Shown here in pieces: positions 1 to 64,000 of a stretch of DNA of 64,000 nt. Within the stretch, counting starts at the first letter, position 1. Every line of letters starts with the position of its first letter. Source of the DNA: Paraburkholderia sp. BL23I1N1 (GTDB lineage: Bacteria > Pseudomonadota > Gammaproteobacteria > Burkholderiales > Burkholderiaceae); assembly GCF_003610295.1 (NCBI RefSeq), contig NZ_RAPV01000002.1:310001-374000 (forward strand), written 5' to 3'. The position numbers and the translations under genes were made by a program. Under the pieces are notes generated by a model. It saw nothing but the letters and a program-made list of their open reading frames with translations. It was not told where the DNA came from and did not search any database.

Positions 1-773
<773 letters not shown>

Positions 774-870
774 TCAATTCTTCACTCGCGCAAAGGCGCA
801 GTTTCGATGGGGCCAGCTAGACGGGCGCGCCACGAGGGCGCACACGAAGCGGCGTGCTTGACCGTTACGG

Positions 871-1755
871 TCAGACCGCCGCAGCGCCACCGACGATTTC
901 CGACAGTTCTTTCGTGATCGCGGCCTGACGGCTCTTGTTGTACACAAGCTGCAGTTCGTTGATGACCGTCTTCGCGTTGTCCGAAGCGGCCTTCATTGCG
1001 ACCATGCGTGCCGACTGCTCCGATGCCATGTTTTCCGCGACGGCCTGATAGACCAGCGCTTCGACATAACGCACCAGCAGTTCGTCCACCACTGCCTGTG
1101 CGTCCGGCTCGTAGATGTAGTCCCACTGCGTGCTCGGCGTCGTGCCGTCTTCGTCCTTACGCTCGAACTGGTCCGCCGACAGCGGCAACAGTTGCTCGAT
1201 CACCGGCTCCTGCTTCATCGTATTGACGAAGCGCGTGTACGCGAGGTACACCGCCGAAACCTTGCCTTCCGAGTACAGGTCGAGCTGCACCTTCACCGCG
1301 CCGATCAGCTTTTCCAGATGCGGCGTGTCGCCCAGATGCACGACATTCGACACCACCCTGGCGCGCAGACGGTTCAGGAAACCCAGACCCTTGGTGCCGA
1401 TCGCCGTTGCTTCGATCGTCTTGCCCTGACCTTCCAGTTCCTTGAACTTCTGCAGCGACGCACGCAGCACGTTGGTGTTCATACCACCGCACAACCCTTT
1501 ATCGGTCGTGACGAGGATGATGCCGGCCGTTTTCGCGCCTTCGTTCGACACCATGAACGGGTGACGATACTCCGGGTTCGCACGGCTCATGTGCGCAGCG
1601 ATATCGCGGACCTTGTCGGCATACGGGCGAGCAGCGCGCATGCGCTCCTGAGCGCGGCGCATCTTCGATGCGGCCACCATCTCCATCGCTTTCGTGATCT
1701 TGCGCGTGTTTTGCACGCTCTTGATCTTGCCGCGAATTTCCTTCATTCCAGCCAT
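871..1755 (-). CDS. atpG: ATP synthase F1 subunit gamma
   Basis: Central rotor shaft of F1, linking the c-ring to the alpha3beta3 head. The 294-aa product begins [20 protein letters not shown] and has the typical C-terminal segment ([23 protein letters not shown]), the two coiled-coil ends that form the shaft. Its length is close to bacterial gamma subunits. AAGGAG lies just upstream of the ATG. It sits between atpA and atpD in the standard order. Confidence 0.98.
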
Positions 1756-1884
1756 TGCTTGCTCCTTGTCGGCCCGAGTTAGCGCTTTAGCGCTTACTCG
1801 GGTCCCATCGAATCAGCGCGGGTTCAGTTGCCTGCGGCCCGCGCCGCTTCGAGGTCCGTTTATGCCTTGCGGATCACTCGCGGA

Positions 1885-3426
1885 TCAATAAGCGCCGGAC
1901 TTCTTGAAGTCTTTGAGAGCCGTATGCAGCAGGGCTTCGTCGTCCTTCGAGAGTTCCTTGGTATCTTCGATGCGCCTGACCAGGTCAGCGTGGCTCGTCT
2001 TCAGATAATCGCGCAGGCCCTTTTCGAACGGCAGCACTTGCGCAACTTCCAGATCGTCGAGGTAGCCGTTGTTCGCGGCGAACAGCGCGACAGCCAGTTC
2101 CCACACTTGCAGCGGCTGATACTGCGGCTGCTTCAGCAGTTCCGTCACGCGGCGGCCGCGCTCCAGTTGCTTGCGGGTCGCTTCGTCGAGGTCCGATGCG
2201 AACTGTGCGAACGCGGCCAGTTCACGGTACTGTGCGAGGTCGGTACGGATACCGCCCGACAGCTTCTTCACAACCTTGGTTTGAGCCGCACCACCGACGC
2301 GCGACACCGACACGCCGGCATTAATTGCCGGGCGGATACCTGCGTTGAAGAGGTCGGTTTCCAGGAAGATCTGGCCGTCGGTAATCGAGATCACGTTCGT
2401 CGGAACGAATGCGGTCACGTCGCCTGCTTGCGTTTCAATGACCGGCAGTGCCGTCAGCGAACCGCTCTTGCCCTTCACTTCGCCGTTCGTGAACTTCTCG
2501 ACGTACTCTTCCGAGACGCGAGCAGCACGTTCCAGCAGGCGCGAGTGCAGATAGAACACGTCGCCCGGGTAAGCTTCACGGCCCGGCGGGCGGCGCAGCA
2601 GCAGCGAGATCTGACGGTATGCCCAAGCTTGCTTGGTCAAATCGTCATACACGATCAGGGCGTCTTGACCGCGGTCGCGGAAGTATTCGCCCATCGTGCA
2701 GCCGGCGTACGGTGCGAGGTATTGCATCGCAGCCGATTCCGAAGCCGAAGCGGCCACGACGATCGTGTATTCCAGCGCGCCGGTTTCTTCCAGCTTGCGC
2801 ACCACGTTCATGATCGACGAAGCCTTCTGGCCGATCGCGACGTAGATACAGAAGAGGTTTTTGCCCTTCTGGTTGATGATCGCGTCGACTGCGACTGCCG
2901 TCTTGCCGCACTGGCGGTCGCCAATGATCAGCTCGCGCTGGCCACGGCCAACCGGCACCATTGCGTCGATCGACTTCAGACCGGTTTGGACCGGTTCCGA
3001 AACCGACTTACGCCAGATCACGCCCGGAGCAATCTTTTCGATTGCGTCGGTTTTCTTCGCGTTGATCGGGCCCTTGCCGTCGATCGGGTTGCCGAGTGCA
3101 TCGACCACGCGGCCGAGCAGTTCCGGACCCACCGGCACTTCGAGAATGCGGCCCGTCGTCTTGACGATGTCGCCTTCCGAAATGTGTTCGTACTCACCCA
3201 GAATCACGGCGCCGACCGAGTCGCGCTCGAGGTTCAGTGCGAGACCGAAGGTGTTGCCCGGGAATTCGAGCATTTCGCCCTGCATCACTTCCGATAGGCC
3301 GTGAATACGCACGATACCGTCGGTCACGGAGATCACGGTGCCCTGGTTGCGAACGTCTGCGCTCGCTTCAAGGCCCTGGATCCGGCTCTTGATCAGCTCG
3401 CTGATCTCAGAGGGATTGAGTTGCAT
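1885..3426 (-). CDS. atpA: ATP synthase F1 subunit alpha
   Basis: Regulatory nucleotide-binding subunit of F1 (513 aa), alternating with beta in the hexamer. It begins [20 protein letters not shown] and has the P-loop GDRQCGKT at residues 169-176; the position usually held by Thr (GDRQTGKT in E. coli) is Cys here. The ATG at 3426 is preceded by CAGGAG. A 489-aa frame on the opposite strand over this gene is a shadow caused by high GC. The gene is 58 bases after atpH in the operon. Confidence 0.98.
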
Positions 3427-3484
3427 TATTCGCTCCTGATAGTCAATTCTGTTGCGTGCCAGCTGCTGAAGCGCCTCGGGCGCT

Positions 3485-4024
3485 TCAGGCCGTCAGAGCC
3501 GTCTGCATGCTGGCAAGCCGCGCGCGGACCGAGGTATCGAGCACTTCGTCGCCGACCGTCACGCGCACGCCGCCGATAAGCGACGAGTCGATTTCGACCG
3601 TCGGCTTCAGCTTGCGCTTGAATTTGCGTTCGAGACTTGCGACGAGTTCGTTCAACTGCGCGCCTTCGAGCGGGAATGCGCTGACGATCAGCACATCGGC
3701 CGCCCCTTCGCGGGCATTCTTCAACTCTTCGAACTGCACAGCGATTTCCGGCAGCAATTGCAGACGATGGTTATCGACCAGCATTTGCACCAGATTCTTC
3801 GCTTGCGCGTTGTCCTTGAGCGGCGACTTGACCGCGGCCAGCAGCAGTTCGCTGACCTGGGCGCGGCTTACTTTCGGGCTCGAGGCGATCGACAGCACTT
3901 CGGGCAGACGCGCAACCTGTGCCAGCTCCTGCACGAGCGTGGACCAGGCGGCGATGTCACCAGCTTCGGCCACGCCAAACAGCGCTTCTGCGTACGGACG
4001 GGCGATGGTTGCAAGTTCGGCCAT
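3485..4024 (-). CDS. atpH: ATP synthase F1 subunit delta
   Basis: Stator protein joining the top of F1 to the peripheral b-subunit stalk. The 179-aa product begins [20 protein letters not shown] and ends with the conserved region around [20 protein letters not shown], as in the delta/OSCP family. It starts 2 bases after the atpF stop, so the two are probably translationally coupled; no separate strong ribosome site is needed. Confidence 0.97.
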
Positions 4025-4026
4025 GA

Positions 4027-4497
4027 TCAGAGCTCGGCTTTCAGTTGATTCAGCAGGTCAGCGTGAGCTGCCTGGTCGACTTCGCGCTTCAGGATCTGTT
4101 CTGCGCCCTTCACGGCGAGTGCAGCGACTTCGCCGCGCAGCGTTTCGCGCGCCTTCACGACTTGCTGGTCCGCGTCGGCCTTCGCTTGCGCGATGATGCG
4201 AGCGGCTTCAGCTTGTGCTTGAGCCTTGATTTCGTCAGCGACTGTCACAGCGCGCTTTTCTGCGTCAGCAATGCGTTGCTGACCGTCATTGCGTGCCTGA
4301 GCGAGTTCCTGGTCGACGCGCTTGTGAGCGGCTTCGAGTTCAGCCTTGCCCTTTTCAGCGGCAGACAAACCGTCAGCAATCTTCTTCGAGCGCTCGTCGA
4401 GGGCGTTGATCAACGGCGGCCACACGAACTTCATCGTGAACCACGCGAGGATCAGGAACACGACCATTTGCGCAAACAGGGTTGCGTTGAGATTCAC
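4027..4497 (-). CDS. atpF: ATP synthase Fo subunit b
   Basis: Peripheral stalk protein of 156 aa. It has one N-terminal membrane helix ([20 protein letters not shown], residues 1-20) followed by a long charged Ala/Lys/Glu-rich coiled coil that reaches up to F1. AAGGAA precedes the ATG at 4497. It lies between atpE (gap about 138 bases) and atpH. Confidence 0.97.
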
Positions 4498-4635
4498 GGT
4501 GTTTCCTTAAACGTTGCTAGTTCGGAAAGTGAAACGGCAAGGCGCTCATCGATTCTGTATTCGATCAGCGCCTAAGTGCCCGTTCCGCCCTGCGCCTTTA
4601 CCAGTTATAGCTCAGGCGCAAACTTCCGAGGAACC

Positions 4636-4929
<294 letters not shown>

Positions 4930-4998
4930 TTAGAACTGGTTGGAACTGGGATTTAATAAAACAAAAACTAAAACAATTCGTCGTTCGACACGCCGTGA

Positions 4999-5850
4999 TT
5001 AGTGGCTGTCGTGTGCCTGTCCGATGTACACCAGCGTCAGCATCATGAAAATGAACGCTTGCAGCAGAACGATCAGGATGTGGAAGATCGCCCAGACCGT
5101 GCCCGCGATGACGTGGCCGATAAAGCCGAGCACTGACGCGTCCGCGCCGAAACCCCACATGCTGCCGAGCAGGGCAATCAGCAGGAACAACAGTTCGCCC
5201 GCGTACATGTTGCCGAACAGCCGCATGCCGAGCGAGACCGTCTTTGCGACGAACTCGATGATGTTCAATGCAAGGTTCGGGATCCACAGCAGCGGATGCG
5301 CGCCGAACGGAGCCGACAGCAGTTCATGCACGAAGCCGCCTGCGCCCTTGATCTTGAAGTTGTAGTAAATCATCAGCGCGAACACGCCGAGTGCGATGCC
5401 GAGCGTGCCGTTCAGGTCGGCGGTCGGCACGATGCGGTGATGGGGAATGACTTCCGAGAGGCCCAGCCAGCCGATCACGCGGCCCGGCAGGTCGACGGGG
5501 ATGAAGTCGAGCGAGTTCATCAGGGCGACCCAGACGAACACGGTCAGTGCCAGCGGGGCGATGAAGGTACGCGAGCCGTGGATCATCGACTTCGATTGAT
5601 CTTCGACCATCTCGACCAGCATTTCGATCGCGCACTGGAAACGGCCCGGCACGCCGGACGTTGCCTTGCGGGCTGCGAGATGCAGGATGGCGATCGTGGC
5701 CAGACCGCAAACGATCGACCAGAAAAGGGTGTCCAGATTCCACACGTGAATGTCGAAAATCGACGTCTGGTGCGCGGTGGAAAAGTTCTGCAAGTGGTGC
5801 GCGATGTACTCGGACGGATCCAGAGCGCGCGTGCCTTCGCTAGCTGCCAT
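4999..5850 (-). CDS. atpB: ATP synthase Fo subunit a
   Basis: Membrane subunit with the proton half-channels, 283 aa from the ATG at 5850 ([20 protein letters not shown]). Several hydrophobic helices are visible, and the C-terminal region [20 protein letters not shown] contains the essential Arg and conserved Gly/Glu of helix 4. An upstream in-frame ATG at 5904 would add 18 residues without family support; GGGTGG precedes the chosen start. It follows atpI after about 180 bases. Confidence 0.97.
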
Positions 5851-6028
5851 ATCGTTAATGCCACCCAAATTGTCGAAAATCGTCTCGGGCCGTTCCCGCC
5901 GCAATACTGTATTGCGGGAACACGCCGGGTGCGGACCCTGTCAAATCCGCACTCCTGATGCCGACGCTGCGCGCCGGCCTGAATTTTGTGCTGCTACTCT
6001 TGTGCTACAACTTTTCGCTACAACAACC

Positions 6029-6574
6029 TTAGCGCCACGCCAAGGCGATCCAGTACGTCTTGAGCGCGATGAGGTAGGTCACAAGCAGCGGCACCCAGCG
6101 TACGTCGTGATACCAGAAAGCGATAGCTACAAACATCGCGATCGTTGTCCCCATCTTGAGCGCTTCGCCGATCATCCAGCTCATCGCTGTTTCGGCGCCG
6201 CTCAGCGTTCTAAGCCGTGCCGCGAACAACGCGCTCGGCACCCAGCAGATCGCTCCCCCCAGGAACGCGGACAGCGCAGCATCGCCCGGCGGCTTGTAAA
6301 AAAGCCACCACACGAGCGTAGCACCCAGGGACAAAACCATTTGCGCCGCCACGACCTTGAAAGGCGTAACGCGCGATGGACGACTCACATTCGAACCAAA
6401 CAGCTTTTCAGCCTCGGCCCGGGTGAGCGGAACGATATTGTTATCTTGTTGCTCGACATCCCACGCATCGTCAGTTGTAACGTGCTGACCGGTGGACGCA
6501 TCGGAAACGGTGCGTTCAGCGCGGTGGTCGTCACGCCCATTCTTCGGCGCTTGATTCGACGTTTTAACCGCCAT
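6029..6574 (-). CDS. atpI: ATP synthase subunit I (AtpI family)
   Basis: First gene of the atp operon, 181 aa. AtpI proteins are membrane proteins thought to help assemble the c-ring. Here a hydrophilic N-terminal stretch of about 70 residues precedes four hydrophobic segments (VVAAQMVLSLGATLVWWLFY through WVPLLVTYLIALKTYWIALA). Sequence conservation in this family is low, so the assignment rests on position directly upstream of atpB plus topology. The N-terminal extension is longer than in E. coli AtpI. Confidence 0.88.
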   Translation of the reverse strand: MAVKTSNQAPKNGRDDHRAERTVSDASTGQHVTTDDAWDVEQQDNNIVPLTRAEAEKLFGSNVSRPSRVTPFKVVAAQMVLSLGATLVWWLFYKPPGDAALSAFLGGAICWVPSALFAARLRTLSGAETAMSWMIGEALKMGTTIAMFVAIAFWYHDVRWVPLLVTYLIALKTYWIALAWR

Positions 6575-6653
6575 CGCAGTGTTCCGAAAGTCTTGTTCCA
6601 GCCCGTGAGCTTACGCTGCGCTTACGGGGTTGCCGTGCAATTAAATCCGGGCG

Positions 6654-6682
6654 ATTGTAAGCGATAGTTGCAGGCAATTCAA
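6654..6682 (-). promoter_or_regulatory. sigma70-type promoter of the atp operon
   Basis: On the minus strand TTGAAT (plus 6677-6682) and TACAAT (plus 6654-6659) are separated by exactly 17 bases. They match TTGACA and TATAAT at 4 and 5 of 6 positions. The predicted transcript start near 6646 leaves a leader of about 70 bases before atpI. Confidence 0.7.
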
Positions 6683-7467
6683 GACTTTAGGCCACTCAAT
6701 AACCAGTGTGAAAACGGCCTTCACGATCCGGGAATATGATGTCGGACAACGCGTACACGGCAAATGTAAGGCGGCCGGGGGGTGGCAAAACATGCGCAAT
6801 GAATCGACGAGGTTGAAGCGCGCGGATGCGTCGTTTCGACGCTATTGCGGACGTCTCAAAAATGCAACAGACGATTGTTTTTGCCAGCTTTGGTGGACAT
6901 AAAGGACGGCGTTAGGTAGAGGCGAGAGCGCGGGCCGTGGCCCTTCCCATCGCGACCACGCAGCGCTGGACATTGTTCTCCATGCCGGGCGACCGACGAC
7001 GCGAACAGTCAGGTATCCACCGCTTCATGTCGATGCCTGCCCCGCCCTTCGCATCCACCCTTACCACGCGTCGGCACACAACGCCCTTCGCAAGATCCAG
7101 AGACGTCAAAGGACGCGGTATGGGGAACTCGTCGCAGCCATGCAGCAGAAAGCCCCCCGCAAACGGCCGTATCTGCGCCGCAGGCTCGGATCCCGGCGCA
7201 ACCTGACCATATCGGCGTCATCGGGAAAGCCGCAGTGCAAACCGATATGCCGGAATCCTCACTATTAAACACGGCAGATAATTAGGAATCCAACTGAAAC
7301 TCTTGCCGACCATCGATCAATCAGGGAATCGTCAAATGAATGATGCCTGCGGCCGATATGGCCGCCGCGCCACCACTACCACCGCAAACACACTAAGCGT
7401 TCGAGGAGGAGCGGAACCCACCGAGGCCCCAGTGTGTTCACATCCCCTCAAATTCAACCCGCGATGA
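6683..7467. other. intergenic region between the atp promoter and parB, no gene seen
   Basis: About 785 bases with only short, unconvincing frames. A small inverted repeat GCGGCC-gatat-GGCCGC lies at 7349-7365, roughly 100 bases past the parB stop, without a T-run, so it is not a convincing intrinsic terminator. No tRNA or recognised RNA was seen. Parts of the atp control region may extend into it. Confidence 0.5.
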
Positions 7468-8358
7468 TCAAGCAGTAGTAGCGTTACCACGCAGCCGGAC
7501 AAGAATGCCTTCCAGTGCGTCCAGATCGCCGAAGTCCACCAGCACCTGGCCACGGCCGCGTCGGCCGAGCTTGATCTTGACCGTTGCGGCCAGCAGATCA
7601 GACAACTCCTCTTCGAGCCGCCGCGTGTCGCGACCACCGTCCTGATTCGCACGTGCCTTCACGGTGGGCGCAGCCTTGGTGGTCGCCGTCACCAGCTTTT
7701 CGGTCTCGCGTACCGACATGCGCTTGTTCACGACCTGGTTGGCCAGCGTGATCTGCGTCGCGGCGTCGACGGCCAGTAGCGCGCGTGCATGCCCCATGTC
7801 GAGATCACCGGCCAGCAACATCGTCTGCACCGGCGTCGCGAGGTTGAGCAAACGCAGCAGATTCGATACTGCACTGCGCGAGCGGCCCACCGACTCAGCC
7901 GCCTGCTCATGCGTGAAATTGAACTCGTCGAGCAAGCGCTGAATGCCCTGCGCTTCTTCCAGCGGATTCAGATCTTCGCGCTGAATATTCTCGATCAGCG
8001 CCATCGCGGCGGCGGCCTGGTCCGGCACGTCCTTCACCAGCACCGGCACCTCGTCGAGACCGGCAATACGCGCAGCGCGGAAACGCCGCTCGCCGGCGAT
8101 GATCTCGTACTTATCCGCCGAAACCGGCCGCACGAGGATCGGCTGCATCAGCCCCTGAGCACGGATGCTGGCCGCCAACTCTTGCAACGCGCCTTCGTCC
8201 ATGCGCGTGCGCGGCTGGTACTTGCCGGCCTGCAGCTTGCTGAGCGGCAGCACGTTCGGCGCACCCTCGATCGCCACGACCTCGGTAATATCCGCGCTGC
8301 CGCCAAGCAACGCTTCCAGACCGCGGCCCAACCCCTTCTTTCTTGCTACTGCGTTCAT
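7468..8358 (-). CDS. parB: chromosome partitioning protein ParB
   Basis: Centromere-binding CTPase-type ParB, 296 aa, which binds parS and spreads to form the partition complex. It has the N-terminal ParB/Srx region with LPLSKLQAGKYQPRTRMDE and GERRFRAARIAG, then a helix-turn-helix (FTHEQAAESVGRSRSAVSNL) and a C-terminal dimer segment. It is 18 bases downstream of parA in the operon mnmG-rsmG-parA-parB. Two consensus parS sites lie 2.1 and 3.7 kb upstream of its start. Confidence 0.97.
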   Translation of the reverse strand: MNAVARKKGLGRGLEALLGGSADITEVVAIEGAPNVLPLSKLQAGKYQPRTRMDEGALQELAASIRAQGLMQPILVRPVSADKYEIIAGERRFRAARIAGLDEVPVLVKDVPDQAAAAMALIENIQREDLNPLEEAQGIQRLLDEFNFTHEQAAESVGRSRSAVSNLLRLLNLATPVQTMLLAGDLDMGHARALLAVDAATQITLANQVVNKRMSVRETEKLVTATTKAAPTVKARANQDGGRDTRRLEEELSDLLAATVKIKLGRRGRGQVLVDFGDLDALEGILVRLRGNATTA

Positions 8359-8376
8359 TGTGCTTCCTCGATCCGC

Positions 8377-9168
8377 TTAGGACGCCTGGGGCGCGTCATT
8401 CAACGTGCGCACCCGCTCTATCATCTCTGCACCGAATTGCACGTACGCCTGCGCGCCGCGCGATGCCTTATCGAACACGACGCCCGGCAACCCATAGCTA
8501 GGCGCCTCAGCAAGACGCACGTTGCGCGGGATCACCACGTCGAACACCTTGTCGCCAAAGTGCTCTTTCAGCTGATCCGAGACTTGCTGTTGCAATGTGA
8601 TACGCGGATCGAACATGACGCGGAGCAAGCCGATCACCTTCAGATCGCGATTCAGGTTCGCGTGCACCTGCTTGATCGTGTTGACCAGGTCCGACAGGCC
8701 CTCGAGCGCGAAGTACTCGCACTGCATCGGGATCACCACGCCATGTGCGGCACACAAGCCGTTGAGTGTCAGGAGCGACAAGGCAGGCGGGCAGTCGATC
8801 AGCACGAAATCGTATTCACTTTCAACCGCCGCCAAGGCAATCTTCATCTGGCGCTCGCGATTCTGTACGCTGACGAGTTCAACCTCGGCACCCGCCAGTT
8901 CACGGTTCGCGGGCAGAACGTCGTAGCCGACGGCCTCCGGGCGCACTCGTGCGTCTGCCACCGACACGCCATCCACGAGCACTTCGTAGACGGTGTTCGC
9001 GCACGCGGCCTTGTCAATGCCACTGCCCATCGTGGCGTTGCCCTGCGGGTCCAGGTCAATAAGGAGGACACGCTGCCCCTGCGCTGCCAGGCTCGCGGCC
9101 AGATTGACTGCCGTCGTCGTCTTGCCGACGCCGCCTTTCTGGTTCGCAACGCAGAAGATTTTTGCCAT
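8377..9168 (-). CDS. parA: chromosome partitioning ATPase ParA (Soj family)
   Basis: Deviant Walker ATPase of 263 aa that drives segregation of the ParB-parS complex over the nucleoid. The N-terminus MAKIFCVANQKGGVGKTTTA has the signature KGGVGKTTT, with the switch motif LLIDLDPQGNAT at about residues 35-46. There is no N-terminal helix-turn-helix extension, so it is of the chromosomal (type Ib/Soj) kind rather than the P1 plasmid kind. It starts 93 bases after the rsmG stop. Confidence 0.97.
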   Translation of the reverse strand: MAKIFCVANQKGGVGKTTTAVNLAASLAAQGQRVLLIDLDPQGNATMGSGIDKAACANTVYEVLVDGVSVADARVRPEAVGYDVLPANRELAGAEVELVSVQNRERQMKIALAAVESEYDFVLIDCPPALSLLTLNGLCAAHGVVIPMQCEYFALEGLSDLVNTIKQVHANLNRDLKVIGLLRVMFDPRITLQQQVSDQLKEHFGDKVFDVVIPRNVRLAEAPSYGLPGVVFDKASRGAQAYVQFGAEMIERVRTLNDAPQAS

Positions 9169-9261
9169 CGTTGGTGTGTCCCTTTTGCTGCTTGAAGCTG
9201 CTTGAATAAAGTAAAAAGCGCTTTTTGGTCGCGGTGCGTGCCTCGAACCTGCCGGCGGCTG

Positions 9262-9945
9262 TCAGTTCTCGGCGTCCACCAAAACCTTGATCAAATGCCG
9301 CTCCGCGTCGAGCGACGGCACGTTCAGCCGAATGATCTGCTCCACGTGGGCACCCGCTGGCAAGCGCTCGATCTCGCCATCCGGGCGCACGCCCTTCATG
9401 GCCCAGATCGCGCCCTGTTCCGCAACCAGATGACGGGCCAGTGTAACGAAATCCGCGAGCTCTGCGAATGCGCGCGACACGATTACGTCGAACTTTGCCG
9501 GTACTTCGGCGCCCGGCTGCAAAGTCTCGACGCGGCCTGTAACAACCGACAGATTCGCAAGGCCAAGCTCAGCTTTGGCCTGAGCCTGAAACGCCGTCTT
9601 TTTATGAACGATGTCGTTCACGGTGACGGTCCAGTCGGGCAGCACGATAGCCAGCACGATACCGGGCAGACCACCACCGGAACCCACGTCCAGCACAGAG
9701 GACACGCCACGCGTGGCAAGATGCGGTACGATCGAGAGCGAATCCAGGATGTGCTGGATCAGCATTTGCCGCGGATCGCGAATCGCCGTCAGGTTATAAA
9801 CAGCGTTCCACTTGGACAGCAGCGCAACGTAGTCGAGCAGCTTGCCGCGTTGCGCGTCGCTCGGATCGAGGCCGAGTTCGCGAACGCCGTCTGCTAACAA
9901 CGGCGCCAATGCCTCGCTACCACTTCCCTTCTGACTCACCGTCAT
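9262..9945 (-). CDS. rsmG: 16S rRNA (guanine-N7) methyltransferase RsmG
   Basis: Adds the 7-methyl group to G527 of 16S rRNA using S-adenosylmethionine. The 227-aa protein has the SAM-binding loop [17 protein letters not shown] at about residues 90-106 and the family motif [20 protein letters not shown] before it. Its ATG overlaps the mnmG stop (ATGA), the usual gidA-gidB coupling. Confidence 0.97.
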
Positions 9946-11912
9946 TGCGTCACCGGCGAGCTGTCGGTGCCGGGTTCGGCGGGTTTCGTCGAACGGCGCC
10001 CCAAGCCACGCTTCAGGTGAACCATCAGCAAAGAGATCGCCGCCGGTGTAATGCCGGAAATACGCGACGCCTGGCCGATGGTTTCGGGCCGGAACTGCGT
10101 CAGCTTCTGACGCGCTTCGAACGATAGCCCTCTTACCTCGGCGTAGTCCAATCCCTCCGGCAAACGCGTACTTTCGTGCGATTCATTCCGCTCGATCTCA
10201 TCGGCTTGGCGATCGATATAACCCTGATACTTAATGCCGATCTCGATCTGCTCCTTAATCTGGGCGAGCAGAACGCTGTCTTCGGCCAGCGCTTCAGGCG
10301 CAGCGCATGCGCCCTCGCGCAAACCGCAGACGCCGTCGTAAGTCACACCCGGCCGGCGCAGCAGATCGGCCAAGCTGTATTCGTGGTCGATCGGCTTGCC
10401 GAGCAATGCGGTCGCTTCTTCAGCCGGTAACGTCTTAGGATTAACCCACGTCGTGCGAAGACGCTCTGTTTCACGTGAAACAGCGTCGCGTTTGCGGCTG
10501 AATGCGTCCCAACGGACGTCGTCGACCACACCGAGTTCGCGACCGATCTCCGTCAGGCGCATATCGGCGTTATCCTCGCGCAGGCTCAGACGGTATTCCG
10601 CGCGGCTCGTGAACATGCGATACGGCTCGGACACCCCACGCGTCACCAGATCGTCGACCAGAACGCCCAAGTAGGCCTGATCGCGGCGCGGGCACCATGC
10701 GTCTTTGCCCTGCACGTACAAGCCGGCGTTAATCCCCGCCAGCAAGCCTTGCGCAGCCGCCTCTTCGTAGCCCGTCGTGCCATTGATCTGACCCGCAAAG
10801 AACAGGCCATTGATCACCTTGGTTTCCAGCGACGCCTTCAGCCCACGCGGATCGAAGTAGTCGTATTCGATCGCGTAGCCTGACCGCAGAATATGCGCGT
10901 GCTCCAAACCGCGCATCGAACGCACGAGTTCCAGCTGCACGTCGAACGGCAGGCTGGTGGAAATCCCATTGGGATAGAACTCGTTTGTCGTCAGGCCTTC
11001 CGGTTCGAGGAAGATCTGATGCGATTCCTTCGACGCGAAACGGTGAATCTTGTCCTCAATCGACGGGCAATACCGCGGCCCCACCCCTTCGATCACGCCC
11101 GTGTACATCGGCGAGCGATCGAGCCCGCCACGAATGATGTCGTGCGTACGCTCATTCGTATGCGTGACCCAGCACGGCACCTGGCGCGGATGCTGCTCGA
11201 CGCGGCCCAAAAACGAGAAAACCGGCACCGGATCCAGATCGCCCGACTGCTCTTCAAGCTTCGAAAAGTCGATCGTCCGGCCGTCGATGCGCGGGGGCGT
11301 TCCGGTCTTGAGGCGGCCTTGCGGCAGCTTCAATTCCTTGAGGCGGGCCGACAGCGACACCGCCGCCGGATCGCCAGCACGGCCACCGGTGTAGTTATTC
11401 AAACCCACGTGAATCTTGCCGTCGAGGAAGGTCCCCGCCGTCAGCACCACTGCGCGCGAGCGGAAACGAATTCCCACCTGCGTCACGGCGCCGACCACCC
11501 GGTCACCCTCCACCATCAGATCGTCGACCGCTTGCTGGAAGAGCCACAGGTTCGGCTGATTCTCCAGCCGATGCCGGATCGCCTGCTTGTACAGCAGACG
11601 GTCTGCCTGCGCACGCGTAGCGCGTACCGCCGGGCCTTTCGACGAATTGAGGATGCGGAACTGAATTCCGCCCTCGTCCGTCGCGGCCGCCATCGCACCG
11701 CCAAGCGCATCGACTTCCTTCACCAGATGGCCCTTGCCAATCCCACCAATGGACGGGTTGCAGCTCATCTGACCGAGGGTTTCGATGTTATGCGTCAGAA
11801 GGAGGGTCGTATTGCCCATGCGTGCCGAAGCCAATGCGGCTTCGGTGCCGGCATGACCGCCGCCGACGACGATTACGTCAAATTCTGTGGGAAAAAGCAT
11901 CGCGGATCTCAC
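9942..11912 (-). CDS. mnmG: tRNA uridine-5-carboxymethylaminomethyl modification enzyme MnmG (GidA)
   Basis: FAD protein that works with MnmE to make the carboxymethylaminomethyl group on wobble U34 of certain tRNAs. The 656-aa product has an N-terminal dinucleotide fold ([20 protein letters not shown]) and the GidA signatures [20 protein letters not shown] and [20 protein letters not shown]. The coding sequence contains a full parS palindrome at 10467-10482, which encodes VSRET within [11 protein letters not shown]. First gene of the mnmG-rsmG-parA-parB operon. Confidence 0.97.
10467..10482. promoter_or_regulatory. parS centromere site within mnmG
   Basis: TGTTTCACGTGAAACA is a perfect 16-bp palindrome identical to the widely conserved chromosomal parS bound by ParB. 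It is inside the mnmG coding region, 2.1 kb upstream of the parB start. Confidence 0.95.
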
Positions 11913-12004
11913 GCCAGATCGTCGCGTGAGCCTTTCAAAGGAAAATGTATGGGCGAATTATAACGGGTTCGGTTTAGGCCCGAATTTCGGCCGAATGGCC
12001 AGGC

Positions 12005-12041
12005 AAGAAAAAAGCGGTGTGTTTCACGTGAAACACACCGC
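12005..12041 (-). terminator. intrinsic terminator of the first liv operon, built around parS
   Basis: On the minus strand, downstream of the livF stop, a perfect palindrome (plus 12014-12041) is followed by TTTTTTCTT (plus 12005-12013). The stem is GCGGTGTGTTTCAC pairing with its complement, with no unpaired loop bases in DNA terms, so the RNA loop would open a few central pairs. The hairpin core is the parS site. Confidence 0.75.
12020..12035. promoter_or_regulatory. parS centromere site upstream of mnmG
   Basis: A second perfect TGTTTCACGTGAAACA, about 108 bases upstream of the mnmG start. It forms the centre of a longer perfect 28-bp palindrome (12014-12041) that also looks like a transcription terminator. 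Confidence 0.95.
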
Positions 12042-12075
12042 CTCAGACAACAGCAACCTGAACGAAATTACAGGA

Positions 12076-12837
12076 CTAAGCCACTTTCTTGGCCAATCCC
12101 AGATACGTTTCGATCACGCGCGGATTCTGCGCCAGATCAGCCGCGGGCCCTTCCAGCGCCAGTTCGCCCGTTTCAAGCACGTAACCGTAGTCGGATATTT
12201 GCAGCGCAGCGCGTGCGTTCTGCTCGATCAGCAACGTCGCGACGCCCGTCTGCCGCAGCGCACTAATGATGTGAAAAATCTCCTTCACGATCAGCGGCGC
12301 GAGGCCCAGACTCGGCTCGTCGAGCATCAGCAAATCTGGTTTGCCCATCAATGCACGCCCGACTGCCAGCATCTGCCGTTCACCACCGGATAACGTCCCG
12401 GCTGCCTGCTTCCGGCGCTCTTTCAAGCGAGGAAACAACGTAAAGACCGGCTCGAGTTGAACGAGAAAGTTACGTTCCCCTGCCCGCTTGCGCCGATACG
12501 CGCCAAGAACCAGGTTGTCTTCAACGGTCATCGAAGCAAACAGCTCGCGCTTTTCCGGCACCAGGCACATACCGCGCGCGACCCGTTTTTCAACCGGCAC
12601 CGCGCTGACGTCTTCACCTTGATAGAGAACCGAGCCCTTCGCATGGCCCGTAGTCGGCAATGCGCCCATGATCGCGTTCAGCAGCGTGGACTTTCCCGCG
12701 CCATTCGGACCAATCACCGAGACGATCTGCCCGGGTCGCACTTTGATTGCCGCGCTGTGCAGTGCTTCGACCTTGCCATAGCGGACCGACAAACCGTTCA
12801 CGTCAAGAATCGGAGCCGCATTCATCGTGTTCTCCAT
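12076..12837 (-). CDS. livF: branched-chain amino-acid-type ABC transporter ATPase LivF
   Basis: Cytoplasmic ATPase subunit, about 253 aa, that powers uptake through LivH-LivM-type permeases. It has P-loop GPNGAGKST, signature LSGGERQML, Walker B LLMLDEPSLGLAP and the LivF-type TLLIEQN switch region. The start overlaps the end of the livM-livG fusion. GTG at 12840, ATG at 12837 and ATG at 12825 are all possible; the last has GGAG about 6 bases upstream. Substrate is not proven; the family takes up branched-chain amino acids, amides or related compounds. Confidence 0.93.
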   Translation of the reverse strand: MENTMNAAPILDVNGLSVRYGKVEALHSAAIKVRPGQIVSVIGPNGAGKSTLLNAIMGALPTTGHAKGSVLYQGEDVSAVPVEKRVARGMCLVPEKRELFASMTVEDNLVLGAYRRKRAGERNFLVQLEPVFTLFPRLKERRKQAAGTLSGGERQMLAVGRALMGKPDLLMLDEPSLGLAPLIVKEIFHIISALRQTGVATLLIEQNARAALQISDYGYVLETGELALEGPAADLAQNPRVIETYLGLAKKVA

Positions 12838-14621
12838 CACTCCACCCCGCCCAGATATGCCTCAAGCACCGCCGGATCTTGCTGGACATCCTGCGGCAAG
12901 CCCTCTGCGATCCGCGTACCGAATTCCATCACCACCAACCGATCGGTGAGGTTCATCACGAAATCCATGTCGTGCTCGACCAGCAACACGCTCATGCCTT
13001 CCGCCTTGAGACGGCGCAGCAAGTCCGCCAATTGCAGTTTTTCTTGATACCGCAGACCCGCGGCAGGTTCGTCCAGCAGCAGCAAGGTCGGGTCACAGCA
13101 CAGTGCGCGAGCAATTTCGAGAATCCGCTGCTGCCCCAACGCGAGGCTCCCCGCCTCGTCGTACATATGGTGCTCGAGTCCGACGCGGCGAATCTGGCGC
13201 GCCGCTTCGGCCATCAAACGCGCTTCTTCAGCACCGTTCAGCCGCGCAACGCTGCGCCACACACCGGCATGACCACGCAGATGTGCGCCGATCGCCACGT
13301 TCTCCAGCACCGTCATTCCCGGCAGCAGCTTGACGTGCTGGAAGGTGCGGCCGATGCCGCGCTTGACGATTTCACGCGAACTCAGTGAATCGATCCGCTC
13401 GTCGCGAAACGTGATTTCGCCGCTCGTCGCTTGCAGCACGCCCGTGACCAGATTGAAGGTGGTCGACTTGCCGGCGCCGTTCGGGCCAATCAGGCCGATG
13501 ATCTGCCCTGCTTTCACCTCGAAGCTGACATCGTTCACCGCGACCAACCCGCCGAACTGTTTGCGCGCCTTATTCACCGTCAGCAGGTTTTCACCCGCAG
13601 TCGGCTTGCTGCGCTGCGGCAACGGCTCCGTGTGATCCGGCACATGCGCGCGCGGCCCCTTCGGGAAAAACCGCGCGACAAACGGCCAGACACCCTGGCG
13701 AGCGTATTGCAGCAACAGCACCATCAGGATGCCGAACACGATCACTTCGAAGTTGCCATTCTCGCCAAGCAGCTTCGGCAGCAATGTTTGCAGATAGTCC
13801 TGCAACACCGTCAGGATCGCGGCACCGAGCACCGCGCCCCAGACATGCGACACGCCACCTACTACCGCCATGAACAGAAACTCGATGCCGTGGTTCAGAC
13901 CGAACGGCGTCGGATTCACCGCGCGCTGCAGATGCGCGTACAGAAAGCCCGAGATCGACGCCAACACCGCGGCGTAGACAAAGATCACCACACGCATCCA
14001 CGCCGTGTTGACGCCCATCGCTTCGGCCATCATGCCGCCACCGCGCAAGGCACGGATCGCCCGCCCCGGTCGGCTATTAAGCAGATTTTGAACAGAAATC
14101 ACCGCGCCGAGTACCACCACCCAGATCAGGTAATAGATATGGCGGCCGGATTCCAGGTTGATGCCAAAAACATTCAACACCGGAATTCCGTTGATGCCGT
14201 CGTACTTGCCGAGCATCTCCAGGTTGCCGAACAGATAGAACAGCGCGAGCCCCCACGCGATCGTGCCGAGCGGCAAAAAGTGGCCCGACAACCGCATCGT
14301 CACGAGCCCGAGCATCAGCGCGATCAACGCCGTCACCACCACGCCCGCGATCAGCGCGAGCCATGGCGAGACGCCATACGCCGTCGTCAGATACGCGGTC
14401 GCATAGGCGCCGATGCCGACGAACGCCGCCTGCCCGAAGCTCGTCATCCCGCCGATACCCGTCAACAACACGAGACCGATCGCGACGATCGAATACAGGC
14501 CAATGTAGTTAAGCAACGTCACCCAGTACTCAGGCACGTGAATCGGGTGCGGCAAAACCGGCAACGCGAACAGCACCACGAGGAACAACCAGAAGAACTT
14601 GTTTTGCATGATCCGTTTCAT
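12837..14621 (-). CDS. fused LivM permease and LivG ATPase
   Basis: A 594-aa fusion of two transporter parts that are usually separate. Residues 1 to about 320 are a LivM-type permease with many membrane helices and the motif GIGGMTSFGQAAFVGIGAYA. From about 346 an ABC ATPase follows, with P-loop GPNGAGKST at 379-387, the signature ALGQQRILEIARAL, and Walker B LLLLDEPAAGLR. A short basic/Pro-rich linker joins them. It lies 4 bases after livH and overlaps livF, so all are one operon. Expected to act in the inner membrane with LivH, LivF and a periplasmic binding protein. Confidence 0.93.
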   Translation of the reverse strand: MKRIMQNKFFWLFLVVLFALPVLPHPIHVPEYWVTLLNYIGLYSIVAIGLVLLTGIGGMTSFGQAAFVGIGAYATAYLTTAYGVSPWLALIAGVVVTALIALMLGLVTMRLSGHFLPLGTIAWGLALFYLFGNLEMLGKYDGINGIPVLNVFGINLESGRHIYYLIWVVVLGAVISVQNLLNSRPGRAIRALRGGGMMAEAMGVNTAWMRVVIFVYAAVLASISGFLYAHLQRAVNPTPFGLNHGIEFLFMAVVGGVSHVWGAVLGAAILTVLQDYLQTLLPKLLGENGNFEVIVFGILMVLLLQYARQGVWPFVARFFPKGPRAHVPDHTEPLPQRSKPTAGENLLTVNKARKQFGGLVAVNDVSFEVKAGQIIGLIGPNGAGKSTTFNLVTGVLQATSGEITFRDERIDSLSSREIVKRGIGRTFQHVKLLPGMTVLENVAIGAHLRGHAGVWRSVARLNGAEEARLMAEAARQIRRVGLEHHMYDEAGSLALGQQRILEIARALCCDPTLLLLDEPAAGLRYQEKLQLADLLRRLKAEGMSVLLVEHDMDFVMNLTDRLVVMEFGTRIAEGLPQDVQQDPAVLEAYLGGVE

Positions 14622-14625
14622 CGTG

Positions 14626-15681
14626 TCACTCCTCTTCCTCTTCCGAGTGCGGGCTGGCCAGACTCCGCCACAGCAGCACCGGGATGATCAGTGTGAACAC
14701 GATCACTTCCTTGTAAGCGCTCGCCCAGAACGACGAATACGACTCCAGCAGACCGACAAGGATCGAGCCTGCCGCAGCCAGCGGATAGCTGACCAGACCG
14801 CCGATAATCGCCCCTACAAAGCCCTTCAAGCCGATCAGGAAGCCCGAGTCGTAGTAGATCGTGGTCAAGGGAGCGACAAGGATGCCGCACAGCGCACCGA
14901 GGCCCGCAGCAAGCGTGAACGCGAGGCGCCCCGCTTGCGTCGTGCCGATGCCGACGAGGCGCGCGCCGAGCCGGTTCACCGAGGTCGCGCGCAAAGCCTT
15001 GCCCGAGATCGAGCGATCGAAATACAGATAGAGCGCGCCGATCAACACCGCCGCCGTGCCGACCACCCACAGGCTTTGCCCGGAAATCGACAGCGTGCCG
15101 AGATTAAAGGTCGCATCGGAAAACGCCGTGGTGCGCGAGCCTTCCGCACCGAACATCACGAGCCCAAGGCCGACCATCGCGAAGTGCACCGCCACCGCCA
15201 CGATCAACAGCAGCAGCGTGGTCGCTTCCGCGATCGGCTCATAGGCAAGCCGGTAGACGAACGGTCCCATCGGAATCACGATCAGCAGCGTCAACGCGAT
15301 CTGCGCGATCATCGGCAGTGGGTGCAGGAAGACACCCTGCGTGAGCGCGTAAACCGCGATCGGAAACAGCAGGTATTTGCCGACCAGCATCACCAGCGTG
15401 CGAGCCGCATGCCGGCGTCTTTCGGGATGCCGCGCGAGACCCGCTATCTCGACGACAAAGCATGCCGCGCCCATCGCCATCAGCAACCAGCACGTTGCCG
15501 GAAATTTTTGCGTCTGCAGTGCGGCGAGCGTCAGCGCGCCGTACGAAACAAACTCTCCCTGCGGGATAAAGATCACCCGCGTCACGGAGAACACCAGCAC
15601 CAGCGCGAGCGCGAGCAGCGCGTAAATTGCGCCGGTGGTGATCCCGTCCTGCGCGAGGATCGCCGCAATTGATAGATCCAT
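14626..15681 (-). CDS. livH: branched-chain amino-acid-type ABC transporter permease LivH
   Basis: Inner-membrane permease of 351 aa with about eight hydrophobic segments and the LivH hallmark near the N-terminus (YALLALALVLVFSVTRVIFI and IPQGEFV). It is longer than E. coli LivH (308 aa); the extra residues lie in a loop with His/Arg-rich ARHPERRRHAART around residue 85. The C-terminus ends in an acidic Ser/Glu tail. It is first of the three membrane and ATPase genes, downstream of a binding-protein gene. Confidence 0.93.
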   Translation of the reverse strand: MDLSIAAILAQDGITTGAIYALLALALVLVFSVTRVIFIPQGEFVSYGALTLAALQTQKFPATCWLLMAMGAACFVVEIAGLARHPERRRHAARTLVMLVGKYLLFPIAVYALTQGVFLHPLPMIAQIALTLLIVIPMGPFVYRLAYEPIAEATTLLLLIVAVAVHFAMVGLGLVMFGAEGSRTTAFSDATFNLGTLSISGQSLWVVGTAAVLIGALYLYFDRSISGKALRATSVNRLGARLVGIGTTQAGRLAFTLAAGLGALCGILVAPLTTIYYDSGFLIGLKGFVGAIIGGLVSYPLAAAGSILVGLLESYSSFWASAYKEVIVFTLIIPVLLWRSLASPHSEEEEE

Positions 15682-15775
15682 ACTTCCTCGTCCTGAAGCG
15701 TCGAATTCGAAACCGGGAAACAGTCATGGCGGCAAAACCCGCAGCCGGCCGCCAACCTGCAATGCCTGAAAAGGC

Positions 15776-15805
15776 GACCGCCGCGCCGGAATAGGCGCGG
15801 CGGTC
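15776..15805 (-). promoter_or_regulatory. GC-rich hairpin between binding-protein gene and livH
   Basis: GACCGCCGCGCC at 15776-15787 pairs perfectly with 15794-15805, with a 6-base loop. On the minus strand a short GCCTTTT follows. It may be a weak terminator or an mRNA-stabilising structure that lets the binding protein be made in excess over the permease. Confidence 0.55.
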
Positions 15806-15885
15806 GTCGCCATTGTCATCGAACAGAATGGCAATGCGGCGTCATGCGCCGCACGTTGCGCGAGAGGCGCGTACCGCTTTTGGTG

Positions 15886-17046
15886 TTAGTCGTTCTGCAG
15901 CTTCCACTTGCCGTCGACGATCTGCACGATCACGCGCGCGCGCTTGTCGAGGCCGTTGTGATCGGTCGTGCTGGTGTTCATGATGCCGTGCGAGACCGGG
16001 AGCTCCTTGATGTTTTCCAGTGCGCCACGCAGTGCCACACGGAACGCCTCAGTGCCCGGCTGAGCGGTCTTCAGTGCGACCGGAATCGCAGCTTGCAGCA
16101 TCTGGCCGGCGTCCCATGCGTGGCCGCCAAAGGTCGCCACCGAGCCCACGCCATATGCCTTCTCATACGCGGCCTTGTAGGCTTCCGACGACTTCTTCAC
16201 CGGATTCGAGTCCGGCAACTGGTCGGCCACCAGGATCGGGCCGGCCGGCAGCAATTCGCCTTCGCAATCCTTGCCGCACACGCGCAGGAAGTCGTTGTTG
16301 GCGACGCCGTGCGTCTGATAGACCTTGCCCTTGTAGCCACGCTCCTTGAGCGTCTTGGCCGGCAGCGCCGACGGCGTACCCGCGCCCGCGATCAGCACCG
16401 CATCCGGGTTCGCGCCCATCGTCTTCAGCACCTGGCCGGTCACCGATGCGTCGGTGCGGTTAAAGCGTTCGTTGGAGACGATCTTCAGATGATGTGCCGC
16501 GGCCGCAGCGGTGAAGACGTTGTTCCAGCCGTCGCCGTACGCATCCGCAAAGCCGATAAAGCCAACCGTCTTCACGCCGTGACGTTCCATGTAGTCGGCG
16601 ACTGCGTCAGCCATCAGGCTATCGTTTTGCGGCGGTTTGAAGGCCCATGCGCGCTTCGCGTCCATCGGCGAGATGATCGCCGCCGATGCCGCCAGCGAGA
16701 TCATCGGCGTCTTGCCTTCCGCTGCGGCATCGAGCATCGCCAGCGAATTCGGCGTGACGGTCGAACCGACGATGGCGTCGACGTGGTCCTCGTCGATCAG
16801 CTTGCGCGTGTTCTGCACGGCCTTGCCGGTGTCCGATGCATCGTCGAGGATGATGTATTGCACCGTCTTGCCGCCGATCTCTTTCGGCAGCAGCGCAATC
16901 GTGTTCTTTTCAGGAATCCCGAGCGATGCGGCCGGTCCCGTGGTGGACAGCGTGACACCGATTTTCACCTGCGCGAAGGCAGCGCCCGCGCCGCACATCA
17001 ACGCCATCGCGATACCGGTGCGTACCCATTGCTTTGTCTTTTTCAT
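15886..17046 (-). CDS. periplasmic substrate-binding protein of LivK/Leu-Ile-Val family
   Basis: Periplasmic receptor for the adjoining transporter, 386 aa from the ATG at 17046, which has GGAGA 7 bases upstream; an in-frame ATG at 17058 overlaps that site. It has a signal peptide of about 29 residues (cut near AAFA-QVKIG), then a type I periplasmic-binding fold (KIGVTLSTTGPAASLGIPEK). The ligand cannot be read from sequence. It is strongly similar along its length to the next binding protein (17481-18647), so the two look like tandem duplicates. Confidence 0.92.
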   Translation of the reverse strand: MKKTKQWVRTGIAMALMCGAGAAFAQVKIGVTLSTTGPAASLGIPEKNTIALLPKEIGGKTVQYIILDDASDTGKAVQNTRKLIDEDHVDAIVGSTVTPNSLAMLDAAAEGKTPMISLAASAAIISPMDAKRAWAFKPPQNDSLMADAVADYMERHGVKTVGFIGFADAYGDGWNNVFTAAAAAHHLKIVSNERFNRTDASVTGQVLKTMGANPDAVLIAGAGTPSALPAKTLKERGYKGKVYQTHGVANNDFLRVCGKDCEGELLPAGPILVADQLPDSNPVKKSSEAYKAAYEKAYGVGSVATFGGHAWDAGQMLQAAIPVALKTAQPGTEAFRVALRGALENIKELPVSHGIMNTSTTDHNGLDKRARVIVQIVDGKWKLQND

Positions 17047-17416
17047 GCAAGTCTCCAAACGCTTTGAAGCGCGTATCTGTAATCCGGCTCACGAGCCGGG
17101 TGTCTGAATCTAGTTATAGGGTTCAGGCATGCCAAGCATGGTTTTCCCTGCTCTGCATCAATGCCTTCGCCGTTCTGGTGCCACTCCCCTGCTGCGAACC
17201 ATGACTGCGATTTCTTATGCACGAAACACTAACATGTTAGTAGTATTGCGTTCTGCATCATCCACGGTCAATAGACTGTCGCCCGAATGCGGGTTTGTCC
17301 TGAAACCGGCGGCTTGAGCCGCCTTTTGAGCGCTCATCCCTTACTTGTCCTTCACTCGTCCTTCACTTGACCAACGTCCAACGCACTTCATGCACCGCCG
17401 TTCATCAAACGCGGGC
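17047..17416. other. intergenic region upstream of a binding-protein gene, no gene seen
   Basis: About 370 bases with a lower GC content than neighbours, for example AACACTAACATGTTAGTAGT around 17230. It should hold the promoter of the binding-protein gene to its left. I could not pick one promoter with confidence. Confidence 0.4.
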
Positions 17417-17420
17417 ACTA

Positions 17421-17451
17421 AAAAAGACGCGTCAACTGCACGCGTCTTTTT
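17421..17451 (-). terminator. intrinsic terminator of the lone binding-protein gene
   Basis: AAAAAGACGCGT (17421-17432) pairs with ACGCGTCTTTTT (17440-17451) around a 7-base loop. On the minus strand the stem is followed by a T-run, 30 bases after the stop of the gene at 17481. The A/T tracts on both sides would allow termination in both directions. Confidence 0.85.
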
Positions 17452-17480
17452 GATGGGGTTCCGTATCGCTTCGCCTTCGC

Positions 17481-18647
17481 TCAGTCGCCGGACAGCTTCC
17501 ACTTGCCGCCGACGATCTCCACCATCACGCGCGCCCGCTGGTCGAGGCCAGCGTGGTCGTTCGCGCTCATGTTGAAGATGCCGTGGGAAGCGGGCATGTC
17601 TTTGGTGTTTTCAAGTGCCGCACGCAATGCTTCACGGAACGCAGGCGTGCCCGGTTGACCTTTCTTCAGCGCAAGCGGAATCGCGCGTTGCAGCAGCAAG
17701 CCTGCATCCCACGCGTGACCGCCGAATGTCGATACCGACCCGGCGCCGTACGCGGTCTCATACGCATGCTTGTATGCGAGCGCGGTCTTCTTCACCGGGT
17801 TCGAATCGGGCAGTTGGTCAGCAACCAGCAGCGGACCAGCCGGCAGATAGGTGCCTTCGCAATCCTTGCCACACACGCGCAGGAAGTCATTGTTGGCGAC
17901 GCCATGCGTCTGATAATACTTGCCCTTGTAACCGCGTTCCTTGAGGGTTTTTTGCGGCAACGCGGCGGGGGTGCCTGCGCCAGCGATCAATACCGCATCA
18001 GGATTCTGCGACATGATCTTCAGCACCTGACCGGTCACCGAAGCGTCGTTGCGTGCGAAACGTTCGTTTGCAACGATCTTGATCTTCGCGAGATCGGCCG
18101 CCTTGCCGAATTCCTTGAACCAGCTCTCGCCGTACGCATCGGCAAAGCCGACGAATCCGACCGTCTTCACACCGTGATTCGCCATGTGCTGCGCGATCGC
18201 GGTAGCCATCAGAATGTCGTTTTGCGGTGTCTTGAAGACCCACGCGCGCTTCGCATCCATTGGTTCGACAATGCTCGCCGCCGCAGCCATGGAGATCATC
18301 GGCGTGGTGCTTTCGGCGGCGACGTCGATCATGGCCAGCGAGTTCGGCACGACGGTCGAGCCGATCAACGCATCCACATGATCTTCGCTTGTGAGCTTGC
18401 GCGCGTTCTTGACGGCTTGGGTCGAGTCTGTAGCGTCGTCGAGCACGATGTAGTCGACTTTCTGGCCCGCCACTTCTTTAGGCAGCAGCGCGATCGTGTT
18501 CTTTTCCGGAATGCCGAGCGATGCAGCCGGCCCCGTTGCCGAGACCGTCACGCCGATTTTCACGTCCGCGAATGCATGGCCGCTCCATGCCGCGGATACT
18601 CCGGTGGCGACCAATGCCGCGCTCATCCAACGCAATGCCGACTTCAT
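17481..18647 (-). CDS. second periplasmic substrate-binding protein of LivK family
   Basis: 388-aa receptor with a signal peptide (MKSALRWMSAALVATGVSAA, cut near HAFA-DVKIG) followed by a mature protein closely matching the 15886-17046 product: both have KIGVT-SATGPAASLGIPEKN, the ACGKDCEG-like segment VCGKDCEG and QLPDSNPVKK. GAGGAG precedes the ATG. It has its own terminator and no permease genes directly downstream, so it probably feeds one of the two neighbouring transporters with a different ligand. Inference only. Confidence 0.92.
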   Translation of the reverse strand: MKSALRWMSAALVATGVSAAWSGHAFADVKIGVTVSATGPAASLGIPEKNTIALLPKEVAGQKVDYIVLDDATDSTQAVKNARKLTSEDHVDALIGSTVVPNSLAMIDVAAESTTPMISMAAAASIVEPMDAKRAWVFKTPQNDILMATAIAQHMANHGVKTVGFVGFADAYGESWFKEFGKAADLAKIKIVANERFARNDASVTGQVLKIMSQNPDAVLIAGAGTPAALPQKTLKERGYKGKYYQTHGVANNDFLRVCGKDCEGTYLPAGPLLVADQLPDSNPVKKTALAYKHAYETAYGAGSVSTFGGHAWDAGLLLQRAIPLALKKGQPGTPAFREALRAALENTKDMPASHGIFNMSANDHAGLDQRARVMVEIVGGKWKLSGD

Positions 18648-18680
18648 CCCGCTCCTCGATCTACCCCGTTATTCATTCGA

Positions 18681-18704
18681 ATTTAAATCCACGGATTTAA
18701 ATCC
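18681..18704. repeat. short direct repeats ATTTAAATCC upstream of the binding-protein gene
   Basis: ATTTAAATCC occurs at 18681-18690 and again at 18695-18704, 14 bases apart. The second forms part of the perfect palindrome GGATTTAAATCC (18693-18704). It lies about 35-55 bases upstream of the ATG at 18647 and is a possible operator. Confidence 0.5.
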
Positions 18705-18861
18705 CCGACCCAGCGGTCGGTGAATGGCGAGTTTAGCGGACGAAAGCCCCGCGCTGCAAGCATTTTGCAGGGTAGCGGCAGGTGAAATTGGGCGTGGCTC
18801 GGTGAATAAAAAAGGGTCACCGAATTAGCGGCAGATTTGAATGGTGCTTTATGAAAAGTAC

Positions 18862-18904
18862 AAATAAAAAAAAGCGCTGTTGGATATCAATCCAACAGCG
18901 CTTT
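18862..18904 (-). terminator. intrinsic terminator of the second liv operon
   Basis: AAAGCGCTGTTGGA (18871-18884) pairs perfectly with TCCAACAGCGCTTT (18891-18904), loop 6 bases. On the minus strand it is followed by a run of T (plus A-run 18862-18873). It lies about 265 bases past the livM stop; the stretch 18905-19167 between them holds no gene I can support. Confidence 0.85.
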
Positions 18905-19167
18905 CGTCTGGGCACTGAGTGCCTCATTGTCTCCTCGTTCTCCACCTGCAAATTTCGCGATGCATCAGAACTGCATGAAGATTAAACGAGCACCTAACTG
19001 TTTACAACTAGCAATTACCCTAGTGGTGCACTGCGGCACAAATTTGGGGCACGTTCTGCGCCGCTTTGCACTCTGGGCCTCATCGCCGCGCAACGCACGA
19101 TCCGGCTTGATTTTAAGGACCGTCGAATTATATCGGATGCCGAAGCAATCTAAAATTTTGCGTCAAT

Positions 19168-20142
19168 TCAGGCGCGCAACGGCCGCACTCGCGCGACGAT
19201 CTCACCGACAATGCCGCGCCGGAACGCCAGCACGCAGGCAATGAAAATCACACCCGTCACGATGGTCACGGATTCGCCCAGCGACCGGAACCATTCAACC
19301 CCGGTTGTCGTTGCTAGCGCCGTGCCGATATCGCCGAGCCGGTCTTCGAGCGCAACGATCAGCGCCGCGCCGAGCAGCGGCCCGAACAGCGTGCCCATGC
19401 CGCCAACCAGCGTCATCAGAATCACCAGGCCCGACATGGTCCAGTACGCGTCGCTCAGTGTTTCGAAGCCCTGCACCAGCACCTTCAGCGAACCCGCCAA
19501 ACCGGCGAGCCCTGCGGAGAGAATGAAGGCCAGCAGCTTGAAGCGATCAGTGTCATAACCGAGCGACACGGCACGCGGCTCGTTCTCCTTGATCGCTATC
19601 AGCACCTGCCCGAACGGCGAGTGCACGATTCGCACAATCAGCAGGAACGCCAGCACCATCACGGCCAGCACGACAAAGTACAGCGTCACATCCGACGACA
19701 GATCCAGCAGGCCGAACAGCTTGCCGCGCGGCACGCCTTGCAGGCCATCCTCGCCGTGCGTGAACGGCGCTTGCAGGAACACGAAGTAGACCATCTGCGC
19801 GAGCGCCAGCGTCACCATCGCAAAGTAGATACCCTGCCGACGGATCGCAAACAGGCCGACCACGAGCCCAAGCAGCGTCGCGGCGGCGGTGCCGGCCAGT
19901 ACGCCCAACTCCGGAGAGAAGCCGAGCGTCTGCATCGCGTAGCCGGTGACATAACCGGCCGAGGCGAGAAACATGGCATGGCCGAACGAGAGCAAACCCG
20001 TGTACCCGATCAGCAGATTGAAAGCCGCCGCGAACAACGCGAAGCACAGGACCTTCATGACGAATAGCGGATAGATGCCGAGGACGGGCACCGCAAGAAG
20101 CGCGACCAGTAGCACGGCGTAGAGCACTTTTCTCTGCATCAT
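19168..20142 (-). CDS. livM: branched-chain amino-acid-type ABC transporter permease LivM
   Basis: Inner-membrane permease of 324 aa. The true start is the ATG at 20142 (MMQRKVLYAVLLVALLAVPV), which overlaps the livH stop as ATGA; the open frame extends upstream to 20853 only as an overlap artefact. It contains the LivM motif IGYTGLLSFGHAMFLASAGY and the EAA-like loop IKENEPRAVSLGYDTDRFK. Last gene of the operon livG-F-K-H-M. Confidence 0.93.
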   Translation of the reverse strand: MMQRKVLYAVLLVALLAVPVLGIYPLFVMKVLCFALFAAAFNLLIGYTGLLSFGHAMFLASAGYVTGYAMQTLGFSPELGVLAGTAAATLLGLVVGLFAIRRQGIYFAMVTLALAQMVYFVFLQAPFTHGEDGLQGVPRGKLFGLLDLSSDVTLYFVVLAVMVLAFLLIVRIVHSPFGQVLIAIKENEPRAVSLGYDTDRFKLLAFILSAGLAGLAGSLKVLVQGFETLSDAYWTMSGLVILMTLVGGMGTLFGPLLGAALIVALEDRLGDIGTALATTTGVEWFRSLGESVTIVTGVIFIACVLAFRRGIVGEIVARVRPLRA

Positions 20143-21023
20143 TTTTCCTTGCCGAAGAGACCCGCCGGGCGCACCAGCAACACGAGCGCCATGATCACGA
20201 AGACCACGGTCGCCGAGGCTTCCGGGTAAAACACGCGCGTCAGCCCTTCGACCACGCCAAGCATCAGCCCAGTCAGAATCGAGCCCATGATCGAACCCAT
20301 GCCGCCGATCACGACCACCGCGAACACGGTGATGATCATGGGCTGGCCCATCAATGGCGAGACCTGAATCACCGGCGCGGCCAGCACGCCGGCGAACGCC
20401 GCCAGCGCGACGCCGAAGCCATACGTGAGCGTGATCATCAACGGTACGTTGATGCCGAACGCCTCGACCAGTTTGGGATTTTCGGTGCCCGCGCGCAGAT
20501 AGGCGCCAAGGCGCGTCTTCTCGATCACGAACCACGTCGCGAAGCAGACCACGAGCGATGCCACCACCACCCAAGCGCGATAATTCGGCAAGAACATGAA
20601 GCCGAGATCGGTCGCACCGGAGAGCGCCGACGGCACGTCGTACGGCTGGCCGGACGAACCGTAGATCGAGCGGAACACGCCTTCGACAACCAGCGTGAGC
20701 CCAAAGGTGAGCAGCAGCCCATACAGGTGATCGAGTCTGTAGAGCCAGCGCAGCATCGAGCGTTCGATCACGATGCCGAACACGCCGACGATCAGCGGGG
20801 CGAGCACCAGCATCACCCAGTATGGCAAGCCGAAATACGACAGACCCATCCACGCGAGCATCGCGCCAAGCATGAACAACGCGCCGTGCGCGAAATTGAT
20901 TACGTTGAGCAAGCCGAAGATCACGGCCAGGCCCAAGCTCAGAATCGCGTAGAACGAGCCGTTCACGAGCCCCAGCAGCAACTGGCTCAGCATCGCCGGT
21001 AGCGGAACGCCAAAGATTTCCAT
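20139..21023 (-). CDS. livH: branched-chain amino-acid-type ABC transporter permease LivH
   Basis: 294-aa inner-membrane permease with the family opening LLLGLVNGSFYAILSLGLAV and INFAHGALFMLGAML, and the C-terminal IGGMGSIMGSILTGLMLGVV loop. Length is typical of LivH. It overlaps livM by 4 bases and follows livK after 195 bases that contain a strong hairpin. Confidence 0.94.
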   Translation of the reverse strand: MEIFGVPLPAMLSQLLLGLVNGSFYAILSLGLAVIFGLLNVINFAHGALFMLGAMLAWMGLSYFGLPYWVMLVLAPLIVGVFGIVIERSMLRWLYRLDHLYGLLLTFGLTLVVEGVFRSIYGSSGQPYDVPSALSGATDLGFMFLPNYRAWVVVASLVVCFATWFVIEKTRLGAYLRAGTENPKLVEAFGINVPLMITLTYGFGVALAAFAGVLAAPVIQVSPLMGQPMIITVFAVVVIGGMGSIMGSILTGLMLGVVEGLTRVFYPEASATVVFVIMALVLLVRPAGLFGKEK

Positions 21024-21082
21024 TGAAGCCTTAATCCCTTAAGCCAGCGCCAAGATGAGATCGGTTACGCACAATCCAGCCG

Positions 21083-21117
21083 GCGTGCGATCGGCGAGAC
21101 ATCCGCCGATCGCACGC
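21083..21117 (-). promoter_or_regulatory. strong hairpin between livK and livH
   Basis: GCGTGCGATCGGCG (21083-21096) pairs perfectly with 21104-21117 around a 7-base loop. No T-run follows on the minus strand, so it looks like an mRNA-stabilising or processing structure downstream of the binding-protein gene rather than a terminator. Confidence 0.6.
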
Positions 21118-21218
21118 GGCATATGAAGCGGTTTGCCGTCCGTCTGTGTACCAAAACGGCACCGCGCATCGCCTGACACGCAAGGCAGACAGACGGTCAT
21201 CTGGTTATCAGCCTGCGC

Positions 21219-22433
21219 TTATTTCCACAGCGCACAGCGCGTTTCGGCCTTGGTTGTGAACGCCTGCTCGCCCGGAATCGTCGCGGTGATCTTGTAGTAG
21301 TCCCACGGCTCTTTGGATTCGGCCGGCGTCTTCACCTGCATCAGGTACATGTCGTGGATCATGCTGCCGTCCTGACGGATGTAACCCTTCGCGTAGAAGT
21401 CGTCGATCTTGGCCTTCTTCAGTTGCGCCATCACCTTGTCGGAATCGGTCGAACCGACCGCCTGCACGGCCTTCAGGTAAGTCATGGTTGCCGAGTAGTC
21501 GGCGGCCTGCAGGCTCGACGGCATCTTCTTCATCCTGTCGAAGTAGCGCCGCGACCAGGCGCGCGTGGTGGCGTCCTTGTTCCAGTACCAGCTATCGGTC
21601 AGCACCAGGCCTTGTGTGGTTTCCAGACCCAGGCTGTGGACGTCGTCGATAAACATCAGCAGCGCGGCCAGCTTCATTGTCTTGGTGATGCCAAATTCCT
21701 TGGCGGCCTTGATCGAGTTGATCGTGTCACCGCCCGCGTTGGCGAGGCCCAGAATCTGCGCCTTCGACGCTTGCGCCTGCAACAGGAACGACGAGAAATC
21801 CGATGCCGACAGCGGATGACGCACGGCGCCCAGCACCTGGCCGCCATTAGCCTTCACCACGTCCGACGTGTTCTTTTCGAGCGCCTTGCCGAACGCGTAA
21901 TCCGCGGTCAGGAAGTACCACGTCTTGCCGCCCTGCTTCGTCACCGCCGAGCCGGTGCCCTTGGCGAGCGCTGTCGTGTCGTACGCGTAGTGGATCGTGT
22001 ACGGCGTGCACTGCTCATTGGTCAGGGTGTCGGCGCCCGCGCCGATGCTGATGTAGACCTTGTGCTTTTCACCGGCCACGGTGTTCATCGAGAGGCCGGT
22101 TGCCGAGTTCGTGCCGCCGATCAGCAGATCGACGCCGTCGCGGTCGAACCACTCACGCGCGCGCGATGCCGCAATATCCGCCTTGTTCTGGTGATCGGCG
22201 TAGACCACCGTGACCGGCTTGCCGTTGACCTTGCCGCCGAAGTCCGCCACCGCCATACGGATCGCCTCGAGGCCGCCCTGGCCGTCGATATCCGCGTACA
22301 GACCTGACATGTCGGTGATGAAGCCAATCTTCACCGCATCGTCAGCCGCTTGCGCGCTGCTCATCGTCAACGCGGCGCCGGCGGCAACCGCGAAACACAA
22401 AGTGGCAAGCCGCGCGAGTGGGTTCTTTTTCAT
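21219..22433 (-). CDS. periplasmic substrate-binding protein LivK family
   Basis: 404-aa periplasmic receptor with a signal peptide (MKKNPLARLATLCFAVAAGA, cut near AQA-ADDAVKIG), then a type I binding fold (VKIGFITDMSGLYADIDGQG). It belongs to a different subgroup from the two binding proteins at 15.9-18.6 kb. CAGGAGA precedes the ATG. Its place between livF and livH shows it is the receptor of this operon. Confidence 0.93.
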   Translation of the reverse strand: MKKNPLARLATLCFAVAAGAALTMSSAQAADDAVKIGFITDMSGLYADIDGQGGLEAIRMAVADFGGKVNGKPVTVVYADHQNKADIAASRAREWFDRDGVDLLIGGTNSATGLSMNTVAGEKHKVYISIGAGADTLTNEQCTPYTIHYAYDTTALAKGTGSAVTKQGGKTWYFLTADYAFGKALEKNTSDVVKANGGQVLGAVRHPLSASDFSSFLLQAQASKAQILGLANAGGDTINSIKAAKEFGITKTMKLAALLMFIDDVHSLGLETTQGLVLTDSWYWNKDATTRAWSRRYFDRMKKMPSSLQAADYSATMTYLKAVQAVGSTDSDKVMAQLKKAKIDDFYAKGYIRQDGSMIHDMYLMQVKTPAESKEPWDYYKITATIPGEQAFTTKAETRCALWK

Positions 22434-22499
22434 TCCTGTCTCCTGGTTTCTTCGCTTGTGGTTATCAGAGGCAATCGGACGCTTCTCGTTACTTCCTGT

Positions 22500-23258
22500 C
22501 TATACGCCCAGTAAGTCATGCAGCACCGGCATCTTGCTTTCGAGCTCGTTGGCCCCGAAGTGCTCGACGATCGCACCGTGCTCCATCACGTAGAAGCGAT
22601 CGGCAAGTGGCGCGGCAAAGCGGAAATTCTGTTCGACCATCACGACCGTGTAGCCGCGCTCCTTGAGCGTCATGATCATACGGGCGAGCGCTTGCACGAT
22701 GACCGGCGCAAGGCCTTCCGAGATTTCGTCGAGCAGCAGCAAACTCGCGCCGGTACGCAGAATGCGCGCAACGGCCAGCATTTGCTGCTCGCCACCCGAG
22801 AGCCGAGTGCCCTGGCTCATGCGGCGTTCCTGCAGATTCGGAAACATCGAATAGATTTCTTCGAGCGACATCATGTGCGCCTTGTCGCCGACGGGCGGCG
22901 GCAACAGCAGGTTTTCCTCGCACGAGAGGCTCGAAAAAATCCCCCGCTCTTCCGGGCAATAACCGATGCCGCAATGGGCGATGCGATGCGTGGGCAGGTT
23001 GATGGTTTCGCGTCCGCCTATGCGGATCGAACCGGTGCGCCGGCCGGTCAGCCCCATGATCGCGCGCAAGGTGGTGGTGCGCCCCGCGCCGTTACGGCCC
23101 AGCAGCGTGACGACTTCGCTGCGGTTCACCGTCAAATCGACGCCATGCAGGATATGGGACTCCCCGTACCATGCCTGCAAACCCGCGATCTCCAGTGCGG
23201 GGGCACCGCCAACCGTGCCGCTCACCTCGAGGTTTTCGCGCTCGGCAATCGTATTCAT
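22500..23258 (-). CDS. LivF-type ABC ATPase with Arg in the Walker A motif
   Basis: 252-aa ATPase subunit. The signature LSGGEQQMLAVARIL, Walker B LLLLDEISEGLAP and VVMVEQN are normal. The P-loop at residues 54-61 reads GRNGAGRT, so the lysine that contacts the ATP phosphates is Arg60 (codon CGC). Either Arg substitutes in this subgroup or this subunit has weak ATPase activity and relies on LivG. It overlaps the livG end by 4 bases. Confidence 0.92.
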   Translation of the reverse strand: MNTIAERENLEVSGTVGGAPALEIAGLQAWYGESHILHGVDLTVNRSEVVTLLGRNGAGRTTTLRAIMGLTGRRTGSIRIGGRETINLPTHRIAHCGIGYCPEERGIFSSLSCEENLLLPPPVGDKAHMMSLEEIYSMFPNLQERRMSQGTRLSGGEQQMLAVARILRTGASLLLLDEISEGLAPVIVQALARMIMTLKERGYTVVMVEQNFRFAAPLADRFYVMEHGAIVEHFGANELESKMPVLHDLLGV

Positions 23259-24034
23259 GCGTGGGCTCCGGCGAGCGCTGCATCTGCGCTGCCCATATAG
23301 GCTTGCATGACGAGCGGATTCTTCGACACTTCGGCGTAGCTGCCTTCGGCGAGCACTTCGCCCCGTTGCAGCACGGTAATGGTGTCGGAAATGCCGGCGA
23401 TCACGTTCATGTTGTGCTCGACCATCAGGATCGTGCGGCCGCTCGACACCTTCTTGATCAAGGCGGTGACACGATCGACGTCTTCATGGCCCATGCCTTG
23501 CGTCGGTTCGTCGAGCAGCATCAACTCGGGCTCCATCGCGAGCGTGGTGGCGATTTCCAGCGCGCGTTTGCGGCCGTATGAAAGCTCGACCGTCAAAACA
23601 TCGGCGAAATCGGTCAAGCCGACCTGCGTGAGCAGGTCCATCGCCCGATCGTCGAGTTGGCGCAGCGTGCGCTCGCTCTTCCAGAAATGAAATGCCGTGC
23701 CGAGCACGCGCTGCAAACCGATGCGCACATTCTGCAATGCTGTCAGATGTGGAAATACGGCAGAGATCTGAAACGAGCGGATGATGCCGCGCCGCGCGAT
23801 TTGCGCCGGGCGTTCATTGGTGATGTCGATCCCGTTGAAGACGATCTGGCCCGCGGTCGGCTCGAGGAATTTGGTGAGCAGATTGAAGCAGGTGGTCTTG
23901 CCCGCCCCGTTAGGGCCGATCAGCGCATGGATCGAGCCACGGCACACGCGCAGGTTCACACCGTTCACGGCGATGAAGCCTTTGAACTCGCGGGTGAGGC
24001 CGCGCGTTTCGAGAATCGTATCGCCGAGAATCAT
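23255..24034 (-). CDS. livG: LivG-type ABC ATPase
   Basis: First gene of the second liv operon, 259 aa. P-loop GPNGAGKTT is normal, the ABC signature is replaced by LSYGRKRALEIATTL (as in many LivG proteins), and Walker B is LMLLDEPTQGMG followed by LMVEHNM. It should pair with the LivF-type subunit as a heterodimer in the cytoplasm; here LivG has the intact Walker A and the partner does not. Confidence 0.94.
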   Translation of the reverse strand: MILGDTILETRGLTREFKGFIAVNGVNLRVCRGSIHALIGPNGAGKTTCFNLLTKFLEPTAGQIVFNGIDITNERPAQIARRGIIRSFQISAVFPHLTALQNVRIGLQRVLGTAFHFWKSERTLRQLDDRAMDLLTQVGLTDFADVLTVELSYGRKRALEIATTLAMEPELMLLDEPTQGMGHEDVDRVTALIKKVSSGRTILMVEHNMNVIAGISDTITVLQRGEVLAEGSYAEVSKNPLVMQAYMGSADAALAGAHA

Positions 24035-24405
24035 GTTCCCTTCTATACGGAGTAAGGCGAAGCACTACGATCTTCCGCGCGAACGGCTGCGCGACGTTTG
24101 ATGACGGCGGCACCCCCGTGCCCGCTCGTTGGCGTGCTGCACCAATCCGGACGGTAATCCGTGGGGCGGCACGCAGCATGGCTGCCATTGTCGCGCCAAT
24201 GATGCAGCGCATTCATTGGGATTTGCACTTAGTGGATGACAACTGCGTGAAGGAGGCCCGAGGCGGGCTCGCGGCGCGCGCGAGTGCTCCTTGAGCCTTG
24301 TGCGGGGCGTGCCTGGAGGCCGCTCGAACTGGGCCTCAATCCTTCTCGGGCCATGCCAGCTGGGAACGCCGAGGTATGCGCCGCGCCCCCGGCTCCCTCC
24401 GACTG
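24035..24405. other. intergenic region between livG and the GMC oxidoreductase
   Basis: About 370 bases without a supportable gene; the small frames are GC shadows. It should hold the promoter of the livG-F-K-H-M operon and the 3' end of the GMC transcript. No clear terminator or promoter was found. Confidence 0.4.
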
Positions 24406-26121
24406 TCACACAGCGGACATAGACGACGCGGTGCTCGACTGAGCTTGAACGCTGCCGGCCGCGTGTGCGCGACGGTCTTCCCGGATCATGTCGCTCGCGC
24501 GCTCGGCGATCATCAGCGTCGGCGAATTGGTGTTGCCCGATGTGATGGACGGCATGATTGATGCGTCGACCACACGCAGACCGTCAACCCCGATAACTCG
24601 TAGTCGATTGTCGACTACGGCGCCGGGGTCGTCGGTGGTGCCCATACGGCAGGTGCCGACCGGATGAAAGATGGTGGTGCCGACCGCGCCAGCGGCCTGC
24701 TGAAGTTCTTCTTCGGTCTGGTACTGGATCCCGGGCAGAATCTCTTGCGGCCGATAGGGCGCGAGCGCGGGCGCCGCGGCAATCCGGCGCGTGAGTCGCA
24801 ACGCGTTGGCCGCAACGTGCCGGTCGTAATCCGTGGACAGGTAGTTGGGCGCGATCAGCGGCGGCGCCGATGCATCGGCTGATCCAATATGAATACTGCC
24901 ACGCGAGGTCGGCCGTAACTGGCACACCGACGCGGTGAACGCATTGAAGCGATGCAGCGGTTCGCCAAAGCGGTCGAGCGAAAGCGGCTGCACGTGATAC
25001 TCGAGGTCGGGGCGCGTGAGCGAGGGATCGTCCGGATCGGATTTGGCGAACGCACCGAGTTGCGATGGCGACATGGACATGGGGCCGCTTTGAAAGAGCG
25101 CGTACTGCATGCCGATCATCAGCTTGCCCCACCAATGGGCGGAGGCGGTATTGAGCGTGCGCACGCCCTCGACTTTATAGGCCATTCGCAATTGCAGATG
25201 GTCCTGCAGATTTTCGCCGACGCCGCGCAGATCCTTCACGACCTCGATGCCGAGGTTTTGCAGACGCGCGCCCTGACCGATACCGGACAGTTCGAGCAAT
25301 TGCGGCGAGTTGACCGAGCCGGAACTGAGGATGACTTCGCAACGGGCTTTGGCGAGATAGTCGGTGTTGTCGCCGCGATATTCGACGCCGGTGCAGCGTC
25401 GTCCTTCGAATACCACACGCTGTGTGTGCGCACCGGTGATGACGGTGAGATTTGGGCGCCTGAGCGCTGGACGCAGAAACGCTTTCGACGCATTCCAGCG
25501 GATACCGCGTTTCTGATTGACGTCGAAGTAGCCGACGCCGGTATTGTCACCGCGATTGAAGTCGTCGGTGGCGGGTATGCCGGTTTGTTGCGCGGCGTGT
25601 GAAAACTCTTCGAGTATTTTCCATTTCAGGCGTTGCTTTTCGACTCGCCACGGGCCGCCCGCGCCATGTGATTCCGATGCGCCGGCGTGGTGGTCTTCGC
25701 TGCGTTTGAAGATGGGGAGGACGGCGTTCCAGGACCAGGAGGTGTCGTTGGTGACGCGGGCCCATTCGTCGTAGTCTTCGCGTTGGCCGCGCATGTAGAT
25801 CATGCCGTTGATGGATGAGCTGCCGCCTAATACTCGGCCTCGTGGGTATGAGAGGGAGCGGCCGTTCAGGCCGGGTTCTGATTGGGTTTTGTAGAGCCAG
25901 TCCGTGCGGGGATTGCCAATGCAGTAGAGGTAGCCTACCGGCACGTGGATCCAGTGGTAGTCGTCTTTGCCGCCGGCTTCTAACAGGAGGACCTGGATTT
26001 CTGGATCTTCCGATAGGCGGTTGGCTAGGACGCATCCTGCCGTGCCGGCGCCGACTATGATGTAGTCGAATTCGCCTTCCAGGCGGGGGGTTGCTTGTTG
26101 TGGTTTTTTGGTGTTGCTCAT
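24406..26121 (-). CDS. GMC-family FAD oxidoreductase (choline dehydrogenase-like)
   Basis: 571 aa from the ATG at 26121 (MSNTKKPQQATPRLEGEFDY), preceded by GGAGAC. It has the FAD-binding GAGTAG at residues 24-29, the GMC signature region GRVLGGSSSINGMIYMRGQ, and the C-terminal catalytic HPVGTCRMG. Such enzymes oxidise choline, alcohols or similar compounds to aldehydes; substrate unknown. The open frame continues upstream to 26319, but those 66 residues are translated repeat element. The 5' part of the gene has base composition distorted next to that repeat. Confidence 0.92.
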   Translation of the reverse strand: MSNTKKPQQATPRLEGEFDYIIVGAGTAGCVLANRLSEDPEIQVLLLEAGGKDDYHWIHVPVGYLYCIGNPRTDWLYKTQSEPGLNGRSLSYPRGRVLGGSSSINGMIYMRGQREDYDEWARVTNDTSWSWNAVLPIFKRSEDHHAGASESHGAGGPWRVEKQRLKWKILEEFSHAAQQTGIPATDDFNRGDNTGVGYFDVNQKRGIRWNASKAFLRPALRRPNLTVITGAHTQRVVFEGRRCTGVEYRGDNTDYLAKARCEVILSSGSVNSPQLLELSGIGQGARLQNLGIEVVKDLRGVGENLQDHLQLRMAYKVEGVRTLNTASAHWWGKLMIGMQYALFQSGPMSMSPSQLGAFAKSDPDDPSLTRPDLEYHVQPLSLDRFGEPLHRFNAFTASVCQLRPTSRGSIHIGSADASAPPLIAPNYLSTDYDRHVAANALRLTRRIAAAPALAPYRPQEILPGIQYQTEEELQQAAGAVGTTIFHPVGTCRMGTTDDPGAVVDNRLRVIGVDGLRVVDASIMPSITSGNTNSPTLMIAERASDMIREDRRAHAAGSVQAQSSTASSMSAV

Positions 26122-26206
26122 TGTTTCGTCTCCTAAGCTTTTTTTGCCTGCTCGGCGCTTGGGGGGGGTTTTGCCTGCTCGGCGGTTGCTTGTCTGGTTG
26201 CCTGGC

Positions 26207-26943
26207 GTGTTGGCCTTTCCTTGTTTTCTTATCGGTCTATTAGCGTTCCCCCTGTGCGGGGGGGCACCTACTTTTCTTTGCCTGCCGCAAAGAAAAGTAG
26301 GCAAAAGAAAGCGGCCCACACCGCTAGCTTATAAGCGGGTCCCCTGGCTTGGAGGAGGTAGTGGTGCATCTGGAATTTGTGCCCTCGCACATTCAGCCTT
26401 CGTGACAAGGCAGTCATACTTCCGGCGGCGCTGCGCGCGCCGAAGGGCACTTCATAACAACATTGGTTCACTTACGCCCACTCCAATCACATACGCTGGC
26501 TGTCGCCCGCTTCGCTCGGCACCCTCTCCTACTCACTTTTGCTGGCCGCCGATCACTGCACTCGGCAGCCCGTGCCACGCTTCCTCACTCTCGGCCACCT
26601 CAGTCAGCACAACTTGCTACCAAGCGATCACGCACCACGGCGAGTCGAAGCCGATGGCCCCCCACCGCACCTAAACAAAGCCCCCGGTTTCCCAGGCAGA
26701 CCCATCCGCGACGCACGCAGTGCGGAGTGGGAGCTGATGAGCCCTTAGTCACTCGCGCGGAATGCGCGAGGGCACGGATTCCAGATGCACCACTACCCCC
26801 TCCAAGCCAGGGGACCCGCTTATAAGCTAGCGGTGTGGGCCGCTTTCTTTTGCCTACTTTTCTTTGCGGCAGGCAAAGAAAAGCAGGTGCCCCCCCGCAC
26901 AGGGGAACGCTAATCGACCAATAACCAAACAAGGAAAGGCCAC
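26207..26943. repeat. inverted-repeat element, copy A
   Basis: About 737 bp with arms of roughly 175-180 bp that are near-perfect inverted copies (26207-26390 and 26769-26943). Each arm has an inner hairpin CCTACTTTTCTTTGC / GCAAAGAAAAGTAGG with a 5-base loop (26267-26301; 26853-26887, one mismatch). The shared edge sequence is GTGTTGGCCTTTCC. The centre (about 380 bp) has no credible gene or transposase. A second copy lies in gspK. Frames in it encode the repeated peptide VGAPPHRGNANRP, which I regard as a translation artefact. Confidence 0.9.
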
Positions 26944-26993
26944 CGCCATAAAACCACAGACAAACAACCGCCTCACAGGCAAAAACCAACAAA

Positions 26994-28532
26994 CTACTTA
27001 GCCACCGGCATGGTGAACTCAGCCCCCTTCCCAATACTATCCGGCCACCTCTGCATGATGCTCTTATACCGCGTATAAAACCGAACCCCTTCCTCACCAT
27101 AAGCATGGTGATCACCAAAAAGCGACCTCTTCCACCCACCAAAAGAATGCCACGCCATCGGCACAGGAATCGGCACATTAATCCCCACCATCCCAATCTC
27201 GATCCGCCGCGAGAAAGCCCGAGCCACCCCGCCATCGGAGGTAAACAACGACACCCCATTAGCAAACTCGTTAGCGTTAATCAGCTCGACAGCAGAAGCA
27301 AAATCCGGCACCCGCACAACACACAGCACGGGACCAAAAATCTCTTCACGGTAAATCTTCATATCGGTCGAGACATCATCGAACAACGTGCCGCCGAGAA
27401 AGAACCCCTTCTCATGCCCGGCCACCTGATGACCGCGACCATCGACAACCAGCTTCGCACCCGCCGCAACACCGGCATCGATATAACCCGTCACCTTCTC
27501 GCGATGCGCCGCCGTCACCAACGGCCCCATCTCGGCTTCCGATTCCATACCATTCAAAATCTTCAGACTCTTCACGCGCGGTGTCAGCCGTTCGATCAAT
27601 TCATCGGCAATATGCCCCACCGCGACCGCCACCGAAATCGCCATGCACCGCTCGCCCGCGGAACCATACGCCGCGCCGATCAACGCATCGACAGCCTGAT
27701 CGAGATCCGCGTCCGGCATCACCACGAGGTGATTCTTCGCACCGCCCAACGCCTGCACGCGCTTGCCGTGCTTCGTGCCTTCCGTATAGATGTATTCGGC
27801 AATCGGCGTCGAACCAACAAACGACAACGCACTCACCTCGGGATGCACGAGCAATGCATCCACCGCCACCTTGTCGCCATGCACGACATTGAACACGCCA
27901 TCCGGCAAGCCCGCCTCTTTCAGCAGTTCAGCCAGTCGGTTCGAGACGGACGGATCACGCTCCGACGGCTTCAGCACGAACGTGTTGCCGCATGCAATCG
28001 CCACCGGAAACATCCAGCACGGCACCATCATCGGAAAATTGAACGGCGTAATACCCGCGACCACGCCCAACGGCTGACGCAGATTCCAGTTGTCAATACC
28101 GCCGCCGATCTGGTCGGTAAAGTCCGTTTTCAGCAGATTCGGAATGCCGCACGCAAACTCGACAATCTCGATGCCGCGCATCACCTCACCCTTCGCATCC
28201 GAAAACACCTTGCCGTGCTCACGCGTGATCAATTCCGCCAGCTCGTCATGGTGACGGTCGAGCAATTCCTTGAACTTGAATAACACTCGCGCCCGCTTGA
28301 TCGGCGCGGTTTCGCTCCAGGCGGGAAACGCAGCGTTGGCGGCAGCGACCGCTGCGTCGACTTCAGCGACGCTCGCCAGCGGCACGCGTGCGCTCACACT
28401 GCCAAGCGCCGGGTTGAAGACGTCGCTAAAGCGGCCGCTCGTGCCTTCGATCGTCTTGCCGTTGATGAAATGGGTCAGCGCGCGTGCGCTCGTCTCGCTC
28501 CGGACGGTCTCGTCCTGATAGGTCTCGCTCAT
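26994..28532 (-). CDS. mmsA: methylmalonate-semialdehyde dehydrogenase (CoA-acylating)
   Basis: 512-aa aldehyde dehydrogenase that turns methylmalonate or malonate semialdehyde into propionyl- or acetyl-CoA, in valine, beta-alanine or inositol breakdown. The catalytic Cys is in [11 protein letters not shown] and the NAD-binding [13 protein letters not shown] region is present; the C-terminal [20 protein letters not shown] is diagnostic of MmsA/IolA. The 3' end is next to repeat copy A and is rich in A+C on the plus strand. It is divergent from a LysR gene that may regulate it. Confidence 0.94.
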
Positions 28533-28665
28533 CTTCCTGTCCTCTTCCTAAGAATGTCTTCCGCCCACCGAAACCGGCGTGATGAACGCAAGGGTACGGC
28601 GCTTTGGGGCGACAAATCCAATGAGTAATGCTCAACTGCGCTATAAGCCGAGCTAATATCAGAAT

Positions 28666-29565
28666 ATGGATCTCACTCTGCTACGGGCGTTCGTCACCGT
28701 CGCGCGCGAAGGCAATCTCACGCGCGCCGCGGTGCAGCTTCACCTGACCCAACCTGCCGTCAGCCTGCAAATCAAGCATTTGCAGGAGACGCTCGGCGTG
28801 ACGCTGTTCACGCGGACCTCGCACGGGCTTTCGCTGACACGCGACGGTCAGGCCCTGCTGCCCCATGCCGAACGTGCGCTGGGCGCCGCAAGCGACGTGC
28901 AACGCGCGGCGGCGTCGCTGCGCCACGAAGTGCGCGGCCGACTAAGGATCGGCACGATTCTCGATCCGGCTTTTCTGCGTCTCGGCGGCTTTCTCAAGCA
29001 ACTGGTGGAAACCTGGCCGCGCATCGAAACGGCCTTGCGTCACGGCATGTCGGGCTGGGTGCTGGAGCAGGTTCGCGCGGGCGAACTGGATGTGGGCTAT
29101 TACATCGGCCTGCCATCCGATGACGATGCCCGCGACAGCGCCACCTTTCACGCCGTCACGCTCACTCACTTCCAGTACCGCGTGCTCGCGCCGGCGGGCT
29201 GGAAAGATCGCGTGAAGGGCGCGCGGGACTGGCGTTCGCTCGCCGAACTGCCGTGGATCTGGACGCCGCCCGCGTCCGCGCACAATCGATTGTTGTCGCG
29301 CTGCTTTAACGAGGCCGGCGTAAAACCGGTTAAGGTGGCGGAGGTGGATCAGGAGCCGTCGATGCTCGATCTGGTCAAGTCAGGCGTCGGGCTGACGCTC
29401 GCGCGCGACGCCACCGCGATCGCCGAAGCGCATGCGCACGCGTTAACCATTGTCGAAGGCGTCACCGTACCGACCCAGCTCAGCTTTATCACGCTGGCGG
29501 AGCGCAAGGACGAACCGGCGATTGCCGCCGCGCTGAAGCTGATCGAGCAGCAATGGGCGACATGA
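28666..29565 (+). CDS. LysR-family transcriptional regulator
   Basis: 299 aa with an N-terminal winged helix-turn-helix (residues 1-60, MDLTLLRAFVTVAREGNLTR, then QPAVSLQIKHLQETLG) and a C-terminal inducer-binding domain. It is transcribed away from mmsA across a 133-bp gap, the usual LysR arrangement, so mmsA is the likely target. The inducer is unknown. Confidence 0.94.
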   Translation: MDLTLLRAFVTVAREGNLTRAAVQLHLTQPAVSLQIKHLQETLGVTLFTRTSHGLSLTRDGQALLPHAERALGAASDVQRAAASLRHEVRGRLRIGTILDPAFLRLGGFLKQLVETWPRIETALRHGMSGWVLEQVRAGELDVGYYIGLPSDDDARDSATFHAVTLTHFQYRVLAPAGWKDRVKGARDWRSLAELPWIWTPPASAHNRLLSRCFNEAGVKPVKVAEVDQEPSMLDLVKSGVGLTLARDATAIAEAHAHALTIVEGVTVPTQLSFITLAERKDEPAIAAALKLIEQQWAT

Positions 29566-29910
29566 AAGCAGCATGAAGACATGCCCGAGGGCACAACGAG
29601 CGCGATATGAGCCACACTCATGACAACCGCTCACTGTGCGCCCGCCAGTCGTGCCCGCTGGCGGTTCTGTGCAGACCAGCCGCACCGGTCGCCCCTTGGC
29701 GGTCGTGGGCGCTAGTCATACTGACAGGCCATCGTTGTCGGCCCCGTCATCTGAAACGACGTCGTCACGCGCTTTTTGATAGATTGAGGGTTCGCGCTCA
29801 CGCGCCGGCCCCGCTTCGTTTTTGTTCCGTCTGACTTTGTCCTTCCTGGCAGCTTCGCCCCGGCAACACCGGAAGCTGCCGACCACGCCATCCTTCGACA
29901 GGAGCCTGAC
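29566..29910. other. intergenic region between LysR gene and CYTH gene
   Basis: 345 bases with no supportable gene. It ends with GACAGGAGCCTGAC directly before the ATG at 29911, a good ribosome site. No convincing promoter or terminator was found. Confidence 0.4.
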
Positions 29911-30447
29911 ATGGCACGCAACATTGAAATCAAAGCCCGCGCCCAGCATTTCGAGCAACTGCGCGAGCGAGCCGCAAAGCTTGCACCCGAGGCGCCGCTG
30001 ATCTTCCGCCAGCAGGACTTTTTCTACGACGTGCCGCGCGGCCGCCTGAAGCTGCGCCAGTTCGACGACGGCACACCGGCCGAACTGATCTTCTATCAGC
30101 GCGACGACCGCGACGGCCCGAAGGCGTCCTATTACACGCGCAGCCCGGTGACCAACCCTGAAGCCATGCACGCGCTGCTCGCCACGGCGCTGACCACGCG
30201 TGGCATCGTCACGAAGGAACGTCACGTTTATCTGACGGGCCGCACGCGAATCCATCTGGACCGCGTCGATGGTCTCGGCGACTTCGTCGAGCTGGAAGTC
30301 GTGCTGGCTCAGGACGACGACGAAGAAGGCGGCCACGCCGAAGCGCACGCGATGTTCCAGACCCTCGGCGTGCCGGAGTCGGATCTGGTGGCGGTGGCCT
30401 ACGTCGATTTGCTGAGCCCGGACAACGAACCGAAGCAGGCTGCGTAA
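29911..30447 (+). CDS. CYTH-domain protein (class IV adenylate cyclase-like)
   Basis: 178-aa single-domain CYTH protein. The N-terminal MARNIEIKARA contains the metal-binding ExExK-like signature (EIKAR), and charged beta strands follow (GRLKLRQF, RIHLDRVDGLGDFVELEVVL). CYTH proteins act on triphosphates: class IV cyclases, thiamine triphosphatases or tripolyphosphatases. The GLGDFVELEVVL end resembles CyaB-type proteins. Which reaction it performs is not visible. It seems monocistronic. Confidence 0.88.
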   Translation: MARNIEIKARAQHFEQLRERAAKLAPEAPLIFRQQDFFYDVPRGRLKLRQFDDGTPAELIFYQRDDRDGPKASYYTRSPVTNPEAMHALLATALTTRGIVTKERHVYLTGRTRIHLDRVDGLGDFVELEVVLAQDDDEEGGHAEAHAMFQTLGVPESDLVAVAYVDLLSPDNEPKQAA

Positions 30448-30540
30448 AACTGAAGCGTCACCGGTCGCGGCGAAGTCAACCCTCTCACCGCGCCCCTCTT
30501 CAAGTCCCGAAAGCGCGCCAACGGCCGGGAAGCCGCAGCA

Positions 30541-31032
30541 TCAGGCAGCGGCCGCTCCCGGCGACAGATGGCCAAGCGGCAACGGCCCATTGCGCTTGAA
30601 CGTGGTCAACACGATGTTGGAGCGCACGCTGTCTACGCCCGGCACACGCATCAACTTTTTCATCACGAACGTCGACAGATAGTTCAGATCGGGCGCGACA
30701 ATGCGCAGCAGATAATCGGCGTCGCCGACCACTGCGTGACATTCCAGGACTTCCGGCAGCACCTCGATCTGCTGCTGGAATTGCTCGATGATCGAATCGC
30801 CGTGATGCTTCAACTTCAGACTCGTAAAAGCAGTCACGCCCAGGCCGAGTTTTTCCGGGCGCAGCACGACGCGATAGCCGTCCACCACACCCACCTGCTC
30901 CAGGCGCTGCAAGCGCCGCCCGATCTGCGACGGTGACAGCGGCACCTGCTCAGCCAATTGCTGATGCGTGGCCCGGCCGAACCGCTGAAGAACGTCCAGC
31001 AGCGCGAGATCGAAGTGATCGAGTTCTAGCAT
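30541..31032 (-). CDS. Lrp/AsnC-family transcriptional regulator
   Basis: 163 aa from the ATG at 31032 (MLELDHFDLALLDVLQRFGR); the upstream ATG at 31086 would run into the promoter region. It has an N-terminal helix-turn-helix (QQLAEQVPLSPSQIGRRLQR) and a C-terminal RAM ligand domain. Divergent from phhA, it is probably the phenylalanine/tyrosine-responsive regulator of phenylalanine catabolism, like other AsnC-type proteins next to phhA. The target is inferred from position. Confidence 0.93.
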   Translation of the reverse strand: MLELDHFDLALLDVLQRFGRATHQQLAEQVPLSPSQIGRRLQRLEQVGVVDGYRVVLRPEKLGLGVTAFTSLKLKHHGDSIIEQFQQQIEVLPEVLECHAVVGDADYLLRIVAPDLNYLSTFVMKKLMRVPGVDSVRSNIVLTTFKRNGPLPLGHLSPGAAAA

Positions 31033-31180
31033 GATCGATATCCGCATTAAACCTGTATGCAATGCACGATTATTGCATATTGACACGTCACGACGCCATC
31101 ATTGCGCCCTTTCCGCACGTTCACCGCTCTACACTTGCATCACCGTTTCAACCCGCAGCCACCGTAGAGCGCGCAGCACC

Positions 31181-32071
31181 ATGTCCACAGCCAACACCGC
31201 CAAACTCAAAGAGCAATTCGACGCCGGCCTCGAAACCCGCGCCGATTTCACCATCGACCAGCCAATCGCACGATATGGCGCAGTCGACCACGCCGTCTGG
31301 CAACAGCTTTACGCACGCCAGACCGCGTTGCTCAAGGGTCGGGTGTGCGATGAGTTTCTGGCGGGCGTCGACTGCATCGGCATGCCGTCCGACCGCGTGC
31401 CCTCCTTCGACGAAATCAACGCAAAGCTAACGCCCGCGACGGGCTGGCAAATCGTCGCCGTGCCCGGACTCGTGCCCGATCAGGTGTTCTTCGAGCATCT
31501 GGCGAACCGCCGTTTTCCCGTGACATGGTGGATGCGCCGTCCTGATCAACTCGATTATCTGCAGGAGCCGGACTGTTTTCACGATCTGTTCGGCCACGTG
31601 CCGCTGCTGATCAATCCGGTGTTCGCGGACTACATGCACGCGTACGGCCGTGCCGCGCTCGCCGCGAATGATGCGGGCGCGCTGCCGCTGCTTGCGCGGC
31701 TCTACTGGTACACCGTCGAATTCGGCCTGATCCGCGACGCGGCGAGTCCGAACGGCGTGAAGATCTGCGGCGCGGGCATCGTGTCGAGCAAGGGCGAGAC
31801 GCTCTACAGCCAGCACAGCGCGGCGCCGAACCGGCTCGGCTTCGACCTCGAACGCGTGATGCGCACGCGCTATCGCATCGACACGTTCCAGAAAACCTAC
31901 TTCGTGATCGACGACTTCGCGCAATTGTTTGGCGTGGCGCAAACCGACTTCGCGCCGCTGCTGGCAAAGCTGGCCGCCGAGCCCGCGTTCGCGGCAGGCG
32001 ACGTGCTCGCGAGTGACCGCGTCATCACGCGCGGCTCGCAGGAAGGCTGGCAAGCCGACGGCGATATCTGA
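31181..32071 (+). CDS. phhA: phenylalanine-4-hydroxylase
   Basis: 296-aa monomeric bacterial enzyme that hydroxylates phenylalanine to tyrosine with tetrahydropterin and iron. The iron ligands are visible: His134 and His139 in HDLFGHVPLL and Glu180 in RLYWYTVEFGL. The start ATG at 31181 (MSTANTAKLKEQFDAGLETR) was chosen by family length; the frame is open further upstream. It is followed 104 bases later by phhB, the cofactor-recycling enzyme. Confidence 0.97.
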   Translation: MSTANTAKLKEQFDAGLETRADFTIDQPIARYGAVDHAVWQQLYARQTALLKGRVCDEFLAGVDCIGMPSDRVPSFDEINAKLTPATGWQIVAVPGLVPDQVFFEHLANRRFPVTWWMRRPDQLDYLQEPDCFHDLFGHVPLLINPVFADYMHAYGRAALAANDAGALPLLARLYWYTVEFGLIRDAASPNGVKICGAGIVSSKGETLYSQHSAAPNRLGFDLERVMRTRYRIDTFQKTYFVIDDFAQLFGVAQTDFAPLLAKLAAEPAFAAGDVLASDRVITRGSQEGWQADGDI

Positions 32072-32175
32072 CAACACAGCCTGAGCAGTCCGACTGCAGG
32101 CTGATGGCATCCGTGAAAAAATAGCAGATGGCGAACGCCCACCGGCGCGCCGGTTCAGATCAAGGAGGTAGCATC

Positions 32176-32466
32176 ATGATTAACAAACTGACTTCCGAAG
32201 AACGCGCCACGCAGGTTGCGGAACTGCGCGGCTGGCAAGCCGTGGCGGGCCGCGACGCGATCCAGCGCCACTTCAAATTCGCCGACTTCAACGAAGCATT
32301 CGGCTTTATGACGCGCGTGGCGATCAAGGCGCAGGAGATGGATCACCACCCGGAATGGTTCAACGTGTACAACAAGGTGGAGATCACCCTGTCGACGCAC
32401 GAAGCCAATGGCTTGACCGAGCGGGACATCAAATTGGCCCGATTTATCGACAGTATTACTTCGTAA
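32176..32466 (+). CDS. phhB: pterin-4a-carbinolamine dehydratase
   Basis: 96-aa enzyme that dehydrates the 4a-hydroxypterin made by PhhA so that the cofactor can be reduced again. The active-site pattern is [27 protein letters not shown] stands 8 bases before the ATG at 32176, which fixes this start over an upstream in-frame ATG. Confidence 0.96.
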
Positions 32467-32561
32467 TACACGGGATCAGCTGCCTCGATTCACGCCGTAT
32501 CGAACGTTTTTGGCGGCAATGAAAGGGCATTGCAGGCAATCCGGCGCCCAACCCTTCAGTT

Positions 32562-32786
32562 CTACAGGCTATTATTAAGGCGCACGTAAGAATCCCACGC
32601 AAGCCTGGCGATCCCGTCCAAACGATCCGGTGATAGCGTCTGCTGACGCTGTACAATCATCAGCGCATACGGCTTGGAGAGCGCGCTTGCCTCCTTGCAC
32701 AGAACGAGTTCGTCGCCGCTCGAAGGTGAGCGGGCGCGCCAGAAGTTGATTGCGGCTTCCAGTTCGTGAATCGTTATTTCGGACAT
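32562..32786 (-). CDS. small DUF3717-type protein
   Basis: 74 aa from the ATG at 32786 (MSEITIHELEAAINFWRARS). I recognise it as a DUF3717-like small protein of Burkholderia relatives; its function is not known. It has conserved Trp/Cys residues and a predicted all-helical make-up, with no membrane segment. It is divergent from the response-regulator gene with a 173-bp gap. An open frame upstream of 32786 runs into the neighbouring gene and is not used. Confidence 0.75.
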   Translation of the reverse strand: MSEITIHELEAAINFWRARSPSSGDELVLCKEASALSKPYALMIVQRQQTLSPDRLDGIARLAWDSYVRLNNSL

Positions 32787-32959
32787 GACGTCGTGATCGC
32801 TCGGTGGCTGCTTTCGGGCTACTTCATGGCTGCTCGATAGCTGTTTCGTGGCCGCCAGGTGCCGGTTCGGCACGGCCGCGCGGCAGGCTGCCTGTGCAGC
32901 AGGCGCCCCGGCGAACCGCTTGCCCAAACGCCTAAACCCATTGTACTTGAGCGAAATCC

Positions 32960-33646
32960 ATGCGACTCCTTCTGATCGAAGATGACCGCCCCATCGCACG
33001 CGGCATCCAAAGTAGTCTCGAACAAGCCGGCTTCACCGTCGACATGGTCCATGACGGTATTTTTGCCGAACAGGCCCTCACCCAAAACCGCCATGAGCTG
33101 GTGATCCTCGATCTGGGCTTGCCCGGTATCGACGGCATGACGCTGCTCGCGCGCTTCCGTCAGAGCAATCGCCACACGCCGGTGATCATCCTCACCGCGC
33201 GCGACGAGTTGAACGACCGCGTGCAGGGCCTGAATTCCGGCGCGGACGACTACATGCTGAAGCCGTTCGAACCCACTGAACTCGAAGCGCGTATCCGCGC
33301 CGTGATGCGCCGCAGCGGCCCGCACGGCGATATGCCGCGTCCGGAAGTGTCGCTGGGCGGTGTGCGTCTGTCGGGCGTCGATCGCCGCATTTTTAACGAC
33401 GACAAGCCGCTCGAACTGTCGCCGCGCGAATTCGCGGTACTCGAAATGCTGCTGCTGCGCCATGGCCGTGTGGTCAGCAAGGCTCAGCTGCAAGACCATC
33501 TGACGCACTTCGGCGGCGATCTCGGCGATACCGCGATCGAAGTCTATGTGCATCGGGTGCGTAAAAAGCTCGAAAACTGCCGTGTCGAAATCGTCACGGT
33601 GCGTGGCTTCGGTTACCTGTTGCAGGAAATCCGTCAGGCCGCATAA
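32960..33646 (+). CDS. OmpR-family response regulator
   Basis: 228 aa. The receiver domain (1-120) has the acidic pocket IEDD, the phospho-acceptor Asp51 in LVILDLGLPGIDG and a conserved Lys in YMLKPFEP. The C-terminal winged helix (140-225) includes LSPREFAVLEMLLLRHGRVV and VRGFGYLL. It belongs to the QseB/PmrA/TctD group. It forms a pair with the histidine kinase downstream (gap 145 bases). Confidence 0.95.
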   Translation: MRLLLIEDDRPIARGIQSSLEQAGFTVDMVHDGIFAEQALTQNRHELVILDLGLPGIDGMTLLARFRQSNRHTPVIILTARDELNDRVQGLNSGADDYMLKPFEPTELEARIRAVMRRSGPHGDMPRPEVSLGGVRLSGVDRRIFNDDKPLELSPREFAVLEMLLLRHGRVVSKAQLQDHLTHFGGDLGDTAIEVYVHRVRKKLENCRVEIVTVRGFGYLLQEIRQAA

Positions 33647-33791
33647 TCGTTGCAAGGGTCGCAATATGTGTATTGCGGCCTGACAGCGCCGGGCCGGCGC
33701 CGCGCACTCGGTGCGCCATTCGCCGGCAGCCGGCGAGTTTTCACGGCGCCACGGTGCTTGTCGCCGTTGCCTCTTTCCCGCGCGTTCGATC

Positions 33792-35300
33792 ATGCCCCAG
33801 CCGGCCGCCAATAGTCTGCGCCGCACGCTGCTGCGGCGCCTCGCTGCTCCCCTATCGCTGCTCGCGCTCATGAGCGGCCTGATCGCTTACTGGCTGGCGT
33901 GGCAGTACACGCAGCATGTGGTCGACCGGTCGCTCGCCGATCTCGCCACCGCGATCTCCAAACAGATCCAGATAGCCGGCCCTGATGCCAAGGTGACGGT
34001 GCCGCCGCTCGCGCAGGCCATGTTCTCCGATCCGGTCGAACAACTCGTCTATCGGATCAGCAACGGCGAAACCGAAATCGCCGGCGACCACAATCTGCCG
34101 CTGCAGGGCACCAGCGTGCGCCGTATGCACTATGCGTACGTGTTCGAAACCCAGCACGAAGGCGTGACCGTGCGGGTGGCACAGGTGCGTGTCGATCAGC
34201 CGAAAGGCAATCCAATCGTCGTGGAAGTGGGTCAGCCGGTACATCACCGTTTTCGTATCGCCGCCGAATTTCTGGTCGCGATCATGATGCCGCTGCTGTT
34301 GCTGCTGCTGGCGGGTTGGGTAATCGTGTGGCGTGTAGTCAATCAACAGCTCAATCCGCTCACCGATCTCGCGGACTCGCTGAACCGGCAGACCCACACG
34401 TCGCTCGAACCGGTGGATGAGACCTACGTGCCGGTCGAAATCCGGCCGCTCACCGGCGCGCTGAACGCGCTGCTCGATCGTCTGAAAACGGCCCTCGACG
34501 GCCAGCGCAAATTTATCGCCGACGCCGCGCATCAGCTGCGCACGCCGCTCACCGCCGTCAAGTTGCATGCGGAACAGGCTGCAGTCGCGCGTGACCCGCA
34601 GCAGACGCTCGCCGCGGTCCGTGAACTGCGCGCGGCGGCCGACCGCGCCGTGCGGCTGTCGAATCAGTTGCTCTCACTTGCGCGCGCCGAGCCGGGTGAA
34701 CAGGCGGCACGGTTCGTCAACGTGGATATGGCCGCACTCGCGTTCGATACGGGCGCGGAATGGGTGCCGCGCGCATTGACCTTCCACGTCGACCTCGGCT
34801 TTCAGCGGCTCGACGATCCGGCTAACGATCACCCGCTGATGGTGCGCGGCAATCCGGTGCTGTTGCACGAAGTGATCGCCAATCTGCTGGATAACGCGCT
34901 CAAGTACGTGCCACCTTCGCGTTTCGACGGCGGCCGCATCACCGTGACGGTATCGCAAACCGTGATCGACGATCTGCGCATGGCCGAAATCGTCGTCGAA
35001 GACAATGGGCCGGGCGTGCCGCTCATACAGCAAACCGATCTGTTCAAACGATTCTTCCGCGGCGACGGCCAGAGCGATGCCGGTGTGGATAGCGGCGCCG
35101 GTCTCGGTCTCGCGATCGTTCACGACATCATGGTGCTGCATCACGGCAGCGTGCATTACGAAGATGCGCCGGAAGGCGGTGCGCGCTTCATCGTGCGCAT
35201 TCCGCTGATGCCCATTCCAACCAGCGTTCAGCAGGACGCCGATTCCGGCACACGGCGTCCGGCAAAAAAATCGGCGCACTCGGCGCCGATCGATATGTGA
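33792..35300 (+). CDS. sensor histidine kinase (TctE/QseC-like)
   Basis: 502 aa from the ATG at 33792. The order is: membrane helix at about 24-40, periplasmic sensor domain (about 45-150, with features of the 2CSK/TctE type), second helix at about 160-180, HAMP-like segment, dimerisation box FIADAAHQLRTPLTAV with phospho-His247, N box LLDNALKYV, G boxes VEDNGPGVP and GAGLGLAIV. It should phosphorylate the regulator encoded just upstream. The signal is unknown; TctE-type kinases often control tricarboxylate uptake, but no such genes are near. Confidence 0.94.
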   Translation: MPQPAANSLRRTLLRRLAAPLSLLALMSGLIAYWLAWQYTQHVVDRSLADLATAISKQIQIAGPDAKVTVPPLAQAMFSDPVEQLVYRISNGETEIAGDHNLPLQGTSVRRMHYAYVFETQHEGVTVRVAQVRVDQPKGNPIVVEVGQPVHHRFRIAAEFLVAIMMPLLLLLLAGWVIVWRVVNQQLNPLTDLADSLNRQTHTSLEPVDETYVPVEIRPLTGALNALLDRLKTALDGQRKFIADAAHQLRTPLTAVKLHAEQAAVARDPQQTLAAVRELRAAADRAVRLSNQLLSLARAEPGEQAARFVNVDMAALAFDTGAEWVPRALTFHVDLGFQRLDDPANDHPLMVRGNPVLLHEVIANLLDNALKYVPPSRFDGGRITVTVSQTVIDDLRMAEIVVEDNGPGVPLIQQTDLFKRFFRGDGQSDAGVDSGAGLGLAIVHDIMVLHHGSVHYEDAPEGGARFIVRIPLMPIPTSVQQDADSGTRRPAKKSAHSAPIDM

Positions 35301-35372
35301 TTCCGCAGCGGCCCAATGCGCCGCCGCGGGCTGCTTGAAGTTCACTTGCGTTCAACTCAGGCAGCCCGCGTT

Positions 35373-35897
35373 TCATTTCTTCTTCGCTTTTTTCTCGGTC
35401 GCCTTCACTTTCTTATCCGACTTGTCGGACCTGGAAGCGCCCTTCTCTTTCTCCGGCGGAGCCAGCATCGTGCCGCGGCACTTGCGCGCGCCGCAACGGC
35501 ATTCGTATTCCTTCTTGAGCTTCTTGGTCTGGCGCGCGTCGATGACGAGGCCATAGTCGTAAAAGACTTCCTCACCCTCGGCGATATCGCGCAACGCGTG
35601 CACGTACACGTGACCATCGATCTCTTCGGCTTCGCAATTCGGCGCGCACGAATGGTTGATCCAGCGCGCGCTGTTGCCGTCCACCTTCCCGTCGATCACT
35701 TTGCCGCTATCGAGCGCGAAGTAGAACGTGTGATTTGGTTCGTCCGGATTATGCGGATGACGGCGCAACGCTTCTTTCCAGGAGATCCGCTCACCCTTGT
35801 ATTCGATCAGCCGTTCGCCGGCCGCAATCGGCTCGGTGGCAAACACGCCTTTGCCGTGCACACCCGAACGGCGCACGGCGATCCTGCGTGAACTCAT
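35373..35897 (-). CDS. SET-domain protein lysine methyltransferase-like
   Basis: 174 aa. SET motifs are complete: GKGVFA near the N-terminus, NHSCAPNC (81-88), YDYG (113-116), then a post-SET-like cysteine cluster CRCGARKC (133-140) and a 30-residue Lys-rich tail (KKVKATEKKAKKK). SET proteins methylate lysine side chains with S-adenosylmethionine. The bacterial substrate is unknown; the basic tail suggests binding to nucleic acid or an acidic partner. It is convergent with the kinase gene. Confidence 0.92.
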   Translation of the reverse strand: MSSRRIAVRRSGVHGKGVFATEPIAAGERLIEYKGERISWKEALRRHPHNPDEPNHTFYFALDSGKVIDGKVDGNSARWINHSCAPNCEAEEIDGHVYVHALRDIAEGEEVFYDYGLVIDARQTKKLKKEYECRCGARKCRGTMLAPPEKEKGASRSDKSDKKVKATEKKAKKK

Positions 35898-36117
35898 TGA
35901 ATGAATCCTTGTGAAGAACTGGGGGTGAAGATCCGGCAGCCGTCAAAAATGCCCGCATCTGGCGCGCTGCTTTTTCTGACGCGGATAGCAAACGCGGCGC
36001 CTTGCGAGCGCCGCGTCGACCTGCGACGCTCATGCGCCACATCCGGCATCCTACACGCTCAAGACGGCTTCCTTCAACCGTCAAAAAGACGTGCGCGCAT
36101 GAGGCGCATTGGCAAGT

Positions 36118-37230
36118 TCACCGTTGTCCGAACGAAATCTCACCGAACAGTGCCTTTTGGTCGCGCGGTTGCGAGCGCCAGTACTGCGGCGGCGCTTCGA
36201 CCGTCGCGCCCAGTTGCGCCGCGGCGTGCCACGGCCAGCGCGGGTTGTAGAGCAGCGCGCGGGCCAGCGCGATCAGATCCGCATCACCCTCCCCGATAAT
36301 TTGTTCGGCATGCAGCGGATCGGTAATCAGACCCACGCCGATGGTTGTGAGGCCGGTGGCCTGTTTGACCGCCCTCGCGAAAGGAATCTGATAACCCGGC
36401 TCAAGCGGAATCTTCTGCAACGGCGAGACACCGCCGGACGACACGTCGATCCAGTCGCAGCCGCGCTTTTTCAACTCCTGCGCGAACACGATCGTGTCCT
36501 CGAGTGTCCAGCCGCCTTCGACCCAGTCGGTCGCCGAGACCCGCACGCCGACCGGTTTGTCGGCGGGAAACGCGGCGCGCACGATATCGAAGATTTCGAG
36601 CGGAAAGCGCATGCGATTTTCTAGGGAACCGCCGTAGTCGTCGCTGCGTTGATTGGCGATCGGCGACAGGAATTGATGCAGCAGATAGCCGTGCGCCGCG
36701 TGTATTTCCAGCGCATCGACGCCGAGACGCGCGGCGCGGCGCGCGGAAGCCGCGAACGCTTCGCGAATCCGGTTCAACGCGGGTGTGTCGAGTGCGAGCG
36801 GCGGCTCTTCACCCGCCTTGTGCGGCAACGCCGACGGCGCATTCGGCAGCCAGCCGCCTTGCGAAACCGCAATCAGCTGGCCGCCTTCCCAGGGCGCCTG
36901 ACTCGACGCTTTGCGCCCAGCATGCGACAACTGCATTGCAACGCGAATGTGCGAATGCTTGCGGATCGCGGCCAGGACCGGCACCAGCGCAGCTTCGGTG
37001 GCGTCGTCCCACAGTCCGAGATCACCGGGCGTAATGCGGCCATCCGGTTCCACGGAGGTCGCCTCGATGCACAGCATGCCTGCACCGGATAGCGCGAGAC
37101 TGCCAAGATGGATCATGTGCCACGCCGTAGCCTCGCCACGATCGGCGGAATACTGGCACATCGGGGAGACGACGATACGATTGGGAAGCGTCACGCTACG
37201 CAGCGTGAGCGGAGAAAAAAGCGCGCTCAT
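36118..37230 (-). CDS. namA: NADPH dehydrogenase, old yellow enzyme family (YqjM/NamA type)
   Basis: 370-aa TIM-barrel flavin (FMN) enzyme that reduces activated double bonds of enones or nitro compounds. Landmarks include SPMCQYSADRGEATAWH, the substrate-binding pair in EIHAAHGYLLHQFLSP, YGGSLENRMRF and the C-terminal LARALLYNPRWPWHAA. This is the YqjM/xenobiotic reductase A subclass. The symbol is by family resemblance. The 220 bases upstream, to the SET gene, hold no gene. Confidence 0.9.
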   Translation of the reverse strand: MSALFSPLTLRSVTLPNRIVVSPMCQYSADRGEATAWHMIHLGSLALSGAGMLCIEATSVEPDGRITPGDLGLWDDATEAALVPVLAAIRKHSHIRVAMQLSHAGRKASSQAPWEGGQLIAVSQGGWLPNAPSALPHKAGEEPPLALDTPALNRIREAFAASARRAARLGVDALEIHAAHGYLLHQFLSPIANQRSDDYGGSLENRMRFPLEIFDIVRAAFPADKPVGVRVSATDWVEGGWTLEDTIVFAQELKKRGCDWIDVSSGGVSPLQKIPLEPGYQIPFARAVKQATGLTTIGVGLITDPLHAEQIIGEGDADLIALARALLYNPRWPWHAAAQLGATVEAPPQYWRSQPRDQKALFGEISFGQR

Positions 37231-37302
37231 GGATTACGCCCAGTAGAAACCCGAGAGCGAACGAGCATAGCACCGCGGGTAATTATCTGCAGGCAGCCCA
37301 GG

Positions 37303-38016
37303 TCAGGGTTTCGGTTCGACCTGATCGAGCCACTCGCCGAACATCCGGCGGGCGGCCGCTTCCAGCACCGGACCCAACTGCGCGGTCTCAGCCCGCAACT
37401 GACGCGCATCGATACCATGGCCGGCAACCTCACCGGCATTGCCGATCAGCCAGGGCTCGAACCGGTCGGCGCGAATCTCAGGGTGACATTGCAGACCCAG
37501 CACGTGGCCGCCCCATGAGAATACCTGGTTTTCACAGGCAGGCGTCGAGGCGAGACGTGTGGCGTTGTCGGGCAATTCGAAGGTGTCGCCGTGCCAATGC
37601 AGCATCGACGTGTGCACGCCATCCAGATGACGCAGCGGTGACGCACGGCCGGCATCGGTGAGCGTAAGCGGTGTCCAGCCGAGTTCGGTATGGCCTGCGG
37701 GATAGACCCGCGCACCGAGCGCACGCGCGATCAACTGCGCGCCAAGACAGATGCCGAGCGTCGGCAAACCGGCGGCAATGCGCTTTTCGATCATGGAAAG
37801 CAACGGGACGAGCGTTGGGTAATGCGCGTCGTCGGTTGCACTGATCGGGCCGCCGAGTACGACCATGAGCGATGCGGCAACCGGATCCGGCGCTTCGATA
37901 CGGCCAAGGCCGACGTCGAGATAACGCACCGGCCGACCACGCTCCCCGAGCTCCAGTTCAAAACTACCCAGATCCTCGAAGTGCACATGGCGAATGGCCA
38001 GAACTTCGCGATTCAT
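37303..38016 (-). CDS. class I glutamine amidotransferase-like protein
   Basis: 237 aa with the nucleophile Cys90 in LGICLGAQLIARAL and the catalytic His-x-Glu in LQCHPEIRADRF. This stand-alone GuaA-N-like form transfers ammonia from glutamine, or acts as a gamma-glutamyl hydrolase. No synthase domain is fused and no partner lies beside it, so the acceptor is unknown. Confidence 0.9.
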   Translation of the reverse strand: MNREVLAIRHVHFEDLGSFELELGERGRPVRYLDVGLGRIEAPDPVAASLMVVLGGPISATDDAHYPTLVPLLSMIEKRIAAGLPTLGICLGAQLIARALGARVYPAGHTELGWTPLTLTDAGRASPLRHLDGVHTSMLHWHGDTFELPDNATRLASTPACENQVFSWGGHVLGLQCHPEIRADRFEPWLIGNAGEVAGHGIDARQLRAETAQLGPVLEAAARRMFGEWLDQVEPKP

Positions 38017-38144
38017 CAGCCCGTCCCACCTTCAGGTTGACTTAAGACTTGCCGATACACGGCGCGAACCGTCCGGCGGACGGCAATCGCCGCCCGCCGG
38101 AACACGGCTTCGCAGTGTAGCGGATTGTCCCGGAAGAAATCGCC

Positions 38145-38783
38145 TTACAGGGCGAAGATCTTCCAGGTCTTCTTCTGGGTGGCGACGTCAGCCGCTTCGT
38201 ACACCGAGCAATCGAGACGCAAATCCGTGTCCGACATGTTCATGTCGAGCAGCGCGCAGTGATGCGGCGTCTTCTTCGGATTCTTGCTCGGCTCGAAGTG
38301 CGTGCAGCTCAGGCACATGCGATGCGGCGGAATCGTGCCTTGCGCTTCCAGTTGGTGGATGGTCTTCAGCAGCGTGCGATAGAACAGGGTCTGCTCTTCG
38401 TCGCGCAGCGTGCCGACCGCTTTGGCCAGAAAGTCCGGCCATTGCGCAGCGCGCTTCGCGGCGGTGCGGCCACGCGCCGTCAGACGGACCGCGAGGGCGC
38501 GGCCGTCGTCGAGGGCGCGGCGTTTTTCGACCAGGCCTTTGGTCTCGAGCGTACTCACGGCATCGCTGGTGGTCGCGGCGGTCAGCGCCGTTTCGCGGGC
38601 GATTTCGCCAAGACGCATCGGGCCCTTGCGCTGCATCAGCAAGACCAGGATTTCGCCCTGGGTCGGCGTCAGGCCTGCGCCTTCCGCCCATTCCCAAGCC
38701 TGGCTCCGCATGGCCGTGCTCAATCGCAATAGGCTGTGGGTCACTCGCCCGGTTGCCTTTTCTCCGTATACGCCTTCGCTCAT
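38145..38783 (-). CDS. MarR-family regulator with C-terminal cysteine cluster
   Basis: 212 aa from the ATG at 38783. Residues 15-145 are a MarR winged helix (LTPTQGEILVLLMQRKGPMR then LTAATTSDAVSTLETKGLVE). The last 60 residues add four cysteines (157, 160, 176, 192; pattern C-x2-C-x15-C-x15-C) and nearby histidines, which suggests a bound metal or Fe-S centre or a redox switch. This tail is not part of ordinary MarR proteins. Lone gene; targets unknown. Confidence 0.88.
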   Translation of the reverse strand: MSEGVYGEKATGRVTHSLLRLSTAMRSQAWEWAEGAGLTPTQGEILVLLMQRKGPMRLGEIARETALTAATTSDAVSTLETKGLVEKRRALDDGRALAVRLTARGRTAAKRAAQWPDFLAKAVGTLRDEEQTLFYRTLLKTIHQLEAQGTIPPHRMCLSCTHFEPSKNPKKTPHHCALLDMNMSDTDLRLDCSVYEAADVATQKKTWKIFAL

Positions 38784-39259
38784 AATCTTCGTTTGGTTTA
38801 TTAAAGCTTGCGTGCGATGCCGGCAAACCGCTGCCGAACACGCCCATAGCCTGTGTGGGGTAGCCTCGCCCAAAAGCAGACGAGACGGTTTCTACTATCT
38901 CAAAAATTTACCGCCTTGCCAGCCAAAGACGGCGGAAACGACATTCTATGCGAGACCGGCCAATCGTACAGCTAAGTTATCCAATGCAAGTTGTGGATAA
39001 CCATGGGAAAACACCGGGGATGACGTGTGTGCCGATTCTGGATAAGCAACCAGCCTCCTCCACCCTTACCGAAGTTGTCCTTGTTTACCGGCGCCGATGC
39101 GCCTCGGATCAGCCCAGTTATGGTTTACGTAGCACTTTGACTTTGCAGGGAATTATTCAGTTGTCCACAGGCAGATGCAATGCTTGTTAACTACTACTAC
39201 GTTTGTATACGTAAACTTTAGAAAAATCTAAAGCCCCCCGAGCTGGAAATTTATTTATG
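38784..39259. other. gene-free stretch with DnaA boxes (left half of putative origin)
   Basis: About 475 bases with lower GC. It contains TGTGGATAA at 38992-39000 (perfect DnaA box), TCTGGATAA at 39037-39045 and TTGTCCACA at 39161-39169 (one mismatch each), GTTTACCG at 39083-39090, the 20-mer CTTGTTAACTACTACTACGT at 39183-39202 and the inverted repeat CTTTAGA-aaaa-TCTAAAG at 39216-39233. The MarR promoter must also lie at its left end. Confidence 0.6.
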
Positions 39260-39282
39260 AAAAAAACCCGCACGAAGCGGGT
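39260..39282 (-). terminator. intrinsic terminator of ybdK
   Basis: On the minus strand ACCCGC-ttcgt-GCGGGT is followed by seven T (plus 39260-39266), about 40 bases past the ybdK stop. Confidence 0.85.
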
Positions 39283-39319
39283 CTTCCTTACGGTTTAACG
39301 TAAGCAATCCTGTATCTGG

Positions 39320-40435
39320 CTAGGCTCGCCATTGCAGACACTGCTGCCTTACGGCTTCGTGCAAGGACTTTTCCCGCCCGAAGACGCCACGCAGCCATGT
39401 CGCGTCATTGACCTGACCGCGCGCAATCGCGCCGATTTCGGCGAGCGCGTTGCCTGAACCCAACGCTTCGGCATGCGGAGCAATCAAATCCAGCGTTTCG
39501 AGGATGTCTTCGGAAATCGTCTTGCGTTCGCTCGTTTGCGGATTGATGCAGTTGCCGGCCGGACCAAAGCGGCATGCCTCGAACCGGTTGAACGTGTAGA
39601 CGAGGTAATCGTCTTCCTTCGGTGTGATCGGCTTGTCGAGCAACAGGTGCCGTGCAAGCGTCTGGATGTAGCAGGCAATCGCCGCGGCGCGATCCACTGA
39701 AAACGGCGTGTCCATCACGCGCACTTCGATCGTGCCGAAACCGGGCTTCGGCCGGATGTCCCAGTAAAAATCCTTCATGCTGTTGACCACGCCGGTGTGG
39801 ACCATCTTCGAGAAATATTCCTCGAAGCTGTCCCACGTCAGCACGAATGGCGCACGGCCCGACAGCGGGAACGCGAACACGGAATTCAGTCGTGCCGAAT
39901 GAAAACCGGTGTCGACGCCTTGTACGAACGGCGACGAAGCGGACAACGCGATGAAATGCGGAATGAAGCGCGACATGGAGTGCAGCAGATACAGCGCGCT
40001 GTTCGGATCCGGACAGCCGATGTGAACGTGCTGGCCGAACACCGTAAATTGCTTGGCAAGATAGCCGTACAACTCGGAAAGATACTGAAAGCGCGGCGTA
40101 TCGACGATCTGCCTTTCGCTCCATTGCTGGAACGCGTGCGTGCCACCGCCGCACAAGCCGACGTTCAGATGGTCGGCCGCGGAAACCAGCGTGTCACGAA
40201 TCTTGCGCAAATCGGTCACGGCCTGTTCATGCGTCGTGCAGATACCGGTCGACAACTCGATCATGCTTTCGGTGATTTCCGGCGTGATGTTGCCGGGGAT
40301 TTTTTCATCCTTGATGAGGCGCATCAGATCCGAGCCGGCTTTGGTCAGATCATAGTCGTGCGTATTCACGATCTGCATTTCGAGTTCGACACCGAAAGTG
40401 AACGGTTTCGAATCGATGAAGGGTTCGAGTGACAT
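39320..40435 (-). CDS. ybdK: carboxylate-amine ligase YbdK (glutamate-cysteine ligase type 2)
   Basis: 371 aa. YbdK-type enzymes have weak glutamate-cysteine ligase activity and join a carboxylate to an amine using ATP; the real role is unclear. Motifs: [18 protein letters not shown] at the N-terminus, [17 protein letters not shown] and [16 protein letters not shown] chose the ATG at 40435 ([20 protein letters not shown]), with AGGGGA 5 bases upstream, over the ATG at 40471. It follows the antiporter gene on the same strand. Confidence 0.93.
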
Positions 40436-40563
40436 GGCGTCCCCTGAGTCAGGTCGGCCGGTGCGTTTCACATGTCTGTGTCACGCACCCGGCCGTTTTT
40501 GAATCGAATAAGTTGGATAAAGCGTGCAATTCGAGCGCCCGAAGCATCGAGCAGCAGCGCGCG

Positions 40564-41769
40564 CTACTCCTCGCGCCGTTCGGCCACGAGCGCCAGGCTG
40601 CGATAGACGAGCCATGGCCCGAGAATCTGCAGCACGAAAATCGAACACATGACGACCGCGCGCAGTTGCGGATCGAAATTCGGATAAAGGCTGTAGGTAT
40701 CGTCGACAAGCAGATACGCCAGCGCTGACATCGGCGATAGCGACAATCCGAGGGCCATGCCCTGTTTCCAGTTCAAACCACTCGGCTTGGCGAAGGCCAT
40801 CACACCCACCAGTTTCGCGACCAGACGCGCAACAATCAGACCCAGCGCCGCGACTCCGCCTAACGCGATGTCTTTCCATTCGAATGTAGTCAGCGTCAGC
40901 ACGAACAGAATCACGGTCAGCAACCAGCCAGCCGTGCCGAAATGCTCCGGCCACAACTGCGGACGCGCTTCAAGATTCTTCACGATGATGCCTGCGGCCA
41001 GCAACGCAAGAATGGTGGAAAGCTTGAACACATGCGCCACCGCAATGGCCAGCAGCACGAGGCCGAACAGCGCGACAAACGAATGCTCGTCCTGCATGTT
41101 CAGGCGGCGATAAAAAAACGTGCAGGTGCGCGCCAACAGATAGGCCAGCACGAGCGAGCCGACCAGCAGATAAAGCGGCTGCAGAATCGTCGCGTAAACG
41201 TTGCCGTAGACCTCCTGATGCAACCAGCTCGATACGAGCTTTTCGATCACCACCGCGTACATGCTGTTCAGCGCGGTCAAGGTCAATAAACGTTGGGTCA
41301 CCTGACCTTCCGCGCGCAGCTCGGTTTTGAGCTGGATCACCATCGCAGGCGACGTTGCCATGGCAATCGCGGCGAGCACCGTTGCCACCATCAGCGGCAC
41401 TTTGAGAAACAACAGAACCGGCAAAACGAGCGCGAACGTCAGCGTGGCTTCAGCGACGCTCGACAGAATCAACCAGGGATTGCGGCGAATCCAGCGCAGG
41501 TCGAGCCGGCTGCCCAGTTCGAATAACAACAAACCGAGCGCCACATCGAGCAACGGCCGCGCGGCGCTCGCGGCATCAGCGTCGATCACGCCGAAACCGG
41601 CTGCGCCCGCTATCAGGCCAATGACCGCATACCCGGAAATACGCGGCAAACGCCATGCGCGATAGCAAAGCTCACCACACAGGCCTGCGGCGAGCAAAGC
41701 AAGACCAGCCCAAAAAATAGCGTCGGGTGTGAGCGGCCAGGCGGGAAAAAATGAAAACGCCGACTTCAT
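40564..41769 (-). CDS. monovalent cation/H+ antiporter (CPA2 family)
   Basis: 401 aa from the ATG at 41769, with about 11-12 hydrophobic helices in an Na+/K+:H+ exchanger pattern (ISGYAVIGLIAGAAG; LLDVALGLLLFELGSRLDLR; MATSPAMVIQLKTELRAEGQ). Only the membrane part is present, with no C-terminal TrkA-N domain, so it is a short KefB/KefC-like type. It should exchange K+ or Na+ for protons at the inner membrane. AAGGAG lies about 11 bases before the ATG, slightly far. Confidence 0.9.
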   Translation of the reverse strand: MKSAFSFFPAWPLTPDAIFWAGLALLAAGLCGELCYRAWRLPRISGYAVIGLIAGAAGFGVIDADAASAARPLLDVALGLLLFELGSRLDLRWIRRNPWLILSSVAEATLTFALVLPVLLFLKVPLMVATVLAAIAMATSPAMVIQLKTELRAEGQVTQRLLTLTALNSMYAVVIEKLVSSWLHQEVYGNVYATILQPLYLLVGSLVLAYLLARTCTFFYRRLNMQDEHSFVALFGLVLLAIAVAHVFKLSTILALLAAGIIVKNLEARPQLWPEHFGTAGWLLTVILFVLTLTTFEWKDIALGGVAALGLIVARLVAKLVGVMAFAKPSGLNWKQGMALGLSLSPMSALAYLLVDDTYSLYPNFDPQLRAVVMCSIFVLQILGPWLVYRSLALVAERREE

Positions 41770-42617
41770 CGTGATGGGTTCTCCTTGGCAGCAACGGCAG
41801 ACGACACGAACCGGCGCAAAAATACCGGCGAGCGGATGAGCGCATGAGGCGCTCACTGTCGCGATCGCTTCGCGTGACCCGCGTTGCGAGTTTTCAACGA
41901 TCGGATGATCTGAACGCGCCGCAGCCGCATGGAGCCCGGCACATTCTGGGGTGCGGCCGAAGTAACCGGCCCGGCACGGTGAAAGAACGCCGTCGACTTT
42001 GAATCAGATTCTGATTGAGCCGCACCGTTCCATTGCAGCGTGTGCCGCCAAAGGCGAGGCACGACGCGGAAAAGAACGGCGATTGTGCCATAGCTTTTTC
42101 AGACTCGACCGAAAAGACAGGAACATGCAGGCAAAACGGTAAAAACGTACGTTATCTTCGCAAGATGAGGAAAAAGCGACCGTTTTGAGAACGGGTCGGG
42201 TTCTCATAGGGTACCGATTCAACGTTGCAGAAGCGTTTTTTTGGGATGTTGCCGGAGGTTTTTTCTATCCGTTGCACCTGGGGTTCGAGCTCGACGATTG
42301 CGCCCGAACTCGCGACGGCTCTTCTGTTTACCGGTTTACTGTATGTATACGTAGTAACAGTTAACAAGGTGCCTCGTTTTCTGTGGATAACCCCGGTTTA
42401 CCGAATCAATTCATCGGGTTGCCGCTCGCATAACAGGATGTACAGCGTGTGCGGCAGCGGCGCGTAGTCGAGGGTAACTTTTGGCGATTTTCGGCGGCGG
42501 CAAAGTTACCCCGTTTACGTCCACAACGGTTCCACATGAGTTACGCCGGTAAACGGCGCGGTTATCCACACGTTTCGGTGGATAACTTTTCTCGTCAGCG
42601 AGGTTCAGCGCGCACGG
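41770..42617. other. gene-free stretch with DnaA boxes and repeats (right half of putative origin)
   Basis: About 850 bases. It holds perfect DnaA boxes at 42382-42390 (TGTGGATAA) and 42562-42570 (TTATCCACA), and a near match at 42577-42585 that pairs with the last as GTTATCCAC...GTGGATAAC. GTTTACCG is at 42326-42333, 42396-42403 and, reversed, 42547-42554. The 20-mer ACGTAGTAACAGTTAACAAG is at 42349-42368 and a 10-bp inverted repeat GGGTAACTTT/AAAGTTACCC at 42472-42481 and 42502-42511. Small frames here are not convincing genes. Confidence 0.6.
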
Positions 42618-44584
42618 TTAACCGGCCGTGCCATGGCGCAACGCGCGTAAGAGGAAGCGAGCAGGATCGATGTCTTCGGCCAACTCCCGTTCGAGCGGCC
42701 ACGGCTCGCCTTCGATCTGCGAAGCGATCAACTCGGCTCCCAGCGCCGCCCATACCAGGCCGCGCGACCCATAAGCGAATGCACCGTATAAGCCGTCGAC
42801 GCGCGGCAAATCGAGCGGCCATGCGCCACGCAAGCGCTGGGCGTCGTGCGTCGAGGCGGCTTCGTCGGCGAAATTGCCGACCATGGGCATCCGGTCGCTC
42901 GTCACGCAGCGAAACGCGACGCGCCCGCCAAGCGCCGCCGCGCGAGCCGGATCGACGATGCCGTCAAAGGCCGGCAGCATCTGCGCGACACGCTCTAGAT
43001 TTTCCCGATGGCCATCCGGTCGCAGCGAGGTGTCAGGGTCGTCGAGTTCGTAGGTCGCGCCGGTCAGCGTGACGCCGTCGGCGAGCGGGACGGCGTAGCC
43101 TTCGCCTATTACCGGCATCGCGAGCGGAGGGACGGTGCCCGGTGGCAGCAACGTCAATTGGCCGCGGATGCTGCGAGTCGGTGCGTGCTGCAAACCGGCG
43201 ATGCGCGCGGCGTCGTGTGCGCTCGCGACAATGACGACCGGCGCACGCGCAACGGCCTGCCCTGCTGCGTCGAAAACGGACCATTGATTGCCGGACCGCT
43301 CGAGGCGCGTCACCTCTACGCCGAAGCGGCGTTCGAGCAGCCCGCCCGCCGCTGCGCACTGCGCGGCGCAAAGCGACGCCGGGTCGATCCAACCACCGTG
43401 CGGAAAGAGCCAGCCGCTGCGCGCGAGCGGCATGCCCGCGAGTCTTTGTGCTTCGGCGAGCGATACGGGCGTCACGTATTCAGACGGGTAACCGAACGCC
43501 GCGATGGCCTCGCTCATCGAGCTTGCTTCTTCGTCGTCCGCGGCGATCTGCAAGAGCCCGGCGCACCGCGCAATGGACGGTGACCCAGCCGCTCGAGTGC
43601 TGCCCAGCGTCTGAGCGTGTAGAGAAAGCCCGCGCGCGTGACGCGCGAAGCGACACTGTCGTCGCGCGAGATCATGGGATGGAACACGCCGGCGGGGTTG
43701 CCCGAGGCGTCCTGAGCCACCGACGCGTGCCGCTCCAGCGACGTGACTCGCCAACCCCGCGAGGCCAGACGCTCGATTACCGCGCAGCCGGCGAGCCCGG
43801 TGCCGATTACGATCGCGTGCCGTTCGTCGACTTCGAGCGGCGCGGGCGGTTCATAGCGGCGCACGCGCCAGCGTGGCGCGAAATGGCCAACCAGCATCGC
43901 ACGTTTCCAGCCGAAGCCGTCCACTTTTTGGTACACAAAGCCGTTTTGCGTCAACGCACGTTTGATCTCGCCGGCGCTGCTATAGGTCGAAAACGTGGCA
44001 CGTTCACCGGCCATCCGGGCGAGCGCTTTGAAGATCGCAGGCGTCCACATTTCGGGGTTTCTGGCCGGCGCGAAGCCGTCGAGATAGAACGCGTCGGCGC
44101 GCAACCGCAACGCCGGCAAGCTGTCCACCGCGTCGGCGAACACGAGCGTCAGCGTGATCCGTCCGCCCTCGAATTCGAGCCGGTGCATGCCGGGGACGAG
44201 CATCGGCCATTCAGCGGCCAGCGTTTCCGCCAGCGCGGCGATTTCCGGATCTGAAATCGTCGTCGCATAAACGCTGCGCAAATCGGCTTGAGTAAACGGA
44301 TGCTTCTCGGTCGACACAAAATGCAGCCGCTCGCAGTGCGCCGGATCGGCTCGCCAGGCAGCCCAGGTCGTCAGGAAGTTGATGCCCATGCCGAAGCCGG
44401 TCTCGAGCACGGTAAAAATGCGGCGCCCCTGCCACCGCTCCGGCAGCCGGTTACCGCGAAGGAAGACATATTCAGCCTGTTCGAGACTGCCGACGGCGCT
44501 GTGATAAATGTCGTCGTAGAACGGGGAGAAAGGCGTGCCGTTAGCGCGAAATGCGAGGACGGCGGGGATCAGCGGATCAGTCAT
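42618..44584 (-). pseudogene. mnmC: bifunctional tRNA U34 modification enzyme MnmC, frameshifted
   Basis: MnmC finishes 5-methylaminomethyl-2-thiouridine on tRNA wobble U34. The frame from 44584 encodes the methyltransferase domain (LETGFGMGINFLTTWAAW; FYLDGFAPARNPEMW) and the start of the FAD domain (AIVIGTGLAGCAVIERLASR), then runs off after GHRPL to stop at 43514 (356 aa). The rest of the FAD oxidoreductase continues in another frame (ARCAGLLQIAADDEE onward) to 42618. The break lies within about 43555-43578 and fits one lost base near CCATTGCGCGG. The transferase half may still work; the oxidase half is lost unless the shift is a sequencing error. Confidence 0.85.
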
Positions 44585-44999
44585 GCGCGGCGGAAAATGA
44601 CGCTGGAAAGAGCGGGTCAGAGGTTACCGCCGGCGCGCGCAGCTCGCCAGGCGGCGAAAAAGACGTGCGCAACGTTGGCAAAAACCAACGCTAAGCCCCG
44701 TCCATACTGGGTTTCAGCCTTCGATTGAGGTCCGCGAAGAGGAAAAAGAAGGGTTTCCCCCCGGTATCGGCCCCAGAACCGCTTAATTCTTTGAAACCCT
44801 TGTCCTGATTGGGTTTGCGCTGCGCTATCATAGCAAGCGCCGCGAAGGGAGCGGCAGCACGGCCGCGGGGCAGTCAACTGCCACGCGCTAATTGTCCGGA
44901 GGGGATCCGGAGCCGCAGCTGCTCGACGGCGCGGCCCGCGCACGTATAATCGGCGCGTTCGCGCTGTTCGTGTCAACCTAAACTCAGAAAGGAACCTTA
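44585..44999. promoter_or_regulatory. upstream region of the HU gene with a perfect -10 box
   Basis: 415 bases between mnmC and HU. TATAAT at 44945-44950 is a perfect -10 hexamer, but the -35 region is weak. The transcript would have a leader of about 43 bases before the ATG at 45000, which has AGAAAGGAA upstream. Confidence 0.55.
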
Positions 45000-45278
45000 A
45001 TGAACAAACAGGAACTGATCGACGCCGTCGCAGGACAGACCGGCGCCAGCAAGGCTCAAACCGGTGAGACGCTGGACACGTTGCTTGAAGTGATCAAGAA
45101 GTCCGTGTCGAAGGGTGACGCGGTCCAGTTGATCGGCTTCGGCAGCTTCGGTTCGGGCAAGCGCGCAGCACGTACGGGTCGTAACCCCAAGACCGGCGAG
45201 ACTATCAAGATCCCGGCCGCCAAGACCGTCAAGTTCACGGCTGGTAAGGCGTTCAAGGACGCAGTCAACAAGCGCTAA
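45000..45278 (+). CDS. hup: nucleoid protein HU
   Basis: 92-aa DNA-bending protein that compacts the nucleoid and aids DnaA-driven origin opening. It has [20 protein letters not shown] and the diagnostic [21 protein letters not shown] arm. A strong terminator follows immediately. Its place next to the putative origin is notable. HU rather than IHF because of the [10 protein letters not shown] start and the arm sequence. Confidence 0.96.
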
Positions 45279-45302
45279 GCAGATTACTGCCTGGCAGTTG
45301 AC

Positions 45303-45328
45303 ACCCGCCAACGGCGGGTTTTTTTTTC
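45303..45328 (+). terminator. intrinsic terminator of the HU gene
   Basis: ACCCGCC (45303-45309) pairs with GGCGGGT (45313-45319) with a 3-base loop, followed by ten T, 24 bases past the HU stop. Confidence 0.9.
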
Positions 45329-45404
45329 GTCTGCGATTTGTGGTTTAGCCGCGATGCCAATCGCGGCTAAAGCTCTCGGCACCGGGTGGAGATACCGCTC
45401 AAGC

Positions 45405-46703
45405 TCAATCGTGACGATGCACGATTTCGCCGTGACCATGGCCCTCATGATCACGATGATCGTGGTCGTCCTCGTCGAAGTCCCATGCCGGGAACGGATC
45501 GGCGAAGTGTTGCCATACTTGCGGACCCGCCGCATATTCCTCATCGGTGACGAGGCACGCGTCGAACTTTGCTTTCCAGACAGTCGGGTCGATGCCGACG
45601 CCGATCATCACCAGTTCCTGACGACGATCGCCGATGCTCAGATCGTCCGGATCGCCGTACCAGTCGGCGGCAATTTCGGCGGCCAGCTCATCATCGCCGT
45701 CCGGCCATTCGCTGCGATCCTGAGCGGCCCACCACATCCCCGCCGGACCATGCCGGCAAGCGCCACCCGCCTGCGATAGCGAACCGGCAATGTCGTTACG
45801 CGTGGCGAGCCAGAAGAATCCCTTGCTGCGCAAGACGCCCTTCCACTCCTGATGCAGCAGCGCCCATAGGCGCTCCGGGTGAAACGGCCGCCGCGCGCGA
45901 TAAATGAAATTGCCGATGCCGAATTCGTCTGCCTCACCGTGATGCGCATGGCCGTGTTCATGTTCATCATTAAGCGACGCCAGCCAGCCCGGCGCACTCG
46001 ATGCCTCGTCGAAATCGAAACGCCCGGTATTCAGCACTTCGGCCAGCGGCACTTCGCCGAAGCGGCTCACCACCTGCACGGCACGCGGATTGACGCGAGC
46101 GAGGATGCGCTGCAAACGCGTGAGTTCATCGGCGCTCACCAGATCGGCCTTGTTCACCACCAGCACGTCGCAGAATTCAATCTGCTCGATCAGCAATTCG
46201 ACCAGCGTCCGATCGTCCTCTTCAGTCGCGGCGATACCCCGTTCCGAGAGCGCCTCGGCTGAACCGTAGTCGCGCAGGAAGTTGAACGCGTCGACCACTG
46301 TGACCATCGTATCGAGCCGCGCGACATCGGACAGCGACGCGCCGTCGTCGTTGACGAAGGTAAAGGTTTCGGCAATCGGCATCGGCTCGGCCACACCGGT
46401 CGACTCGATCAGGATCGCGTCGAAGCGCTTTTCGGCGGCAAGCCGCTTGATCTCGACCAGCAAGTCATCGCGTAACGTGCAGCAGATGCAGCCGTTCGAC
46501 AGTTCGACAAGCTGCTCTTCGAGATGCGAGAGCGCGGCGGCGTCGCGCACGAGCGTTGCATCGATATTGACGGCCGCCAGATCGTTGACGATCACGGCGA
46601 CACGCAGACCGGCACGATTCGCGAGGATGTGATTCAGGAGCGTGGTCTTTCCGGCGCCCAGAAAACCGGAGAGCACGGTGACGGGCAATAGCGGCTGGTT
46701 CAT
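45405..46703 (-). CDS. CobW/P47K-family GTPase, putative metal chaperone
   Basis: 432 aa from the ATG at 46703. The N-terminal GTPase has P-loop GFLGAGKTT (residues 13-21) and the metal-binding GCICC (71-75), with NKADL further on; the C-terminal CobW_C domain is followed by a His/Asp-rich tail (DHDHRDHEGHGHGEIVHRHD). A second His cluster, HEHGHAHHGEADE, lies around residue 257. This is the ZigA/YciC/ZNG1-like subgroup that supplies zinc to client enzymes when zinc is scarce. No Zur box was recognised upstream. Confidence 0.92.
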   Translation of the reverse strand: MNQPLLPVTVLSGFLGAGKTTLLNHILANRAGLRVAVIVNDLAAVNIDATLVRDAAALSHLEEQLVELSNGCICCTLRDDLLVEIKRLAAEKRFDAILIESTGVAEPMPIAETFTFVNDDGASLSDVARLDTMVTVVDAFNFLRDYGSAEALSERGIAATEEDDRTLVELLIEQIEFCDVLVVNKADLVSADELTRLQRILARVNPRAVQVVSRFGEVPLAEVLNTGRFDFDEASSAPGWLASLNDEHEHGHAHHGEADEFGIGNFIYRARRPFHPERLWALLHQEWKGVLRSKGFFWLATRNDIAGSLSQAGGACRHGPAGMWWAAQDRSEWPDGDDELAAEIAADWYGDPDDLSIGDRRQELVMIGVGIDPTVWKAKFDACLVTDEEYAAGPQVWQHFADPFPAWDFDEDDHDHRDHEGHGHGEIVHRHD

Positions 46704-46846
46704 CGCAGTACGGGAAGACAAGAGGATTGGAGGGCGTGCCGGGCTTGGGGTCGCATGACTCCGGGGCCAGAAGAAGGCCGAACGCCGACGGCAGCACGAA
46801 GCCGCATTGTGCATCAAACGGGGAACCGCCGGGCGGCGGGGACTGC

Positions 46847-47293
46847 TCAGTGCCCAGCCGGCATCAGATTCCACTTGCGCAGGATTGCGGCGATCTGCTG
46901 CGCGTATTTGTCCCGCAGCGCCGGCGTTTCGGAGTGGTACGCGCCGACCGCCTGCCAGGTATTGCCATACTTATTCATCTGGCGGCGCAGATGCCATGCT
47001 GCTATGTAGACGTTCTTGCAAGGCTCCATCAACGTGCCCTGCGAGATGCCGTATTGCGCGAGCACGGGCAGATGGATCGAGTTGATCTGCATGACGCCGT
47101 AGTCGGTCGAGCCGTTGGCGTTCTTATGTTGCGCGTCAGGCCGATTGTGCGACTCCTGCCACGCAATTGCGCGCAGAATCAGGGGGTTGACCTTCTGATA
47201 CTTCGCCGCCTCGTCAAAGCAATCGGCGTGTGCCTGCCCTGCTGCGATCAGCATGGCAAGTCCTGCGGCGACGGTGACGAAGGTTCTTTTCAT
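46847..47293 (-). CDS. lytic transglycosylase (SLT/IagB-like)
   Basis: 148-aa secreted peptidoglycan-cleaving enzyme. It has a signal peptide (MKRTFVTVAAGLAMLIAAGQ, cut near AHA-DCFDEA), the catalytic Glu in RAIAWQESHNRPDA and the family motifs DYGVMQINSIH and AWHLRRQMNKYGNTWQAVGA. Small transglycosylases like this open the cell wall for secretion machines; it sits upstream of and divergent from the gsp cluster, which suggests a link. Confidence 0.93.
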   Translation of the reverse strand: MKRTFVTVAAGLAMLIAAGQAHADCFDEAAKYQKVNPLILRAIAWQESHNRPDAQHKNANGSTDYGVMQINSIHLPVLAQYGISQGTLMEPCKNVYIAAWHLRRQMNKYGNTWQAVGAYHSETPALRDKYAQQIAAILRKWNLMPAGH

Positions 47294-47807
47294 CAGTCAA
47301 GACGACTAAACAAATCACAAGGGTAAGGTCTGGTAAGGCAATGCATCAGCCATAATTCAGCCGCTGGGAGCCGGTGAGGCTCACTGGCCGGGCCTTTGTC
47401 GGGCATCGGGGAAAACCCGCCTCAGCAGGTCGCGACCAGGACCTCGAACGGCTCGTATCATACCGGCAGGCTTATATGCGTCAAGTTGGCTGACCGACAT
47501 AATCGAGCGTAAAACGAAGCGTTTCTGCGGCTTAGCACACAGAAGCCATTTGCTTTCAATTGCTTGACAGTTTGTGACGGTCTTTAGAGTAATCGCACGG
47601 GCTGGTTCTTTTGTGACAAATCCGACATGAAAAACTGTTACTGTTCATTTTTTTTGGACATTGGATGTCTGGCATCCGGGGCGTTGACCGCTCGTGAGGC
47701 CGGCTGGCAGACCGACAGGGCGGCGGCTTGCTCAAATGTTCGCACTGCATGACCGTCGACGGCTGCGGCCGTTGGCATCGATCCCACATTCCATGAGAAG
47801 AAATCGT
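47294..47807. promoter_or_regulatory. intergenic control region upstream of gspD
   Basis: About 510 bases between the divergent transglycosylase and gspD. A perfect -35 TTGACA is at 47564-47569; the best -10 candidates are TAGAGT at spacing 15 or AGTAAT at spacing 18, neither ideal. A T-tract (CATTTTTTTTGGACAT) lies at about 47648-47660. Confidence 0.45.
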
Positions 47808-50120
47808 ATGGCATTGCGTCGCGTCGCAACGGCGCTGCTGGTGGCTGGATTGATCACCGCGCAGACAGCACAGGCTCAGGTGACACTCAACTTCGTGAAC
47901 GCCGATATCGACCAGGTGGCCAAGGCGATCGGCGCGGCGACTGGCAAAACGATCATCGTCGATCCGCGCGTGAAGGGTCAGTTGAACCTCGTGTCGGAAA
48001 ATGCGGTGCCTGAAGATCAGGCACTGAAGACCCTGCAATCCGCTTTGCGGATGCAGGGCTTCGCGCTGGTGCAAGACCACGGCGTGTTGAAGGTGGTGCC
48101 CGAGGCCGATGCCAAGCTGCAAGGCGTGCCGACCTATGTCGGCAATACGCCGGTTGCGCGCGGCGATCAGATCGTCACGCAGGTGTTCTCGCTGAAGAAC
48201 GAATCGGCCAATAACCTGCTGCCCATCTTGCGGCCGCTGATCTCGCCAAACAATACCGTGGCGGCCTACCCGGCCAACAACACGATTGTGGTGACCGACT
48301 ACGCCGACAACGTGCGGCGTATTGCGCAGATCATTGCGGGTGTCGACACGGCCGCGGGCCAGTCGGTGTCGGTGGTGCAGTTGAAGAATGCCAACGCAAT
48401 CGACATCGCCACGCAACTCACCAAGATGCTCGACCCCGGCGCGATCGGCAGCACCGACGCGACGCTGAAGGTGTCGGTCACCGCGGACCCGCGCACCAAC
48501 TCGCTGCTGATCCGTGCGTCGAACGGCGGCAGGCTCGCGTCCGCGAAGCAGCTGGCGAAAGAACTCGACACGCCGACCACCATGCCTGGCAACATGCACG
48601 TCGTGGCGCTGCGCAACGCGGACGCGACGAAGCTCGCGAAGACCCTGCGCGGGATGCTCGGCAAAGGCGGCGACACCGGCTCATCGGGCGGCTCGAACGA
48701 AGCGAATTCGTTCAATCAGAACGGCGGTGGTGGATTGGGCGGCAATTCGACGGGCACGTCGGGTACACCGCCGCTGCCATCGGGTGGACTCAACAGCAGC
48801 GGGGGGGCGTCGCCGTTGGGTGGCAGCGGCGGCGGATATGGTTCGAGCGGCGGTTCGGGTTCAGCCGGCCTGCTCGGCGGCGACAAGGACAAGAGCGACG
48901 ACAATCAGCCGGGCGGCATGATCCAGGCGGACTCTGCGACCAACTCGCTGATCATTACGGCGGCTGAGCCGGTGTACCGCAACCTGCGAGCGGTGATCGA
49001 CCAGCTCGATGCGCGGCGCGCGCAGGTCTATATCGAAGCGCTGATCGTCGAGTTGAATTCGAACACGAACGCCAATCTCGGCATTCAGTGGCAGGTGGCG
49101 AACAATTCGATTTTTGCCGGTACCAATCTGGCGACTGGCTCTGGCAACAGCATCATCAATTTGACGGCTGCGGCCGCGGCGACTGGCGCTACCGGCGGTC
49201 TCGCCGGGGCGCTCGCAAGCAATGGGGGTATCCAGCAGGGGCTCAACGTCGGGTGGGTGCACAACATTTTCGGTGTGCAGGGACTCGGCGCGCTGCTGCA
49301 GGCGTTGTCGCAGACCGCCGACGCGAACGTGCTGTCCACGCCTAACCTGATTACGCTCGACAACGAGGAAGCGAAGATCGTCGTCGGTACGAACGTGCCG
49401 ATCCAGACGGGTTCGTATTCGAACCTCACGAGCGGCACCACGAGCAACGCGTTCAATACGTTCGACCGCGTCGACGTCGGTTTGACGCTGCATATCAAGC
49501 CGCAGATCACGGACGGTGGGATTCTCAAGTTGCAGCTTTATACCGAAGATTCGGCGATCGTGAACGGCACGACCAACGCGGCGACCAACCCGGCCGGCCC
49601 GGAGTTCACCAAGCGTTCGATCCAGTCGACGGTCCTCGCCGATAACGGCGAGATCATCGTGCTGGGCGGTTTGATGCAGGACAACTACCAGGTCAGCAAC
49701 AGCAAGGTGCCGCTGCTGGGCGATATTCCGTGGCTCGGCCAGTTGTTCCGCTCGGAACAGAAGACTCGCCAGAAGACCAACCTGATGGTGTTCCTGCGCC
49801 CCGTGATCATTACCGATCGCGATACCGCACAGGCCGTGACGGCGAACCGTTACGACTACGTCCAAGGTGTGACGGGCGCGTACAAGTCGGACAACAATCT
49901 GATCAAGGACAAGGACGATCCGGTGGTTCCGCCGATGCCGATTGGGCCGAGCCAGGGTGGGTCGCCGGCAATGAACCTGTTCAATCTCGACCAGATGCGT
50001 CGCCAGCAGATGGCGCCGCCGCCGGGTTCCGCTCCGGCGCCGGTCACGAATGGCGGTGCTGTGCAGACGAACCCGGTACCCGCGGCGCCGTCCACAGCGT
50101 CACCTGGAGCGCAGCCGTGA
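47808..50120 (+). CDS. gspD: type II secretion system secretin GspD
   Basis: 770 aa from the ATG at 47808, chosen for the AGAAG site 6 bases upstream; ATG at 47793 or 47694 would lengthen the leader. Signal peptide about 24 residues (ATALLVAGLITAQTAQAQ). N0-N3 domains follow, with a Gly/Ser-rich insertion of about 70 residues in N3 (GGGGLGGNSTGTSGTPPLPS), then the secretin domain with VPLLGDIPWLGQLFRS. It forms the outer-membrane channel. The Pro/Gln-rich end may bind a pilotin-like partner. Confidence 0.96.
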   Translation: MALRRVATALLVAGLITAQTAQAQVTLNFVNADIDQVAKAIGAATGKTIIVDPRVKGQLNLVSENAVPEDQALKTLQSALRMQGFALVQDHGVLKVVPEADAKLQGVPTYVGNTPVARGDQIVTQVFSLKNESANNLLPILRPLISPNNTVAAYPANNTIVVTDYADNVRRIAQIIAGVDTAAGQSVSVVQLKNANAIDIATQLTKMLDPGAIGSTDATLKVSVTADPRTNSLLIRASNGGRLASAKQLAKELDTPTTMPGNMHVVALRNADATKLAKTLRGMLGKGGDTGSSGGSNEANSFNQNGGGGLGGNSTGTSGTPPLPSGGLNSSGGASPLGGSGGGYGSSGGSGSAGLLGGDKDKSDDNQPGGMIQADSATNSLIITAAEPVYRNLRAVIDQLDARRAQVYIEALIVELNSNTNANLGIQWQVANNSIFAGTNLATGSGNSIINLTAAAAATGATGGLAGALASNGGIQQGLNVGWVHNIFGVQGLGALLQALSQTADANVLSTPNLITLDNEEAKIVVGTNVPIQTGSYSNLTSGTTSNAFNTFDRVDVGLTLHIKPQITDGGILKLQLYTEDSAIVNGTTNAATNPAGPEFTKRSIQSTVLADNGEIIVLGGLMQDNYQVSNSKVPLLGDIPWLGQLFRSEQKTRQKTNLMVFLRPVIITDRDTAQAVTANRYDYVQGVTGAYKSDNNLIKDKDDPVVPPMPIGPSQGGSPAMNLFNLDQMRRQQMAPPPGSAPAPVTNGGAVQTNPVPAAPSTASPGAQP

Positions 50121-51649
50121 GCACGCCGTCCACGCCGCCGTCGGCGACGCGCGTCTCGGCGATGCCGCCCGCAGTCGTGGCGGAGCATGCCGAACGCGGT
50201 GCGCCATCGGCGGTCGCCGCGCGTCTCGTGCCCTACGGCTTTGCCCGCAGCGGCCAGATTCTGGTCGCGCATCAGCATGCCGACAGCCTCGAAGTCTGGA
50301 TCAGCGAACGAACCAGTGACGCGGCGCTTGCTGAAGTCGCGCGCAACTTCGGCGCGTTGTCCGTGACGCGTGTGCCGGCTGACGAACTCGCGCAGGCGAT
50401 CAACCAGGCCTACGCGCGCCAGGACGGCAGCGCGGCACAAGTGGTTGGCGAAGTGGAAGGCGAAGTCGATCTCTCGCGTTTGATGCAGGACATTCCCGAG
50501 GTCGAGGATCTGCTGGAGTCGGAAGACGACGCGCCGATCATCCGCATGATCAATGCGTTGCTCACGCAAGCGGCGCGTGAACAGGCCTCGGATATTCACA
50601 TCGAGCCGTTCGAGACTTCTTCCGTGGTGCGCTTCCGTGTCGACGGCACGCTGCGCGATGTCGTGCGGCCGAAAAAAGCGCTGCACGGTGCACTGATCTC
50701 GCGGATCAAGATCATGGCGCAGCTCGACATTGCCGAGAAGCGTCTGCCGCAGGATGGCCGGATCACGCTGCGCGTGGGCGGCCGTCCGGTCGACGTGCGC
50801 GTCTCCACGCTGCCTACCGGCCACGGCGAACGCGCGGTGCTGCGTCTGCTGGAAAAGGACGCATCGCGCCTGAATCTCGAAGCGCTCGGCATGGCGCCCG
50901 ACACGCTCGTCAAGTTCGACAAGCTGATCGGCAGGCCGCACGGCATCGTGCTGGTGACCGGTCCGACCGGCTCGGGCAAGACGACCACGCTGTATGCGTC
51001 GATGTCGCGGCTCGAGACCGCGACGACCAACATCATGACGGTCGAAGACCCGATCGAATACGACCTCTCAGGCATCGGCCAGACGCAGGTCAACGAGCGG
51101 ATCGGCATGACCTTCGCGCGGGCGCTGCGCTCGATTCTGCGGCAGGACCCGGACATCATCATGATCGGTGAAATCCGCGACCTGGAAACCGCGCAGATCG
51201 CGGTGCAGGCCTCGCTCACCGGCCACCTTGTGCTGGCGACATTGCACACGAACGATGCGGCCTCCGCGGTGACCCGTTTGACGGATATGGGCGTCGAGCC
51301 GTACCTGCTGGCGTCGTCGCTGCTCGGCGTGCTGGCGCAGCGGCTGGTGCGGCGACTGTGCCCGGTGTGTCGCGAAGAGCGCGTCGAGGAAGATGGCAGC
51401 GTGCGCTGGCATCCGGTCGGTTGCGACAGGTGTGGTCAGTCCGGCTACGCAGGCCGACGCGGCGTCTACGAACTGCTGCTGATCGACGACGAGATCCGCA
51501 CGCTGGTTCACCGCAATGCGTCCGACGCGGAAATTCTGGCTTCGGGCCGTGCTCAAGGCATGCGTACGCTCCGCGAGGATGCGGACCGCTGGCTCGCATC
51601 CGGGCTGACGTCGCTTGAAGAAGTGATCCGCGTGACGGGCGGAGCATAA
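50117..51649 (+). CDS. gspE: type II secretion ATPase GspE
   Basis: 510-aa cytoplasmic motor. The start is GTG at 50117, overlapping the gspD stop (GTGA); the frame is open far upstream but only as a shadow over gspD. The P-loop GPTGSGKTT is at residues 282-290, with the Asp box EDPIEYDLSG, the Walker B IMIGEIRD and the four-cysteine zinc motif CPVC...CDRC near the C-terminus. Confidence 0.96.
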   Translation: MSTPSTPPSATRVSAMPPAVVAEHAERGAPSAVAARLVPYGFARSGQILVAHQHADSLEVWISERTSDAALAEVARNFGALSVTRVPADELAQAINQAYARQDGSAAQVVGEVEGEVDLSRLMQDIPEVEDLLESEDDAPIIRMINALLTQAAREQASDIHIEPFETSSVVRFRVDGTLRDVVRPKKALHGALISRIKIMAQLDIAEKRLPQDGRITLRVGGRPVDVRVSTLPTGHGERAVLRLLEKDASRLNLEALGMAPDTLVKFDKLIGRPHGIVLVTGPTGSGKTTTLYASMSRLETATTNIMTVEDPIEYDLSGIGQTQVNERIGMTFARALRSILRQDPDIIMIGEIRDLETAQIAVQASLTGHLVLATLHTNDAASAVTRLTDMGVEPYLLASSLLGVLAQRLVRRLCPVCREERVEEDGSVRWHPVGCDRCGQSGYAGRRGVYELLLIDDEIRTLVHRNASDAEILASGRAQGMRTLREDADRWLASGLTSLEEVIRVTGGA

Positions 51650-51653
51650 GGTC

Positions 51654-52871
51654 ATGCCGGCATTTCGTTTTGAAGCGATCGACGCGGCGGGCAAGGCGCA
51701 AAAAGGCGTGCTCGACGCGGACAGCGCGCGTGGCGCGCGGACCAATCTGCGCTCGCAAGGACTGACGCCGCTCGTCGTCGAACCGGCCGCGACGCGCACG
51801 CGAGGCGAGCGCAATCAGCGCTTGTCGCTGGGGCGGCGTTTATCGCAGCGCGAGCAGGCGATTCTCACGCGTCAACTGGCCAGCCTGCTGATCGCCGGCT
51901 TGCCGCTCGACGAAGCGCTCTCGGTCCTGACCGAGCAATCGGAGCGCGACTACATTCGCGAGCTGATGGCGTCGATTCGCGCTGAAGTGCTTGGCGGGCA
52001 TTCGCTCGCGAATGCGCTGACGCAGCATCCTAAAGACTTCCCCGAGATCTATCGCGCGCTGGTGGCCGCCGGCGAACATACCGGCAAGCTCGGTCTCGTG
52101 CTGTCGCGCCTCGCTGACTACATCGAGCAACGCAACGCGCTCAAGCAGAAGATCGTGCTCGCGTTCACGTACCCGGCAATCGTGACCCTCATCGCATTCG
52201 GCATCGTCACGTTTTTGTTGAGCTACGTGGTGCCGCAAGTCGTGAACGTGTTCGCCAGCACCAAGCAGCAATTGCCCTTCCTCACCATCATGATGATGGC
52301 GCTGTCCGGTTTCGTGCGGCACTGGTGGTGGGCCATGCTGATCGGCATCGTTGCGCTGGCGTATCTGGTCCGCTCGATCCTGAAGCAGCCCGGCCCGCGC
52401 CTCGCATTCGACCGGTGGCTGTTGACCGCCCCGCTGCTCGGCAAACTCGTGCGCGGCTACAACACGGTGCGCTTCGCCAGCACGCTCGGCATTCTGACGG
52501 CAGCGGGCGTGCCGATTCTGCGCGCACTGCAAGCCGCTGCCGAAACGCTCAGCAACAACGCGATGCGCGAGAACATCGACGACGCGATCGTGCGTGTGCG
52601 CGAAGGCACGTCGCTATCGCGCGCGCTCGGCAATACGAAGACGTTTCCGCCGGTGCTGGTTCACCTGATCCGTTCGGGTGAAGCGACCGGCGACGTGACC
52701 ACCATGCTCGACCGCGCGGCCGACGGTGAAGCACGCGAGCTGGAGCGTCGCACGATGTTCCTGACGAGCCTGCTCGAGCCGCTGCTGATTCTGGCGATGG
52801 GGGGCGTGGTGCTGGTGATCGTGCTGGCGGTGATGCTGCCGATCATCGAGTTGAACAATCTGGTGCAGTAA
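51654..52871 (+). CDS. gspF: type II secretion inner-membrane platform protein GspF
   Basis: 405 aa with two repeated cytoplasmic T2SSF domains and three membrane helices (about 172-195, 220-240 and 375-398). Typical patterns are GLPLDEALSVLTEQ and GEHTGKLGLVLSRLADYIEQ, and GVPILRALQAAAET with SGEATGDVTTMLDRAAD in the second half. It is 4 bases after gspE. Confidence 0.96.
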   Translation: MPAFRFEAIDAAGKAQKGVLDADSARGARTNLRSQGLTPLVVEPAATRTRGERNQRLSLGRRLSQREQAILTRQLASLLIAGLPLDEALSVLTEQSERDYIRELMASIRAEVLGGHSLANALTQHPKDFPEIYRALVAAGEHTGKLGLVLSRLADYIEQRNALKQKIVLAFTYPAIVTLIAFGIVTFLLSYVVPQVVNVFASTKQQLPFLTIMMMALSGFVRHWWWAMLIGIVALAYLVRSILKQPGPRLAFDRWLLTAPLLGKLVRGYNTVRFASTLGILTAAGVPILRALQAAAETLSNNAMRENIDDAIVRVREGTSLSRALGNTKTFPPVLVHLIRSGEATGDVTTMLDRAADGEARELERRTMFLTSLLEPLLILAMGGVVLVIVLAVMLPIIELNNLVQ

Positions 52872-52942
52872 GGCGGAGAAGTTCTTCGATTGCGCGGTTG
52901 CAGCGGCCGCGCAATCAGCTAAAGCCAGGCAGAGCGCCTGGG

Positions 52943-53356
52943 TTAGCGCACGTAGATGGTGGGACCTGCCGGATTGGCCGGCAGGAACACTTCGGAATGC
53001 GCGCCATTGCGGTCGATGATGATCGAGCGGGGGCGGACTTCGGAGAGTTTGGCGCCTTGCATGAGCGCGCTGCCGAGCGACACTGCACGCGGCGGTTCGC
53101 CGCCGACGCTGACGATGGCGGCGGCGCCTTCCCCTAAAGCGAGGATGCCGAACAGATGCACGTCCTGGTTGGCGCTGCGGGTGAGCTGGCCGCCGAACAG
53201 CGTGGCGGCCTGTTCGGTCGAGACCTGCGCATGCGCGGCGGCAGCGGGCAACGGCGCGCCGGAAGTCGTGGAGAGCGTGATGACCCAGTAGGTCAGCGTC
53301 GCGCAAAACACGGCGAACAGGGCGAGCGACAGAAGGCGGATTTGAATGGCGTTCAT
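52943..53356 (-). CDS. gspC: type II secretion protein GspC (short, opposite strand)
   Basis: 137 aa from the ATG at 53356. One N-terminal membrane helix (LLSLALFAVFCATLTYWVIT) precedes a small periplasmic HR-type domain (QDVHLFGILALGEGAAAIVS; GAKLSEVRPRSIIIDRNG). It lacks the PDZ or coiled-coil domain of E. coli-type GspC, as in Burkholderia relatives. It links the inner-membrane complex to GspD. It is coded against the rest of the gsp cluster and sits between gspF and gspG. Confidence 0.85.
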   Translation of the reverse strand: MNAIQIRLLSLALFAVFCATLTYWVITLSTTSGAPLPAAAAHAQVSTEQAATLFGGQLTRSANQDVHLFGILALGEGAAAIVSVGGEPPRAVSLGSALMQGAKLSEVRPRSIIIDRNGAHSEVFLPANPAGPTIYVR

Positions 53357-53600
53357 GCGTACATTGTACGGACTATTGTGAAAATTGCGTTGAGGGAAAG
53401 TGCCCCTGATCTGGCGCTTCGCGCCAAGCCCCGGAGGGGACTTCCTGCGGAGCGGAAACTTGGGGCGGCCCGGCGTTTTCTCGTAACCCTTCAACACCAT
53501 GACATTAAAATGACCGACCGGGCGCGTTCAATGGCAGCCTGATTGGCTGACAGGCGAATCCCGCCCGATCAAAATTTCACCTGAGAAGAGGTAGCAAGCT

Positions 53601-54065
53601 ATGCAACTGTCGACCACTCGACGTATTGAAATCGCGGGTCCGCGCAGCCGTCTTCAACGCGGTTTCACGCTGATTGAAATCATGGTCGTGATCGCGATTC
53701 TGGGCATTCTGGCCGCGTTGATCGTGCCGAAAATCATGAGCCGTCCGGACGAAGCGCGGCGCGTGGCCGCCAAGCAGGACATCGGCACGGTGATGCAGGC
53801 GCTGAAACTCTATCGTCTCGACAACGGCCGTTATCCGACTCAGGAGCAAGGCTTGCGCGCGCTGGTCGAAAAGCCGACCACCGACCCGGTGCCGAGCAAC
53901 TGGAAAGATGGCGGTTACCTCGAACGTCTGCCGAACGATCCGTGGGGCAATACCTATCAGTATCTGAACCCGGGCGTGCATGGCGAAATCGACGTGTTCA
54001 GCTATGGCGCGGATGGTAAGCCGGGCGGCGAAGGTAACGACGCCGACGTCGGTTCGTGGCAGTAG
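53601..54065 (+). CDS. gspG: major pseudopilin GspG
   Basis: 154 aa. The prepilin cleavage site is [16 protein letters not shown] at about residues 20-21, followed by the hydrophobic helix and the GspG-type C-terminal part ([35 protein letters not shown]). It polymerises into the pseudopilus. Own ribosome site GAGAAGAGG. Confidence 0.96.
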
Positions 54066-54200
54066 TCCGGTAGTTCAGTAGTTTATTAGGCGCCGTTGAT
54101 TGTCCGGCGCGCCGGATCGCCCTGCTTCCTCGCGATCCACCGCGCGTCTTATCGACTCTTTGTTTTTCTGATCTTTAGTTGATCGTTCGTGGCTGGCACT

Positions 54201-54779
54201 ATGCGACTGTCCGCTTGCAAGTCCCGTGTGGACACGCCGTGTACGGCCTCGCTGCCGGGCACGGCGTGCGACGGCGCACGCGTGCGCGGCCCGCGGGGCG
54301 CACGTGGTTTCAGCGCAGGCGGCTCGAAGCGCGCGGCGGGTTTCACGCTGCTGGAAATGATGGTGGTGCTGGTGATCGCGGGCATTCTGGTATCGCTGAC
54401 AGCGTTGACGATGACCCGCAATCCGCGCACTGATCTGAACGAAGAAGCGCAGCGACTCGCGCTGCTGTTCGAATCGGCCGGCGACGAAGCCCAGGTGCGT
54501 GCGCGGCCGATCGCATGGCAACCGCTCGACGGCGGCTTTCGTTTCGATTTGCGTACTGAAGACGGCTGGCGCCCGCTGCGTGACGATCTGCTTGGGCCGC
54601 GCAACTGGGAAGGAGGCGTGACCGGCGTGACGATCAGCTATCCGGGTTCGGATTCGCAACCCAGCCGCGTCATCTTCGGTACCGAGGCGATTGACGTGCC
54701 CGTGCAGATCACGCTGTTTTCGGCCGCGGGGCGCGCAACGATTGTCGGCACCGGCAATGGCCGCTATGAGGTGCACTGA
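54201..54779 (+). CDS. gspH: minor pseudopilin GspH
   Basis: 192 aa from the ATG at 54201 (a GTG at 54189 is also possible). Its leader is unusually long, about 48 residues before AG-FTLLEMMVVLVIAG, and rich in Arg/Gly. The mature domain is GspH-like (EEAQRLALLFESAGDEAQVR). A shorter start was not found, so the leader length is either real or reflects an unusual start codon. Confidence 0.9.
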   Translation: MRLSACKSRVDTPCTASLPGTACDGARVRGPRGARGFSAGGSKRAAGFTLLEMMVVLVIAGILVSLTALTMTRNPRTDLNEEAQRLALLFESAGDEAQVRARPIAWQPLDGGFRFDLRTEDGWRPLRDDLLGPRNWEGGVTGVTISYPGSDSQPSRVIFGTEAIDVPVQITLFSAAGRATIVGTGNGRYEVH

Positions 54780-54780
54780 G

Positions 54781-55197
54781 ATGCGTCGTTGCAGGGACAT
54801 GGGGGCGCGCGTATCGCAGTGTGGTTCGCAGCGCGGTTTTACGATGATCGAGGTGCTGGTGGCGCTGGCGATCATCGCGATTGCGTTGGCGGCGTCGATG
54901 CGCGCGGTGGGGAGTCTCGCGAGCGGCGAAGCCGATCTGCATCGACGTCTGCTGGCGGGATGGAGTGCGGACAATACGCTGGCGCAATTGCATTTGACGC
55001 ATGGCTGGCCGAACGTCGGCTCGACGAGTTTTGACTGTTCGCAGGGCAATCTGGAGTTGATCTGTACCGAGCATGTGACGGCGACGCCGAATCCGGTGTT
55101 TCGTCGAGTGGAAGTGATGGTGACGACGCCTGGGCGTTCCGGCAATCTCGCCCAGATGGTCACGGTGGTCGCGAATGAAAACAACCGTTCGCTCTGA
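54781..55197 (+). CDS. gspI: minor pseudopilin GspI
   Basis: 138 aa from the ATG at 54781, one base after the gspH stop. Prepilin site QRG-FTMIEVLVALAIIAIA, then the GspI pattern ADNTLAQLHL. It forms part of the pseudopilus tip with GspJ and GspK. Confidence 0.94.
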   Translation: MRRCRDMGARVSQCGSQRGFTMIEVLVALAIIAIALAASMRAVGSLASGEADLHRRLLAGWSADNTLAQLHLTHGWPNVGSTSFDCSQGNLELICTEHVTATPNPVFRRVEVMVTTPGRSGNLAQMVTVVANENNRSL

Positions 55198-55852
55198 GCG
55201 CCGCGGCCGATCGGGCGCGCGTGGTTTCACGCTGATCGAGTTGCTGGTCGCGATTGCGATCATGGCGGTGATTGCCGTGTTGTCGTGGCGCGGGCTGGAC
55301 CAGATCATTCGTGGCCGCGAGACGATTACGAACGCGATGGAAGACGAGCGAGTTTTCGCGCAGCTATTCGACCAGATGCGGATCGACGCGCGGCAGGCCG
55401 CGTCGGACGACGAGTCCGGGCAGGCGGCCATATCGGTCAGCGGCAGCGTGTTGCAGATTGTGCGGGAGATGGTCTTGCCGGGGACGGCGCCGCGATTGCA
55501 GGTGGTGCGGTATCGCGTGTCCGAGGGGCGGGTGATTCGGTATGCGTCGCCGCCGCTGGGGAACGTGGGCGAGTTGCGGAGTGCGTTGCGCGGTGGCGAG
55601 GGAAATGGCTGGACGGCGGTGCCTTTGATGGGCGGTGTCGGTGCTATTTCAGCTCGTGTTTATGTGCCGAAGGTTGGCTGGACCACGCAGATGAAGGACG
55701 TGCAGAGTGCGATTACGGAGAACGATAATAATTTGAAGGTGCCCCAGTTGGGGAATGCGCCGCTGCCGCGGTCGGTGACTGGGCTGGAAGTGAGTATTGG
55801 GGCTAAGTCGTTGGCGCGGCCTGTTACGCGGGTTTTTCTCGTCGGAGAATGA
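55175..55852 (+). CDS. gspJ: minor pseudopilin GspJ
   Basis: 225 aa, overlapping gspI by 23 bases. Prepilin site ARG-FTLIELLVAIAIMAVI. The mature part is typical (WRGLDQIIRGRETITNAMED; RYRVSEG). The last 300 bases are strongly G+T-rich in codon third positions, unlike the start of the gene, next to the repeat element. Confidence 0.95.
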   Translation: MKTTVRSERRGRSGARGFTLIELLVAIAIMAVIAVLSWRGLDQIIRGRETITNAMEDERVFAQLFDQMRIDARQAASDDESGQAAISVSGSVLQIVREMVLPGTAPRLQVVRYRVSEGRVIRYASPPLGNVGELRSALRGGEGNGWTAVPLMGGVGAISARVYVPKVGWTTQMKDVQSAITENDNNLKVPQLGNAPLPRSVTGLEVSIGAKSLARPVTRVFLVGE

Positions 55853-55853
55853 G

Positions 55854-57593
55854 ATGAGGGTTTTTTTGTTGTCTCTGCGACGGTCTCGATTTTTGTTGTC
55901 TTCGCGACGCTCTGTGTCTGGGCGCCTGCGGCGGTGCTTTTCTTTCTGTTCTTTGTCTGCTCTGCGTTCTAGTCTGCGCTCTTATGGTGTTGGCCTTTCC
56001 TTGTTTTCTTGTCGGTCGATTGGCGTTCCCCCTGTGCGGGGGGGCACCTACTTTTCTTTGCCTGCCGCAAAGAAAAGTAGGCAAAGGAAAGCGGCTCAAA
56101 CCGCTAATGCTAAGCGGGTCCCCCGCACAGCCAACGGTAGTGGTGCATCTGGAATCCGTGCCCTCGCACATTCAACTTTCGTGACAAAGCAGTCATTCGT
56201 TCCGGCGGCGCTGCGCGCGCCGAGCGGCAATTCACGAAAAACGGTTGGCGCATCTAATAAGCAGACCCTTCCGGCGAGCGCGCAGCGCGAGGCGGGAAGT
56301 ATGACTGCCTTGTCACTTCGGGTTGAGGGTACGGGGGCACAGATTCCAGATGCACCACTACCCCCTCCAAGCCAGGGGACCCGCTTAAGAGTTAGCGGAT
56401 TGAGCTGCTTTCTTTTGCCTACTTTTCTTTGCGGCAGGCAAAGAAAAGTAGGTGCCCCCCCGCACAGGGGGAACGCTAATAGACCGACAAGAAAACAAGG
56501 AAAGACCAACACCGTAAGAGCACAGCCAAAAAACCAGCACGGCGCAGCAATAATCAGCGCCCTACTAGTAGTCGCGCTATCAGCGATATTAGTATCGGGC
56601 CTACTCTGGCGCCAGCAAGTCCAAATCCGAAGGATAGAAAACCAGCGCCTCCTATCCCAGGCGCAATGGGTCGCCCGCGGCGCACTAGACTGGACACGCC
56701 TGATCCTCCGCTCGGAGGGCGACACCTCAGCCGGCATCACCTACCTGGGTGGCCTATGGGGCGTCCCCATCGCCAAAACACGCCTATCGGATTTCCTGGG
56801 ACAAATCGGCGAAGTCCGGGCCGAACAAGGCCAGGCAACCTACCTCTCCGGCTCAATCGAAGACGCCCAGTCGAAATTCAACCTCCGCAATCTGGTCTCG
56901 AGCCCAGCGCCCGGCGTCATGCAACTGAACACGGAACAGATCGGCGCGTATCAGCGCCTGCTCGTATCCCTCGGCGTCAACAGCCAACTGGCGAAAGCCA
57001 CCGCCGTGCAGGTACGCACAAGTCTCGCGCAATCGGCGACCCGTTTTCAGACGATCACGTCCACCACGGGCTCGGCGGCGACCCCGATCACCGCGGGTGG
57101 TGGCGCCACCAGCGGCAGCTTCACTGATAAACCCGGTATCGAAGACGGCGACGACAATGCGGCGGTCGCGCCGCTGCAAATGACCAGCGTCGATTCATTG
57201 CTCGATATCCCCGGCTATACGCCGGAAATGGTCGCGCGCTTGCGGCCCTTCGTGACCGTGCTGCCGACCGTGTCGGCGGTCAACATGAATACGGCCTCCG
57301 CCGAAGTCGTCGCGGCGATCGTGCCGAGCATGAGCCTGTCCAGCGCGCAAGCCTTCGTCGCCCGCAGGCAGACCGTGTTTTTCCATAACGTCGCCGACGT
57401 CCAACTCGCTTTGAACGGCGCCGGCGTACAGTCGGGCTCCATCGACCAGAGTGAGATGGACGTCAATACGAACTACTTCCTGATCCACGGCCGTGTGCAG
57501 CACGAACGCGCGGTAGTGGACCGCACGACCCTCGTCTATCGCGACGCTTTGACTCACACAACGCGTATCGTGCGGATACAAGACCAACTATGA
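55854..57593 (+). CDS. gspK: type II secretion protein GspK with repeat element inserted near its start
   Basis: Minor pseudopilin at the pseudopilus tip. The GspK part starts around KNQHG-AAIISALLVVALSA (Gly at codon 230) and runs normally to the end (NMNTASAEVVAAIVPSMSLS). A well-placed ATG at 55854, one base after the gspJ stop and with GGAG upstream, is followed by about 220 codons of repeat and flank with no stop, still in frame. If the native start was MRAQPKNQHG, exactly 660 bp have been added (inference). Other starts are ATG 56301, or TTG codons near 56399. Normal leaders are 5-20 residues, so processing may be impaired. Confidence 0.8.
   Translation: MRVFLLSLRRSRFLLSSRRSVSGRLRRCFSFCSLSALRSSLRSYGVGLSLFSCRSIGVPPVRGGTYFSLPAAKKSRQRKAAQTANAKRVPRTANGSGASGIRALAHSTFVTKQSFVPAALRAPSGNSRKTVGASNKQTLPASAQREAGSMTALSLRVEGTGAQIPDAPLPPPSQGTRLRVSGLSCFLLPTFLCGRQRKVGAPPHRGNANRPTRKQGKTNTVRAQPKNQHGAAIISALLVVALSAILVSGLLWRQQVQIRRIENQRLLSQAQWVARGALDWTRLILRSEGDTSAGITYLGGLWGVPIAKTRLSDFLGQIGEVRAEQGQATYLSGSIEDAQSKFNLRNLVSSPAPGVMQLNTEQIGAYQRLLVSLGVNSQLAKATAVQVRTSLAQSATRFQTITSTTGSAATPITAGGGATSGSFTDKPGIEDGDDNAAVAPLQMTSVDSLLDIPGYTPEMVARLRPFVTVLPTVSAVNMNTASAEVVAAIVPSMSLSSAQAFVARRQTVFFHNVADVQLALNGAGVQSGSIDQSEMDVNTNYFLIHGRVQHERAVVDRTTLVYRDALTHTTRIVRIQDQL
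55987..56512. repeat. inverted-repeat element, copy B (within gspK)
   Basis: About 526 bp. Arms share the sequence of copy A: the edge GTGTTGGCCTTTCC, then GCGTTCCCCCTGTGCGGG, then the hairpin CCTACTTTTCTTTGC / GCAAAGAAAAGTAGG at 56047-56081 and again at 56418-56452 (loop 5 bases). The centre is shorter than in copy A, but TTCGTGACAA-GCAGTCAT and TTCCGGCGGCGCTGCGCGCG are shared. No transposase. Confidence 0.9.
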
Positions 57594-57621
57594 ATAACGC
57601 CTTTCCCAGAGAGAGTGGCCT

Positions 57622-59043
57622 TTGAGCACGCTGATCGTTCTATTGCCGCCGCGTGATCCGGCGGTCCCGTCGCAGGAATGGCAACTGCCGGAGTTGCCGT
57701 TCCTGCTGCTCGACAAGTCGGGCCGTACCCAACGCGCAGGCCGCTCGGCGCTTGTGCTGCTGCCGCGCGCCTCGTCGACGGTGCTGATGGTCGCCGCCCG
57801 CGACCTGCTGATGATGCCCGCCAAGCTGCCGCCCTTGCGCGGCCCGCGGCTGCGTCAGGCTTTGCCGAATATCGTCGAGGATCAGCTGATCCAGGACCCG
57901 CAAACCTGTCACATCGCCGTCGATCCGCAACCGGTCGCGGGCGGCCAGCAGTTGCTCGCGATCATCGACCGCGGCTGGTTCCGCTTCATCTGCGAAGGCT
58001 TTGCCGCCGCCGGCCATCGTAGTCTGCGCGCCGTGCCGGTCACACGCTGTCTGCCGCCAGCCGCCACGCTCGACATCCCCGCCGAAGTCGCGGAAACGGT
58101 CAACGCGGGCGAGCCGGTGATGGCGGGCTCCGCCAGCGTGGCGACGTCGTTGCCGGGTGGCGCGCCGGTGGTGGCGCCTGGCGTCGCGTCGGCGGTGCCG
58201 ATGGTGGCGGCCGTGCTTGGCGCCGTTGTTCAGACCGCGCCCGCCTTGCTGCTCGAAGGCGCGGTCGAAAGCGCCATGACCAACGGTGCGCCACGCGTCG
58301 AGCTGGCGATCGCGCGCGGCGCGCAAGGCGAGGGGCTGGCGGTGCCGGCTAGCGCTGTGAACGCGACGCTCGGCGCGCTCGCCGGCGCAGCGCCGGTCTC
58401 GCTGCACATGCTGACGGAGGTGCCCGGCAACGAGCCGAGTCTCTCAGCAACCAGCCCGGCGAAGCTCGCCGCCTACGTGCACGGGGCCAGCCCGATGCCG
58501 TTCGAGCAACTCGCGCGCCGGGCGCTGGCGTGCCGCTTCGACCTGTGTCAGTTCGAGTTTGCCTCGCAGCCGTGGCGGCTCGACCGCGCGACGCTGCGGC
58601 GTCTGCGCCTGCCGGTCATGCTGGCGGTCGGCGCGCTCGTGATCGCGATCGTCGGCGCGAACGTGCAGTGGCTGATGCTCTCGCGCCAACGTGACGCGAT
58701 CAGCACGCAGATGACCGAACTGCTCCTCAATACCTTCCCCAAGACGACGGTCGTGCTCGATGCGCCCGATCAGATGTCGCGCCAGTTGCAGCAGTTGCGG
58801 GTGGCGGCGGGTGAACTGTCGCCGGACGATTTTCTCTCGCTCGCCGATGGCCTCGCGCGCTCGTTGGCGCCGGTGCCGGTCAACGGCATCGCCGCGCTCG
58901 ACTATCACGACCGGCGGCTCGACGTGACCTTCAAGCCCGAGGTGAAACTCGATGCCGATTTCGCCAAACGCCTCTCGCGCAACGGCCTGACCGGCGCGAT
59001 CGACAGCAACACCGGCAAGTGGACCATCAGGAACGGACAATGA
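57622..59043 (+). CDS. gspL: type II secretion protein GspL
   Basis: 473 aa, apparently from a TTG start at 57622 (ttg agc acg), with AGAGAG 7-12 bases upstream; no ATG fits. The N-terminal cytoplasmic actin-like domain binds GspE (LPPLRGPRLRQALPNIVEDQ), one membrane helix follows at about residues 333-353 (LPVMLAVGALVIAIVGANVQ), then a periplasmic ferredoxin-like domain. An Ala/Val-rich stretch of about 100 residues in the middle is low-complexity. Confidence 0.92.
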   Translation: MSTLIVLLPPRDPAVPSQEWQLPELPFLLLDKSGRTQRAGRSALVLLPRASSTVLMVAARDLLMMPAKLPPLRGPRLRQALPNIVEDQLIQDPQTCHIAVDPQPVAGGQQLLAIIDRGWFRFICEGFAAAGHRSLRAVPVTRCLPPAATLDIPAEVAETVNAGEPVMAGSASVATSLPGGAPVVAPGVASAVPMVAAVLGAVVQTAPALLLEGAVESAMTNGAPRVELAIARGAQGEGLAVPASAVNATLGALAGAAPVSLHMLTEVPGNEPSLSATSPAKLAAYVHGASPMPFEQLARRALACRFDLCQFEFASQPWRLDRATLRRLRLPVMLAVGALVIAIVGANVQWLMLSRQRDAISTQMTELLLNTFPKTTVVLDAPDQMSRQLQQLRVAAGELSPDDFLSLADGLARSLAPVPVNGIAALDYHDRRLDVTFKPEVKLDADFAKRLSRNGLTGAIDSNTGKWTIRNGQ

Positions 59044-59543
59044 AAGCTGAACTCGCCCAAAGCTGGGCTGGATTCTGGGACCAGCGCACCGAACGCGAAA
59101 AAACGCTGCTGGCGTGGGGCGGCGGGGCGCTGGCCGTGGTGATCGCGTGGTCCGTGCTGTGGGCGCCGGCGCAGGATGGCCGCGCGCGTCTGCATGAATC
59201 GCTGCCCAGCTTGCAGCGCCAGTTGGCACAGATGACCGCGCAGTCGAATGAAGCGCGCCAGCTCTCGGCAGCGGCTCAGGGTGTCGCGCCGACCGGCGCC
59301 GCGCTGAAGGACGCACTAAGCGCATCGCTCAGCGATCACGGCCTTGCCGCGACCCAGGTGCAGGTGATCGGCAACGCCGTGCAGATCCAGATGAAGAATG
59401 TGTCATTCCCGGCGTGGACGAGCTGGGTCGACGACGCGCGCAAGCAGTTCAAGGTGCAGGTTGCCGAGGCGCACGTGACGGCTCTCAAGGAAGACGGCCA
59501 GGTGGATCTGACGGCATCGTTGCAGCCGTCTACCGTGAAATGA
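59040..59543 (+). CDS. gspM: type II secretion protein GspM
   Basis: 167 aa, starting with ATGA overlap at the gspL stop. One membrane helix near the N-terminus (TLLAWGGGALAVVIAWSVLW) and a periplasmic domain (LSDHGLAATQVQVIGNAVQI). It stabilises GspL in the inner membrane. Confidence 0.94.
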   Translation: MKAELAQSWAGFWDQRTEREKTLLAWGGGALAVVIAWSVLWAPAQDGRARLHESLPSLQRQLAQMTAQSNEARQLSAAAQGVAPTGAALKDALSASLSDHGLAATQVQVIGNAVQIQMKNVSFPAWTSWVDDARKQFKVQVAEAHVTALKEDGQVDLTASLQPSTVK

Positions 59544-59565
59544 CCGCGCCGTTACAGGATCTCGC

Positions 59566-60345
59566 ATGACTTACTGGATGCGGCGCCTGCGCGTCGCGCT
59601 ACCCTGGCTGGCGGTCGCGGTGCTGGCGAGCGCGGCCGTGATGCTCACGTTGTTACCGGCCGCCTGGATCACGCCGCAGTTCGCCAAGCAGACCCATGGC
59701 CACGTCAATCTCGTCGATCCTGCCGGCTCGCTGTGGCACGGCTCGGCCACGCTGATGCTTGCCGCCGGTTCCGACATGAGTGCCGCGACCCTGCTGCCGG
59801 GGCGGATCGAATGGAGCACGGCGTTCTGGCCGCTCTTCACCGGCCGTGTGCGGATGATCATGCGGCACAGCGAAGCGATGCCCGACCCGATCACCGTCGA
59901 CATCTCCCCGCGCAGCGCCACCGTCACGCTGGGCGCGATGGCGGTACCGGCTTCGCTGCTAAGCGGCCTCGGCGCACCTTTCAATACGCTCGACCTGCAA
60001 GGCGACGTGCGCCTCGCATGGTCCGATTGGCGCAGCTTCAATCAGGAGGCGTTCGGCCAGCTCACCGTGACCCTGAACGACGTCAGTTCGCGCGTCTCGC
60101 TGGTCAAGCCGCTGGGTTCTTATCGGCTGCTGTTTCAGGCACAGGGTGCGTCGTCCACGCTGGATCTGACGACCCTCAAGGGACCGCTGATGCTGACCGG
60201 CAATGGCAGCGTGTCGGCAGCCTCGACATCGTTTCGTGGGACGGCCAGCGCCGCCCCGGAAGCGCGTGACAACCTCGCGGGGCTGCTGAATCTGTTGGGG
60301 CGGCCAAGCGGACCGGATACGGTCGCGTTGACGTTCGTGCACTGA
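59566..60345 (+). CDS. gspN: type II secretion protein GspN
   Basis: 259 aa. One N-terminal membrane helix (LPWLAVAVLASAAVMLTLLP) followed by the periplasmic GspN domain (HGHVNLVDPAGSLWHGSATL; LQGDVRLAWSDW). GspN is present in many but not all type II systems; its role is accessory. Last gene of the cluster; it converges with the efflux gene. Confidence 0.93.
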   Translation: MTYWMRRLRVALPWLAVAVLASAAVMLTLLPAAWITPQFAKQTHGHVNLVDPAGSLWHGSATLMLAAGSDMSAATLLPGRIEWSTAFWPLFTGRVRMIMRHSEAMPDPITVDISPRSATVTLGAMAVPASLLSGLGAPFNTLDLQGDVRLAWSDWRSFNQEAFGQLTVTLNDVSSRVSLVKPLGSYRLLFQAQGASSTLDLTTLKGPLMLTGNGSVSAASTSFRGTASAAPEARDNLAGLLNLLGRPSGPDTVALTFVH

Positions 60346-60397
60346 CGTGCGGGTTGGTGGGCGGGTTGGTGAGCGGGTTGGTGTGCATTTAGCGCGT

Positions 60398-61960
60398 CTA
60401 GTTGCTCGGCGCCGGCTGTGAAGTGGCGCCGCTTTGCGCCACAGGCGTCGCCGCCGATGCCGGCAGCGGCGCCGGCGCGGCCACATCGCCTGTTTCGCGG
60501 TTCATTTGCGACGCGTCCCAACCACCGCCAAGCGCCTTCACCAGACCCACCGACGAAACCATCCGCTGCCCGGCGATGCTCTCCAGCTTCAGCTCCGCCG
60601 TGAAAGCGGTGGTCTGTGCGGTCAACACATTGACGTAGCCGACCGTGCCCGCCTTGTACTCGTTCGTGACAATGGCGAGCGCCTGACGCGCGGAATCCAC
60701 CGCCTGCCGCTGCACGACGATTTCCTGTTCAAGGATGCGCTGCGAGGCGAGATTGTCCTCGACGTCCTGGAACGCGGCCAGAATCGTTTGACGATACGCT
60801 GCGACGTCCTGATCGTAAGCAGCGCGAGCGGCTTCGGTCTTTGCCTCACGCAAGCCGGCGTCGAAGATCGTGCCGGCGAGTTGTGGGCCGAGCGTCCAGA
60901 ACCGCGACGGCGCGGTCAGCAACTGCGAGAACACCGAACTTTGGAAGCCGCCGGTGGCCGACAGGGTCAGCGACGGGAAGAACGCGGCAATCGCAACGCC
61001 GATCTGCTCGTTCGCCGCCGCGGCCTTGCGCTCAGCCGAGGCAATATCCGGGCGCCGTTCGAGCAGCGCCGACGGCATCTGCGAGGGCACGCCGGGCGGC
61101 GTGGCCGTGAGTGGCATCGGCGCAATCGAGAATGTCGAGGCTGGTTCGCCGACGAGTACAGCGATCGCGTGCTCGTCTTGCGCGCGCTGCACGCCGTTGT
61201 CGATCGCGGTCGCTTGTGCCGATTGCAACTGCGTTTGTGCCTGAATCACGTCGGAACGTGCGGCGACGCCTGCCGCGTACTGGTTCTGCGTGAGTTGCAG
61301 CGAGCGCTCATAAGCCGCGACGGTGTCGTCAAGCAGCTTCTGGGTGGAATCGAGCGCGCGCAGGGAAAAGTAGGTTTGCGCGAGCGTGGCCTGGGCGGAC
61401 AGCCGCGCATTCGCGAGATCGGCTGCAGCGCCCTGCTGGCCTGCCTTCTGCGCGTTCACCGAACGCGTGACCGAGCCCCACAGGTCCGGCTCCCAGCTGG
61501 CGTCGAGTTGCACGTTGAAGCTATTGCTGATGCCGGAGCGGCTCGAAGTCGAGTTGCCACTGGACGATGAACCGTTGCCGGCGCGCGTGGCGCCCGCCGA
61601 TGCACCAACGGTTGGGAAATACGCCGCGCGCGCCTCGCCGACCAGCGCACGGGCCTGGCGATAGGCGGCGGCAAATTGGGCGATGGTCTGGTTCGATGCG
61701 TTCAGCTTGTCTTCGAGCGCGTTGAGTTGCGGGTCTTCGTAGATGGTCCACCAGTCGCCGCGGTCTTGCTGATCGGCTGGCTGGGCGACTTTCCAGCCGG
61801 GCGCGGCTTCCTTGTAGGAAGCGGGGGTCTCGGCCGCGGGCCGTTTGTAGTCAGGGCCAACCACACAACCGGCCAGCAGGGTGGCGAGGGCCGCCGCAAC
61901 TGCGATAGTCAGGGCGCGGGGCGCAAGCGTCCGCGCGCGCGAGATTCGATCAAACTGCAT
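60398..61960 (-). CDS. outer-membrane efflux lipoprotein (NodT/OprM family)
   Basis: 520 aa from the ATG at 61960. Lipoprotein signal with LLAGC near residue 32, then two OEP repeats (PQLNALEDKLNASNQTIAQF; RRPDIASAERKAAAANEQIG) that form the outer-membrane and tunnel barrel of a tripartite pump. The C-terminus is rich in Pro/Ala/Gln. It probably works with the exporter starting at 63446, though it is on the opposite strand and about 1.5 kb away. Confidence 0.93.
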   Translation of the reverse strand: MQFDRISRARTLAPRALTIAVAAALATLLAGCVVGPDYKRPAAETPASYKEAAPGWKVAQPADQQDRGDWWTIYEDPQLNALEDKLNASNQTIAQFAAAYRQARALVGEARAAYFPTVGASAGATRAGNGSSSSGNSTSSRSGISNSFNVQLDASWEPDLWGSVTRSVNAQKAGQQGAAADLANARLSAQATLAQTYFSLRALDSTQKLLDDTVAAYERSLQLTQNQYAAGVAARSDVIQAQTQLQSAQATAIDNGVQRAQDEHAIAVLVGEPASTFSIAPMPLTATPPGVPSQMPSALLERRPDIASAERKAAAANEQIGVAIAAFFPSLTLSATGGFQSSVFSQLLTAPSRFWTLGPQLAGTIFDAGLREAKTEAARAAYDQDVAAYRQTILAAFQDVEDNLASQRILEQEIVVQRQAVDSARQALAIVTNEYKAGTVGYVNVLTAQTTAFTAELKLESIAGQRMVSSVGLVKALGGGWDASQMNRETGDVAAPAPLPASAATPVAQSGATSQPAPSN

Positions 61961-62143
61961 GCAATGGATTCCTTCAGGACGCCGCAGTGCGGCCAATGAC
62001 GGCACTGCCAGCCGGGCGAGATCATGGCTCTGCCGGAATGTTAGCGTATGGGGCCGCATGGGCGCGGCAAACTGAAAGGGTAATGCGGGGGGAGGCGAAG
62101 GTGTGTTACTTAGGGTGTCGGGATGGTTACGCGCTGTTACGGA

Positions 62144-62518
62144 TCAGACGCGCGAATCCGACGAGGTAGTCTGCCGGGCCAGCTTTCCAGCCGCCGCGCG
62201 GCACGGTGCATCGCCTCGCGCGTGGCAGGTGCCCGAAACGCTCACGGGAATGACCGGGGTGCCGTTGGCCGCTGCGACGACACCGCTGCCCACAGCCGGC
62301 AACGCTTTCAATTGCGCCGGAACGGCCTTAGCGCCCTTCTGCCCCCGCCGGTGCTCGACCCACGCCAACGCCGCGACCCCCACCGATCCACCGGGCAGCA
62401 CGAACAGCACGGCGAACAACGCCAGTTTCCACCAGCGATGCGGCCCTTGAAAGCTGCTCAGCGCGGAATCGGTCAGGGAGCGGCTCAAGCCGCCAAGGGT
62501 GTTTTTGAGGTACAGCAT
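62144..62518 (-). CDS. small membrane protein of unknown function
   Basis: 124 aa with one clear membrane helix (WWKLALFAVLFVLPGGSVGV AALAW, about residues 29-53) and a hydrophilic C-terminal half with two Cys. AAAGGA precedes the ATG by 8 bases, which supports a real gene. No family was recognised. It lies between the efflux gene and the divergent MarR gene. Confidence 0.65.
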   Translation of the reverse strand: MLYLKNTLGGLSRSLTDSALSSFQGPHRWWKLALFAVLFVLPGGSVGVAALAWVEHRRGQKGAKAVPAQLKALPAVGSGVVAAANGTPVIPVSVSGTCHARGDAPCRAAAGKLARQTTSSDSRV

Positions 62519-62769
62519 CGGGGAAATCCTTTGAGCACGGCGCCATGGCGGCGTGCAGACAATCGGTCAGAACATGGTCTCGGGTGGCGCGGGTCGCGCG
62601 TAACTCGTTGCCTACAATAATATTGACTATGCAATTAAATTTCAAGATACTTTGCTTCACGTGCAATGGCGGTGTTGTTTTTGCGCGGTTTGCGCTGCGC
62701 AAATCCAATTTGACTTGTCTGCTTAGGCAGCTAGAATTCGTTCTGCTTGACGATGTTCCCGGATACACG

Positions 62770-63312
62770 ATGACTGACGGCCCCTACGAAGCGGACAAGA
62801 TTCACCTCGAATCGAGTCTTGGCTATTACCTGACGAAAGCGCGAAACGTGCTTGTCGAGCGGATGGACCGTGCGGTCAAACCGTTGGGACTGACTGCCCA
62901 GCAGATCGGCGTGATTCTGATGTTGTCCGCGCAACGCGCGAGCACGCCGTTCGAGTTGTCGCGCGTCATGTCGTACGACAGTGGATCGATGACGCGCCTG
63001 CTCGATCGCCTTGAAAAGAAAGGCTTTGTTGTACGCACGCGCAGCGACGCTGACCGCCGGATGGTCAAGCTGGAACTGACGCCGCAAGGCCACGAAGCCG
63101 CGCAGCAATTGCCCGGTCTGGGCGCCGCCGTACTGAACGAGCAGTTGCGCGGATTTTCAGCCGCGGATCATGCCGCCCTGCTCGACCTGCTCGGCCGTTT
63201 CATCGCGAACGGCATCGGTGCGGGAGCAAGCGCCTGTTGCGGACTCGGACCGCCGCAGGAATTGGAAGAGGCATCACCCGAAGAGCCGCCGTCAGATCAC
63301 GGCGGGCAGTAA
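62770..63312 (+). CDS. MarR-family transcriptional regulator
   Basis: 180 aa from the ATG at 62770; the frame is open upstream but that part is low-GC intergenic DNA. Winged helix: LTAQQIGVILMLSAQRASTP, MSYDSGSMTRLLDRLEKKGF and RTRSDADRRMVKLELTPQG. The C-terminus is acidic. It lies directly before the exporter gene, which it probably represses (EmrR/MprA-like). Ligand unknown. Confidence 0.93.
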   Translation: MTDGPYEADKIHLESSLGYYLTKARNVLVERMDRAVKPLGLTAQQIGVILMLSAQRASTPFELSRVMSYDSGSMTRLLDRLEKKGFVVRTRSDADRRMVKLELTPQGHEAAQQLPGLGAAVLNEQLRGFSAADHAALLDLLGRFIANGIGAGASACCGLGPPQELEEASPEEPPSDHGGQ

Positions 63313-63445
63313 TCAAGAGGCGTTTTCGAAAGCGTCAGCGTCAGAATATATCTGTCTGGGCAGAGGGTGATCCGGCATGTAAGCGCGCCATTCGAAAGGT
63401 GCGATAAAGCTGCCGCGACAAGCTTTCCCGGTTGAGGAGAAACAC

Positions 63446-64000
63446 ATGGCTGCTACGGCACCCGCCGAAGCCCTACCCGCCGCCGAACCCGCTCCGCTCA
63501 AAGGCGGAGCGCTGGCGTTGCTTACCGTCGGCCTTGCGCTCGGCACGTTTATGGAAGTGCTCGACACGTCGATCGCGAACGTCGCGGTGCCGACTATTTC
63601 CGGCAGCCTTGGCGTGGCGACCAGTCAGGGTACATGGGTCATCTCGTCGTATTCCGTGGCCTCGGCGATCGCGGTGCCGCTGACCGGGTGGCTCGCGCGG
63701 CGCGTGGGCGAGGTGCGGCTCTTCACGCTGTCCGTTCTGCTTTTTACGATCGCCTCCGCGCTGTGCGGCTTCGCGCACAACTTCGAGTCGCTGATCGCGT
63801 TCCGGCTTCTGCAAGGGCTCGTCTCCGGGCCGATGGTCCCGCTCTCGCAGACGATTCTCATGCGCTCATACCCACCGGAGAAGCGCGGGCTCGCGCTCGG
63901 CCTCTGGGCGATGACCGTGATCTGCGCGCCGATTTTCGGACCCGTGATGGGCGGCTATATCACGGACAACTACACGTGGCCGTGGATCTTCTATATCAAC
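63446..64000 (+). CDS. EmrB/QacA-type MFS drug exporter (5' part, cut by window edge)
   Basis: The first 185 codons of a 14-helix proton-driven exporter. GAGGAGA precedes the ATG at 63446. Family motifs: EVLDTSIANVAVPTISGSLG (motif D1) and WVISSYSVASAIAVPLTGWL, then RLLQGLVSGPMVPLSQTILM (motif C-like). It is regulated in all likelihood by the MarR protein upstream. The membrane-fusion partner (EmrA) should lie beyond the window. Confidence 0.93.
   Translation, partial: MAATAPAEALPAAEPAPLKGGALALLTVGLALGTFMEVLDTSIANVAVPTISGSLGVATSQGTWVISSYSVASAIAVPLTGWLARRVGEVRLFTLSVLLFTIASALCGFAHNFESLIAFRLLQGLVSGPMVPLSQTILMRSYPPEKRGLALGLWAMTVICAPIFGPVMGGYITDNYTWPWIFYIN

What the first reader, a model, noticed from the sequence alone, without database searches (positions are those of the whole stretch)
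25600..27300. Base composition flips across the repeat element: G+T-rich left, A+C-rich right (locus A)
On the plus strand 26101-26220 has A 3, C 27, G 39, T 51 by my count, while 26941-27060 has A 40, C 46, G 17, T 17. The bias fades into the GMC gene on the left and mmsA on the right, though both are coded on the same strand. Loss of C and A on the left and of G and T on the right is what repeated deamination of 3'-ended single strands would give if breaks kept forming at the element and were resected. Other strand-specific processes are possible.
Basis: partly seen in the sequence, partly recalled or inferred. Interest (0 to 1): 0.85.

Follow-up and report, generated by a model that had tools for sequence, protein, structure and literature searches.

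The report
Repeats that skew neighbouring DNA
A hairpin repeat scattered through a soil bacterium's genome leaves a one-sided fingerprint on nearby genes, with A and C giving way to T and G on the strand that runs towards it, and the fingerprint remains after the repeat is lost.

Summary
Base counts match exactly. Around 85 repeat arms of this genome, the strand running 5'->3' toward the arm is 76% G+T at 0-50 nt and falls to 50% by 2-3 kb (decay constant 602 nt). 212 arms from other records agree.

Two natural experiments tie it to the element. At GMC/mmsA (13 genomes with, 28 without) and gspJ/gspK (22 with, 19 without), fourfold sites near it are strongly skewed only where the element is, or apparently recently was, present. 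The skew ignores gene direction and, on C1, replication direction.

17 arms without a partner are skewed mainly on their outer side, so the single arm looks like the unit.

The spectrum is broader than deamination: C->G and G->T are biased too, with neighbour dependence. Best reading: repeated outward removal and error-prone resynthesis of one strand from each arm. Sign and place are shown; nick, enzyme and polymerase are inferred. Selection for G+T is the main rival. Library searches found no earlier description.

The parts
26211..26417 (+). Locus A left arm (outer end at 26211), 207 nt
   Evidence: the repeat finder; 85 related arm hits; profile
26737..26942 (-). Locus A right arm (outer end at 26942), inverted copy
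26267..26301 (.). 15-bp hairpin of the left arm; stem covaries (92% Watson-Crick against 27-44% in slid controls, 271 distinct arms)
26853..26887 (.). Same hairpin in the right arm (one mismatch)
26418..26457 (+). Left-specific inner domain (gives the element an orientation)
26458..26640 (.). Variable middle, not conserved between copies
26641..26736 (+). Right-specific inner domain
26196..26277 (-). Outward-facing match to Rfam RF02421 (Bp1_684 sRNA), 37.1 bits, below its cut-off of 44
26877..26976 (+). Outward-facing weak match to RF02421, 19.1 bits
25000..26210 (+). Left skewed flank (G+T-rich on + strand), mostly GMC gene; limits approximate
26943..28200 (-). Right skewed flank (A+C-rich on + strand, so G+T-rich on - strand), mostly mmsA; limits approximate
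24406..26121 (-). GMC-family oxidoreductase (choline dehydrogenase-like, 603.4 bits, just under the cut-off 605)
26994..28532 (-). mmsA, methylmalonate-semialdehyde dehydrogenase (TIGR01722, over cut-off)
55991..56196 (+). Locus B left arm
56301..56508 (-). Locus B right arm
55854..57593 (+). gspK reading frame, open from an ATG next to the gspJ stop through the whole element into GspK (NF037980 over the translation of 56544-57593); the start codon is my choice
55175..55852 (+). gspJ-like pseudopilin gene (prepilin motif PF07963/TIGR02532 over cut-off; TIGR01711 gspJ below cut-off)

Best explanation
A dispersed hairpin repeat of Burkholderiaceae (arm about 206 nt, usually an inverted pair, sometimes alone) imposes a directional substitution bias on the DNA at each arm's OUTER side. 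On the strand running 5'->3' toward the arm, A and C give way to T and G, decaying with a constant of about 600 nt. Shown: the association at dozens of loci and in many genomes; the skew comes with the element, outlasts its apparent loss, and follows neither gene direction nor (on C1) fork direction. Inferred: the arm is a directional entry point from which the opposite strand (whose 5' end faces outward) is repeatedly removed or re-made over some hundreds of nucleotides. The toward-strand then serves again and again as exposed single-stranded template, and lesions plus error-prone filling put A or C into the new strand, seen as T or G on the exposed one. A nick or hairpin cut followed by outward 5'->3' excision, or outward synthesis primed by the sRNA-like transcript predicted at the arm, would each do. 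Enzyme and start site are unknown.
For: Profile over 85 own arm hits and 212 elsewhere; controls. Two with/without comparisons, with apparent losses that keep the skew: G123 fully and G029 weakly at locus A, both with short arm-end remnants read by eye; G089 (no arm) and G136 (part of one arm) at locus B. Independence of gene direction and, for 54 arms on C1, fork direction. Partnerless arms mainly one-sided (16 of 17 above 0.5 at 100-600 nt outside). Arms cut on the inner side keep the skew (21 of 22 above 0.55), whereas 4 of 7 cut on the outer side are below 0.52. Changes shift to T or G, transversions included; G->T rises 2.9-fold while C->A stays at 1.0. Divergence and G/T differences rise toward the arm. 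Codon position 2 shifts at 0-300 nt (4.75:1). Neighbour dependence, alike for genes in both directions, suggests a process with a sequence signature.
Against: No measurement of single strands, nicks or transcripts in this genus. Keto->amino rates fall (0.76 of far, bootstrap 0.67-0.86) and total amino-keto flux is only 1.08 of far (0.95-1.21), against 1.41 expected if mutation is simply added; saturation and site heterogeneity could explain part, but so would biased fixation. The best-scoring RF02421 copies (apparently one solo copy in another genus, taken to be Burkholderia) show no outer skew beyond 200 nt, and instead G+T of 0.59-0.60 on the strand running toward the copy on its INNER side, some 250-550 nt away: this goes against 'outer side only'. 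Skew in two other genera is weaker. One of the 17 partnerless arms (L065) shows none. Arms cut on the outer side mostly abut inserted DNA, so that mapping is confounded with history.
Confidence: 0.5

Rival explanations
1. Selection (or biased conversion) for a G+T-rich 3' strand: the repeat is fragile, and G+T-rich flanks help RecA or Chi-like processing repair it, so tiny benefits fix G and T.
For: Sign fits: RecA binds TGG repeats preferentially, and TG-rich stretches near Chi are discussed (PMC3763553, abstract and passages). Keto->amino rates are lowered and flux is not raised as simple added mutation predicts. GCTGGTGG is second of 168 same-composition octamers near arms, 16 copies against a mean of 5.3.
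Against: TGG, GTG and GGT change little relative to composition near arms (1.14, 0.90, 1.04 times far), GGG does (1.77). G<->T exchange, neutral for G+T content, rises in both directions (G->T 2.9, T->G 1.6). Strong neighbour dependence. Codon position 2 also shifts at 0-300 nt. No motif dominates.
Confidence: 0.22
2. One reading: double-strand breaks at the element, resection, deamination of the 3' strands.
For: Sign, symmetry around pairs and decay length fit; C->T is the most biased change in the with/without contrast; long inverted repeats are known break sites (recalled).
Against: Transversions C->G and G->T are biased too; partnerless arms skewed mainly on one side; 20 other intergenic hairpins, shorter ones, show none; no dependence on fork direction, although breaks during replication need not show one.
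Confidence: 0.1
3. Transcription asymmetry: transcripts entering or leaving the arm expose one strand.
For: Outward RF02421-like sRNA end in the arm; an RNA of that family was detected by RT-PCR in another species (PMC3521395, passages). Skew larger for genes pointing at the arm.
Against: Outward transcription would expose the other strand and give the opposite sign for known non-template damage (recalled); genes in both directions are skewed; the copies best matching the RNA have no outer skew beyond 200 nt.
Confidence: 0.1
4. Replication: the arm is a polar fork barrier or local terminus.
For: The left strand resembles the leading strand of an incoming fork; gap size would fit lagging-strand fragments (recalled sizes).
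Against: 54 arms on C1 split by inferred fork direction differ by no more than 0.02 within 1 kb (p 0.21 or more), although the expected small replichore bias is seen beyond 1 kb (p 0.0003-0.0004) (fork direction from GC skew). C2 and C3 were not tested.
Confidence: 0.03
5. Insertion preference or codon usage: the element lands in already skewed DNA.
For: None beyond co-occurrence.
Against: Orthologous sites in lineages without sign of the element have ordinary fourfold composition.
Confidence: 0.02

Closest known systems
Rfam RF02421, Bp1_684 sRNA of Burkholderia
   Same: Outer part of the arm read outward aligns with it; one own-genome copy at an arm (C2:530536-530630, 51.3 bits) passes the cut-off
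   Different: Locus A arms score 37.1 and 19.1, below 44; the family is a single 113-nt RNA; the passages read mention no skew
REP/BIME and other interspersed palindromic repeats
   Same: Dispersed, hairpin-forming, often in inverted pairs
   Different: Arm about 206 nt; no link to a RAYT-like gene, present in all 22 same-genus genomes searched, with or without the element; long compositional footprint
G+T-rich islands around Chi in E. coli (seen only as cited work in PMC3763553)
   Same: G+T-rich strand oriented as for RecA loading
   Different: That case was attributed to codon usage (titles in the reference list); here orthologs without the element lack the skew
Strand-coordinated mutation in resected single-stranded DNA (yeast, cancer)
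   Same: Strand-specific damage next to an anchor
   Different: Oxidative mutation of yeast ssDNA is mainly C to T (PMC3799438, abstract); here several changes go to T or G and the footprint is evolutionary
Diversity-generating retroelements (recalled)
   Same: Hairpin at one end of a mutated tract, strand-specific change
   Different: C is lost as well as A; no template repeat was seen, and none was systematically sought

Membership tests
Rfam RF02421 Bp1_684 | Covariance-model score at or above 44 bits | tested here: not met
   Locus A arms 37.1 and 19.1 bits; other own-genome copies pass, e.g. C2:530536-530630 with 51.3
Rfam RF02421 Bp1_684 | Transcribed small RNA | not testable with these tools
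   RT-PCR reported in another species only (PMC3521395, passages)
REP/BIME with RAYT | Cognate RAYT transposase linked to repeat presence | tested here: not met
   PF01797 hit, mostly weak, in 22 of 22 same-genus genomes, including G009, G010, G011 in which no arm was found
REP/BIME with RAYT | Short (20-40 nt, recalled) palindromic unit | tested here: not met
   Conserved unit 206 positions; about 95 nt shared with two other genera
Miniature inverted-repeat transposon | Terminal inverted repeats | tested here: met
   27 inverted pairs in own genome with outer ends outward
Miniature inverted-repeat transposon | Target-site duplication and cognate transposase | not tested
   Not examined
Chi/RecA preferred-pairing island | Chi octamer or TGG/GTG triplets enriched beyond composition | tested here: inconclusive
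   Triplets hardly enriched; GCTGGTGG rank 2 of 168; the Chi of this genus is unknown to me
Diversity-generating retroelement | Substitution at adenines only (recalled) | tested here: not met
   C->T and C->G are the largest net changes

The most novel reading that the evidence does not exclude
A chromosomal repeat acts as a built-in, one-sided mutator: each arm repeatedly starts local removal and error-prone resynthesis of one strand over several hundred nucleotides, steering the evolution of neighbouring genes, down to amino acids, in a fixed direction at dozens of loci per genome and across a bacterial family. No such cis-acting directional mutator is known to me in bacteria.
Probability: 0.4. 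Interest if true: 0.95.

Novelty: new variant of a known kind. Interest (0 to 1): 0.86.

Why it matters
Local base composition is usually explained by replication, transcription or codon use. Here a small repeat is tied to kilobase-scale, strand-specific sequence change in ordinary host genes, with natural gain and loss experiments. If mutational, it is a directional, position-specific mutator that can be studied in non-pathogenic laboratory strains. If selective, it revives the idea of G+T-rich islands for recombination with a case that codon usage does not explain. Either way it warns that gene composition near such repeats can mislead tests for foreign DNA or selection.

Tried and rejected
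Gene direction, replication direction, insertion preference, a generic hairpin effect (20 hairpins), a single Chi-like word and concerted evolution of the two arms (17 pairs, partner rank 9-56 of 56) were tried and did not explain the pattern. A RAYT link was tried and not found. RNAalifold on the arm alignment gave few pairs, so stems were counted on columns that I named. The wobble test for which strand is the functional RNA was uninformative (198 G-U against 246 A-C).

Error and correction: mapped fourfold sites one base off for '+' arms; their fourfold results are invalid and not used. One search is the corrected run. An early conclusion of mine that divergence is not raised near arms (notebook) came and a few genome pairs and is withdrawn. 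One search did not orient minus-strand loci; one search replaces it.

Rows dropped: one search left out G123 and G029 (losses) and G014 (long branch) from the 28 'without' genomes. Searches fetched 40 of the 116 other genomes for each locus, chosen by me from listed rows, mostly with both halves on one contig. Ortholog pairs under 86% identity were dropped (96 to 85 pairs; same filter). One search used 29 of 30 loci. One search's rates assume stationarity. Genomes compared are related, so their p-values overstate independence.
Full report
WHAT WAS CHECKED. The window is C2:310001-374000 of a 9.12 Mb, four-contig genome.

THE ELEMENT. Locus A is 26211-26942: two inverted arms of about 206 nt around left- and right-specific inner domains and a variable middle. 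I worked with 85 arm hits of at least 50 nt in 50 fetched stretches. 27 inverted pairs were formed, outer ends outward. More copies exist: only part of the candidates were scored, and the best RF02421 match of this genome (C1:1333782-1333888) lies outside the stretches taken. The 15-bp hairpin keeps its pairing through compensating changes in 271 distinct arms (92% Watson-Crick, 27-44% when slid). The outer part, read outward, resembles Rfam RF02421. That family matches in 103 of 299 genomes of the bacterial family at E <= 0.001 (84 over the cut-off), in 6 of 25 genera.

THE FOOTPRINT. On the strand running 5'->3' toward an arm, G+T is 0.759 at 0-50 nt (80 of 85 above 0.5), 0.66 at 100-150, 0.60 at 400-600, 0.54 at 800-1000, 0.51 at 1.5-2 kb and 0.50 beyond 2 kb. 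An exponential fit from 100 to 3000 nt gives 602 +- 39 nt, and the mean at 100-600 nt lies 31 standard deviations above random placements. 81 of 85 arms exceed 0.5 there; 127 other intergenic sites and 20 other hairpins show nothing comparable. 212 arms in other named genomes repeat the profile (0.772 at 0-50 nt, 194 of 198 measurable). Two other genera show it more weakly (23 arms of what looks like one orthologous locus in genus g36, and 19 arms in genus g34). That last point does not fit an outer-side-only rule.

NOT GENES, NOT FORKS. At fourfold sites 150-300 nt from arms G+T is 0.81 for genes pointing at the arm (far baseline 0.55) and 0.70 for genes pointing away (baseline 0.47); at 0-150 nt it is 0.82 and 0.63 (the latter from 112 sites). 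On C1, 54 arms entered by the inferred fork from outside or inside do not differ within 1 kb, while the small expected replichore bias appears beyond.

NATURAL EXPERIMENTS. At GMC/mmsA, 13 genomes (the own one and 12 of 40 fetched) carry both arms (in G061 one is split by an insert) and 28 have none detected. Fourfold G+T over the nearest 450 nt is 0.76-0.88 left and 0.71-0.85 right in all 13; in 27 of the 28 others it is 0.42-0.62 and 0.40-0.61. The exception, G123 (0.78, 0.81), sits inside the element-bearing clade (its sister grouping has 78% support) and keeps a short remnant of an arm end (by eye), so it looks like a recent loss. G029, sister of element-bearing G114, is slightly raised (0.62, 0.60) and keeps both outer tips (by eye). 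At locus B (gspJ/gspK), 22 genomes with arms (21 with both, G136 with part of one) give 0.71-0.85 left and 0.60-0.78 right over 400 nt; 19 without give 0.49-0.77 and 0.38-0.75 (means 0.786 and 0.686 against 0.607 and 0.468; p 1.6e-7 and 7e-7). The highest of the 19, G089 (0.77, 0.75), belongs to a clade with element-bearing G107 and G132, again apparently a loss; without it the ranges are 0.49-0.66 and 0.38-0.55 and do not overlap those with arms. So the skew follows gain and outlasts loss.

ONE ARM SEEMS ENOUGH. In 17 loci a profile search found no partner in the fetched flanks. Their outer flank is as skewed as in pairs (0.64 at 100-200 nt; 15-17 of 17 above 0.5 in each 100-nt bin from 100 to 600; one arm, L065, has none overall). 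On the inner side, the same strand shows no opposite skew to 400 nt (0.487-0.522, with 0.586 at 50-100 nt, where conserved inner sequence lies) and a weak one (0.455-0.484) at 400-1500 nt, perhaps left by lost partners. Among arms in 170 loci, 21 of 22 that keep the outer end but lack the inner part have flanks above 0.55. Of 7 lacking the outer end, 4 are below 0.52 and 2 above 0.55, but several of these abut inserted mobile DNA, so history confounds the test.

WHAT KIND OF CHANGE. Contrasting 13 'with' and 25 'without' genomes at 0-300 nt gives, per genome pair, C->T 31.3 against 4.4, C->G 25.6 against 7.9, A->G 17.3 against 4.3, G->T 17.4 against 6.2 and A->T 3.0 against 1.7; 'without' against 'without' is near 1:1. 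At 300-600 nt G->T is hardly biased (5.8 against 4.6), the others still are or are rare. In 85 ortholog pairs over 51 arms, fourfold rates at 150-700 nt relative to 1.5-4 kb are C->T 2.4, C->G 1.9, A->T 2.5, A->G 1.3, G->T 2.9, T->G 1.6, C->A 1.0, T->C 0.6, G->A 0.6, G->C 0.8, T->A 0.7, A->C 0.9 (assuming stationarity). Fourfold divergence rises from 0.18-0.20 to 0.23-0.25 at 150-600 nt and 0.31 at 0-150 nt. Sites after G go to G and sites after C or T go to T, for genes in either direction. Codon position 2 shifts at 0-300 nt (4.75:1) but not at 300-600 nt (0.91).

READING. The changes are as if A or C were being put into the strand whose 5' end faces outward from the arm. Damage on an exposed template with error-prone filling explains changes to T and G of several kinds, the raised G<->T exchange and the neighbour effect. 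It does not directly explain the lower keto->amino rates (0.76, 0.67-0.86) and a total flux of 1.08 (0.95-1.21) where 1.41 is expected from added mutation; saturation may account for part. I therefore hold the mutational reading at about 0.5 and selection or biased fixation at 0.22. Deamination alone does not fit. What starts the process at the arm is not known.

LITERATURE. Of ten library searches, six aimed at the repeat or its skew and four at sRNA, RecA/Chi and ssDNA mutation; their listings show no description of this skew. Beyond listings I saw passages of PMC3521395, PMC3763553 and PMC2267715, a term search of PMC5719362 without hits and the abstract and outline of PMC3799438. The library lacks most subscription papers, so this does not prove novelty.

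Noticed in passing
window 55854-57593 and L295-L314: Locus B lies inside the leader of GspK. In all 21 genomes with both arms the frame into the prepilin motif (GAAIISALLVVAL or GVAIISALLVVAL) is open through the whole element (232-371 codons), while each other + frame has 6-17 stops. The repeat seems to be read as a long prepilin leader that the prepilin peptidase would remove (inference).
   Followed up: partly
L038 6157-7516, L058 4551-5999, L071 6075-7375, L049 6659-9170, L081 724-6040: Inserted DNA splits arms in the own genome: DDE transposases in L058 (with an IS4 domain) and L038, a group II intron maturase in L049 (the same protein is read in L081), and an insert of unknown kind in L071. 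Arms look like insertion targets.
   Followed up: partly
fourfold sites within 700 nt of arms: Neighbour rule: sites after G shift to G, sites after C or T shift to T, in both gene orientations. Unexplained.
   Followed up: partly
L245-L274 (30 best RF02421 loci): No outer skew beyond 200 nt, but G+T of 0.59-0.60 on the inner side some 250-550 nt away. Unexplained; may be an unrelated property of the one conserved neighbourhood.
   Followed up: no
G000 contig C1: GC skew of sampled stretches changes sign near 2.3, 3.7 and 5.6 Mb and once more between 6.56 and 1.05 Mb, as if C1 held two origins and two termini.
   Followed up: no
L276, L281-L283, L285: In several g36 genomes the two arms lie 2-3 kb apart; ORFs lie between them in the two that I listed, L283 and L276.
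   Followed up: no
window 26142-26188: Short direct repeat (TTTTGCCTGCTCGGCG..) just outside the left arm; related words such as TTTTTGCC and TTGCCTGC are frequent near arms genome-wide.
   Followed up: no
window 18868-18972: Rfam ncS01 Burkholderia sRNA on the - strand, 92 bits.
   Followed up: no
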